From a virus, in the IMG/VR virus record IMGVR_UViG_3300034061_002414, positions 1 to 32,188 of that record: a stretch of DNA of 32,188 nt; one strand, 5' to 3'. The position numbers and the translations under genes were made by a program. Below, piece after piece: positions 1-32,188 of this stretch. How positions within the stretch are numbered: the first letter of the stretch is position 1; every line of letters begins with the position of its first letter. The notes beneath the pieces were generated by a model. That model did no database searches. It saw nothing but the letters and a program-made list of their open reading frames with translations, and had not been told where the DNA came from.

Positions 1-149
1 CAGACGGTTCCATGAGCAAGCCTCTGGCTGAAGCTCAATTGGCAATGATCGGACTCGCACAAAAGAACATCGACGCAATTATCGCAGACGCATCCGATGG
101 CGTTGTTGATAATCCTTTGCCAGCCGAAGAGGAGGCAGCCAATGTCTAA
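1..149 (+). CDS. C-terminal end of upstream gene, probably portal protein (partial)
   Basis: An open frame enters from the left edge (first full codon at position 3) and stops with TAA at 147-149. The visible tail is about 48 residues, helical and then acidic (ends PAEEEAANV). Its stop overlaps the ATG of the capsid gene at 142. A portal protein normally lies directly upstream of the prohead protease/capsid gene, so this is inferred to be the portal C-terminus; the fragment itself carries no diagnostic motif. Confidence 0.5.
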   Translation, partial: DGSMSKPLAEAQLAMIGLAQKNIDAIIADASDGVVDNPLPAEEEAANV

Positions 150-2373
150 GAAAGGCAAGCTACCACCAATCAAGTCTAACGCACTTGCCATGCGTTCGGT
201 GTCTGTTCAATCGGCAACAGCGGACGCAACGAAGCGTTCTGTTAGCGTTGTCACGGCAACCGAGAATCCAATCGATCGATGGGACGAGTCGCGGCAAATG
301 GTAGTCGCTGAAGTTCTAGAGATGGACGGAATGACGCTGCGATCCGGTGCAACTCAGATACCGATCGTCGATAGCCACGACACAACTACAGTTCGTAACG
401 TACTCGGCAGTCTCCGCAATTTAACCATCACTGGAGACGAGTTCGGTGGTACAGCTTATTTCGCAAGCGACGAGGACAGCCAAACCGCATACGGCAAGCT
501 ACTCGAAGGCCACATTACAGACTTCTCAATTACCGCACAACCTGACGAGGTTTTAGAGCTTCGTTCTGGTCAATCTTACACGACATCACGAGGGACTGAG
601 GTTATCGGGCCTGCGAATGTCATCACGAAATGGACCGCACTCGATGCGAGCCTAGTGGCTACTGGGGCCGATTCACGATCGACAGTGCGTCGGTCTTACA
701 CCGATTTGAAGCAAAGGAAAAGAACGATGGACCCTGCGTTGTTGGAGCAATTGAAAGCAATGGGACTTCCTGAAGGAATGGAAGATCCGAACCAGGTTCT
801 AGCTTGGGTTGTTGGCAAACTTGGAAAGCCAGCCGAAGAAATCGAATCTATGGTTCAGGAAGACAAGCCAGTGGAACCAGTCGTTGAGCAGATGGAAGGC
901 GAGCCCAAAGAAGAGGTCAAGCCAGTTATCGAACAGATGAACGAAGAGGAAAAGAAACCAATTGAAGCATCCGCTCGATCGGTTACCGAAGGACAAATCA
1001 AACGAGCTTTGGCAGACGACCAAAAGCGACGAAGTGAAATTCAAGCAACGTGCAAACTTGCGAAAGTAGAACGCGCTTTCGCTGATGAATTGTGCGACGC
1101 AGGCGTTAGCGTCGAGGAAGCCAAACAAAGGATCATCCGAAAAATGGCAACAGAACCGTTGGGACGTTCGGCAGAGGGTGATTCGATTCGCGTCACTCGT
1201 TCCGCTGATGACAAGTATTTTGAGGCAGCTCGTGACGGATTGTTGATGCGTGCACAAACAGCATCTAGAGTAAAACGAACTCTGCACACAGGCAAAGCAG
1301 TTGATGGAGCTGAAGACTTCAGCCGCATGAGCTTGCTTCGTATGGCAGAAAACTTCATGCGTCGCGCTGGTGTCAATACCGATCGAGTTAGCTCACCGGA
1401 AATTGCACGGGCAGCTATTGGTGATCCAAAGGCACTTGCACGAATGAACATTCAGCGAAGCGATCCAGCGTATCACACGACTGGGACATTTGCGAACCTG
1501 ATGCTTGACGCAGCAAACAAGACGCTGTTGGCAGGCTACGAAGAGGCTCCATACACTTGGAATCTCTGGGCTCGACAAGCTGGTTCAGTTGATGATTTCA
1601 AAGCTATCAACCGTATTCGGTTCAGCGAGTCACCAGACTTAGAGCACGTTCCGGAAAACAGTACATACCCTGAAGGTGTGATGACTGATTCTCGCGAATC
1701 GTACAAGGTTGAAAAGTTTGGTAAGACTTTCTCCGTGACATGGGAAACGGTTGTCAACGACGACTTGGACGCAATCAGCCGCATTCCTGCAATGCACGGA
1801 AACGCAGCACGCCGCATCCAAAACAAAAAGGTGTACGAAGTCCTAACCAGCAACCCAACGATGGGCGACGGGTTCAGCTTGTTTTCGTCTTCTCACGTTT
1901 CCGGTGACAACACTCAGGGTGCAGGTGCTCCAGCGGTTGCAACGCTCAACACAGCTTTCGTGAAGATGATGTTGCAAAAAGGACTCAACAGCCAAACGGT
2001 TCTGAGTGTCGTTCCACGATACCTGATCGTTCCTGTTGCATTGTCAGCAACTGCTTTGGAACTGTTTAGCTCGTTGAGCTATAACGCAGCCAACAACAAC
2101 GAAGGAGTCAGAAACATTTACGGTCCTGGTGGCGAACGTTCCTTGACTCCAATTATCGAACCAGTTCTTGATGGTTCGAGTTCAGCCGCATGGTACTTGG
2201 CCGCAGATCCTGGTCAGATCGATACCGTCGAACTGTCCTTCTTGTCCGGTGAAGAGTCTCCAGTTTTGGAGAACGAGTGGGACTTCGACAAAGACTGCTA
2301 CAAGTACAAGATTCGTCAAACGTTCGGCGTTAAAGCGATCGATTGGCGTGGTTTGTTGCGAGCGGGCGTCTAG
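142..2373 (+). CDS. Prohead protease - major capsid protein fusion (743 aa)
   Basis: The start is set at ATG 142, preceded by GAGGAGG; an upstream ATG at 97 lacks such a site. Residues about 30-185 look like an HK97-type prohead serine protease: His79 in VDSHD, Ser129 in DFSIT and Asp168 in ALDAS reproduce the His-Ser-acid order and spacing of that family. Residues about 195-340 are acidic, charged and helical, as expected for a scaffolding or delta domain. Residues about 360-743 match the HK97-fold major capsid type that occurs fused to proteases in many prophages. The protease would process the scaffold during head maturation. The three-in-one arrangement is known in phages but usually carries a ClpP-type protease. 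The capsid assignment is by overall resemblance, the protease by motif. Confidence 0.85.
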   Translation: MSKKGKLPPIKSNALAMRSVSVQSATADATKRSVSVVTATENPIDRWDESRQMVVAEVLEMDGMTLRSGATQIPIVDSHDTTTVRNVLGSLRNLTITGDEFGGTAYFASDEDSQTAYGKLLEGHITDFSITAQPDEVLELRSGQSYTTSRGTEVIGPANVITKWTALDASLVATGADSRSTVRRSYTDLKQRKRTMDPALLEQLKAMGLPEGMEDPNQVLAWVVGKLGKPAEEIESMVQEDKPVEPVVEQMEGEPKEEVKPVIEQMNEEEKKPIEASARSVTEGQIKRALADDQKRRSEIQATCKLAKVERAFADELCDAGVSVEEAKQRIIRKMATEPLGRSAEGDSIRVTRSADDKYFEAARDGLLMRAQTASRVKRTLHTGKAVDGAEDFSRMSLLRMAENFMRRAGVNTDRVSSPEIARAAIGDPKALARMNIQRSDPAYHTTGTFANLMLDAANKTLLAGYEEAPYTWNLWARQAGSVDDFKAINRIRFSESPDLEHVPENSTYPEGVMTDSRESYKVEKFGKTFSVTWETVVNDDLDAISRIPAMHGNAARRIQNKKVYEVLTSNPTMGDGFSLFSSSHVSGDNTQGAGAPAVATLNTAFVKMMLQKGLNSQTVLSVVPRYLIVPVALSATALELFSSLSYNAANNNEGVRNIYGPGGERSLTPIIEPVLDGSSSAAWYLAADPGQIDTVELSFLSGEESPVLENEWDFDKDCYKYKIRQTFGVKAIDWRGLLRAGV

Positions 2374-2398
2374 TCGCTGGCTTGATCTAAAACAGTTT

Positions 2399-2424
2399 GC
2401 CGGTTCTGTCAAAACCGGCTTTTT
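2399..2424 (+). terminator. Rho-independent terminator after capsid gene
   Basis: GCCGGTT (2399-2405) pairs perfectly with AACCGGC (2413-2419) across a 7-nt loop and is followed by TTTTT (2420-2424). It sits 25 bases after the capsid stop codon and would reduce transcription into the downstream head-tail genes. Confidence 0.8.
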
Positions 2425-2482
2425 GCAGTACGCAACGTAGCGGAATGCGATGACCGTTGTTTCAAAATGAAAGATAAATCAA

Positions 2483-3145
2483 ATGGCTGGTATTCAAGAT
2501 TTTCAGTCTTACGAAGACGACTTCCACGGCACTTCCGCGACGTTTCCAACGTCGGCAGATCCCGCGACTCCATGGCTCGTAGTTGACGCGTCAGCGGCTG
2601 GTACTCCGACTTACACTCGCGGAACCAATGTTGCGGCATTAACGCTTGCGGCAACGAGTGAAGTTGAGAATGTTTGCTTGGCTCACGGTGACGCTTTGGC
2701 ATTCGATATCGACGACTTGCTAAACATCGAAATGAGAGTTCGGCTAGGTGTCACCATGACTACCGGCACGGAACTCGTTTTTGGTGTTGGTTCAGCACGG
2801 GCCGACACCACCGACAGCGTTGCAGCAAACGCATGGTTCAAGATGGTTGGTGCAAACTCGACGACGCTTGTTTATGTCGAATCCGACGACGGAGTTCGTG
2901 ACAATGACGATATCTCCACAGGTGCAACACTTGGAACAACGTTCAAGAAGTTCTTCATCGACTTCAGCAACAAGCGAGATGTCAAGTTTTACATTGATGG
3001 ACAGCGTGTTGCAGCGGCAACAACGTTTGACATGAGCGGTTATAGCTCAGGCTTGCAACCGATCGTTCAGATCCAAAAAGCTGCAAACACTAACGTTAAT
3101 TCAGTAATTCTTGATTACGTGAAAATCAACGGGCGAAGAAGCTAA
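2483..3145 (+). CDS. Jelly-roll/LamG-like virion protein (220 aa)
   Basis: Begins 58 bases after the terminator. The protein is Asp/Thr/Ala rich with predicted beta strands. The C-terminal third (KKFFIDFSNKRDVKFYIDGQ) has the strand-turn pattern of concanavalin A-like/LamG folds. Position directly after the capsid gene suggests a capsid decoration or minor head protein. No catalytic motif is seen. The fold call is by pattern and not certain. Confidence 0.55.
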   Translation: MAGIQDFQSYEDDFHGTSATFPTSADPATPWLVVDASAAGTPTYTRGTNVAALTLAATSEVENVCLAHGDALAFDIDDLLNIEMRVRLGVTMTTGTELVFGVGSARADTTDSVAANAWFKMVGANSTTLVYVESDDGVRDNDDISTGATLGTTFKKFFIDFSNKRDVKFYIDGQRVAAATTFDMSGYSSGLQPIVQIQKAANTNVNSVILDYVKINGRRS

Positions 3146-3149
3146 CCCG

Positions 3150-3497
3150 ATGACGCTACACGACGTTATTCAATCCGATGCGAGCCTGGTGTTTTGCAAC
3201 GTCTCCGATTTCGCAGAGACTGCAACCTACATCACTCGCGACGGCTTGCGACGTTGTGTAGACGTTGTTGTTGAACGGCAAAACTTACAACTGCCAGGCG
3301 AATACGGTGGCAGTGTAACACCAGTTTTTATCGTGCATGTAGCCAATACTTGCACGCGAGGAATCAGTTCCGAGGAACTGAATCTAGGTGGTGATTCGAT
3401 CGAGTTAGCGATACGAGTCGGTGAGGAAGTTAGCGAACGTTCGATCGTTCAGCTAATGGATCACGACGAAGGAATGTTGGTGTTAGAGTGCCGCTAG
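3150..3497 (+). CDS. Probable head-tail connector / head completion protein (115 aa)
   Basis: A small protein with an N-terminal helix (MTLHDVIQSD), then alternating short strands, including a hydrophobic run about residues 60-66 (VFIVHVA). Size, composition and position between capsid and tail genes fit lambda gpFII-like or similar head completion proteins. No specific motif fixes the family. Its last bases overlap the next gene's GTG start. Confidence 0.45.
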   Translation: MTLHDVIQSDASLVFCNVSDFAETATYITRDGLRRCVDVVVERQNLQLPGEYGGSVTPVFIVHVANTCTRGISSEELNLGGDSIELAIRVGEEVSERSIVQLMDHDEGMLVLECR

Positions 3498-3985
3498 GTC
3501 AGTTACCAATCGTCGAGAAGATCGCAGTCGAACTAAAGCGACGGCTTGACCTGTTGGCTGATGCATCGAACACAACCTACAACACCAAAGTAAATGAGGT
3601 TATCCGGCCAAGTCGGTTGGAGAGCTATACACCAAAGGATATGCAGATCGTCTTGACGACTGCGGCAATTGCACCAGTACCAGAGTTGATGTGCCCAGGA
3701 AATCCACCAGCCGTGGCAAAACGAATCACTTTCAACATCCATTGCAACGTCATGAACGATGAGAAGGTTATCGAGCCAATCGATTCCATCGTTCACATGT
3801 TCGCTGCTGACGTTGAACAAGTAGTTGCGTCTGAACCGCTTTGGCATAACTTTGATGAAAATGCCATCAACGCTTATTTTCTTCCGCACGTTAGGCATAG
3901 CACATCTGGCGGTATTGATGGAGTTAACGTCCCTATAGAAATAGTTTATCGCACTGCCGAAAACGATCCTTATGAGGTGCGGTAA
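3488..3985 (+). CDS. Probable tail terminator / head-tail joining protein (165 aa)
   Basis: Starts at GTG 3488 inside the previous gene, with GAAGGA 14 bases upstream. The N-terminal amphipathic helix (LPIVEKIAVELKRRLDLL) followed by a mixed alpha/beta body resembles the gpU/tail terminator class. It sits between the connector and the gpZ-like gene, the usual place for such proteins. Function is inferred from order and size. Confidence 0.45.
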   Translation: MPLGQLPIVEKIAVELKRRLDLLADASNTTYNTKVNEVIRPSRLESYTPKDMQIVLTTAAIAPVPELMCPGNPPAVAKRITFNIHCNVMNDEKVIEPIDSIVHMFAADVEQVVASEPLWHNFDENAINAYFLPHVRHSTSGGIDGVNVPIEIVYRTAENDPYEVR

Positions 3986-4521
3986 TGATCGGTCTGACAT
4001 TTACAGATAACGTTACCAAAAAACTTTCCAACATAGCTGAAAAGTTAGGAACTGTTATCTCTGGTGGAGTCAACGAAGCAGGAAGTCAAGCTATTGATCT
4101 CACCGAACAAAACGTTCGCGACATGATCGCAATCGATCAAATGGAAATACGGTCAGCGTTCTCACGACGTGATTCGTCCGTTGCAAACATGGAATGCCAA
4201 GTTCAAATCGACGCAAGGCACACGACTGACTTAAACGCTTTCGCAATTCGACAAACAAATCAAGGCGTTGAGGTAAAGGTATATCGATTCCAACCTCCTG
4301 TTCTTTACCTAGACACATTTGGTCCAAATCAAAAACGTCTACCAAAAGGTATCTATCGCAGGATTTCAAGAAGTCGATTTCCTATAGAGCGAATTAAGAG
4401 CATACAGATTTTCGGGGAAGAGCCGGTAAAAAAGAAGATCAAAGAACAACAACCAAAAATACGCGAATTGGCCATGACATCCTTGGACAAGAACGTAAGC
4501 AACCTAATTAAATCCAGTTAG
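3985..4521 (+). CDS. Minor tail protein Z-like tail completion protein (178 aa)
   Basis: Start ATG 3985 overlaps the previous stop (TAATG). The N-terminus is a helix; the middle has the gpZ-type pattern with a basic patch (RSAFSRRDSSVANME), a beta segment with a histidine (IDARHTTDLNAF), and a late LPKGIYRR-FPIERIKSI segment resembling the conserved R-x-P-I region of minor tail protein Z. GpZ-type proteins act at the head-proximal end of the tail. The resemblance is remote and supported by gene order. Confidence 0.5.
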   Translation: MIGLTFTDNVTKKLSNIAEKLGTVISGGVNEAGSQAIDLTEQNVRDMIAIDQMEIRSAFSRRDSSVANMECQVQIDARHTTDLNAFAIRQTNQGVEVKVYRFQPPVLYLDTFGPNQKRLPKGIYRRISRSRFPIERIKSIQIFGEEPVKKKIKEQQPKIRELAMTSLDKNVSNLIKSS

Positions 4522-4539
4522 TAATAAGGACAAGCAACA

Positions 4540-5472
4540 ATGCCATTTCTCCGAAAAAACGTAGTGTTCGCAGCGTCAATTGAAGCGACAATCGGAACAG
4601 CCGAAACTATTGACGCTACCGATGCCGTTTTCAACGTTCGAAACTTCGAGCTACAAAATGAAACAGAAATGGAAGAGGTGCAAGGCCAAGGTGGGTTTGG
4701 GCGCTTGCCTTCCGTCCCTGGTCCGTACAGAGCAACCGCTACGTTTCGCACTGACTGCGGATACGATGGAACCAACATCGGAAACTGGGCTACTGTTTTG
4801 TTCCCAGCTTGCGGGGTTGTAAACGCTGCTGGAGTTTTCACACCTAGAGGCGAGTCACCAGGTACAAATGTCAAGACGTTAACGATTGCGAGATATTGCG
4901 ACGGCAAGCGACGTTTGATGTACGGGGCAATGGGTACATTCCAATGGTACTTTCCGACCGGAGAACAGTCCTACATCGATTGGACGTTTACGGGAGTATG
5001 GGGAGGTGAAACAACCACAGCCATGATTGCACCGAACTATCCAAACTCAGAAACTCCACTTCGTGCATCTGGTGGAGCGACTACCTACGGAGGAGTGAAC
5101 TTCTGCTCTGCCGCTTGCACGTTTGATTTAGGAAACGTAATCGAGCCAATCCACTGCAACAACGGCAACAAGGTACAGGGCTTTGATTACTTCATGGCAG
5201 TGGACCGCAACCCAAAAATCACAACTGATCCTCTGTCTGTATTCGTCGCAACTCAGGATCGTTACGGAAACTTTTTCGCTGGCACGGAAGCCGCTTTTTC
5301 TCTTTCGATTGCCGCACCTTCATCCTCGGCTATTACTTTAGCAGCACCGAAGGCACAAATTATTAGGATTGCAGAAGGTGATCGAGGAATGATGGCAATG
5401 GACGACATGGAATTGCAGTGCAACAAAAACGTTGACGCAATCGATCAAGAATTTTCAATCACGTTCTCATAA
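4540..5472 (+). CDS. Major tail tube protein (310 aa)
   Basis: A beta-rich protein with strong Shine-Dalgarno AAGGAC upstream. The N-terminal pattern (residues 1-60: integration helix, then IGTAETIDATDAV and FNVRNFEL) and the late ALTLAAPKAQI-type strands resemble phage tail tube subunits that compare a reference column of strands. It directly precedes the tail chaperone pair and tape measure, the expected position of the tube gene. About 15 residues from the end it has several acidic residues that end in a beta strand (FSITFS). Confidence 0.7.
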   Translation: MPFLRKNVVFAASIEATIGTAETIDATDAVFNVRNFELQNETEMEEVQGQGGFGRLPSVPGPYRATATFRTDCGYDGTNIGNWATVLFPACGVVNAAGVFTPRGESPGTNVKTLTIARYCDGKRRLMYGAMGTFQWYFPTGEQSYIDWTFTGVWGGETTTAMIAPNYPNSETPLRASGGATTYGGVNFCSAACTFDLGNVIEPIHCNNGNKVQGFDYFMAVDRNPKITTDPLSVFVATQDRYGNFFAGTEAAFSLSIAAPSSSAITLAAPKAQIIRIAEGDRGMMAMDDMELQCNKNVDAIDQEFSITFS

Positions 5473-5486
5473 CTCAACTTGCAATA

Positions 5487-5762
5487 ATGATTATCAAAAA
5501 CATCGACGGGACAGATTTTAACTTTGAACCGAAGCGGCTTCGGCTTGGTCCGTTCGAAAGCCTTATGGTTTGCGTTGAAGCAATCCAGGAATCAACCAAG
5601 AAGTCGGAAACAATTCGACACGTTTCGGAAGCGATGAAGCTTTGCGTAGACAACTACGATCCAGAAACCACTGACTTGGATCTAGGTGCTTGCATGGAAA
5701 TAATCGCAGCCACAGCGAATATCAATAGGGTAAGCGTAGACGAAAGAAAAAAATCCGAATAG
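5487..5762 (+). CDS. Tail assembly chaperone, G-type (91 aa)
   Basis: A short, mostly helical acidic protein between tail tube and tape measure, as for lambda gpG. The last codons are AGA AAA AAA TCC GAA TAG, so a perfect slippery heptamer lies in the right phase eight bases before the stop. Chaperones of this type coat the tape measure protein during tail assembly. Sequence similarity to known G proteins is not evident; the call rests on position, size and the frameshift site. Confidence 0.7.
   Translation: MIIKNIDGTDFNFEPKRLRLGPFESLMVCVEAIQESTKKSETIRHVSEAMKLCVDNYDPETTDLDLGACMEIIAATANINRVSVDERKKSE
5747..5753 (+). promoter_or_regulatory. Programmed -1 frameshift site, A-AAA-AAA
   Basis: Seven A residues in phase X-XXY-YYZ (third base of AGA, then AAA AAA). 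Slipping one base back continues at ATC 5753, passes the GTG at 5765 without a stop, and ends at 6106. The product would be 89 residues of the G protein plus 117 residues, 206 in total. This is the classical arrangement of tail chaperones. Confidence 0.8.
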
Positions 5763-5764
5763 CG

Positions 5765-6106
5765 GTGCTGAAACACTGTGGAGAGTTGTGTCGAGGCTGC
5801 AAAAACAAATGCTTTGACCCTCCCACAGAATCGACACCGCTTGAACTCCAGTGCTGGAATTGCGAAGGCGAAGGATGCGAGCATTGCGAAAACGGATACC
5901 ACCGAATAACGCAATGCCCGATGCAGTACATAGGAACAAAGACGATACGGCAAATAAATCTGATTGTGCACGCAATCAAAAACACGCTACCCAGTGAAGG
6001 TGGCTTGCTAGATCAGGATGCTAAATTCGTCCACGCATGGCAAGCGTTCGAATCAGACAAGCAAATTATAGACGCAGAAAGGATGTCTAAAAAGAATGGC
6101 AGATAG
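5765..6106 (+). CDS. Tail assembly chaperone, T-type extension with cysteine-rich zinc-binding-like domain
   Basis: Most likely translated as the -1 frameshift extension of the preceding gene, although a GTG at 5765 would also open it. The N-terminal part has paired cysteines, CGELCRGCKNKC and CWNCEGEGCEHCENGYH with a final C in RITQC, resembling a DnaJ-type or treble-clef zinc site. The remaining part is helical. The stop overlaps the tape measure start. A metal-binding T domain is not typical of lambda GT; its role, perhaps binding the tape measure protein, is inference. Confidence 0.65.
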   Translation: MLKHCGELCRGCKNKCFDPPTESTPLELQCWNCEGEGCEHCENGYHRITQCPMQYIGTKTIRQINLIVHAIKNTLPSEGGLLDQDAKFVHAWQAFESDKQIIDAERMSKKNGR

Positions 6107-7568
6107 AATAGACATCGTTATTGCAGCTCAGGATAAAGCCACTGAGATCATCAATTCCGTAAATCAGCAGACTTCTATCCTCGCTGGAACTCTTGGGCTC
6201 GTAGCTGCCGCGTCTGGTGCGTTAGCCGGGTTTGCAGCCACAAAAGAGTTTGTCGAGCTAGAGAAGGCATCTAGAAGGCTAGATCCTGCACTAAGAGACC
6301 TTGCGCGAGCAATGGAGATCGGAACGAACACCGACGAGAAAACCATTCTCGGATTGATGAAGGACGTACAAAGGCAGGGTTTTGCGACGGAGCAAATAGA
6401 CGACGCAGCAAAGGCCGCACTTGGTTTGTCGGAAGTGATGGGAGTTTCGCTTTCCGAAGGATTGTCAAAAGTTAAGCAAGCCGCAGAGGGTAACTTTGCA
6501 GCTTTCGAATATCTAATACCGAATATCAATCAGCTTGTTTCTTCAGAGGAAAAACTTGCGGCAGTGTCCAAGTTAGCTTCGCAGGGATTGCAAGAAAAAT
6601 CGGATACGGCCAACAGTGCAACCTCTGTTTTTGATCGCATGAATATTCAGATGGGTAATCTCGCTGCAACCGTTGGAGAGATTATTGAACCGTTTCGGCA
6701 GTTTGCTTACGAAGGCATTGCGACTGTTGCGGAGCTACTTAACCAAGCACTCACTCCAGCAATAGACGACTTTGAAAAGAACTTTTCTGGCATGGGTGAT
6801 TCGGTTGCGTCATGGTCTACATGGATGACCGAAACGCTAGTCGCTGGTTTTACTTTGGTGGAAGTTACACTTCTGAATATCAGTTCTGTTTCGGAAATGG
6901 TGGGCGCGTCTATTGTTCTTTCCCTTGAACAAATGCGTTCCCAATTCGAGCACATTTTTACGGTAGCCATCCCCGCGTATGCATCGTGGTTTGCCGACAA
7001 CTTTATAAACATCCTCAGCGATATCGGGGGCATGACGATTGCGGTTTTTTCAAACCTCGGTACGTCCATTGGTGAAATAATGGCCGGTGTCTGGAACTAC
7101 GTTTCAAGCGGGTTTAGTGCTGATGCATACGAACAATTGATGTTTGAAGTCGGACGAGCTGCACAGCGTGGGATGCTGGACGGGTTTGAGCCAGTGACAA
7201 AAGCCTTGCCAGACATTGGAGAACGTGCTGTCTCTGAGTTTGAAAAAACACTGCAAGGAATGGTCGATACCACTGCTGATTCATTGCTTGGTGAGTTTGA
7301 TACGAAATTCAACGAGCGAATTGCAGCAATAAGCGGAAAAGGAAAAACACCTTTTGATGTAGACGTAAATCTAAACGCAAAAGGGGCAGCTTTATCTAGC
7401 CTCAATTCTAACGTCAATGTTCTGCAGTCTACGGAATCAAGATTGCTGGTTCGCGGTGCTACAGACGATCCTCTTTTGAAGATATCTCAACAGCAATACC
7501 AAGTCCTGCAAGACATTCTCAACGCGACGGTAAGACGCGAACAAATTACTTTTGAGGCGGTGAACTAA
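6096..7568 (+). CDS. Tape measure protein (490 aa)
   Basis: Long helical protein, rich in Ala, Ser, Leu and Glu, directly after the tail chaperones. N-terminal ADRIDIVIAAQDKATEIINS is the common opening of tape measures. A hydrophobic stretch lies at about residues 28-48 (LAGTLGLVAAASGALAGFAA) and others around 250-330 could be membrane-inserted during ejection. At 490 residues it is short, so the tail would be modest in length by the usual length-to-residue rule. Start at ATG 6096 overlaps the previous gene. Confidence 0.8.
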   Translation: MADRIDIVIAAQDKATEIINSVNQQTSILAGTLGLVAAASGALAGFAATKEFVELEKASRRLDPALRDLARAMEIGTNTDEKTILGLMKDVQRQGFATEQIDDAAKAALGLSEVMGVSLSEGLSKVKQAAEGNFAAFEYLIPNINQLVSSEEKLAAVSKLASQGLQEKSDTANSATSVFDRMNIQMGNLAATVGEIIEPFRQFAYEGIATVAELLNQALTPAIDDFEKNFSGMGDSVASWSTWMTETLVAGFTLVEVTLLNISSVSEMVGASIVLSLEQMRSQFEHIFTVAIPAYASWFADNFINILSDIGGMTIAVFSNLGTSIGEIMAGVWNYVSSGFSADAYEQLMFEVGRAAQRGMLDGFEPVTKALPDIGERAVSEFEKTLQGMVDTTADSLLGEFDTKFNERIAAISGKGKTPFDVDVNLNAKGAALSSLNSNVNVLQSTESRLLVRGATDDPLLKISQQQYQVLQDILNATVRREQITFEAVN

Positions 7569-8482
7569 TGCCAGTCCAGCCAGCCATAAAAATGTGGAGC
7601 CGAACAGGATCGTCAGCAGATGCTACTGATAACTTTCGGAAGCTCAAAGCCGGATTCACCGAAGCCTACCAAGTTATTCATGATCCTTGGTCTACGGAAT
7701 TCGATATTTACTCCGCACAAGGTTTGCCGTATGTCGGCCAGCCTTTTCCAGGCACTGATTTTGTCCTTGCAAAGCGTGGTGGCATTCAGAAAGTCGGTCC
7801 TGTCCTTTCAATCGTAACGATCAACTATGAAGGAGAAGTAGCACCACTTACAAGTGGAGGACAGCCTAGCAATTCCCCGCTCAACACTCCGCCGTTGATC
7901 GACTGGAGCGATGTCGAGACTGAAGAGGAAATTGATGAGGACTTTGACGGAAACCCAATCATAACCGCGTGTGGCGAACCTATTGCAGGAGTCAAAACAC
8001 GTGTCGTTGACGATGTGGTAACCATCCAGAGAAACTTTTTAGCTGTAAACCTCTACGCAAGAGCTGCCTATCGTCGAGCCACTAACTCAGACACGTTTCT
8101 AGGTTGGCCGCCAGGCACAGCAAAGGTAATGCAGTTGAATTTGAAAAATGTGATTGCCGATCCTGAATCGGGACGAGGTTACTGGCAGGGAACGCTTAAA
8201 GTCCAATTTCGATATCCCTATCGAACGACTCCAGAACGTGCGTGGTGGGCTAGAGTGCGGCACGAAGGATTTTACGAGCGAGTCCGAGTTGAAGGACCAC
8301 CAGACCAAAACGGAAATTATCCTTTTGAGGTTGTCAGGGCGGTAGACAAAAACAAACAACCAGTCTCAAAACCTGTTCTTCTAGATCAAACGGGAAGGCG
8401 AGTTACAGACGCAAATCTTACATTCTGGCGTGAGTTTCGACGCTACGGATCACTACCATTTAATGCACTAGGATTTATCTGA
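7568..8482 (+). CDS. Probable distal tail / baseplate protein (304 aa)
   Basis: TAATG overlap with the tape measure gene. Mixed alpha/beta protein with many aromatic residues; the middle carries an acidic segment (residues 117-130, rich in E and D) that may bind divalent metal. Position directly after the tape measure is where distal tail proteins lie. I do not recognise the family. Confidence 0.45.
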   Translation: MPVQPAIKMWSRTGSSADATDNFRKLKAGFTEAYQVIHDPWSTEFDIYSAQGLPYVGQPFPGTDFVLAKRGGIQKVGPVLSIVTINYEGEVAPLTSGGQPSNSPLNTPPLIDWSDVETEEEIDEDFDGNPIITACGEPIAGVKTRVVDDVVTIQRNFLAVNLYARAAYRRATNSDTFLGWPPGTAKVMQLNLKNVIADPESGRGYWQGTLKVQFRYPYRTTPERAWWARVRHEGFYERVRVEGPPDQNGNYPFEVVRAVDKNKQPVSKPVLLDQTGRRVTDANLTFWREFRRYGSLPFNALGFI

Positions 8483-8484
8483 CG

Positions 8485-8901
8485 ATGGCAGCACTATCAC
8501 AAACACCGGCAAACGTAGCTATCGGTTCAAGCGGAACTAGAGTCCGCGTAGTTCAAGCTGGTGAAAGCATAACACAGGGACAACCTGTTTACCTGAATTC
8601 CAGCGACAGTAAGCATTATCGAGCAGATGCAAACGCATCGGCAACCACAGCGAAAGCTATCGGAATAGCAATGAGCCCAGCATCCACCAACGGATTTTTC
8701 ATTATGCAAGAGGGATCTGGAGGATTGGTTAATCTCGGAGCAACCTTAGTGGTCGGTGAAACCTATTGCGTTGGAGCAACAGCCGGGCAAGTCAATCCGA
8801 TCGGTGATCTGACCACCGGAGATTATCCTTGCATTCTTGGAACAGCAACAACGACTGCACTGATTCAGACTCTGTATTCATACACGGGCGTTCCTAAATA
8901 A
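8485..8901 (+). CDS. DUF2190-like capsid cement/virion decoration protein (138 aa)
   Basis: Beta-rich, Ala/Thr/Gly-rich protein. Segments VVQAGESITQGQPVYL, KAIGIAMSPA, VVGETYCVGATAGQ and LTTGDYPCILGTAT follow the pattern of small phage virion proteins (DUF2190-type) that decorate capsids or tails: a G-QPVYL strand, a GIA turn and a GE-Y-V-A-G turn. It starts two bases after the preceding stop. Assignment is by pattern. Confidence 0.55.
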   Translation: MAALSQTPANVAIGSSGTRVRVVQAGESITQGQPVYLNSSDSKHYRADANASATTAKAIGIAMSPASTNGFFIMQEGSGGLVNLGATLVVGETYCVGATAGQVNPIGDLTTGDYPCILGTATTTALIQTLYSYTGVPK

Positions 8902-8904
8902 ACC

Positions 8905-9588
8905 ATGACTCGAATTGGTGCGTTCAATCCAGATCAAGCACAACGAGTGTGGGCTGCAACTTTAGCCCATGAGCGTGGAAGGCCAGCACGTCCCAATGAT
9001 CAGCTATTCAACGAGCAAGAGCCAATCCTAGTACGTAACACAAGTGGTCACACAATCCCACCGTTCGGGTTAATGCTGCCAAAAACCTGCTTCGATCAAC
9101 CATCGAGCTACAACTATATCGATGTTGTTCGCCCGTTCGACTACGACGCAAACTTGTCTATCGTTCTAGTCAACGGATTCAAGGAGATCCCAGACAACGA
9201 ATTTGGTACAGCACAAAATGGACCAGTATTTAGAGTTACGCACGATGACGCGATAACCTACAACGTCGGAGATCGTCTCGGATGCGTCAATTCTTCTTTT
9301 TTCGCTGGTTTAGGTCCATTGTTTCGTGTCCTCGGAGAGGACGACATAGCAGACAATTGCTTGCGAGTTATGTCAGACTTTTCCATCATGATGGGTCAAT
9401 CGATCCTTCCGATCGCAGACGGTGCGAGCGGCGTGATACGACGCAGAGTCCTCGGTTCCGGTGGCTGGACAACGGACACCAGCAAAAGCTATCCAGCACG
9501 TAACGATACAGGTACGTCAATCGATGCCGCAAGCCGTTTGATCGCTATGCCATGTGACGGGATTTTCTCCATAGTGCAGGTATGCTAA
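8905..9588 (+). CDS. Unknown virion-region protein (227 aa)
   Basis: I do not recognise this protein. It opens with a hydrophilic segment (MTRIGAFNPDQAQRVW), then a strand-rich body with PPFGLMLPK, and a C-terminus with a Gly/Ser-rich region and a final cysteine. The stop TAA is immediately followed by the ATG of the cysteine-rich gene, so the two are probably translated together. Context suggests a tail-tip component. Confidence 0.5.
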   Translation: MTRIGAFNPDQAQRVWAATLAHERGRPARPNDQLFNEQEPILVRNTSGHTIPPFGLMLPKTCFDQPSSYNYIDVVRPFDYDANLSIVLVNGFKEIPDNEFGTAQNGPVFRVTHDDAITYNVGDRLGCVNSSFFAGLGPLFRVLGEDDIADNCLRVMSDFSIMMGQSILPIADGASGVIRRRVLGSGGWTTDTSKSYPARNDTGTSIDAASRLIAMPCDGIFSIVQVC

Positions 9589-11679
9589 ATGGGGAAAATT
9601 GGCAAATGCTGCTGCGTCGAGGGCGAATGCTGCCTCTGCGATCCCGCTTGGGATTTTGAATCCTGGTCTGTCTCTTTGCTTGGCAAGACGTTTAGCGGGA
9701 CGTTCATACCAGCCGAAAAGCCTGATCCGTTCACTCCAGAAAACGGTTGCCAGTCGCGAGTCGCTGGGCACTGTATCGTTGATCCACCAGAGGTGATTTT
9801 AGACTGCATCGAGGAAAGCGATTGGTCTGCTCCTAGCTTCGTTTCAATGAGCGGCAGCCCGCCCGGTTTTTTTTCTACTCCACCTTGCTATCTCGCATGC
9901 CCGCAGTGCTTTTGCAACGATGCCACCAACACCTCTCAGCAATACGACGAAGCATGTTTAAAGGAAGGTTTAATCAATTGGCAGTTTTCAAACAAAGGGG
10001 TGACCCACTCTAGAGCCTGGCAGCAGCAAGCGTACTACGGTGTGGGTCAGATGCTTTGCTGCGATGAACCATCCAACTCAGTGCGTTTTATCTTCGACTT
10101 TTACTACCACGTATCACGCTTCGCAGCCGTCTCATCGCAAGCGTTCCGGAGATTTCGATCGGTCACATACGACTGCATTTATCCATCCGGGCAAACTGTT
10201 GTTGATCCAACCTCGACAGCAGTTTACGGCAGTTGGATACAACCCGTTTCGATTTCCTCTAAACCTCCTTGCTTGCCGTGCGAATGGACACAATCCGATT
10301 TTTTCGGCAACTGTCCAACGCTTGAATCGAATTGCTCACCCTGTCCAGAAACAGGATGCACGGATGAGGTCGTTACCTATACGATGGAATGGATCTACAT
10401 AACGTGTCAGTTCATCGGATTTATCGACACCGACGACAATGGGATTTGTCCGATCCCTGACGAGGATGATGACGACAATCGTTACATCTATTATGGTGAG
10501 ACGACGATGAATGCCTACGTTGGATCGAACACGAACTACTGCTCAGAAGCTCTCGATAGCTTTGGAGAGAACTGCATCATCAGCCCAATGTCCGCAGTGA
10601 TCGAGCACCGATTCATCAGCGACTGCATACCATGTGACGAACTCACCTGCAACGTAACACTAGACCGAGTTACAGGCAGCTCGCTCGGAAGTCCATTAGA
10701 GGAATGCCGATTTGACGAGGATGAGGATTGTAGTTGTGGGCCGATCCCGCCACTCTGCAAAACGATACCGGCATCAATCACGATGGTTCTTAACCCGTGC
10801 CCAAGTGATCCAGAAGGAGCGTTCGTTCCGTTCCCACCGACCTACGTCAGACTCCAGACGTTCGCACCAATCCTTCGGACGATTGCGGCTACAGGAAACA
10901 CGTCACTAACGATCTCGACATTCGCACCAACTATATTCCTCCATGCGATCGCAACACCGACAGCAGGGACGCTAACGCTGGCGGTTTACGAAGCAGATGT
11001 TATTGTGCCGCAGACGATAACACCAACCACGGCATCACTGACTCTGACGACGTTTGAAGCCTTGTTAGCGACTCCGATCGTCGCAACACCTGCAACGCTC
11101 ACCAACTTGCTGTCTAGTTTCGTCCCGACAATCGTTACACCGCAGACGCTTGTACCGACGACTCTTGGGTTGGTTATCTCGACGTTTAATCCATTGGCGC
11201 AGACACCTATCGTGGTGACACCGCCACCATTGCAATTGGTAATCGATACCGAAACAACCTGCGAGTTGATTCTTACGACCTATCCACCGGAAGTACTGAC
11301 TGATCCCTGCGTTCCTACGGTGTCTATTGTGAAGAGCGTTACGCCCAACCCGATTACTCTTGGTGGAGTTGCTTCATGGACGATTACAATTACTAACACA
11401 TCCAATTGCGAGGTGCCAGCCGGAATAGAAGTTAGCGACCAACTTCCGGACGAGACGGACATCCTCTACGTGACAGGATCGCTATACGGCGGATCGTCAA
11501 ACGACGCTTCCGCAGCACCAGTGTTAAACTGGACGCTACCAGCAATAGCGGCAGGTGATTCCGTTGTGCTTGGCTACGATACCGACACGCTTGACACCGG
11601 AACATTTACCAACTTGGCAACCATCGACGCAGGAACAGGCATAGGACAATCGGACAGCGAAAGCCTAACCGTAAACTGA
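9589..11679 (+). CDS. Cysteine-rich tail/surface protein with 22-residue repeats and a DUF11 domain (696 aa)
   Basis: Residues 1 to about 400 hold roughly 35 cysteines, starting with CCCVEGECCLC, many in CxxC spacing, and no catalytic motif. Residues about 420-549 consist of six near-22-residue repeats of the form LTLTTFxxxxxTPxxATPxT. Residues about 574-696 match the DUF11 cell-surface repeat (SIVKSVTPNPITLGG, ITITNTSN, VSDQLPD, YVTGSLYGG). The protein is probably a tail fibre or adhesin. So many cysteines imply disulphides or metal sites; a thiol oxidase-like gene lies two genes downstream. The gene is followed by an in-frame 25-codon open extension after its TGA. Confidence 0.7.
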   Translation: MGKIGKCCCVEGECCLCDPAWDFESWSVSLLGKTFSGTFIPAEKPDPFTPENGCQSRVAGHCIVDPPEVILDCIEESDWSAPSFVSMSGSPPGFFSTPPCYLACPQCFCNDATNTSQQYDEACLKEGLINWQFSNKGVTHSRAWQQQAYYGVGQMLCCDEPSNSVRFIFDFYYHVSRFAAVSSQAFRRFRSVTYDCIYPSGQTVVDPTSTAVYGSWIQPVSISSKPPCLPCEWTQSDFFGNCPTLESNCSPCPETGCTDEVVTYTMEWIYITCQFIGFIDTDDNGICPIPDEDDDDNRYIYYGETTMNAYVGSNTNYCSEALDSFGENCIISPMSAVIEHRFISDCIPCDELTCNVTLDRVTGSSLGSPLEECRFDEDEDCSCGPIPPLCKTIPASITMVLNPCPSDPEGAFVPFPPTYVRLQTFAPILRTIAATGNTSLTISTFAPTIFLHAIATPTAGTLTLAVYEADVIVPQTITPTTASLTLTTFEALLATPIVATPATLTNLLSSFVPTIVTPQTLVPTTLGLVISTFNPLAQTPIVVTPPPLQLVIDTETTCELILTTYPPEVLTDPCVPTVSIVKSVTPNPITLGGVASWTITITNTSNCEVPAGIEVSDQLPDETDILYVTGSLYGGSSNDASAAPVLNWTLPAIAAGDSVVLGYDTDTLDTGTFTNLATIDAGTGIGQSDSESLTVN
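10846..11235 (+). repeat. 66-bp tandem repeats coding 22-residue units
   Basis: Six units with boundaries at 10906, 10972, 11038, 11104 and 11170. Units two to six are exactly 66 bp; the first is about two residues shorter. Each codes a strand-like LTxxTF start and a Thr/Pro-rich end. The DNA copies have diverged, so the repeat is old and held at protein level. Confidence 0.75.
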
Positions 11680-11757
11680 CGTAAAACAGAAGTAACTTGG
11701 GACGATGCCACCAAGTTATGGAATTGGAACACCGAGCATCATCACACGGAGCAATAA
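11680..11757 (+). other. Possible stop-codon readthrough extension (25 codons)
   Basis: After TGA 11677-11679 the same frame stays open to TAA 11755-11757 and reads RKTEVTWDDATKLWNWNTEH plus HHTEQ. There is no ATG, GTG or TTG in this frame, so it can only be made by readthrough of TGA-C. The TWDDATKLWNW segment looks like protein. It also contains the GGAG Shine-Dalgarno of the next gene, and may be relic coding sequence cut off by a stop mutation. Confidence 0.3.
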
Positions 11758-11760
11758 ATC

Positions 11761-12186
11761 ATGGCAGCAGGATCTTGGACATTTACAAACGGTGGACGAA
11801 CCAGTCTTCTCGATGGTACGTTCGATATCAATTCCGACACTTGGAAGATGGCTCTATTCCTCTCCACGTCCAACATCAGCGCATCTAGCACGACCTACGC
11901 AGGCTTGACCAACGAGCACGCAAACGCAAACGGGTACGCAACCGGAGGAAACGCGATCACGTTGACTCTATCCGGGACGACAACCGTAACCGTCGATATC
12001 TCAACCGATCCAGTTTGGACTGCTTCAGGTGGTTCTATCGTTGCACGTTTTGCAGTGATCTACGAGGTGAGCGGGAACGTTCTGTGCTACTGCTTGCTTG
12101 ACAACACACCAGCAGACGTAACAGCAACATCCGGTAACACCCTGACCGTTGCAGCTCATGCCAGCGGGGTGTTCACGTTGTCATAA
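11761..12186 (+). CDS. Common phage tail-tip/fibre protein (141 aa)
   Basis: Belongs by eye to a widespread phage family: starts MAAGSWTFTNGGR, followed by DTWKMALFLSTSN, GLTNEHANANGYATGG, PVWTASGGSIVARFAVIYE, LLDNTPADVTATSGNTLTV and ends in a GVFTLS strand. The family is found near tail fibre genes; the exact role is not known. Beta-rich with a DxTxxxW turn. GGAG 10 bases before the ATG. Confidence 0.65.
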   Translation: MAAGSWTFTNGGRTSLLDGTFDINSDTWKMALFLSTSNISASSTTYAGLTNEHANANGYATGGNAITLTLSGTTTVTVDISTDPVWTASGGSIVARFAVIYEVSGNVLCYCLLDNTPADVTATSGNTLTVAAHASGVFTLS

Positions 12187-12563
12187 TGCACGCCGCCACC
12201 TTTGCAGATATCGAAGCACGACTCAACACGCCTGGCTCGACTTCGCACGTCGTTTACCGAAAAGAGAGAGTTCAGCTAACGCCACGCGCTACCGAGGATC
12301 TGTTTCGACGACAGCGAGCCCACTGGGAAAAGCTGCACACGCAAACCTTTGACGCGATAACGTTCGCGGAGTGGGTAGCTTCCATCCCCGGTTGTGCTAC
12401 CTGCAAACGCGACTTTCTTGAACTGATAAAAATCAACCCGCCGCGCTTCGACGACTGGTGGAAATGGGGCTGGGAGATCCATAATGCGGTATCTCGCAAG
12501 CTGAATAAAACGGAGTTCACTTGGGCTGAGTTTGAAGAGAAGTATCCTCAAGAATATTCTTAA
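12186..12563 (+). CDS. Erv1/ALR-like thiol oxidase-type protein (125 aa)
   Basis: ATG overlaps the preceding stop (TAATG). The order of residues follows the Erv1/ALR sulfhydryl oxidase fold: Trp47 and His51 in HWEKLH, the CxxC pair Cys70-Cys73 in GCATCKRDF, and His99-Asn100-x-Val102 in WGWEIHNAVSRKLNK, with the tryptophans of the C-terminal helix. Known family members bind FAD through the Trp/His/HN residues and oxidise dithiols at CxxC. Missing are the second shuttle cysteines of eukaryotic members. It follows the cysteine-rich tail protein in the same operon, so a role in forming tail disulphides is an attractive inference. An inactive structural homologue is the alternative. Confidence 0.6.
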   Translation: MHAATFADIEARLNTPGSTSHVVYRKERVQLTPRATEDLFRRQRAHWEKLHTQTFDAITFAEWVASIPGCATCKRDFLELIKINPPRFDDWWKWGWEIHNAVSRKLNKTEFTWAEFEEKYPQEYS

Positions 12564-12615
12564 CGACTATCTGAATCAGCCATTCGATACTCCAATAAAG
12601 TGTTGATGGTTAGAG

Positions 12616-12643
12616 CACCTGAGAAGCTACAACTTCTCGGGTG
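12616..12643 (+). terminator. Strong hairpin at end of late operon, possible terminator
   Basis: CACCTGAGAAG (12616-12626) pairs with CTTCTCGGGTG (12633-12643) with one G-T wobble and a 6-nt loop. The following bases (TTCGCATTCT) are only partly T-rich, so termination strength is uncertain. It lies in the 302-bp gap (12564-12865) between late and early genes; apart from this hairpin and the promoter listed next I see nothing else in the gap. Confidence 0.5.
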
Positions 12644-12825
12644 TTCGCATTCTATCATGGTGTTTAATTGGAGTCAATTTCGTGACTTGGCTAAAGAGTA
12701 AACGTCAATTTTAAACTCGGTAAGCCTGAGATAACTTTCGAAAAAGCCTGCGAATTGTGGGTTTATACCAAAGTTAGCCCAGTTATTGAAAACCGATAAA
12801 TTCCGAAATTCTTTTCCTAAAGCTG

Positions 12826-12859
12826 TTGACTTGTTTCTGTTTACGCGACAGCACATAAT
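12826..12859 (+). promoter_or_regulatory. Probable early promoter, nearly leaderless
   Basis: -10 candidate CATAAT (12854-12859) with TTGTTT (12831-12836) at a 17-base spacing, or the better TTGACT (12826-12831) at a 22-base spacing. Neither match is ideal. The -10 ends six bases before the ATG at 12866 and no Shine-Dalgarno is present, so the first early mRNA may be leaderless. Confidence 0.4.
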
Positions 12860-12865
12860 AGAAGC

Positions 12866-13075
12866 ATGAGCACGATAAACAAAAATTGGGTAACGGTAAA
12901 AGAGGCTGCGGAAGTCATTGGATGTTCTGGTGGTCACGTTCGCCACTTGATCGATGACGGCAAACTTGTTGCTAAAAAGTTTGGAAACTGCTGGGCTGTC
13001 GAACGAAAAGCAGCGGAGAAAGTATCGAAAACTCCAGCAAAAACAGGTCGTCCTAGGAAAGTTCAAAAAAACTAG
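12866..13075 (+). CDS. Excisionase/MerR-type helix-turn-helix protein (69 aa)
   Basis: VTVKEAAEVIGCSGGHVRHLIDDGKLVAKKFGNCW is interrupted only by spacing typical of the excisionase-family HTH (residues about 9-42): an AAEVIG helix, recognition helix GGHVRHLID and DGKL wing. The C-terminus is basic (TGRPRKVQKN). It is the first gene after the late-operon terminator and has its own promoter, so it is probably an early regulator or recombination directionality factor. No integrase is visible in the window. Confidence 0.75.
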   Translation: MSTINKNWVTVKEAAEVIGCSGGHVRHLIDDGKLVAKKFGNCWAVERKAAEKVSKTPAKTGRPRKVQKN

Positions 13076-13085
13076 GTAACCCCTA

Positions 13086-13114
13086 TTGCACGTTTCCGCG
13101 AGCTTGCGTAAAGT
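13086..13114 (+). promoter_or_regulatory. Candidate promoter TTGCAC-17-TAAAGT
   Basis: A weak match, but similar in form to the better promoters at 21380 (TTGCCG-16-TATACT) and 25359 (TTGCCC-17-TATAGT). It would give a leader of about 100 bases to ATG 13219. Confidence 0.3.
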
Positions 13115-13218
13115 ATTCGGCAGTGACAGACAGCCGCTTGGTTGACTGTAATGGAGAAACAACTTTTGAGTGCATGCCGAGTTTCGGCAACGGTAAGCAC
13201 AGATCGGAATCTATTCGC

Positions 13219-14037
13219 ATGGAAACATTCGAAGCAACTATTATTGCGAAGGGTGCGCCGGTGAAAACCTCGGACGGGCATCGCGTAATGTGTGCGATTG
13301 CTGTTTCTAGGGATTACGGGCTAGTTAGGTTTTACCCTCTTGATGTGCTCGATGAAGTTCGAGTCTGGTCGCAAATTGAAGTCGTTGCTAGACGTTCGAA
13401 CAAAGATAACCGCAGGGAGTCTTGGCGGGTTACGAAAAGCGTACACATCTCTGATATCAAAGATAGAGATGCTCGAATCGATTTGCTTGACGCTTGCGTT
13501 TTGCATAGCGGCACGAAAGACCCGATCAAGTATCAGAACGAAAATCAAGCAAGCATCTGCGTAGTGAAACCGCATGGATATGTTGGCGTGGCATTGGAAC
13601 CTAGGGATAAAGACGACCATTGCGTACACGATCCAGAAGAGACATGGGTTTACACGCAAGACGAGATGCCGTTCAAGCCGTACATAACATGGACTAGCGT
13701 GCAAGAAGGAAAGCACAAGAGCCATGTTGTGGCTCAGGAAGTCTACGTTGGAATGCTTAACAATTCTTCTAGCCCGATGCGTGTTTTCGAAAACATGCGA
13801 GTGGGTGATCCCGACTATCAGCATTGGTTGGTACTCGGCAATTTGAAAGACAGACGCAACGTGTGGGTTGTTCCGCATCTGCATCGTTTTAAAAAAACGG
13901 ATATGCGTACTCGTTCAAGCTTGCTGACATCCAATGGAAGCGGAGACGCATGGCCCTACTTAACGCAAGAGGCAATCAATGCGAAAGATGCGGGTCCGCA
14001 AATGATGTTACCATTCATCACATCATTTACCGAATAG
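13219..14037 (+). CDS. Unknown early protein, possibly continued by an HNH domain through frameshifting (272 aa)
   Basis: I do not recognise the family. Conserved-looking features are a strand-rich N-terminus (METFEATIIAKGAPVKTSDG, then YGLVRFYPLDV) and a basic, aromatic end of the domain (NVWVVPHLHRFKK, residues about 214-226). ATG 13219 is preferred over GTG 13123 because the upstream 32 codons have no ribosome site and low-complexity content. At 13888-13897 the gene contains TTT followed by seven A residues; just after this run the -1 frame opens into an HNH endonuclease domain. The 45-residue tail in the main frame may therefore be less important than the frameshifted one. Confidence 0.5.
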   Translation: METFEATIIAKGAPVKTSDGHRVMCAIAVSRDYGLVRFYPLDVLDEVRVWSQIEVVARRSNKDNRRESWRVTKSVHISDIKDRDARIDLLDACVLHSGTKDPIKYQNENQASICVVKPHGYVGVALEPRDKDDHCVHDPEETWVYTQDEMPFKPYITWTSVQEGKHKSHVVAQEVYVGMLNNSSSPMRVFENMRVGDPDYQHWLVLGNLKDRRNVWVVPHLHRFKKTDMRTRSSLLTSNGSGDAWPYLTQEAINAKDAGPQMMLPFITSFTE

Positions 14038-14120
14038 AGGCTCAGCCGTGGGAATACGAAGACGACGAGTTAGTTGTGTTGTGCAGGAGGTGCCACAAAG
14101 ATGAACATGCAATTCCATGA
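13950..14120 (+). CDS. HNH endonuclease domain in an overlapping frame (56 aa or a frameshifted C-terminus)
   Basis: From ATG 13950, with GGAG five bases upstream, the -1 frame codes a complete small HNH motif: CERCGS (first zinc-binding CxxC), VTIHHIIYR (catalytic HH), PWEYEDDELVVLCRRCHKDEH (second CxxC and the final H of the motif; the stretch is 21 residues and ends in two acid residues and H). The frame is also open upstream to 13893 and reads YSFKLADIQWKRRR, the helix normally preceding this motif, so the domain may be joined to the previous gene by slippage on the A7 run. The stop lies inside the start of the ParB-like gene. HNH domains nick or cut DNA; phage ones aid packaging or homing. 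Confidence 0.65.
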   Translation: MALLNARGNQCERCGSANDVTIHHIIYRIEAQPWEYEDDELVVLCRRCHKDEHAIP

Positions 14121-15078
14121 GATTGCAAACGTTTGGCCGTTACTCGATGACGACAAATTGCAAGAGCTTGCTGCTGACATTCGTGCTAACGGATTGGTGA
14201 ATCCGATTTGGACCTATGAAGGCAAGGTGCTAGACGGCAGGAACAGATACAAGGCTTGCTTGCTTGCAAACGTTACTCCGAAGTTCAACGAATACAAAGG
14301 CGATGAGCCTACCGCGTTTGCTGTGTCGATGAACGACAAGCGTAGGCACATGAACAAGGGGCAGCTTGGTGCGATTGGCGCAGAGCTTGAACCGTACTTT
14401 GCTAAGGATGCGAAGCGAAGGCAGGCGGCGGCAATTAAGGAGCGGGACGAAAAAGGTAGAGCCAAGCCAGTTGTGGAAAAAATTCCACAACTGGTGGATT
14501 CAAAACCTAAAGAATCCAACGCTAAAGAGCAGGCTATTAAAGATCAGTACGTAGCTGGAAAGTCTATCGAGAAAGCGGCAAACGCAAGGCAAGAAGCCGC
14601 CAAGTCAGTTGGCGTAAACGATCGTTACGTTCAAGATGCCAAGAAGGTTAAGCAAGAAGCACCTGAGGTATTCGAGAAGCTAAAGGCTGGCAAGATCACA
14701 ATGCAGGATGCCAAGCGGGAAGTCGCCAAGAAGCCAACAGACGATTGGCGTAAAGACGAACGCGACAGGCAAGTACTTGCTAAGCAAGGCAAAGCAGTCG
14801 TTGCGAATCAGAGCCAAGATAAGAACTTGATCTCATGGGCAGAGAGTCAAGGGTTAATGGTGCGGATTGATCGCTCTAGCAAGTACGGAAATCCATTCGT
14901 AATGGGCCAAGATGGTGACAGGGATTTTGTTTGCGATGCATTTGAAAAGCACTACTTGCCGCACAAGCAATCGATAAAGAACGACTTTGAAAAGTTGCAA
15001 GGTAAGGTTCTCGTGTGCCATTGCTATCCTGAACGATGCCACGGTGATGTACTTTGCAAGAAGGCTAACGCATCATGA
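14101..15078 (+). CDS. ParB-like nuclease/DNA-binding protein fused to DUF4326 (325 aa)
   Basis: ATG 14101 is preceded by AGGAGGTG. Residues 1-90 are a ParB/Spo0J N-terminal domain (FHEIANVWPLLDDDKLQEL, ADIRANGLVNPI, VLDGRNRYKAC). Residues 100-240 are charged and helical with an HTH-like stretch around NDRYVQDAKKVKQ. Residues about 255-325 match DUF4326 (RIDRSSKYGNPFVMGQDGDR, VLVCHCYPERCHGDVLCKK). ParB-type phage proteins act in partition, DNA binding or nicking; DUF4326 has no assigned function. A 28-bp perfect palindrome lies in the linker. Confidence 0.8.
   Translation: MNMQFHEIANVWPLLDDDKLQELAADIRANGLVNPIWTYEGKVLDGRNRYKACLLANVTPKFNEYKGDEPTAFAVSMNDKRRHMNKGQLGAIGAELEPYFAKDAKRRQAAAIKERDEKGRAKPVVEKIPQLVDSKPKESNAKEQAIKDQYVAGKSIEKAANARQEAAKSVGVNDRYVQDAKKVKQEAPEVFEKLKAGKITMQDAKREVAKKPTDDWRKDERDRQVLAKQGKAVVANQSQDKNLISWAESQGLMVRIDRSSKYGNPFVMGQDGDRDFVCDAFEKHYLPHKQSIKNDFEKLQGKVLVCHCYPERCHGDVLCKKANAS
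14467..14494 (+). repeat. Perfect 12-bp inverted repeat with AAAA loop inside the ParB-like gene
   Basis: CCAGTTGTGGAA (14467-14478), AAAA, TTCCACAACTGG (14483-14494). The coding meaning is the linker KPVVEKIPQLV. The perfect symmetry is not required by the protein and suggests a binding site or RNA hairpin. Confidence 0.75.
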
Positions 15079-15380
15079 GCTACACAGATCTCCCCCTATT
15101 CGCCTACGCACGCTCCTGCGATCCAGAAACGAGCCGTGAATCCGCAGTCGAGACAAAGCTAGTCGCCACAGGCTTACGCTTAGTCTTCGTCCATCAGGTC
15201 CGAGAACACGGACCCTGCACAGCAAACGAAGCAGTCGAGTCTTTTGAGAATAACCATTACGCAGAGTCGGTTCGCAAGCGTGCTGGCGAGTGCGAGAAGC
15301 TAGGTTTAGTGCGAGTCATCGGGACTCGTGCTTGCAAGGTAACAGGTAGATCAGCACAAGTTTATGAGGTAATTGAATGA
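15075..15380 (+). CDS. Small winged-helix-like DNA-binding protein (101 aa)
   Basis: ATGA overlap with the ParB-like gene. Pattern: SRESAVETKLVATGLRLVFV helix, a GPCTANEAVE helix-turn, VRKRAGECEKLGLVRVIGT recognition helix and wing, and a QVYEVIE strand. This is the shape of phage winged-helix proteins often next to replication genes. It has no enzymatic motif. Probably a regulator; exact target unknown. Confidence 0.6.
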   Translation: MSYTDLPLFAYARSCDPETSRESAVETKLVATGLRLVFVHQVREHGPCTANEAVESFENNHYAESVRKRAGECEKLGLVRVIGTRACKVTGRSAQVYEVIE

Positions 15381-15547
15381 GCACAACAACAGAACAAAAC
15401 CCCACCACAAATCAAAACGTGGAGGCAATACGTCTTGCAGTCGAGGTCGTCTGCTTGATGCGACGATTCGGCTACAAGGTGAAGGATGGCACGGTGCTGG
15501 AAGTGATCGAGCTGTGCAGCAAGGTGGCAGATGAGGATTTACCGTAG
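15377..15547 (+). CDS. Small unknown protein (56 aa)
   Basis: ATGA overlap with the previous gene (ATG 15377, TGA 15378-15380). The product begins MSTTTEQNPTTNQN and then forms a helix-rich segment VEAIRLAVEVVCLMRRFGYK. Translational coupling and tight packing support it as real. No family recognised. Confidence 0.6.
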   Translation: MSTTTEQNPTTNQNVEAIRLAVEVVCLMRRFGYKVKDGTVLEVIELCSKVADEDLP

Positions 15548-15565
15548 TTAGTCATTGATGCGTAG

Positions 15566-15594
15566 AACGCTTTGATTCAATCAATTTTTATTTT
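15566..15594 (+). repeat. Collapsed attC-like remnant
   Basis: AACGCTTTGATTCA (15566-15579) is identical to the 5' arm of the attC-like sites at 20630 and 21038. It runs straight into AATCAATTTTTATT, close to their 3' arm (AATCAATTGTTAT). The centre, about 60 bp, is missing, as if deleted between the two arms. Confidence 0.45.
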
Positions 15595-15610
15595 ACTAAA
15601 GGATTAATAT

Positions 15611-16156
15611 ATGCACGTAAATTACTCAGAGATTATTTCTAACATTGCGACCAGTAGTTGGGGCAGTGATTATTCATCAAAGGAACAAGCTGAAAAAGAA
15701 TTGTTAAACGATAAGCAGGCGTTAGGTGCGTTTGCGGCAGTAGAGTTATTGCGTCGCCTAGAGTGCTTAGCGTCATCGCTTAGGGGAAAGAAAGCAGAAC
15801 GCAATGACCCAAGAGTATACACGCCGGACGAAACCGCAGTTTTCCCAGACGTAAAGGTTGGAGACCGTCTTTTCGAATACAGCCTGGAGGAAGGCATATC
15901 CGAGTTTGTTGTGGTCGCCAAAAACGACGAAAATCATTGCATGATGGTTGCAGTCGATGATTTTGATCTAAAGTTAGGACCACAAACTAGACTCGCAGAC
16001 GAAGACACAAGGACCACTCCAGATGAGGCAATGCTTTTTGGTGCAGAAAAAGTGATTGCATATTGGGGCGGAGAGGTCGATTTTGCAAGAAAACTAATAG
16101 ACACGGCGAAGAAAAAGCAGCCACTAGAGTCTTTTCGCGATGGATTCGACGCGTAG
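15611..16156 (+). CDS. Unknown accessory protein (181 aa)
   Basis: ATG 15611 follows AAAGGATTAATAT. The N-terminal half is helical (QAEKELLNDKQALGAFAAVE), the middle has strands (AVFPDVKVGDRLFEYSLEEG, EFVVVAKNDENHCMMVAVDD) resembling a small beta-barrel, and the end is a helix. I do not recognise the family. Sits downstream of an attC-like remnant, in a stretch of small accessory genes. Confidence 0.55.
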   Translation: MHVNYSEIISNIATSSWGSDYSSKEQAEKELLNDKQALGAFAAVELLRRLECLASSLRGKKAERNDPRVYTPDETAVFPDVKVGDRLFEYSLEEGISEFVVVAKNDENHCMMVAVDDFDLKLGPQTRLADEDTRTTPDEAMLFGAEKVIAYWGGEVDFARKLIDTAKKKQPLESFRDGFDA

Positions 16157-16179
16157 TTATGGATCGTTGATGGCTGATT

Positions 16180-16300
16180 TCGGCAGTGGCGAAATGGATA
16201 AACGCGGGTCAGCGAAAATTAAGCTGCCCTGGAACGCAGGACGACCAGTGATGGCCCCAAAGAGTAAGCGTTCTCTGTCGGTTCGACTCCGACCTGCCGA
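16180..16300 (+). tRNA. tRNA-like element, leucine-type D arm, no clear anticodon
   Basis: TCGGCAG (16180-16186) pairs in all seven positions with CTGCCGA (16294-16300). The D arm is GCG-AAATGGATAAA-CGC, preceded by TG, as in type II tRNAs. The T arm GTCGG-TTCGACT-CCGAC directly abuts the acceptor strand. Between D and T arms lie 71 bases instead of 23-40, holding several short hairpins but no convincing anticodon loop with T33. It may be a tRNA with an insertion, a remnant, or a tRNA mimic. Confidence 0.4.
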
Positions 16301-16342
16301 TTGGTTTTAAGTTTGATGGATTCTAAAAAACATGGAGTGTTT

Positions 16343-16528
16343 ATGTTAGTTTTGAGCAGGAAAAAGGATGAGTCAATTCGCATTGGAAGCGACATCGTTA
16401 TCACGATTATTGAAATACGCGGGGACAAGGTACGTCTTGGCTTTGCAGCACCCAAGGACGTTTCGATTCATCGTCAGGAAGTTTACGAGAAAATCATTCA
16501 GTTTGCAGAGGAGAAAATCGCATCGTGA
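16343..16528 (+). CDS. csrA: CsrA/RsmA-family RNA-binding regulator (61 aa)
   Basis: ATG 16343 follows GGAG. The protein [18 protein letters not shown] plus [19 protein letters not shown] and [13 protein letters not shown] is typical CsrA, with the LVLSRK start, the RLG strand, the Arg44-region (IHRQEVY) and C-terminal helix intact. CsrA dimers bind GGA in mRNA leaders and control translation or stability. A phage copy could redirect host metabolism or time its own genes; many leaders in this window carry GGA. Its stop overlaps the GTG start of the acetyltransferase. Confidence 0.9.
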
Positions 16529-17001
16529 ATGTTATCGAAATGGAAACACACATCCGCTGGATGATTCGCTCTGATCTCGATTGCGTCGTGGCGATCGAGA
16601 AGGATGTATTCGATCACCACTGGAGCCGCGAGGAGTTTCTTATCGCACTTCGTCAATCGAACTGCGCTGCAATGGTGGCAGAACGCAACGGCGAAGTTGT
16701 AGGCTACATGGTCTACGAGCTGCATAGAGACAGAATCGAATTGATAAACTTTGCAGTACGTCCTAGATCGCAACGGCTCGGCGTTGGTGCTGCTTTGATC
16801 GAACGATTGAAGTCGAAACTAGACCCGCAGAAACGGAGCAAGATCGTATGCGAACTACGTGAAAGGAACCTTGATGGTCAGCTATTTTTTCGACAGGCTG
16901 GTTTCATTTGTGTCTCGATTCTTCACGGTTGGTATGCTGTCGAAGAAGAGTCCGTTGCGTATCGAATGGAGTTCAATTCAAGAGGAATTCGAAATGGCTA
17001 A
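16525..17001 (+). CDS. RimI-like GNAT acetyltransferase (158 aa)
   Basis: GTGA overlap with csrA; GAGGAG lies 12 bases upstream of the GTG. GNAT pattern: [20 protein letters not shown] (motif start), [33 protein letters not shown] (acetyl-CoA loop R/Q-x-x-G-x-G/A) and REALN-type motif with QLFFRQAGF. Members closest in pattern acetylate protein N-termini (RimI for ribosomal protein S18). The target here is unknown. A csrA-GNAT pair suggests a post-transcriptional or post-translational takeover unit. Confidence 0.8.
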
Positions 17002-17293
17002 TCTCTACGTTAAGGTGAAGATCACTTGGTTCTTTCAAACGTCTCCCGCTTCTTTTTCGTTCTATGCCGATCCGAATTGCGATGCATTTACGAGTGGCAG
17101 ATTCGACGATTCGCGAACGCACTACGCGGTGGTGGAGATCGTCGGCAATGAAGCGTTGACTCTATCCAAACTCAAAGCGGATCTGGCGGAAACGTTTCGT
17201 CATCGAGCTGTCGTCTGGGATGTGAAGCCGATTCGAAAGTATGAGTACCTGGAGGGGATCGAAAGGCTGAAGGAAGAGGAGTGCAGGGCGTGA
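16994..17293 (+). CDS. Unknown small protein (99 aa)
   Basis: ATG 16994 sits inside the end of the GNAT gene, with GAGGAA six bases upstream; a longer upstream frame is less likely. Aromatic N-terminus (YVKVKITWFFQTS), polar middle and a charged helix at the end (YEYLEGIERLKEEE). I do not recognise the family. Its stop overlaps the GTG of the next gene, so it is part of the same operon. Confidence 0.6.
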   Translation: MANLYVKVKITWFFQTSPASFSFYADPNCDAFTSGRFDDSRTHYAVVEIVGNEALTLSKLKADLAETFRHRAVVWDVKPIRKYEYLEGIERLKEEECRA

Positions 17294-17658
17294 CAGGAGG
17301 ACAGCAGAAACGTTGTGGACCGAAAAATGGCACAAAGAATCCACGACTCCAAGAAGCTCGCAGGCTACGCAGCAAAGGCAAGACGGACGCTGACCTGCTA
17401 GCACTAGGCTACACACGCAACGAGATCGCACGCAGCTTTGTGCCGAACTCAGTAGCGAAGCATGGGCGATGTAGAGCTAATGGATGTTGGGCGATACTGA
17501 ACGAAGATCGTGTTTGTATGGCTTGCGAGCTTGTAGCAAAGATAAAACGTGAAGGGCTTCAAGAGCCTGAAGTCTACGAACCAGTGAAGAAAGGAAGACC
17601 TCCAATCGTGAGGCCGCTCAACATGGATCATCCCGCAATTATCAGGAGTAAGAATTAA
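17290..17658 (+). CDS. HTH/zinc-finger-like DNA-binding protein (122 aa)
   Basis: GTG 17290 overlaps the previous TGA (GTGA); GTG 17281 is an alternative. The N-terminal half is basic, with KTDADLLALGYTRNEIARSF resembling a helix-turn-helix of resolvase/terminase small subunit type. Cysteines CRANGCW and CMAC at residues about 60-80 look like a zinc site. The C-terminus is GRPP-rich. Function probably DNA binding; target unknown. Confidence 0.55.
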   Translation: MTGGQQKRCGPKNGTKNPRLQEARRLRSKGKTDADLLALGYTRNEIARSFVPNSVAKHGRCRANGCWAILNEDRVCMACELVAKIKREGLQEPEVYEPVKKGRPPIVRPLNMDHPAIIRSKN

Positions 17659-17891
17659 TGAACAGACAAGCACGATTAGAAGGATCGGAGCGATGGACAA
17701 GTTATGGAGCTTCTTCCTTTTTTTACGCGATCAAAGAGGAGGCAATACGTGCTTCGAAACGCAACAGCCTGTGTGAAGCTACATGGGTGATTGAATGCAG
17801 GGACGAAACGGAACCAGAAACAATCGATACGTTTGAAGTTCAAACGTCGATCCACGCTGAAGTTTTGAATCCACGAAAGGGTGATGTATGA
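17658..17891 (+). CDS. Unknown small protein (77 aa)
   Basis: TAATG overlap with the previous gene. Contains SSFFYAIKEEAIRASKRNSL, a helix, then beta strands TWVIECRDETEPETI and FEVQTSIHAEV. The stop overlaps the next ATG (ATGA). No family recognised; likely an operon member with the recombination genes that follow. Confidence 0.6.
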   Translation: MNRQARLEGSERWTSYGASSFFYAIKEEAIRASKRNSLCEATWVIECRDETEPETIDTFEVQTSIHAEVLNPRKGDV

Positions 17892-18256
17892 ATTTGATAG
17901 TACCGGAAAATCTAGACCTGTCGAAGCTGGAAGTAGCCAGCGTCGATCTGAGTCAACAGTATTGGACACCGGAAAAAGTCGGTGAGAAGAGACGCATGTT
18001 TTTCAGTTGCGTCCAGGAACGTATCGTTCTGGATCAGAAGACGGGTGAGGATATCTTGCTTCCTTGTGCGGTGTTTGTCGAGCCGATCGATGGCGAGGTG
18101 AGAACAGTAGTCAACGGTTCAAAGCGGTTGGTTGCGGTGTTTGAGAACAACGAGATTGCACCGAATACTCCTGTGCAGATCACATACAAGGGGAAGAAGA
18201 AGAATCGGACGAACGGCAATATGTCTGATGACTGGTCTGTGGTGACTTTGAAATAA
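17888..18256 (+). CDS. Probable ssDNA-binding/recombination partner protein (122 aa)
   Basis: ATGA overlap with the previous gene and 11 bases before the exonuclease gene. Pattern WTPEKVGEKRRMFFSCV, LLPCAVFVEP, VVNGSKRLVAVFEN and PVQITYKGKKKNRTNG is that of OB-fold-like phage proteins placed beside YqaJ exonucleases, acting like a single-strand-binding or annealing partner. The fold call is by pattern and context. Confidence 0.5.
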   Translation: MNLIVPENLDLSKLEVASVDLSQQYWTPEKVGEKRRMFFSCVQERIVLDQKTGEDILLPCAVFVEPIDGEVRTVVNGSKRLVAVFENNEIAPNTPVQITYKGKKKNRTNGNMSDDWSVVTLK

Positions 18257-18267
18257 GGAGGTGAAGA

Positions 18268-18948
18268 ATGATTGATTTAGAATCAATGAAGGAAGACGTT
18301 GCTATCGTTGATCGAGACGAAGCAGCTCGCGAAGAATGGTTAATGAAACGTGCTGGCAAGATTACTTGTAGTCGCTTCGGTGATCTCATGGGAGAAGGCA
18401 GGGAGAAGGGTGCGGCGTTCACCCAGACGGGTTACAACTACCTTCGTTTGCTGGTAGCTGAGTCGCTTGGTTCGTGGTATTCGATTTCGGCTAGTGCGAC
18501 GAAGTGGGGTACAGAAAACGAACCGTTAGCGATCGACGAATACCGTGCGAGAACTGGCCATGAAGTCGATTCAAGACCGTTCCAGTACTTTCACTACAAC
18601 GCTTGGATTGGTGGAACTCCTGATGGGTTAGTCGGTGAAGACGGGTGTATTGAAGTCAAATGTCCCTACGATCCAAGCGTGCACATCAAGACGCTACTTG
18701 GCCGAGAAGTGCCAAAGGAATACGACTGGCAGACGGTGGGGCATCTGTTAGTGACTGGCCGCAAGTGGTGCGACTTTGTTAGCTATGATCCTAGGATGCA
18801 AGCACCGCAAAACTTAGTCGTGATTCGTGTCGAACGGAGCGAGCCGAGGATTGAGTTTTTGAAGTCTAGATTAATGCTGGCTATAACCGTGCTGGATGAG
18901 ATGTTCGTTGCAGCCACGAAACAAGCCGAGGGCGTCGGAGCGTCTTGA
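18268..18948 (+). CDS. YqaJ-type viral recombinase exonuclease (226 aa)
   Basis: Start follows the perfect Shine-Dalgarno AAGGAGGTG. Motifs of the lambda exonuclease/YqaJ family: KITCSRFGDLMG, ATKWGTENEPLAIDEYRART (Glu of the G-x-x-x-E motif), WIGGTPDGLVGEDGCIEVKC (Asp and Glu-x-Lys catalytic core). The enzyme degrades the 5' strand of duplex DNA for annealing recombination. The preceding small gene likely supplies the annealing partner. Overall length of 226 is typical for this family. Confidence 0.85.
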   Translation: MIDLESMKEDVAIVDRDEAAREEWLMKRAGKITCSRFGDLMGEGREKGAAFTQTGYNYLRLLVAESLGSWYSISASATKWGTENEPLAIDEYRARTGHEVDSRPFQYFHYNAWIGGTPDGLVGEDGCIEVKCPYDPSVHIKTLLGREVPKEYDWQTVGHLLVTGRKWCDFVSYDPRMQAPQNLVVIRVERSEPRIEFLKSRLMLAITVLDEMFVAATKQAEGVGAS

Positions 18949-19048
18949 AACGGGACGCGAAACGCTGGTGAGCACTAGAGCCGCAGGTCTTCATTGCCGC
19001 AATCGGTGCAGCAGGGAGGCTGTATCTCAGAGGAAGAGCCGTCCCTGC
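18940..19048 (+). ncRNA. Structured non-coding segment after the exonuclease gene
   Basis: Two hairpins: GCGTC/GACGC at 18940-18958 spanning the TGA stop, and a strong one at 19011-19048 in which GCAGGGA pairs with TCCCTGC (7 bp) and GGCT with AGCC inside. Neither has a T tract. They precede the tRNA-like element. This could be a processed small RNA or a barrier at the end of the early operon. Confidence 0.35.
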
Positions 19049-19051
19049 AAT

Positions 19052-19126
19052 GGAGCGTGATTGGATCTCGGCACATAGAGGGCTGCAAGCTCCGTTGCCG
19101 ATTGGGTTCGATTCCCAACCGCTCGC
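19052..19126 (+). tRNA. Degenerate tRNA-like element
   Basis: The T arm is perfect (TTGGG-TTCGATT-CCCAA, 19102-19118) and is directly followed by CCGCTCG. GAGCG near 19053 pairs with CGCTC over five positions, giving a tRNA-size (75 nt) frame. A loop CTGCAAG (19083-19089) would show GCA (Cys), but its stem is only three pairs and the D arm is misplaced. Probably a remnant. It ends six bases before the first attC-like site. Confidence 0.3.
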
Positions 19127-19130
19127 TTGG

Positions 19131-19219
19131 TACGAACACCCAGGATAACCCAGTGCGAGGAGGAAAGTAACAATGGCAGAAGGCACTAACGAGCACTTGG
19201 GTTTATCCGATTGTTCGTC
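19131..19219 (+). repeat. attC-like site 1
   Basis: Inverse core AAC at 19135-19137, core GTT at 19213-19215. Arms AACACCCAGGATAACCCAG and CACTTGGGTTTATCCGATTG are complementary except for two extra bases on the 3' arm. The loop carries GAGGAGG and the ATG (19173) of the next gene. Confidence 0.7.
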
Positions 19220-19439
19220 GGCTTTTACCTACGATGAGGTCATGGCATTGATTCGTCGAAAGCAAAAGTTTTTCGAGGACAGGTGGAAGCGAGCCAACAG
19301 CGAAACAGAAGACATGTTTATGGGAATGCACGCTGCATGTGGGTTTTTCATTGCAGAGTTTGCGGCGTTAGCCTCTGAGAAACAGAAGAAGCGGCTTACG
19401 GAAAAAGGAATTTTGAGGGAGCAACCGCCGCAGTCGTGA
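19173..19439 (+). CDS. Cassette protein starting inside attC-like site 1 (88 aa)
   Basis: ATG 19173 lies in the loop of the attC-like site behind GAGGAGGAAAGTAACA; the first 13 codons are encoded by the site and the frame continues through the GTT core. The rest is helical (AYDEVMALIRRKQKFFEDRW-type, with SETEDMFMGMHAACGFFIAE). No family recognised. The cassette's own GTTCGTCGG start has no matching inverse core downstream, so its end may be altered. Confidence 0.55.
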   Translation: MAEGTNEHLGLSDCSSAFTYDEVMALIRRKQKFFEDRWKRANSETEDMFMGMHAACGFFIAEFAALASEKQKKRLTEKGILREQPPQS

Positions 19440-19465
19440 TGCGGCACAACGGTTGGAGGTGTTGG

Positions 19466-19513
19466 ATGAAACGCTGGTATCCGTTACGACAGGCTCTGCC
19501 AGCGATTTTTTAG
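19466..19513 (+). promoter_or_regulatory. Fifteen-codon leader ORF overlapping a terminator-like hairpin
   Basis: ATG 19466 has GGAGGTG just upstream and codes MKRWYPLRQALPAIF. Its codons contain CGCTGG (19472-19477) and CCAGCG (19499-19504), which form a stem followed by A and six T residues (19506-19511). Translating the short ORF would disrupt the stem, so this could be an attenuator ahead of the gene at 19581; the stem loop is long (21 nt), so a plain weak terminator is possible. Confidence 0.4.
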
Positions 19514-19580
19514 TACGGCTAACGTCAGCGATAACCCTGCGACGGGTGTCAAATCGTAAACGAAGAAATGGACAAACAAT

Positions 19581-19895
19581 ATGAACGCAATACAAGAAGC
19601 AATCGAGACAGTTAAGCAATGGCAATCTAGAGATCCACAAATCCAATTCCTGGACGGTCACAGCATGAGTGGAGCCGAAGCATGGCGTGCATGCCTGCGT
19701 AAGGTTCGCGACATGCTGGAGAGCGTTTGCAGAAATCATTGCATCGCAGAACTAGCAAAGGCAATGGACGACATGGCAGACACTATGGACGACCTGCACG
19801 ACGAACTAGACGACTACGACAAAGGATCTGGCAAAAGTCGACAACTGTATTTGTTGCTGCGGACAATGCACGAGACGTTGAGCAAGTCCGCATAA
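19581..19895 (+). CDS. Helical acidic cassette protein (104 aa)
   Basis: Helix-rich: AIQEAIETVKQWQSRD, EAWRACLRKVRDMLES, then a strongly acidic AMDDMADTMDDLHDELDDYD segment that could be coiled coil or a DNA mimic. A weak ribosome site only. The stop codon TAA overlaps the inverse core of attC-like site 2. No family recognised; an anti-host (DNA-mimic) role is conceivable but unproven. Confidence 0.6.
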   Translation: MNAIQEAIETVKQWQSRDPQIQFLDGHSMSGAEAWRACLRKVRDMLESVCRNHCIAELAKAMDDMADTMDDLHDELDDYDKGSGKSRQLYLLLRTMHETLSKSA

Positions 19896-19982
19896 CGCTA
19901 CCGATAATCGAGCCCGAAAGGAAAAACTATGACTAAACTAGAAAACTCCGATGAGGGCTTCGATTCATCGGATTGTTCGTCG
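19890..19982 (+). repeat. attC-like site 2
   Basis: AAC 19894-19896, GTT 19975-19977. Arms AACGCTACCGATAATCGAG and CTTCGATTCATCGGATTGTT pair with the same two unpaired bases. Loop contains AAAGGAAAAACTATG, supplying the start of the next gene. Confidence 0.75.
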
Positions 19983-20261
19983 TCCTCTCCGCTGGAAGTG
20001 TTGATCGACACAGGCGGCGAGGATGTTCACCATCCATATTCAGCGTTTAACCAGGGGTTCGACGCGCAGGCAAAAGGATACCCGAAAAGCTGCAACCCGT
20101 ATGCACCCAGTGCGAAGTCGGAACGGTTTGGGGAATCATGGTGGTGGGATCTCGGATGGGATGAAGCAAAAGACCAAGACGGATTGATCGATTACGGCAG
20201 CAACGCCGGTATTCGTTGCGACACAGACGATGGGCCATGCGCTTGTGGTGCGTGGCATTAG
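19929..20261 (+). CDS. Ribosome modulation factor-like cassette protein (110 aa)
   Basis: Starts at the ATG inside attC-like site 2 and reads through its core. The central part aligns by eye with ribosome modulation factor: AFNQGFDAQAKGYPKSCNPY, then ESWWWDLGWDEA, the counterpart of the RMF A-x-x-x-G-Y..CPY..WLGGW-x-EA signature. RMF dimerises 70S ribosomes into inactive 100S particles. A cassette-borne RMF homologue could shut down or protect ribosomes during infection. The protein is longer than RMF (about 55 residues) at both ends; the C-terminus has CACGAWH. Confidence 0.6.
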   Translation: MTKLENSDEGFDSSDCSSSSPLEVLIDTGGEDVHHPYSAFNQGFDAQAKGYPKSCNPYAPSAKSERFGESWWWDLGWDEAKDQDGLIDYGSNAGIRCDTDDGPCACGAWH

Positions 20262-20265
20262 GTAC

Positions 20266-20350
20266 GGCGAACGCTCGGATTCACCGAGAGGAAAAAGGTA
20301 AACACGATGAGCGAGACGAATGAGGCTTCGGTGGAATCCGTTGTTCACAC
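20266..20350 (+). repeat. attC-like site 3
   Basis: AAC 20270-20272, GTT 20343-20345. Arms AACGCTCGGATTCACCGAG and CTTCGGTGGAATCCGTTGTT; two extra bases on the 3' arm as in the others. Loop carries GAGGAAAAAGG and ATG 20307. Confidence 0.75.
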
Positions 20351-20630
20351 GCCTGGACCGTGGAAACGCTACGAAGGGTACGGAGTTGATTTTCGTCGGC
20401 CCGTTATAACAGATGCTATACCGGATCGCGACGGACAGTGCTTTGCGAACTGCATTTGCTACGTCGCAACGACAAATGGAGATTGGGACGCGAACGCAAA
20501 ACTAATTGCGGCCGCACCTGATTTGCTTGAGGCGTTGATCTATATGCGGCGAACGATGTACAGCGACACATCAGAGGAAAGCATCAAAGCAGACGCAGCC
20601 ATTGCCAAAGCGTTAGGCAAGGTCGTGTGA
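20307..20630 (+). CDS. Phage protein of the HTPGPW...LLEAL family (107 aa)
   Basis: Starts in attC-like site 3. HTPGPWKRYEGY and DANAKLIAAAPDLLEALIYM mark a widely distributed phage-associated protein family with no assigned function. The stop TGA overlaps the inverse core of site 4 (GTGTGAAC), exactly complementary to its cassette start GTTCACAC. Confidence 0.65.
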   Translation: MSETNEASVESVVHTPGPWKRYEGYGVDFRRPVITDAIPDRDGQCFANCICYVATTNGDWDANAKLIAAAPDLLEALIYMRRTMYSDTSEESIKADAAIAKALGKVV

Positions 20631-20716
20631 ACGCTTTGATTCAGGAAGCCGCAACCGCTACTGCTTCCACTGCGAATCGATTCGATAGCGGCTTTCCTGC
20701 AATCAATTGTTAGGGC
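20625..20716 (+). repeat. attC-like site 4
   Basis: Inverse core GTGTGAAC, core GTTAGGGC. Arms AACGCTTTGATTCAGGAAG and CTTTCCTGCAATCAATTGTT, then GCCGC/GCGGC stem. Loop without start codon. Best match to canonical attC length (about 90 bp). Confidence 0.8.
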
Positions 20717-20722
20717 TTTGCG

Positions 20723-21007
20723 ATGAAGTTGACGTTGACCGAAGATGAAAAAAGACAAGTACAGGATTGTGTTCGCCGCGTCCTCACAGGTGAGAAGAAA
20801 TGGGATGCACCAGAATTGCATTTTCCATCAATGGCGATCATTCGGGCAGTTGCCGAAATAGACGGAATTGTTGACACAGAAGACTTTCGCACTAACGGTT
20901 GGCAGTGGGACTGGTGGCAAGATTTTGAGTTTAAAGGAACGCGATTCACGTTGAGCGGATCAGGTGCGTATGGTGGTCATGCGTTTTTCGTCGCAGATGA
21001 GCAATAG
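20723..21007 (+). CDS. Unknown cassette protein (94 aa)
   Basis: ATG is 14 bases after the core GTT and lacks a clear Shine-Dalgarno. Helical start (TLTEDEKRQVQDCVRRVLTG), then WDAPELHF, a WQWDWWQDF aromatic patch and a Gly-rich end (SGSGAYGGHAFFV). No family recognised. The cassette ends in GCCCTAAC, complement of its core. Confidence 0.6.
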   Translation: MKLTLTEDEKRQVQDCVRRVLTGEKKWDAPELHFPSMAIIRAVAEIDGIVDTEDFRTNGWQWDWWQDFEFKGTRFTLSGSGAYGGHAFFVADEQ

Positions 21008-21010
21008 CCC

Positions 21011-21038
21011 TAACAAATAATCTATTGAGTTCCATATA
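21011..21038 (+). repeat. 28-bp exact repeat, copy 1
   Basis: Begins TAACAAATAATCTATTGAG and ends TTCCATATA. Identical to 23408-23435. Both copies start at the inverse core of a cassette, right after the bases complementary to that cassette's own start. In this copy AAC recurs at its end and leads into attC-like site 5. Confidence 0.85.
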
Positions 21039-21125
21039 ACGCTTTGATTCATCGAGTCCCCGCTCGGTGATTAACCATCAATAAACGCGTCGACGGGGAC
21101 TTCGATGCAATCAATTGTTATCGGG
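21034..21125 (+). repeat. attC-like site 5
   Basis: AAC 21038-21040, GTT 21117-21119. Arms AACGCTTTGATTCATCGAG and CTTCGATGCAATCAATTGTT, then TCCCCG/CGGGGA. Core GTTATCGGG is matched by CCCGATAAC at the end of its cassette. Confidence 0.8.
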
Positions 21126-21132
21126 CTTTAGT

Positions 21133-21351
21133 ATGTTTCAGAATATGGTCAGAGTCCCAAAGAAGTTTGAACAGATGTTGATAGACAGCGCAGAGCAGGA
21201 ACTAGGGACGCCGTGCTCAAATGTGGAAATAGCAGAAGCCCTACACGTTGCGAGTCTGTGGGCACCAGACAATCAGGTGGTAAAGGTGATTCGAAGATTG
21301 GCATTTGAGCGAGACAAATTACGGGAGCATTCCGAGAAAACGACAGAATAA
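21133..21351 (+). CDS. Unknown cassette protein (72 aa)
   Basis: ATG 21133 is 16 bases after the core GTT; ATG 21145 is an alternative start. MVRVPKKFEQMLIDSAEQEL then a helix with VAEALHVASLW-type pattern (actual: EIAEALHVASLWAPD) and a basic, charged C-terminus. I do not recognise it. The TAA stop lies inside a short inverted repeat. Confidence 0.5.
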   Translation: MFQNMVRVPKKFEQMLIDSAEQELGTPCSNVEIAEALHVASLWAPDNQVVKVIRRLAFERDKLREHSEKTTE

Positions 21352-21360
21352 AATATTCTG
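21344..21360 (+). terminator. Short inverted repeat at gene end
   Basis: CAGAATA-AAA-TATTCTG followed by GATTATTTTGATTT. A weak terminator or operator separating the 72-residue gene from the promoter at 21380. Confidence 0.35.
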
Positions 21361-21379
21361 GATTATTTTGATTTAGGTA

Positions 21380-21407
21380 TTGCCGCAATCAAGACCGATG
21401 ATATACT
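21380..21407 (+). promoter_or_regulatory. Promoter TTGCCG-16-TATACT inside a cassette
   Basis: -35 TTGCCG (21380-21385), -10 TATACT (21402-21407). Expected start near 21414, giving a 50-base leader to ATG 21466. A cassette-internal promoter for two overlapping small genes. Confidence 0.55.
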
Positions 21408-21465
21408 TTAGGCATGGCAAGCGAATGACGCGGGCCAAAACGAAACCTAAACCGGAGACAAGAAA

Positions 21466-21645
21466 ATGACGTTCACAAAAGGCCAAATCGTTAAAGGCAA
21501 AGTTGCTGGCAAGTTTGTTGTAGTAAAGTGCGAGTTCAGCAAAGTTCACAACAGCGAAGTGGTAACGGTAAATCAAATCAGTCCAGAAGGATTGGTTTCG
21601 CGAAGCAAGATGAAGTTTCCAGTAGATGTTCTGGTGGCAGAATGA
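21466..21645 (+). CDS. Small beta-rich cassette protein (59 aa)
   Basis: GGAGACAAGAAA precedes the ATG. MTFTKGQIVKGKVAGKFVVV then KCEFSKVHNSEVVTVNQI and KMKFPVDVLVAE read like a small SH3-like beta-barrel. ATGA overlap with the next gene. No named family. Confidence 0.65.
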   Translation: MTFTKGQIVKGKVAGKFVVVKCEFSKVHNSEVVTVNQISPEGLVSRSKMKFPVDVLVAE

Positions 21646-21830
21646 ACCACGGTGGAAAACGAGACAACGCGGGGCGAAAGCCCCGCGAAGATGGCAAAGG
21701 GCGAACCGTCCCGAAGTCAATCAAGGTTAGCCAAGAGGTAGCAGATTACCTTGCGGAAAACGGAACGGGTCTGATTGAAGATGCGATCCGCAAAACCAAG
21801 GCGTTCAAGGATTGGTCTAAGTCCCGATAA
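21642..21830 (+). CDS. Small GGKR-x-AGRKP-type DNA-binding protein (62 aa)
   Basis: ATG 21642 overlaps the previous TGA. Begins MNHGGKRDNAGRKPREDG, the basic GG-R-x-GAGR-P motif seen in small phage DNA-binding proteins and terminase small-subunit relatives; then KSIKVSQEVADYLAENGTGL resembles a ribbon-helix-helix. Likely a regulator of its own cassette. Its TAA overlaps the inverse core of site 6. Confidence 0.6.
   Translation: MNHGGKRDNAGRKPREDGKGRTVPKSIKVSQEVADYLAENGTGLIEDAIRKTKAFKDWSKSR
21668..21687 (+). promoter_or_regulatory. Perfect 8-bp hairpin with GAAA tetraloop in coding sequence
   Basis: CGCGGGGC-GAAA-GCCCCGCG, within codons for NAGRKPRE, 26 bases after the start of the 62-residue gene. 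A GNRA-capped stem of this strength would stall ribosomes or serve as an RNase or protein binding site. Confidence 0.6.
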
Positions 21831-21917
21831 CGCTTGGGATCATCGAGCCCCAAAGGAAAAACTATGAACAATCAAACGGACGTTGCAGGGGCTTCGATGC
21901 ATCCCATTGTTACCCAT
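21823..21917 (+). repeat. attC-like site 6
   Basis: Inverse core CCCGATAAC, core GTTACCCAT. Arms AACGCTTGGGATCATCGAG and CTTCGATGCATCCCATTGTT. Loop contains AAAGGAAAAACTATG (ATG 21864), identical to the site 2 signal. Confidence 0.8.
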
Positions 21918-22415
21918 CTTTTCCCCGAAATGGCATTAGACGTGGAGGAGGAAAGCGATGTTGTGTTTACACCGATTGACGTTGCCAAGGATGTCGTCCA
22001 ATGGTTCCAGCCATACGGAAAGGTTCTCGATCCATGCAAGGGCAATGGAGCATTTCTGCAGTTCATGCCTGGTGCGGATTGGTGCGAGATTCGAGAAGGT
22101 CGCGATTTTTTCGCGTGGACGGAACAAGTCGATTGGATTGTGAGCAATCCACCATACTCGATTTTCAGCAAGTTCATGCGGCACTCGATGACGGTCGCAA
22201 GGAACATCGTGTACGTCATTCCAGTCAACAAGGTTTACAACTCGGATCGAACGATGCGAGAGATATGGGATTGGGGAGGCGTGCCAGAGATTCACGTAAT
22301 CGGGCCGGGAGCGGCATTGAAGTTTCCAATCGGTTTTTGCATCGGTGCGGTGCATTTCCAAAGAGGCTACAGAGGATCCACACAAGTGACATTTCGCGAA
22401 AGAGAGAAGCCATGA
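21864..22415 (+). CDS. Adenine-specific DNA methyltransferase-like cassette protein (183 aa)
   Basis: Begins in attC-like site 6; the first 15 codons belong to the site. Motif I-like DVVQWFQPYGKVLDPCKGNG and motif IV VDWIVSNPPYSIF mark an N6-adenine methyltransferase of the short phage type. Target recognition domain is minimal. Such enzymes mark phage DNA against restriction. ATGA overlap at its end with a 58-residue gene. Confidence 0.8.
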   Translation: MNNQTDVAGASMHPIVTHLFPEMALDVEEESDVVFTPIDVAKDVVQWFQPYGKVLDPCKGNGAFLQFMPGADWCEIREGRDFFAWTEQVDWIVSNPPYSIFSKFMRHSMTVARNIVYVIPVNKVYNSDRTMREIWDWGGVPEIHVIGPGAALKFPIGFCIGAVHFQRGYRGSTQVTFREREKP

Positions 22416-22588
22416 ACGAGGATTTAACGAAAGCAACGCATTCGATGATGTTTGCGGTGGGAAGTCTGCAGGACGCCCTGAAGCGTGCCAACCCAGTCGA
22501 GGCACTATTGCTGTTGGATCTGATCGAAACGGCGGCAAAAGTCCAGCAACGTATCGAATCGCTGGCGGCGGCGATCGAGTCCAAGTAA
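22412..22588 (+). CDS. Small helical protein (58 aa)
   Basis: ATGA overlap with the methyltransferase. A single long helix-rich chain: MMFAVGSLQDALKRANPVEA then LLLLDLIETAAKVQQRIESL. Possible coiled coil or small partner of the methyltransferase. No family recognised. Confidence 0.6.
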   Translation: MNEDLTKATHSMMFAVGSLQDALKRANPVEALLLLDLIETAAKVQQRIESLAAAIESK

Positions 22589-22590
22589 GT

Positions 22591-22685
22591 ATGGGTAACG
22601 ACTAAATTCATCGAGTGGCCGCGATGAACTAACCATTAAAGAAAACGCATGTCGGCCACTTCGATGCAATTTTTTGTTCGTCGTC
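22591..22685 (+). repeat. attC-like site 7
   Basis: Inverse core ATGGGTAAC, core GTTCGTCG. Arms AACGACTAAATTCATCGAG and CTTCGATGCAATTTTTTGTT, stem TGGCC/GGCCA. Loop contains CTAACCATTAAAGAAAACG as in sites 5, 8 and 9. Confidence 0.75.
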
Positions 22686-22699
22686 CTTTGGAGATAAAC

Positions 22700-22987
22700 G
22701 TGAGCGCAGAAGATTGCATTTTATACCGCAAGATCGGTAATGATTGGTGCGTCCTCGGATACGGTTTTACATTCGCGGAAGCGGAGTTAGGAGATTACGA
22801 ATTTCGAAAAGCGTCAACAGTTGTCAAGTTCGAGGAATTGTTTACGCATCTCGAAAGGCTCAATGCTAAATACGTCACAGAGTTTGGCATTTGCTACGCT
22901 GGCGAGTTCATTTCGGATGTTCCGCCAGAAGTGCCGCAAGAGCATCGCGTCTTGTGTTGCATCCCTGATAGTGAACGTGACGATTAG
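22700..22987 (+). CDS. Unknown cassette protein (95 aa)
   Basis: GTG 22700 has GGAG six bases before it and is preferred over the in-frame ATG 22649 inside the attC-like site. Predicted alternating strands and helices: AEDCILYRKIGNDWCVLGYG, EELFTHLERLNAKYVTEFGI. Three cysteines. No family recognised. Cassette ends CGACGAAC. Confidence 0.6.
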   Translation: MSAEDCILYRKIGNDWCVLGYGFTFAEAELGDYEFRKASTVVKFEELFTHLERLNAKYVTEFGICYAGEFISDVPPEVPQEHRVLCCIPDSERDD

Positions 22988-22989
22988 GT

Positions 22990-23087
22990 ACGACGAACGA
23001 CACACATCACCGAGTCCCCGCCGGTGATGCAACCATTTCCAAAACATGCGTTGTCGGGGACTTCGGTGCATGTGATTGTTATTTGTC
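22990..23087 (+). repeat. attC-like site 8
   Basis: Inverse core CGACGAAC, core GTTATTTGTC. Arms AACGACACACATCACCGAG and CTTCGGTGCATGTGATTGTT, stem TCCCCG/CGGGGA. Loop of the CAACCAT-AAAACATGCG type. Confidence 0.75.
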
Positions 23088-23150
23088 TTTTTTGGAGTAA
23101 TTATGGCATCACAAGCTATTAGTATTAAGTGCGACAGTTCGCCTTTTGTC

Positions 23151-23369
23151 TTATTTACCAAACTTCTTGATGGTCGCCTCAAGGTCGGCGAGAGAACGCT
23201 CGACTTTAGCGATCTCTGTTTTGAATTGTTTCGCATCGAGAGTGATTTCAGTTCCGCAGGCACAGGCGAACTTGTTGTGCGTCTTTATCCATCCGATGGT
23301 TTTCTTCGTTTTGCGACGACAGTTCTCGCAGGGGATTTCGATCTCGCTTTTGTCGAGTAGGTTTTTCAC
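23151..23369 (-). CDS. Small zinc-ribbon protein on the minus strand (72 aa)
   Basis: The only minus-strand gene. Start GTG at 23369 (coding strand) has AAAGGA nine bases upstream; an ATG at 23432 lies in a repeat and lacks such a site. The product holds EIPCENCRRKTKKTIGWIKT and FACACGTEITLDAKQFKTEI, a four-cysteine zinc ribbon followed by a helix (EIAKVERSLADLEATIKKFG). I recognise this as a recurring small protein type in bacteria and mobile DNA, without known function. The cassette is closed by GTTATTTGTC and its complement, so the gene is in the reverse orientation to its attC. Confidence 0.75.
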   Translation of the reverse strand: MKNLLDKSEIEIPCENCRRKTKKTIGWIKTHNKFACACGTEITLDAKQFKTEIAKVERSLADLEATIKKFGK

Positions 23370-23407
23370 GTCTTGCAATCCTTTGTGTTTGTGAGCATTG
23401 AGACAAA

Positions 23408-23435
23408 TAACAAATAATCTATTGAGTTCCATATA
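23408..23435 (+). repeat. 28-bp exact repeat, copy 2
   Basis: Identical to 21011-21038. Here it is followed by TCACGGTGTTATG instead of a new attC-like site. Both copies begin with the TAAC of an inverse core. Confidence 0.85.
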
Positions 23436-23440
23436 TCACG

Positions 23441-23466
23441 GTGTTATGTGGAATTTACCATAACAC
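23441..23466 (+). promoter_or_regulatory. Inverted repeat upstream of the replication module
   Basis: GTGTTATG (23441-23448) and CATAACAC (23459-23466) separated by ten bases, 60 bp upstream of the initiator gene. Likely operator. Nothing else is recognised in 23436-23525. Confidence 0.5.
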
Positions 23467-23525
23467 GCCAAAACAACCGGATATGTTGAATCAACAACCA
23501 CTAGAGGGGCTGTTAAGGTAGCACG

Positions 23526-24278
23526 ATGCCACGAATTAGGACGATCAAGCCGGAGTTTTGGACGAACGAGCAATTGGCATTATTGTCTTTGCACGCGCGT
23601 TTGTTAGCGATTGCGTTGCTGAATTTTTCAGACGACGAAGGATACTTTTTGGGGAATGCTTCGTTGGTTCGAGCTTCGTGTTTTCCATTCGAGGATTGTT
23701 CCAAGAACGTTCTTGGAAGCCTCCAAGAGCTTTCCCGCGTAGGTTATATCGAGGTGCGGGAGTGTTCGGGAAAGACGGTTGGGAAGGTGGTAAAGTTCCG
23801 CGAGCACCAGCGCATCGATAAACCGCAAACGTCCAAGCTGATGCCACTGTTCCATTCTGTCGCACCTGCAAAAACACAGGAAAACGACAGCGAAAAATCA
23901 GATTCCAAGAACATTCCAGGAACGTTCCAAGAATCTTCCGGGAAGACTATACGCCTGGAACAGGGAAAGGAACAGGGAAAGGGAACAGGGAATAGAGAGA
24001 GAGAAGACGCGAACCAAGAATTTGAAACTGCGTGGACTCGGTGGAAACTCCACTCTCTGGACAAAGGGAAATCGATCAACGGGATCTCTGAGGAAACGCA
24101 ACTGATGCAACTGGCTCAGGCTTATCCGGAGGTGGCAGATCGGATTGCGGCAATCGAGTATGCGATTCTGAAGAACTGGGCAAACGTGAATTTGGGTGGG
24201 GATCATAATCGGCCTCCACCGGAGACGAGATCGAACGGACGCAGGCAGAAAACGACTTTTGAGGAGGTGGGGCTATGA
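23526..24278 (+). CDS. Phage replication initiator/replisome organiser (250 aa)
   Basis: MPRIRTIKPEFWTNEQLALL, then ARLLAIALLNFSDDEGYFLG and VKFREHQRIDKPQTSKL are the hallmark N-terminal winged-helix features of phage replication organisers. The middle is a Ser/Lys/Gln-rich linker containing tandem DNA repeats; the C-terminal part is helical (EFETAWTRWKLHSLDKGKSI). As with lambda O, the linker is a likely origin. ATGA overlap with the following gene. Confidence 0.8.
   Translation: MPRIRTIKPEFWTNEQLALLSLHARLLAIALLNFSDDEGYFLGNASLVRASCFPFEDCSKNVLGSLQELSRVGYIEVRECSGKTVGKVVKFREHQRIDKPQTSKLMPLFHSVAPAKTQENDSEKSDSKNIPGTFQESSGKTIRLEQGKEQGKGTGNREREDANQEFETAWTRWKLHSLDKGKSINGISEETQLMQLAQAYPEVADRIAAIEYAILKNWANVNLGGDHNRPPPETRSNGRRQKTTFEEVGL
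23701..23716 (+). repeat. 16-bp perfect palindrome in the initiator gene
   Basis: CCAAGAACGTTCTTGG, self-complementary. It shares the TTCC/GGAA core type of the iterons 200 bp downstream and may be an extra initiator binding site. Confidence 0.6.
23903..23993 (+). repeat. Iterons, candidate origin of replication inside the initiator gene
   Basis: Four 11-bp units, TTCCAAGAACA, TTCCAGGAACG, TTCCAAGAATC and TTCCGGGAAGA (23903-23946), each built around TTCC-NN-GAA, one helical turn apart. They are followed by three copies of GGAACAGGGAAA (23957, 23969, 23982) and an A/G-only tract. Arrangement and location in the linker of the initiator gene parallel the lambda origin. Confidence 0.6.
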
Positions 24279-24739
24279 CGATCGAAGAAGCGAATAGCTT
24301 TTTACGGGAAGCGTTTATTGCGTTCCCTGGGGTGCTGCAGTGGGTGAAGGATAACTCACCAGATCCGAAGCAAACGTTGCAGCTTTGGGCAAAGAACCTA
24401 GAACGGATTTCAACAGCAGAAGCGATCAGCGTTCTGAACAGGTGGAACGCAAACGAGATCCCGCCACCGTCAGGCTATCAACGTGAATTATTTATCAACC
24501 ATGTGATCGCGGTGGTTCAGAAAGATCGATCGAAGAATTATGCAGCTCGGCACCGTGAAGAGGTTTTCGAACAGCTTAACCTGAAGCAGCCGAAGGGGAA
24601 CTACAACGCAGTTTGTGGTCCGTTTATGAAAGATGTGCTAGGACTCAAAGCAAGTTATGATTTAGGACAGATCAGCTTTGAAGAACTTACGAAGCAGGTC
24701 GAGGAACGGAAACAACAAGCGATGGACTCGGTGAAATGA
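24275..24739 (+). CDS. Replication partner / helicase-loader-like protein (154 aa)
   Basis: ATGA-coupled to the initiator. Helical: TIEEANSFLREAFIAFPGVL, LQLWAKNLERISTAEAISVL, then RELFINHVIAVVQKDRSKNY. Proteins of this size and helical content after a phage initiator usually recruit the host helicase; no AAA motif is visible, so it is not an ATPase. Function inferred from position. Confidence 0.5.
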   Translation: MTIEEANSFLREAFIAFPGVLQWVKDNSPDPKQTLQLWAKNLERISTAEAISVLNRWNANEIPPPSGYQRELFINHVIAVVQKDRSKNYAARHREEVFEQLNLKQPKGNYNAVCGPFMKDVLGLKASYDLGQISFEELTKQVEERKQQAMDSVK

Positions 24740-25098
24740 AACGCAGCAAGAAAGGATTCTATGGAACGGCTTCAATCCTTAACGATCACGATTCCCGGGA
24801 AGCTTCCGACATGGAACGCACTGTTGGCTATGAATCGCTGGCGACGAGCGGAAGTACGGCATTCGATTCACTTGTTAGTATTCGAATCCATTCGTACCGA
24901 ATCCGTCTGGCGGACGTTGACGGGATCAGTGGAAAGGCAGTCCTTGACGGATTGGTGCTTGCCAAAATTATCGCAGACGACACCACGAAGGAAGTCAAGG
25001 AAGTCTTGTTCAGTCAAACCAAGGTCAAGAATAAGACGGAAGAAAAAGTAGTCGTGACAGTCGAGAGGGTGGAGCAAAAATTGAATCCTGGTTGTTAA
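24736..25098 (+). CDS. RusA-like resolvase split by a -1 frameshift
   Basis: ATG 24736 overlaps the previous TGA, but the RusA-like N-terminus is in the frame that starts at ATG 24761 (AAAGGA upstream): LTITIPGKLPTWNALLAMNR. The C-terminal half continues in the frame ending at 25098: RIRLADVDGISGKAVLDGLV, IADDTTKEVKEV with the DxxD-type and DD residues of RusA/Holliday junction resolvases. The switch must occur between about 24870 and 24920, where no slippery heptamer is present. Either a recent one-base loss or a sequence error; otherwise the gene is a pseudogene. Confidence 0.6.
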   Translation: MKRSKKGFYGTASILNDHDSREASDMERTVGYESLATSGSTAFDSLVSIRIHSYRIRLADVDGISGKAVLDGLVLAKIIADDTTKEVKEVLFSQTKVKNKTEEKVVVTVERVEQKLNPGC

Positions 25099-25103
25099 TT
25101 ACG

Positions 25104-25203
25104 GGGGACGCGGCAAGTGCCGGGTGACACCGGAAAAGTGAGCAAGGCCAGCAGTCAACTGGCTGTCAAAAGACTATGCAGTGTGCGAATCCTGCCGTCC
25201 CCA
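25104..25203 (+). tRNA. Type II tRNA-like element with irregular loops
   Basis: GGGGACG (25104-25110) pairs perfectly with CGTCCCC (25196-25202). Anticodon-like arm GCCAG-CAGTCAA-CTGGC (25147-25163) has a seven-base loop but A where T33 should be. A variable-arm hairpin GTC-AAAA-GAC follows, then a T arm GCAG(T)G-TGCGAAT-CCTGC with one extra base. The D region is 36 bases, too long. Probably a decayed or specialised tRNA. It ends eight bases before attC-like site 9. The 332-bp interval 25099-25430 holds this element, attC-like site 9 and a promoter. Confidence 0.35.
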
Positions 25204-25210
25204 TTAAGTC

Positions 25211-25303
25211 AGGCGAACGACTGTCATCATCGAGTCCGCACCAGTTGATTTACCATCAGGAAACGGCTCAAGGCGGACTTCGATGCATGACTTTGTTCCC
25301 CGT
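25211..25303 (+). repeat. attC-like site 9
   Basis: AAC 25216-25218, GTT 25295-25297. Arms AACGACTGTCATCATCGAG and CTTCGATGCATGACTTTGTT, stem TCCGC/GCGGA; loop of the TTTACCATCAGGAAACG type. Confidence 0.75.
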
Positions 25304-25340
25304 TCCGACGCTCCAAAAGATTTTCCAGAATAATTCCCAG

Positions 25341-25387
25341 AAAGTGTGTGTAGAGTTCTTGCCCCAGTCGATAAGTGTGTGTATAGT
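25341..25387 (+). promoter_or_regulatory. Cassette promoter TTGCCC-17-TATAGT with duplicated 15-mer
   Basis: -35 TTGCCC (25359-25364), -10 TATAGT (25382-25387). AAGTGTGTGTAGAGT (25341-25355) and AAGTGTGTGTATAGT (25373-25387) differ in one base and are 32 bp apart, about three helical turns, one covering the -10 and one upstream of the -35. Likely operators or twin -10 regions. Confidence 0.6.
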
Positions 25388-25430
25388 AATCGCATCACGG
25401 CAACGATAACCACAAACAAGGAAACGAAAA

Positions 25431-25622
25431 ATGGCCTGGAATATCCAATACGAAAACGACAGCTACCCAACGATCAAAGTTTTCGGAAGCCGAGAAAAGG
25501 CAGAAGAGACAGCAAAGAAGCGAAATAAGTACAACGAAAGCTACACGATCACCGAAGCCCCAAAACAAAACTACGAAATCGAAATGGAGCAAGCGATTGA
25601 AGAAGTCAAAAAGTACGGCTAA
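25431..25622 (+). CDS. Small cassette protein (63 aa)
   Basis: AAGGAAACGAAAA upstream of ATG 25431. MAWNIQYENDSYPTIKVFGS then EKAEETAKKRNKYNESYTIT and a helical acidic end. The strand-helix pattern is that of small beta-alpha phage proteins. No named family. The next gene starts within it. Confidence 0.6.
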   Translation: MAWNIQYENDSYPTIKVFGSREKAEETAKKRNKYNESYTITEAPKQNYEIEMEQAIEEVKKYG

Positions 25623-26025
25623 GGCTGGCGGCGAAAAGCCGGGGGGCAACCCCCGGCGAAAACGCCGGTCGTTCAAGGAAAAACAAAACTGGATTCTCGA
25701 AAGATTGGACCGTGAATGGGAGCGGATTTTGAGAACAACCGTTTCAGGTCACTATCCGCCAGACATTTCGTCTCAGAACGAGGAGGACGAAGAGGCATGG
25801 CATCAAGAATTTGGAGGCTATCGAAAGTGGTATTTAATGGGACACCATGTTTCTCCAGATTTCGCAAGAACGCTTCGCAGGATGTGGGAGAACGGGATTT
25901 TGTATAGATCGACCGGAGGAAATCAAGGAGCAAGAGAAGGCGGATACGCGATGAAAACGTACTACGTTTCGTATCGATCCAAAAGACACCACCACGAAGC
26001 AAAAGTATTGAGAGGCGAAGCGTGA
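25597..26025 (+). CDS. Unknown basic protein with TTG start (142 aa)
   Basis: TTG 25597 has GGAG eight bases upstream and lies in the end of the previous gene; no ATG or GTG precedes the body. N-terminus is basic (AKAGGEKPGGNPRRKRRSF), encoded by a strong hairpin. The body RTLRRMWENGILYRSTGGNQ and YYVSYRSKRHHHEAKVL suggests a winged-helix or nucleic-acid binding protein. No family assigned. GTGA overlap at its end. Confidence 0.55.
   Translation: MKKSKSTAKAGGEKPGGNPRRKRRSFKEKQNWILERLDREWERILRTTVSGHYPPDISSQNEEDEEAWHQEFGGYRKWYLMGHHVSPDFARTLRRMWENGILYRSTGGNQGAREGGYAMKTYYVSYRSKRHHHEAKVLRGEA
25629..25667 (+). promoter_or_regulatory. Perfect 8-bp GNRA-capped hairpin with outer stem in coding sequence
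   Basis: GCCGGGGG-GCAA-CCCCCGGC (25638-25657), enclosed by CGGCG (25629-25633) and CGCCG (25663-25667). It lies just after the stop of the 63-residue gene, inside the next reading frame. Very stable; expected to affect ribosome flow between the two genes. Confidence 0.6.
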
Positions 26026-26213
26026 CAAACGAGCGCAAAAACATTACGCAACCTTCCGATTGGTGGGTTGCATTTGAGGAAGCAGCGAAAGCCGAAGGCT
26101 TGACGCTTGCAGCTTGGCTAGGCGAAGCCGCCAAAGCGAAGCTGCCGCCGAAGGTGGCGAAGAAGCTGACGGAAAGACCGCCAGCAAACCGCCCACCGAA
26201 GGCGAAAGACTAG
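26022..26213 (+). CDS. Small antitoxin-like/RHH-type protein (63 aa)
   Basis: GTGA overlap with the previous gene. SDWWVAFEEAAKAEGLTLAA then WLGEAAKAKLPPKVAKKLTE and a Pro/Lys-rich end. The W-x-x-F-E-x-A-A-x-x-x-G-L-S-L pattern is common in small phage DNA-binding proteins with a ribbon-helix-helix-like core. Probably a regulator. No family confirmed. Confidence 0.55.
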   Translation: MTNERKNITQPSDWWVAFEEAAKAEGLTLAAWLGEAAKAKLPPKVAKKLTERPPANRPPKAKD

Positions 26214-26216
26214 ATA

Positions 26217-26311
26217 CGGGGAACGCTACGGTTCATCGAGCCGCCAAGGAAAAACTATGCAAAACCAAACCAACGTGACAGGCGGCTTCGATGCAACCGT
26301 TTGTTCCACGG
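26217..26311 (+). repeat. attC-like site 10
   Basis: Inverse core CGGGGAAC, core GTTCCACGG. Arms AACGCTACGGTTCATCGAG and CTTCGATGCAACCGTTTGTT. Loop holds AAGGAAAAACTATG (ATG 26257), the same start signal as sites 2 and 6. Confidence 0.8.
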
Positions 26312-26514
26312 CCATCAAGCATTCAAAGGTTGATGTTCGTGTTATCGGCGATCATCCACACAGCGGGAAATCCGGTTGGATTCCTCTCCGCAATGGAGAG
26401 CCAGAGACGATCAATATGTTCGGTCGTCTCATGGCCAAGATTGAGTTTCCAGACGGTACTGGATGCTACGCAGAGATGCGTCATTTTTCTATTTACAAGG
26501 ACCAAAGAAAGTGA
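26257..26514 (+). CDS. Unknown cassette protein starting in attC-like site 10 (85 aa)
   Basis: The first 15 codons are encoded by the attC-like site (MQNQTNVTGGFDATV). The body is beta-rich, with DVRVIGDHPHSGKSGWIPLR and AKIEFPDGTGCYAEMRHF, resembling a small SH3-like or OB barrel. No family assigned. The next gene starts at a GTGA overlap. Confidence 0.6.
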   Translation: MQNQTNVTGGFDATVCSTAIKHSKVDVRVIGDHPHSGKSGWIPLRNGEPETINMFGRLMAKIEFPDGTGCYAEMRHFSIYKDQRK

Positions 26515-26867
26515 AAGACGAAGAATACATCGCGAGAGCGATTGAAGGATGCGTAGTTGGCAACGGGTCAAAACAGATTTCGTTGCTAGTCGAAGAGTTG
26601 GGGCGAATTGTCGCCGAAGTCAAATACGTTCGCAGTCAATCGTTTTGCCCAGACATGGGCGAGTTTTCGCGTGGATACCAAACGGCGTGCGATGAGATCC
26701 TGGAACGGTGCAAACCGTACAGGAGAATCCAAGCGGGCAGGATGACGATTGAGCATCTGGCAAAGCGGCTCGCGGACGTCGAGCGTTGGGTTGAGCAACG
26801 TAGCGGCATTAGTGAAAACGCGAGTTTACACAACGAAGCGTGCGACAGCGAAAAACGGTCGCATTAG
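26511..26867 (+). CDS. Unknown helical protein (118 aa)
   Basis: GTG 26511 overlaps the stop of the previous gene; GGAC lies upstream. Helical: EYIARAIEGCVVGNGSKQIS, LVEELGRIVAEVKYVRSQSF and IEHLAKRLADVERWVEQRSG. No recognised family. Near match of CCGTGTGAAC after the gene suggests a degraded cassette end. Confidence 0.55.
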   Translation: MKDEEYIARAIEGCVVGNGSKQISLLVEELGRIVAEVKYVRSQSFCPDMGEFSRGYQTACDEILERCKPYRRIQAGRMTIEHLAKRLADVERWVEQRSGISENASLHNEACDSEKRSH

Positions 26868-26931
26868 GTCCGTGTGAACAATTTATTAACCTGCACCGCG
26901 CAGTTTTAACACGCAAAATCAAGGAGGTAGC

Positions 26932-27150
26932 ATGAACAACTGGATATCGATAGCTGACAAACTACCACCCATCAACGAACCCGTTCTATTTTGTTGCCTC
27001 GAAGAGTGGGGCCAATTCGGTGACGTGGATTTAGGTTGGTTCGAAGGACACGAAACGCAAGGTGAAGCCATCGCAATGGAGACATCATCTGACGGGTGGT
27101 ATCCGTGCACGCATTGGATGGAACTGCCTTTAGTTCCGGAAGTGCCATGA
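26932..27150 (+). CDS. DUF551-family protein (72 aa)
   Basis: AAGGAGGTAGC precedes the ATG. NWISIADKLPPINEPVLFCC and HWMELPLVPEVP match the DUF551 pattern (WISV-D-LP...VL...HW-LP-P) common in phage early regions. Role unknown. ATGA overlap with the next gene. Confidence 0.75.
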   Translation: MNNWISIADKLPPINEPVLFCCLEEWGQFGDVDLGWFEGHETQGEAIAMETSSDGWYPCTHWMELPLVPEVP

Positions 27151-27425
27151 CTAGAAATATCTTCGACGAGATCCGTCTGAAGCAGCACGACGAGGACTAC
27201 GAGCCTCGACGGGAAGGACTGCCGACTGGTGCCAAAGCTGGCTCGCTGGAAAAGCTATTCGTCATCGCTGACAGGGTGGAAAAAGGCGAACGGTTATTCC
27301 ACCCGGGTGATAATCCGATTCTGGCGACGATTGCAGAAGAGGTCGAAAAAGCAAAGTTCATCAATAAGATTTTTCGTGAGAAGCGGCAAGTTCGGGTTGC
27401 AAGGAGGAGAAAAGCCAATGGATGA
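27147..27425 (+). CDS. Unknown basic protein (92 aa)
   Basis: ATG 27147 overlaps the DUF551 stop. MTRNIFDEIRLKQHDEDYEP, then a helix GSLEKLFVIADRVEKGERLF and a basic tail REKRQVRVARRRKANG. A nucleic-acid binding role is plausible from charge only. The end overlaps the HTH gene's start. Confidence 0.55.
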   Translation: MTRNIFDEIRLKQHDEDYEPRREGLPTGAKAGSLEKLFVIADRVEKGERLFHPGDNPILATIAEEVEKAKFINKIFREKRQVRVARRRKANG

Positions 27426-27621
27426 GTTGAAGCTGATCGACACGAAGGAATTGGCCAGGATTTTGGACAAATCACCCAGTACGATCAAGCGTTGGAGACG
27501 CGAAGGAAAGCTACCTCCACCTGGGACTGGATTCGCTAAAGATTACTGGACGGTGAAGCAGATTCGGATTTGGTTGGACCAAAAGGGACTATTTGCGACC
27601 ATGCCTCCAAATAGCGACTAG
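27418..27621 (+). CDS. AlpA/MerR-type helix-turn-helix regulator (67 aa)
   Basis: GGAGG precedes ATG 27418. LIDTKELARILDKSPSTIKR and WRREGKLPPPGTGFAKDYW have the AlpA/excisionase HTH pattern, with the TIKRWRREGKLP recognition helix and wing and the final IRIWLDQKG helix. Regulator of late genes or directionality factor. It is the second HTH of this type in the window. Confidence 0.75.
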   Translation: MDELKLIDTKELARILDKSPSTIKRWRREGKLPPPGTGFAKDYWTVKQIRIWLDQKGLFATMPPNSD

Positions 27622-27688
27622 CTAGCGAATTGCGAAACTGCATGATGAACGGTGGGAAGATTCTTTTTCGATCCACTGGAGCAATGGC

Positions 27689-28006
27689 ATGTACAGTTTT
27701 GAACCCAGGTTACCAGTCAACTTTGTTCTTCAGTTGGTGAAGAATCTACGGTCGGGTGACTTCGATCGCGGTGACAATCTGCTTCTCGTCGGTGCTATCT
27801 CGGGTGAGATCGGAGCACTTCTGAAAACTGGTTTCGTCATCTCGCTAGGTGCGGAAGACGAACTGCCGTCTACGATCAGCGGATGCATCCATGCACTCGA
27901 TGCAATTACGACTGAGGATCCGCAAGCTACGGCAATCGATCCTTCGTTGTTGATTCCGATTGTGTTAAAGCTGATTGAGCTGTGGCTAGCTCGTCGAGGT
28001 GGCTAA
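27689..28006 (+). CDS. Unknown protein before the subtilase (105 aa)
   Basis: GGAG 9 bases before the ATG. VNFVLQLVKNLRSGDFDRGD, a helix-rich body and a hydrophobic C-terminus (IPIVLKLIELWLARR), which may be a membrane-associated helix. GTG of the subtilase follows its TAA directly. No family recognised; possibly a pro-peptide-like or lysis partner, but unproven. Confidence 0.5.
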   Translation: MYSFEPRLPVNFVLQLVKNLRSGDFDRGDNLLLVGAISGEIGALLKTGFVISLGAEDELPSTISGCIHALDAITTEDPQATAIDPSLLIPIVLKLIELWLARRGG

Positions 28007-28924
28007 GTGGATTACACAATCCCACCCGATACGATTTACAACAACGACCTGTTCGCGATGGCTCCCAGGCTTTGGCACTGGACTTCTGAGCTAGCCGAGA
28101 AGGTCGGAAAGATTGCAACTGGAAAGTCAATTAAGGTTGCTATCGGTGATACTGGCTACACGAAACACGTTGACGGTCCTGAACCAGTCGCTGCGAAGTC
28201 GTTCATCTCGGGTCAGTCTGCACTTCGTGACGGAAACGGACATGGCACCCATTGCGCAGGAACAGCACTAGGACGCAATGGAATCGGTGTTGCTCCGCAA
28301 GCTGAGCTGATTGTCTTCAAGTGCTTGTCAGATCAAGGTAGTGGGTCATCGACTGGTATCGCAAACGGTATTCGCTGGGCTGCGGAGCAAGGTGCGGACG
28401 TTATCAGTCTATCTCTCGGTGGTGGTGGTTCTGATAACGAAACGAACCAGGCTATCGACTACGCTTTCTCGCTTGGGTGCATCGTGAACGCGGCGGCCGG
28501 CAATGCAGGCTACAACGGTTCGAATACGATTGGCTGGCCTGCACGATACAACGGTTGTCTATGCTGCGGTGCGTATCAAGCAAGTGGGCAGATTGCGAAC
28601 TTTTCTTCGGGTGGCAAGGAACTTGACTGGGCTTGTCCTGGGCAGGACATCATCTCGTTCAGCAAGAACGGTAGCGGCTACACTTCGATGAGTGGCACAT
28701 CGATGGCAACTCCGTTTGGTAGCGGTTTGTTAGCTTGCATCGTGGAAGTGATGCGTCGGCAAGGGAAGTCACAATGGAAGGCTACGGATGCGGTAAGAGC
28801 GTTCTTCAAAGCGAATCTCAAAGACGCTGGAGCACCTGGATTTGATCCACGGTTTGGTCATGGCATTCCTGTCGCTGACTCTCTTCTGCAATCTCTTCTT
28901 CGTTCGGAACTGGTGCTAGCATGA
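28007..28924 (+). CDS. Subtilisin-like serine protease, S8 family (305 aa)
   Basis: GTG start directly after the preceding stop. Catalytic triad visible: Asp48 in AIGDTG, His82 in GHGTHCAG, Ser232 in SGTSMATPF, with oxyanion Asn165 in AAAGNAG. No signal peptide is evident, so it is cytoplasmic or virion-borne. The family cleaves peptides broadly; phage subtilases may process virion proteins or host surface proteins. Followed without gap by a secreted protein. Confidence 0.9.
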   Translation: MDYTIPPDTIYNNDLFAMAPRLWHWTSELAEKVGKIATGKSIKVAIGDTGYTKHVDGPEPVAAKSFISGQSALRDGNGHGTHCAGTALGRNGIGVAPQAELIVFKCLSDQGSGSSTGIANGIRWAAEQGADVISLSLGGGGSDNETNQAIDYAFSLGCIVNAAAGNAGYNGSNTIGWPARYNGCLCCGAYQASGQIANFSSGGKELDWACPGQDIISFSKNGSGYTSMSGTSMATPFGSGLLACIVEVMRRQGKSQWKATDAVRAFFKANLKDAGAPGFDPRFGHGIPVADSLLQSLLRSELVLA

Positions 28925-29610
28925 GAACAATAACCGCATGGCTTTTGTTGTCGGTTGCGTGCTTCGCACAAGTCCAAGCAGTTATCGACGCACCGAGCAA
29001 AGCATTGCCAGGAGAATTGGTAGTTCTCAACTCGTCGAAGTCCAAAGGTGACAATCACAAGTGGATTACACCGGAAGGAATCTCCACCGCACAAGCAGGC
29101 TGCACGGCGATTGACTCGCAAGTGTTTTTTGCAACGCCGCGAGCTGGTAGCTACACGTTCTACCTGATCGTTAGCGACAAGACGGCAGCGATTGACTACG
29201 CCAAGCATACGGTGGTGATTGGTGATTCTGTTCCACCGAAGCCAGATCCAGATGTGCCCCCAAGCAATCCAGGTGAGTTTGCAAAACTGTTCGAGCTAAG
29301 TCGAGTCAATAGTCTAAGCCTTAACGATACTGCCACACGAGCAGCGTTAGCAACTGCGTTGAAGAAGATTGTTTCGGACATGCGAGTTATGTGCGACAGA
29401 AACGAATGCCCAACGCTACAAGGTGCTCAGTCGGCATTTGTGCATTCAATCGAATCGGTTCTTCTGGCTCGTCCTAGAGGTTCGTCGAGAGACGCAAACT
29501 GGGAAGAAGTTTGGAGGATACCTAACGCGAAGTGGATTAACGATGCGAAGCTGCAAACGGTATCGAAATACCTGGACGCATGCGAAGCAATAACGAAAGG
29601 ATTGCAGTAA
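28921..29610 (+). CDS. Secreted PKD-like protein (229 aa)
   Basis: ATGA overlap with the subtilase. Signal peptide at the N-terminus (MRTITAWLLLSVACFAQVQA). Next, residues 20-105 read like a PKD/Ig domain: IDAPSKALPGELVVLNSSKS, YTFYLIVSDKTAAIDYAKH. A Pro-rich linker (SVPPKPDPDVPPSNPGEFA) leads to a helical C-terminal domain. Exported; it may act outside the inner membrane or be a spanin-like or superinfection factor. Confidence 0.65.
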   Translation: MRTITAWLLLSVACFAQVQAVIDAPSKALPGELVVLNSSKSKGDNHKWITPEGISTAQAGCTAIDSQVFFATPRAGSYTFYLIVSDKTAAIDYAKHTVVIGDSVPPKPDPDVPPSNPGEFAKLFELSRVNSLSLNDTATRAALATALKKIVSDMRVMCDRNECPTLQGAQSAFVHSIESVLLARPRGSSRDANWEEVWRIPNAKWINDAKLQTVSKYLDACEAITKGLQ

Positions 29611-29858
29611 TGCTGAAAATCATCAACACACTCATTGCCCTAGTCGTACTGGGTACTCTTAGCTACTCGCAGGAAGTCGAATGTCAGAACGGACGCTGTG
29701 ACGTTGTTCGAAAGGTGGCATCGGTTGCTGTGGCTCCTGTTGTTGTTGCTGCTAACGTCGTTGAGGCTACGACTGAAAACGTGAAGACAGTCGCATGCAA
29801 AGTGAAAGAGAAGCGAGTACCTTTACTCCAGAGATTTAGAAAGCTGTGTTGCAAGTGA
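29610..29858 (+). CDS. Small secreted/lipoprotein-like protein (82 aa)
   Basis: TAATG overlap. MLKIINTLIALVVLGTLSYS is a hydrophobic signal or anchor. The mature part has cysteines (ECQNGRCDVV) and a hydrophobic Val-rich segment, then a basic C-terminus with CCK at the end. Position before a membrane protein suggests a spanin- or holin-regulating role; not confirmed. Confidence 0.55.
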   Translation: MLKIINTLIALVVLGTLSYSQEVECQNGRCDVVRKVASVAVAPVVVAANVVEATTENVKTVACKVKEKRVPLLQRFRKLCCK

Positions 29859-30160
29859 CAGTCGAACAGAACTCGATGACGGGTTGGATGTTGGCGGGTG
29901 TCTCTGCGATTATCGCAACGTTGAGTTCTGTTGTCGCATGGCTTTTTAAGCTGCGTGAGAACGAAAACGCAAAACATATTGAAGGACTCAAAAACGAAGT
30001 CGCAACGATAAGCCTGAAAGCCGACAAGTGCGAAATCGAACGGGGTGATCTCAAAACGGAGTGTGCTTTGATGCGCGGCAAGATTGAAGTCTTGGAGACA
30101 AAGCTAGCGTTTATCGACGTGAACGGCACGAAGTACGCACACAAGGACGACAAGAAATGA
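29855..30160 (+). CDS. Holin/spanin-like membrane protein (101 aa)
   Basis: GTG 29855 makes a GTGA overlap. One hydrophobic segment GWMLAGVSAIIATLSSVVAW near residues 9-29, then a long charged coiled coil (LRENENAKHIEGLKNEVATI). This is the shape of a small holin or an i-spanin. Sits with secreted proteins in what is probably the lysis region. No endolysin was recognised in the window. Confidence 0.5.
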   Translation: MTVEQNSMTGWMLAGVSAIIATLSSVVAWLFKLRENENAKHIEGLKNEVATISLKADKCEIERGDLKTECALMRGKIEVLETKLAFIDVNGTKYAHKDDKK

Positions 30161-30363
30161 CAAGCTTTTTTATCCCTCGTGGTCTGAGGATACGAGACAG
30201 CGACAGTTCAGCCACCGGGATCGTCTCCACTTTGGTCGTCACCGATGGGACGCTAACGATTACGGACAGTACAGCGACATTGAACGTCCCGAGAATCACA
30301 TTCGGAACAGCGGCACCCAGCGGCGGAAACGACGGCGACATTTACCTACAACACTCCCCATAA
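30157..30363 (+). CDS. Short tail-fibre-like protein (68 aa)
   Basis: ATGA overlap. Thr/Ser-rich beta pattern, DSSATGIVSTLVVTDGTLTI then TDSTATLNVPRITFGTAAPS. Strand spacing resembles a fragment of a phage fibre. No family assigned. Confidence 0.5.
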   Translation: MTSFFIPRGLRIRDSDSSATGIVSTLVVTDGTLTITDSTATLNVPRITFGTAAPSGGNDGDIYLQHSP

Positions 30364-30376
30364 GGAATAAAAAAGA

Positions 30377-30796
30377 ATGGCTATTCAGTTCAATGTTGCG
30401 ACTCGCAACGCACGGCTTGACACAATCGAATCGACGAACGGAACATCTTGTTCGCTAGAGATTCGTTCGGGAACTGTTCCTGCAAACTGTGCAGCAACAC
30501 GAACGGGAACGGTCCTTGCGACAATTAACCTTCCTTCGGACTGGATGGCAGCGGCGTCATCGGGTGCAAAAGCAATCGCTGGAACATGGCAAGATTTATC
30601 AGCCGATGCCACGGGAACGGCGGGCCACTTTTGCGTATACAACTCGCAAGCTACCAAAGATGGAACGACTTGCTTTATCCAAGGCACAGTTACAGCAACT
30701 AGCGGCGGTGGTGACATGGAAGTTTCTTCGACTTCATTCACGGCAGGTCAATCGTTCACGGTCAATACGTTTACCCTGACAGACGGAAACGCTTAA
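30377..30796 (+). CDS. Phage tail-fibre-region protein (139 aa)
   Basis: AAGGA before the ATG. Pattern MAIQFNVATRNARLDTIEST, SGTVPANCAATRTGTVLA and a TSFTAGQSFTVNTFTLTDGN end is that of a common phage protein found near tail fibres. Beta-rich, no catalytic motif. Confidence 0.6.
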   Translation: MAIQFNVATRNARLDTIESTNGTSCSLEIRSGTVPANCAATRTGTVLATINLPSDWMAAASSGAKAIAGTWQDLSADATGTAGHFCVYNSQATKDGTTCFIQGTVTATSGGGDMEVSSTSFTAGQSFTVNTFTLTDGNA

Positions 30797-30798
30797 CC

Positions 30799-31290
30799 AT
30801 GCAGCTAACAACAGCACAGCAAACGACGCTTCGTAACTTCGTTCTAGCCGATCCTGTTTTTTCGGTTCAGCCACAAACTAACAGCGGTGCTCTGTTCATT
30901 GCCGAGGCATTGAATCAACCGACAGAACCAGCGTTCATTGTGTGGAGGACATCTGTCTCCGTTGACGAGATTATGCGAAACGGCATGGACTGGGCCAGGG
31001 TCGATAACCTTTCAGTTGGTAAAGCTCGAATCTGGGATTGGATGAGTCGTCTTGGTTCGTTCGATGCCAGCAAGCCGAACGTACGAGCGGGTATTGATGC
31101 TTGTTGGGTTGGTACAGCGGCAGATTTGGCAGTACGTGCTTCTGTTTACGTCCACTGCAAACGAACAGCTAACGGCGTTGAAAAGCTACTAGCCACAGGC
31201 ACGGGTAGTAATGCAGTTCCAGCGGTTACTTCAGCCGAAGGAACACTTTCTTACTTAGACGTAGTTCAAGCTATGGGTTGGTTCTACTAA
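30799..31290 (+). CDS. Phage virion-region protein (163 aa)
   Basis: MQLTTAQQTTLRNFVLADPV, ALNQPTEPAFIVWRTSVS and GMDWARVDNLSVGKARIWDW match a phage protein type found with tail genes, often just before a small fibre gene. Function unknown. Its stop is one base before the next ATG. Confidence 0.6.
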   Translation: MQLTTAQQTTLRNFVLADPVFSVQPQTNSGALFIAEALNQPTEPAFIVWRTSVSVDEIMRNGMDWARVDNLSVGKARIWDWMSRLGSFDASKPNVRAGIDACWVGTAADLAVRASVYVHCKRTANGVEKLLATGTGSNAVPAVTSAEGTLSYLDVVQAMGWFY

Positions 31291-31291
31291 T

Positions 31292-31783
31292 ATGCCAAGT
31301 AAAGTTTACAGAGCAGTTGAGACTCCAATTGTCTTTCGCGATAGCGGTGGCGACCGTGTTTTGACGCTTCAGAATCTTGGCTTTGGTGCAGGTAGAGTAT
31401 CGGCACAATATGACAGAGGTTCTGGTAGCCTAGCAGAGTCGCATGAAGTGATTGGAGTCTTTCAGTTTGAAACTGCACCAGCACTTGGTGAGGCTGTTGA
31501 GTTGTATTTGTTCCAGTCCGATGGCACCTACATGGACGGAACACTCGGTACGTCAGACGCTGCACTAACAGCCGACAAGAGACGCAACGGAATACTCATC
31601 GGTGCTGTGATTGTAGATACGACATCGACAGCTACGGACATCATTGCACGTTTTCAAAACGTACCAATCACTAGCCGATACTATTCCATCGGTGTCTGGA
31701 ACGCTTCGGCAGGTGACAACTTAGAGAACACAGCCAACGCTTCAAGAGTCATCGTAACTCCAATGCCACCAGAGGCCCAATAA
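31292..31783 (+). CDS. Phage virion-region protein (163 aa)
   Basis: MPSKVYRAVETPIVFRDSGG and NLGFGAGRVSAQYDRGSGSL, EVIGVFQFETAPALGEAVEL are typical of a phage tail-associated family; beta-rich and without motif. Tightly coupled to its neighbours. Role not assigned. Confidence 0.6.
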   Translation: MPSKVYRAVETPIVFRDSGGDRVLTLQNLGFGAGRVSAQYDRGSGSLAESHEVIGVFQFETAPALGEAVELYLFQSDGTYMDGTLGTSDAALTADKRRNGILIGAVIVDTTSTATDIIARFQNVPITSRYYSIGVWNASAGDNLENTANASRVIVTPMPPEAQ

Positions 31784-31784
31784 C

Positions 31785-32188
31785 ATGCCGGACAACGTAG
31801 CCTACACCCCAGGTTCAGGGGCCACGATAGCAGCCGACGACATAGGTGGAGCGCTGTACCAAAGGATCAAGCCAACCATCGGAGAGGATGGTTTCGCAGC
31901 TGACGTTAGCTTGTCCAATCCAATGCCAACGGTTGCGAATCAATCTGATGATTTGCTTCGTATGCTTTCTAGGCTCGTCAAGATTCTCGAATGCAATGCT
32001 GTTGTAGATTCTTCACAACGGCAGCGTATCCGAATAGATGATATAACCGGTGGCTTAACACTAAGTACGATAAGTGCGGTGACCACGGTCAGCACGGTCA
32101 ACACTATTGCTTCCGTCACCAATATCGCCGCCCAAACAGCACTTGCCGGTATGGACCGGGAAATGTACATCAACATTGCGAAGAACAC
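31785..32188 (+). CDS. Phage tail-fibre-region protein, cut by window end (partial)
   Basis: ATG 31785 follows TAAC. 134 codons are visible without stop: MPDNVAYTPGSGATIAADDI, LSNPMPTVANQSDDLLRMLS, then a Thr/Val-rich repeat-like region STVNTIASVTNIAAQTALAG. This is a common phage protein of the tail-fibre module. The C-terminus lies beyond the window. Confidence 0.6.
   Translation, partial: MPDNVAYTPGSGATIAADDIGGALYQRIKPTIGEDGFAADVSLSNPMPTVANQSDDLLRMLSRLVKILECNAVVDSSQRQRIRIDDITGGLTLSTISAVTTVSTVNTIASVTNIAAQTALAGMDREMYINIAKN

Follow-up and report, generated by a model that had tools for sequence, protein, structure and literature searches.

Two integron-type arrays of reversed gene cassettes in a metagenomic sequence of a tailed phage

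The DNA analyzed here, referred to below as the window, is one linear IMG/VR record of 32,188 bases and is probably partial. It begins at a head protease/capsid gene, and neither a terminase nor a portal was found among the window proteins scanned. When ten window ORFs were tried against Pfam, only the methylase encoded from attC 6 (Table 1) passed the cut-off. By eye, an ORF at 16301–16528 is similar to the translational regulator CsrA, and the next ORF, at 16525, is GNAT-like. A subtilisin-like protease gene lies at 28007–28924 (phrog_3677, E 6e-53).

The initial annotation of this DNA described ten attC sites of a fixed plan, and both a fixed-plan scan and covariance models recover exactly these ten (Table 1). 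In the scan, which replaced a free-gap hairpin search drowned in chance matches, the sites score 14–18 of 18 and all lie between 19135 and 26305; the next best stretch scores 11, and neither Markov shuffles nor the mirrored plan exceed 12. An absence of hits by an attC model had been named as evidence that would speak against such sites. A covariance model (R2) trained on 28 sites, all taken from bacterial genome contigs, and used instead of HattCI or the IntegronFinder model, matched precisely the ten window sites, all on the + strand, with E values of 1e-21 to 4e-10. Under 0.01 the window gave one further match, to site 22996 read on the opposite strand, and Rfam gave no match in the window.

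Table 1. Positions of attC sites, attI-like elements and related features in the window
Feature	Position	Strand	End complementarity of cassette	Remarks
attC 1	19135..19215	+		Loop RBS and ATG (19173) open ORF 19173–19439
attC 2	19894..19977	+	5 of 6	Loop ATG opens ORF 19929–20261
attC 3	20270..20345	+	6/6	Loop ATG opens ORF 20307–20630 (phrog_1273 family)
attC 4	20630..20711	+	6/6 (cassette ends at 21012)	ORF 20723–21007 begins shortly downstream
Truncated copy of attI-like element 1	21012..21037	+		Fused to attC 5; cassette 4 ends here
attC 5	21038..21119	+	6/6	Found by scan and covariance model
attC 6	21829..21911	+	6/6	Loop ATG opens ORF 21864–22415 (N6 DNA methylase-like)
attC 7	22597..22678	+	6/6	Cassette common to phage L048 at 95%
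attC 8	22996..23080	+	6/6 (cassette ends at 23409)	Final site of array 1
attI-like element 1	23409..23467	+		Ends array 1; before replication-initiation gene at 23526
attC 9	25216..25297	+	6/6	Opens array 2
attC 10	26222..26305	+	2 of 6 (cassette ends at 26877)	Loop ATG (26257) opens ORF 26257–26514
attI-like element 2	26877..26914	+		Ends array 2; AACAATTTATTAACCTGCACCGCGCAG
Array-2 module	25071..27146			Missing as one block in syntenic relative L378

All ten sites show the inverse core boxes AAC...GTT, flanked by complementary bases within cassettes, and fold into a stem whose central spacer is unpaired and whose extrahelical bases lie on a single arm. The two unpaired bases previously described on the 3' arm are real, and the AAC-to-GTT distance of 73–82 given with them was slightly short, since the sites measure 76–85 nt from AAC to GTT inclusive. 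When 34 phage sites were aligned, 95.8% of the pair cells were paired, and below the core box both members of the pair vary in 15 of 18 stem pairs. The energy-based strand preference of the cruciform is small. The sites depart from the R' consensus GTTRRRY and read GTT[A/C]NNC, with GTT kept; because phages and Pirellulaceae hosts do so alike, this is a property of this host type.

One exact form of the site pattern was found in 58 stretches of other viral contigs and in 93 stretches of genome contigs, nearly all of the latter belonging to Pirellulaceae or to unplaced Planctomycetota. The ten sites represent the attC type found in chromosomal integrons of Pirellulaceae. The search for IntI in host contigs, which had been proposed as a check, was positive above the TIGR02249 cut-off in 21 of 27 host genomes. 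Given the presence of both the site pattern and IntI in these genomes, the phage most likely infects Pirellulaceae, a planctomycete family.

The ten sites were at first taken for a single array; the window instead holds two arrays, each with an attI-like end. These ends had been overlooked, as had the reversed polarity of the cassettes, the start codons in five of the ten sites and the IntI encoded by related phages. Element 1 resembles the attI that precedes a host IntI (L252: AACATATAGTATGCGGAATTTACCATATTCCG). Among the fetched loci, forms related to it sit at an array end in all ten sequences found, and collection-wide scans with two forms of the element returned array-bearing contigs only. 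A form close to element 2 lies some 90 bp ahead of intI in phages L274–L276, and no intI follows element 2 in the window. Judged by their likeness to these sequences, the elements at 23409 and 26877 would be attI sites at the array ends.

Complementarity between cassette ends had been claimed for seven cassettes over 8–10 bases. The seven cassettes hold (Table 1), and the rule is one of six bases: positions +1 to +6 after GTT complement the six bases before the next AAC. The same 6/6 complementarity was found in 45 of 76 phage cassettes versus 3 of 155 comparisons across single sites. It also flags the end of array 1 at 23409 and, within that array, position 21012; the last cassette of the window breaks the rule. 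The first segment of array 1 (19216–19893) carries two ORFs and, near 19520 (AACGTCAGCGATAACCC), what seems to be one half of a degenerated attC, a possible reason for its missing end complementarity. A tRNA-like sequence precedes each array, at 19052–19126 (ending GGGTTCGATTCCCAACCGCTCGC) and at about 25103–25206; ARAGORN at normal thresholds and Rfam found no tRNA before the arrays, and the first is called as tRNA-Cys only at a 75% threshold. A TAGGT flank at −11 to −7 was observed before 22 of 138 phage sites versus none of 354 host sites, and this flank, upstream of AAC, often provides the stop codon of the preceding cassette.

Relatives chosen by capsid protein seldom covered the array locus, whereas searches with arrays and attI did. 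A comparison of cassette content across relatives had been suggested, with the same ten elements in the same order everywhere as the outcome that would speak against an integron; three syntenic relatives (L030, L048 and L378) were found to hold different arrays at the same locus. The flanks of L030 are 94% and 98% identical to those of the window and reach as far as the AAC of attC 1 on one side and attI-like element 1 on the other. The array between them is 2.0 kb long versus 4.3 kb in the window, with one common ORF at 79%. L048 has six sites and a single cassette in common with the window. In L378 the locus holds two sites, and the array-2 module is missing as a whole, with 25070 directly joined to 27147. 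Other cassettes recur across phages with different neighbours. This array turnover, as read from the sequences, is consistent with recombination by an integron integrase.

The polarity of attC sites was set by the extrahelical bases and by intI, and gene direction by codon scoring. With a plain longest-ORF test, shadow ORFs prevented a decision for many cassettes, and codon scores settled most of them. With the extrahelical bases on the 3' arm, the attC polarity is opposite to that of the genes. Such reversal was found in 68 of 69 decided phage cassettes (9/9 window segments and 59/60 decided cassettes of other viral records), none of these 68 having the gene in the attC-set direction, read away from attI, of a canonical cassette; among host cassettes it was seen in 7 of 148 (Fisher p=6e-47). 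Beside phage intI all decided cassettes are likewise reversed, and attC sites have the same orientation with respect to intI in phages as in hosts. In a review, the choice of the bottom strand of attC is regarded as essential for the right orientation of cassettes and their expression from Pc.

Start codons lie within the loops of five of the ten window sites and are lacking in the other five. An RBS motif with a loop ATG was found in the gene direction in 58 of 125 distinct phage sites and in the other direction in one; in hosts the corresponding numbers are 12 and 8 of 346. The loop ATG opens an ORF of 60 or more codons in all 64 distinct phage cases, and the other two frames do so in 0 and 3. 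These 64 ORFs have a median of 106 codons and stop at a median of 9 nt before the next AAC. As they read through the 3' arm of the attC, one attC-encoded leader heads unrelated proteins: leaders ending in ASVQSVV were found on eight, in LGSSDCS on six and in ASMHPIV on four.

Neither intI nor a match to a tyrosine recombinase was found in the 32-kb window, in agreement with the initial annotation, which had seen no IntI. With ten attC sites and intI absent from its 32 kb, the window has the composition of a CALIN. Complete integrons, with intI beside attI, occur in seven related viral records and not in the window, and in these seven the array lies directly upstream of IntI. Four of the seven were examined and carry terminase, portal or head genes, and the other three have a portal match. 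The terminase model PF03354 had no match in 16 records, and a portal model had a match in seven. Four phage IntI that were aligned retain the catalytic residues and the IntI-specific insert. In a tree containing the six distinct IntI of related phages, five of them form, together with the viral IntI L281, a clade (100/99) outside the host IntI, and the IntI of L284 branches away from it. The phage IntI clade appears to be new.

Phage-type cassettes were also found inside host arrays. A Pirellula MAG contig with a host IntI (L166/L252) has three of them among canonical cassettes, and one of the encoded proteins resembles, by eye, that of 20307–20630 in the window, with an HTPGPW start and an LIAAAPD motif. 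Another contig (L197) combines a canonical cassette with one of phage type, and the protein of the latter shares 97% identity with that of phage L279. Host and phage cassette bodies have no nucleotide match at 1e-6. Given the MAG origin of these contigs, the evidence for phage-type cassettes inside host arrays is strong but not final.

The presence of attC arrays in phages, initially thought unusual, is not without precedent: 17 phage CALINs were reported by Qi et al. 2023 (PMC9892861). Their phages (TJE1, P12002L, PH101, Vibrio p16, Shewanella M16-3) are similar to the present one in having attC arrays, often without intI, and methyltransferase cargo, and their attC sites were recombined by IntI1 in the laboratory. 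However, the complete Vibrio integron described there is a piece of the host's own integron and the cassettes are described as typical, whereas here the sites are of Pirellulaceae type, the genes are reversed, the starts lie in attC, the ends are attI-like and relatives have an IntI clade of their own. The sedentary chromosomal integrons of Pirellulaceae have the same attC type, the same attC-to-intI polarity and a similar attI, but the host genes are canonical, host attC loops seldom hold a start, and the phage cassettes are shorter (median inter-site gap 309 versus 586 nt). The integrons of Treponema (PMC3607928) are also atypical, in that intI shares the direction of the cassette genes; in those integrons it is intI that is inverted, reading toward attI, while the cassette genes run away from attI as usual. 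Here, by contrast, intI is normally placed and oriented, and it is the genes that are reversed with respect to attC. Class 1 integrons of P1 and other phage-plasmids are integrons on phages as well, but they represent a recent gain of resistance integrons by temperate phage-plasmids and have canonical cassettes. In the literature searched, with preprints and most subscription journals outside its scope, we found no description of reversed phage cassettes with starts inside attC, and these reversed, start-codon-bearing cassettes appear to be new.

We consider it probable (about 0.8) that the window belongs to a tailed phage with two integron-type arrays of reversed cassettes that are moved by the IntI of the host or of a related phage. 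The mobile unit would run from AAC to the next AAC and consist of an attC hairpin followed by an ORF that ends near the next AAC, with half of the hairpins in the window bringing an RBS and an ATG in the loop. An IntI from the host or from a phage of the related clade would act on the folded + strand, recombining it on the side of the AAC, and units would be inserted at the attI-like ends. As the genes point toward attI, an outward attI promoter cannot express them and they would be read by phage transcription through the array, each cassette bringing its own translation start, in many cases from attC. The sites, their polarity, the loop starts, the attI-like ends, the IntI of relatives, the turnover of cassettes and the phage-type cassettes of host arrays are read from sequence, and we infer the recombining strand, the enzyme used by a phage lacking IntI, the mode of expression and any benefit of the cargo. 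The points that we counted against this reading are the absence of intI, the probably partial record, the GTT[A/C]NNC boxes, the failure of the six-base rule at 26222–26877, the lack of a loop start in half of the window sites, the small strand preference of the cruciform and the metagenomic nature of all sequences.

A different origin would be an ordinary CALIN, that is, a piece of a host integron with canonical cassettes acquired by a phage as in Qi et al. 2023. The host-type attC sites, the host-like attI-like element 1 and the lack of intI in the window would all fit such an acquisition, but we regard it as unlikely, since the polarity test already weakens it, the genes being reversed with respect to host cassettes, and since starts lie within attC, related phages own an IntI clade and cassettes are common to several phages. 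Somewhat less probable still is that the hairpins are repeated 5' translation leaders, serving as expression elements, in which recombination was lost or never present. Their conservation as structures and the RBS and ATG in their loops could be so explained. The start codon is missing in half of the sites, however, and IntI adjoins such arrays; the six-base complementarity links the ends of one cassette and not the sides of one site, and where relatives differ in array content, their common flanks break off at AAC and at the attI-like element.

It could also be argued that general homologous recombination between similar attC sites reshuffles the arrays without an integron integrase, given that the sites are alike, that intI is absent from the window, that some cassettes break the six-base rule and that the array-2 module, when compared with L378, is present or absent as a single block without AAC boundaries. 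Crossovers inside attC would mix the flanks, yet 45 of 76 cassettes keep 6/6, and both IntI and attI are present in relatives and hosts; we therefore give this a very low probability as a sole explanation, although the two processes may act together. The lowest probability is assigned to an assembly or binning artefact joining phage and host integron reads. The viral records are all metagenomic and labelled linear, and some of the host contigs are short MAG contigs, but the window and many other records have arrays on the same contig as phage head and replication genes, and the same locus recurs in contigs of separate data sets (L030, L048, L378).

Beyond the preferred reading of two integron-type arrays moved by IntI, a broader proposal, which we make tentatively and with rather less than even confidence, is that phage-native integrons form a class of their own in several lineages, with reversed cassettes and attC as a portable in-frame translation start, and that they feed host integrons. 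If so, phages build new cassettes and supply them to the integrons of hosts, where they lie antisense to host cassettes. In integron theory the choice of the attC strand orients genes for the attI-side promoter (PMC8946536), and a large natural pool here does the reverse; the phage cassettes appear to solve the problem of expression differently, by placing a translation start in the recombination site. One attC-encoded leader joined in frame to eight unrelated proteins offers a setting for the question of how cassettes originate, and phage-type cassettes within host arrays one for the question whether phages move cassettes between bacteria.

Seven viral records with IntI outside the Pirellulaceae phage clade (L346, L348, L353, L339, L317, L308 and L347) also look reversed, with 0 canonical among 10 decided cassettes, few being scorable, and with a portal match in three, and four (L305, L350, L343 and L340) look canonical. 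In L304 and L336 the attC-to-IntI polarity is opposite to that in all the remaining viral records with IntI that the model recovered, and their layout is perhaps similar to that of Treponema.

Follow-up and report, generated by a model that had tools for sequence, protein, structure and literature searches.

The window analysed here, a stretch of viral DNA of 32,188 nucleotides, carries hairpins resembling integron attC sites, some of which have a Shine-Dalgarno (SD) sequence and an ATG in the loop. In the usual integron cassette a gene is followed by its attC site, and expression comes from a promoter at attI. The locus raises the question of whether a recombination site can provide the translation start of a gene and, if so, to which cassette that start belongs. 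The first-pass annotation had proposed that each such site delivers the start to the next cassette.

The attC-like site family

The window contains two attC-like arrays, each with an attI-like end (Table 1). For their evaluation, a covariance model (R1) was trained on 40 host attC sites, with the window sequence excluded from training. An R1 scan of the window gives exactly ten matches, all on the plus strand (E-values: 1e-17 to 1e-8), and these are the ten sites annotated previously. Because all ten are found by a model from integrase-bearing host genomes, they can be classified as integron attC sites. R1 also gives 114 matches across 45 viral loci and matches one of the two sites of R388. 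The window sites have the attC layout: their ends are RYYYAAC and GTTRRRY, the stem is paired and one arm carries extrahelical bases. The paired stem columns covary, partly by selection as the site detector requires pairing, and the covarying columns include ones outside the detection criteria (columns 3, 28 and 29 lie outside this selection). Searches of the window for tRNAs and against Rfam gave no match, and positions 19000-26900 had no DNA match in the phage collection. Two loci initially assigned to type A (SD and ATG in the loop), L010 (which has no R1 match) and L076, were treated as false detections.

Table 1. Sites, cassette genes and attI-like sequences of the two arrays (type A, loop with SD and ATG; type B, loop without them)
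Feature	Position	Strand	R1 E-value	Properties
attC-like site 1	19132..19218	+	3.6e-13	Type A; SD-like GAGGAGGAAAG at 19157-19167; ATG at 19173, 40 nt to GTT; frame open
Cassette 1 ORF	19173..19439	+		Start within site 1 loop; 88 aa
attC-like site 2	19891..19980	+	6.6e-14	Type A; ATG at 19929, 46 nt to GTT
Cassette 2 ORF	19929..20261	+		Loop start; 110 aa
attC-like site 3	20267..20348	+	1e-8	Type A; ATG at 20307, 36 nt to GTT
Cassette 3 ORF	20307..20630	+		Loop start; 107 aa; residues 14-105 match phrog_1273 (E-value: 6.6e-16)
attC-like site 4	20627..20714	+	2.8e-13	Type B
attI-like copy within array 1	21012..21038	.		Family D16; copy of the array 1 attI-like sequence
attC-like site 5	21035..21122	+	1.1e-16	Type B; loop partly base-paired in the predicted fold
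attC-like site 6	21826..21914	+	7.1e-15	Type A; ATG at 21864, 45 nt to GTT
Cassette 6 ORF	21864..22415	+		Loop start; 183 aa; DNA methyltransferase-like
attC-like site 7	22594..22681	+	1e-17	Type B; gene with own SD and GTG at 22700
attC-like site 8	22993..23083	+	1.9e-17	Type B
Cassette 8 gene	23151..23432	-		Residues 23-93 match phrog_4875 (E-value: 2.6e-4)
attI-like end of array 1, family 1	23409..23462	-		Just ahead of replication initiation gene
attC-like site 9	25213..25300	+	2.3e-17	Type B; first site of array 2
attC-like site 10	26219..26308	+	5.6e-15	Type A; ATG at 26257, 46 nt to GTT
Cassette 10 ORF	26257..26514	+		Loop start; 85 aa; gene and phase also in L144
attI-like end of array 2, family 2	26877..26917	-		Resembles the stretch separating intI from the last cassette in six phage records

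Probable start codons in the attC loop

The division into two kinds of site, proposed from the window alone, extends to related phages: among the 91 non-redundant viral sites used for loop statistics, 32 have an SD and ATG in the loop. The loops are largely open in predicted folds. For sites 1, 2, 3, 6 and 10 of the window, recomputation gave the same ATG-to-GTT distances as annotated, and from each ATG the reading frame crosses the 3' arm and the GTT into the gene. The annotation had suggested comparing loop type with the downstream frame in related phages, and this comparison finds 32 of 32 sites in frame. At all 32, the ATG frame stays open for at least 40 codons beyond the GTT; the other two frames do so at one and two sites, respectively. 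Window site 1 and the L081 site at 4208 were filtered out of this count, and both are open when examined. Homologous gene pairs keep the ATG phase in 15 of 15 cases, even at unequal distances (40 versus 46, 45 versus 48). As judged from the sequence, loop ATG and downstream gene share one frame in every clear case, and this ATG is probably the start codon actually used. An additional possible SD start, mostly TTG or GTG, lies within 60 nt past the GTT in 9 of the 32 type A genes.

The open frames also support the suggestion that these proteins would gain a site-encoded N-terminus, of approximately 12-16 residues. Because the phrog_1273 match of the cassette 3 product begins only at residue 14, the site-encoded part would lie upstream of the family domain. 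In a codon-position test of the loop-coded part, substitutions (33/21/35) gave no clear signal of peptide constraint; as they are spread over the codon positions, this N-terminal peptide is not claimed to be functional. The cassette 6 product, with its loop start, matches the Pfam domain N6_Mtase (E-value: 1.3e-5) and phrog_799 (E-value: 2.8e-26).

Sites 4, 5, 7, 8 and 9 lack an SD and ATG in the loop as annotated, but the accompanying claim that all of their cassettes have their own starts is only partly borne out. Visual inspection of sites 7 and 8 shows an SD-like GGAG and a start after the GTT. Of 55 type B viral sites, 27 have their own SD-supported start no more than 60 nt away; site 7 (longest frame) is the only one of these in the window.

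Polarity of the cassettes and the mobile unit

Read in the direction of the genes, the hairpins match the reverse complement of canonical attC sites. Window sites 2, 6 and 10 have their extrahelical bases on the 3' arm, the orfA attC of R388 on the 5' arm; at the R388 dfrB2 attC, a textbook site, the R1 match is on the minus strand and the gene on the plus strand. By strict ORF coverage, 16 of 50 viral intervals are forward-only and 1 is reverse-only (33 being undecided by ORF coverage alone), versus 2 forward-only and 32 reverse-only among 57 host intervals (viral versus host, p = 3.4e-10). A looser count based on ORF length agrees (viral, 43 forward and 19 reverse; host, 12 and 51). Only cassette 8, whose translation carries a CxxC pair, has the normal integron orientation in the window, with a gene read from attI to an attC at its 3' end. 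The reverse-only cassette of L148 is a second non-inverted viral case.

Junctions were located by comparing contigs that share a gene and differ upstream. Of the 32 left edges, 17 fall at the AAC end of the site and 10 near the GTT. On the right, four edges are found 5-8 nt beyond the GTT, three of which are one event (L081 versus the window and its near copies). Forward ORFs end within -12 to +3 of the next AAC in 40 of 50 viral intervals. Given this inverted attC polarity, the mobile unit would consist of a hairpin and the ORF behind it, and the joins at AAC suggest that stem and gene usually move together. A matching phase is expected if stem and gene are one unit, and so is not evidence of a universal frame. 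A universal reading frame across cassettes is ruled out by phase usage among the 32 type A sites (15/16/1), in which phases 0 and 1 are used about equally.

The start codon would thus mostly belong to the same cassette as the hairpin, rather than being donated by the preceding one. Delivery of a start to the next cassette, as first proposed, does not hold as a rule given the inverted polarity and the AAC joins, but it does describe one case. In window cassette 1, a stem as in L081 is joined at R' to the gene body also seen in L158, where the stem differs, and the frame is still open. If polarity were canonical along the genes, each site would belong to the preceding cassette and hand its ribosome site and start to whichever cassette is inserted behind it. 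Such an arrangement is unlikely, as the extrahelical bases, the R388 strand and ORF direction all point the opposite way and AAC is the commonest junction where a gene is shared. The in-frame join of cassette 1 does speak for it, as do the related stems of L081 and L174, which precede other genes, and the uneven use of the three phases; two nearly equal phases, on the other hand, would break the frame in half of free swaps.

Integrases, attI-like ends and a proposed model

No match to the tyrosine recombinase family (PF00589) was found in the window, so the integrase in cis that marks an integron is absent; with ten attC-like sites and no integrase in 32 kb, the record can be classified as a CALIN. 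An integron integrase above the NCBIfam cut-off is encoded by 6 of 51 other viral records (0/7, 5/25 and 1/19 by set). In these six, the order is cassettes, putative attI and intI, all co-directional. The residues R, K, H, R, H and Y are invariant in 16 of 16 integrases compared. Five of the six phage integrases form one clade (support: 100/99), while that of L264 falls outside it on a long branch. In L085, L198, L109, L116, L178, L233 and L256, as in the window, the last AAC is directly followed by the conserved attI-like sequence of family 1, and 28 nt within array 1 (21011-21038) are identical to 23408-23435.

The hairpins could instead be RNA elements only, controlling translation or termination in a phage operon that has lost recombination. 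They are stable in the predicted transcript fold, and one stands at the start of each cassette. This is scarcely credible given that the R'' and R' boxes match each other within cassettes, that near-identical phages differ in cassette content with joins at the boxes, and that integrases with all active-site columns adjoin such arrays in relatives.

Host Pirellulales integrons share the attC family and have normal polarity, and 8 of the 11 host genomes encode an IntI above the cut-off. In the host loci L234 and L235, the integrase lies on the minus strand; that of L234 reads toward the array (reversed type), and in L235 attI lies between array and integrase. Among 90 host sites, three have an SD and ATG in the loop and one is read through, versus read-through at 32 of 91 viral sites (Fisher p = 3.4e-10). 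This difference, together with a gene direction opposite to that of host cassettes, the phage integrase clade and the phage attI-like families, makes it very improbable that the arrays are an ordinary phage CALIN of host cassettes acquired by chance, with incidental SD/ATG loops and genes starting further in. Chance capture would be consistent with the shared attC family, with the one minus-strand window cassette beside an attI-like end and with the presence in one host array (L228) of a single methyltransferase cassette of phage type.

The preferred explanation, to which a probability of roughly 0.78 is assigned, is a phage integron lineage with inverted cassettes in which the attC loop serves as a translation initiation region. 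The proposed model is as follows. Pirellulales (Planctomycetota) phages would harbour their own integron lineage, with genes inverted relative to attC polarity and read toward attI (and intI where present), along the phage operon. Because of this inversion, each mobile unit would be ordered hairpin, ORF, R'' box. In about one-third of sites, the variable loop would have been turned into a translation initiation region, with the SD and ATG in the largely open loop of a long hairpin. A ribosome starting there would pass through the 3' arm and then R' before reaching the gene, and the product would gain the site-encoded residues. On insertion at the phage attI, a cassette would bring its ribosome site, start codon, ORF and stop codon (in or beside R'') as one block, and would require just a passing transcript, presumably from an upstream phage promoter. 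The cassettes would be moved by the integrase of a relative phage or of the host.

Phage attC arrays have precedents. The accessible text of Qi et al. 2023 (PMC9892861) describes phage genomes with attC arrays, some with integrases, and DNA methyltransferase cassettes as found here; IntI1 recombined phage attC sites in an assay, and attC directions diverged in one phage. Typical arrays there have the normal cassette direction, whereas the window cassettes are mostly inverted. That text mentions neither systematic inversion nor attC start codons, and no word beginning with Planctomyc occurs in its main text. In the attI1 ORF-11 type (with ORF-17, ORF-18 and short ORFs in attC, covered in the available part of a review, PMC8876359, citing Jacquier 2009 and Hanau-Bercot 2002), a recombination site likewise gives translation signals to cassettes without them. 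In that system, the ribosome finishes a separate short ORF and then reinitiates at the start that belongs to the cassette; in the phage sites, the ATG opens the gene's own frame (all 32 frames continue into the gene) and site sequence would become protein. Planctomycetes sedentary chromosomal integrons, whose attC type is modelled in PMC8352920 (as far as its accessible text goes), share the attC family, found by the host-built R1, but have normal cassette polarity and almost no SD/ATG loops. As in Treponema integrons with reversed intI (PMC3607928, accessible portion), intI is co-directional with the cassette genes; in Treponema, intI is transcribed toward attI, whereas in the phages it is the cassette genes that point toward attI, and intI is located past it, reading away.

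The phage arrays are a variant of the known integron system, with inverted cassettes and probable start codons in attC. Cassette order appears to have been turned round in a phage lineage, with attC gaining a second job as a translation start. Annotation is affected, as genes would start inside a recombination site. Two testable questions follow: how an attC that has to fold as single-stranded DNA could also act as the 5' coding end of an mRNA, and how phages exchange small genes, methyltransferases among them, with each other and with hosts. Pirellulales phages likely have a separate integron lineage, with its own integrases, its own kinds of attI and a common stock of inverted cassettes, in which attC would be the 5' leader and coding start. 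The N-terminus of a protein would thereby be translated from a recombination site, and the phage operon would gain a complete translation unit with each cassette inserted.

A site family shared by phage and host

The window, a virus record of 32,188 bases, has capsid, recombination (YqaJ) and replication genes and carries ten attC-like hairpins, whose 5' and 3' feet bear an AAC box and a GTT box, respectively. Often, the AAC box closing a gene stretch base-pairs with the GTT box that opens it, as expected of integron cassettes. A search for the site pattern in one genome per species (84,980 species) found 22 stretches, all 22 in Planctomycetota, and an integron integrase above the NCBIfam cut-off is encoded in 8 of 11 searched host genomes. 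R1, a covariance model built from 40 of 77 strict host sites with the window sequence excluded, has ten matches in the window, and these are precisely the ten sites. The host and phage sites therefore belong to one family.

The sequence immediately following the last AAC of an array is conserved and belongs to one of two families of array end. Family 2 resembles the sequence between the last cassette and the integrase gene (intI) in six phage records. No tyrosine recombinase match was found within the window record, which may be a fragment. Integron integrases are encoded by 6 of 51 viral records, not all of which bear arrays (0/7, 5/25 and 1/19 in three sets); the capsid protein of one of the six, G053, shares 78% identity with the window's. 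In all six, cassettes, attI-like stretch and intI follow one another in this order on a single strand. The active-site columns R, K, H, R, H and Y are invariant in the 16 integrases aligned. The six phage integrases show 31-42% identity to host and R388 integrases; five form one clade (support 100/99), and the sixth (L264) is long-branched and lies outside that clade.

Positions of features in the window and of one cassette in a host contig
Feature	Position	Remarks
Weak ParB-like N-terminus	14098-15078	Below cut-off; fused to DUF4326
ORF, presumably CsrA-like	16301-16528	Resembles this translational regulator by eye; adjoined by a GNAT acetyltransferase gene
T-arm-like stretches	19085-19130, 25099-25205	Just ahead of both arrays; resemble, by eye, remains of tRNA-like genes; no ARAGORN or Rfam match
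Ten hairpins	19132-26308	Sites 1-8, array 1; sites 9-10, array 2
Left flank shared with L085, L086, L087	up to 19137	Ends at AAC
Site 1 loop ATG	19173	40 bases to GTT
Site 2 loop ATG	19929	46 bases to GTT
Site 3 loop ATG	20307	36 bases to GTT
Site 6 loop ATG	21864	45 bases to GTT
Site 10 loop ATG	26257	46 bases to GTT
Identical 28 bases	21011-21038, 23408-23435	attI-like array end duplicated inside array 1
Right flank shared with L085, L087, L198	from about 23408
Replication initiation gene (phrog_1408)	23526-24278	Immediately after end of array 1
attI-like end, family 2	26877	Array-2 end
Phage-type cassette in L228	2323-2401, minus strand	Host MAG contig VGZN01000408

Probable start codons within site loops

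The first-pass annotation placed a Shine-Dalgarno (SD) sequence and ATG inside the loops of sites 1, 2, 3, 6 and 10, in frame with the following gene, and both points are borne out. Among non-redundant sites (91 viral, 90 host), such a loop (type A) occurs in 32 viral sites. The ATG frame is open for at least 40 codons beyond GTT in all 32, and the remaining two frames in only one and two of them. Window site 1 and the L081 site at 4208 were removed from this count by a filter; both are open in a separate frame check. In phage loci that carry an integrase, and in related ones, all 12 type-A readings are open, several being repeat observations of the same sites. Only three host sites have SD and ATG, with read-through in one (L228). 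Phase is kept in 15/15 homologous gene-body pairs, even with distances of 40 versus 46 and 45 versus 48 nt, and these pairs include methyltransferase-like genes just 35-49% alike. The match of the cassette-3 protein to phage family phrog_1273 begins at residue 14, exactly where the site-encoded part ends. No clear codon-position constraint is seen in the loop-coded peptide, which may simply be tolerated. In RNA folds, the five type-A sites form a long hairpin whose wide loop, the part that holds SD and ATG, is for the most part, though not entirely, open; of two sites without the signal (type B), the loop is partly paired in site 5 and mostly open in site 7.

The proposed division into two kinds of site is real, though not clean. 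Among 55 type-B viral sites followed by an open stretch, 27 have a start of their own with SD support no more than 60 nt from GTT, usually an ATG at 22-27 nt; so do 9/32 type-A sites, where it is mostly TTG or GTG.

Gene polarity and the probable mobile unit

Canonical attC sites carry their extrahelical bases on the arm next after the gene end, as the orfA site of R388 does. Window sites 2, 6 and 10 have them on the opposite arm. R1 matches the R388 dfrB2 site on the minus strand, with dfrB2 on the plus strand; it did not find the second R388 site. By strict ORF coverage, 50 viral intervals comprise 16 forward-only, 1 reverse-only, 22 both and 11 neither, versus 2, 32, 11 and 12 of 57 host intervals (p 3.4e-10); one of the two forward-only host intervals is a phage-type cassette in L228. 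The 15 intervals of integrase-bearing phages give 8, 0, 3 and 4. Phage cassette genes are thus mostly inverted relative to attC, such that the hairpin precedes its own gene. Exceptions are window cassette 8, a minus-strand gene, and a reverse-only cassette in L148. Phage integrons and CALINs have been described (PMC9892861), as have attI1 translation signals or attC-borne short ORFs (PMC8876359; PMC4670013). In the open-access literature searched, neither inverted phage cassettes nor gene starts within attC loops were found described.

With inverted polarity, the expected position of the strand cut is AA|C, as read on the plus strand, and the mobile unit would consist of the stem and the gene behind it. 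Left edges were taken as the points where two contigs sharing a gene begin to differ upstream; contig pairs are not mutually independent. Of 32 left edges, 17 lie at -9 to +8 of AAC, 10 at 2-25 nt before GTT and 5 far within genes. The 29 right edges divide into 18 that are far upstream of a site and 11 close to one (4 at AAC, 3 within the stem, 4 situated 5-8 nt beyond GTT). Three of these last four come from one event, seen when L081 is compared with the window or with L082 or L083, near copies of the window. In this event, an L081-like stem is joined to an L158-like gene with the frame preserved (window cassette 1). The idea that a site delivers its start codon to the next cassette seems to hold for window cassette 1, the sole case of its kind; as a general rule it is not supported, the commonest position of left edges being at AAC. 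Between the flanks that the window shares with related phages, the arrays differ. The duplicated array end, between cassette 4 and site 5, resembles a geneless mini-cassette.

Proposed model and possible exchange with the host

The proposed model is as follows. The array is most likely transcribed by the phage from the left. In type-A cassettes, translation would begin in the attC loop and stop within the following R'' box or close to it; an ORF stop lies at -12 to +3 of AAC in 40/50 viral intervals. Units would most likely be shuffled at attI by an integrase from the host or a co-infecting relative. The L228 cassette is methyltransferase-like and inverted, has an SD/ATG loop and lies among other cassettes; the L228 genome also encodes integron integrases. 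The presence of a phage-type cassette in this host contig suggests that cassettes are exchanged between phage and host.
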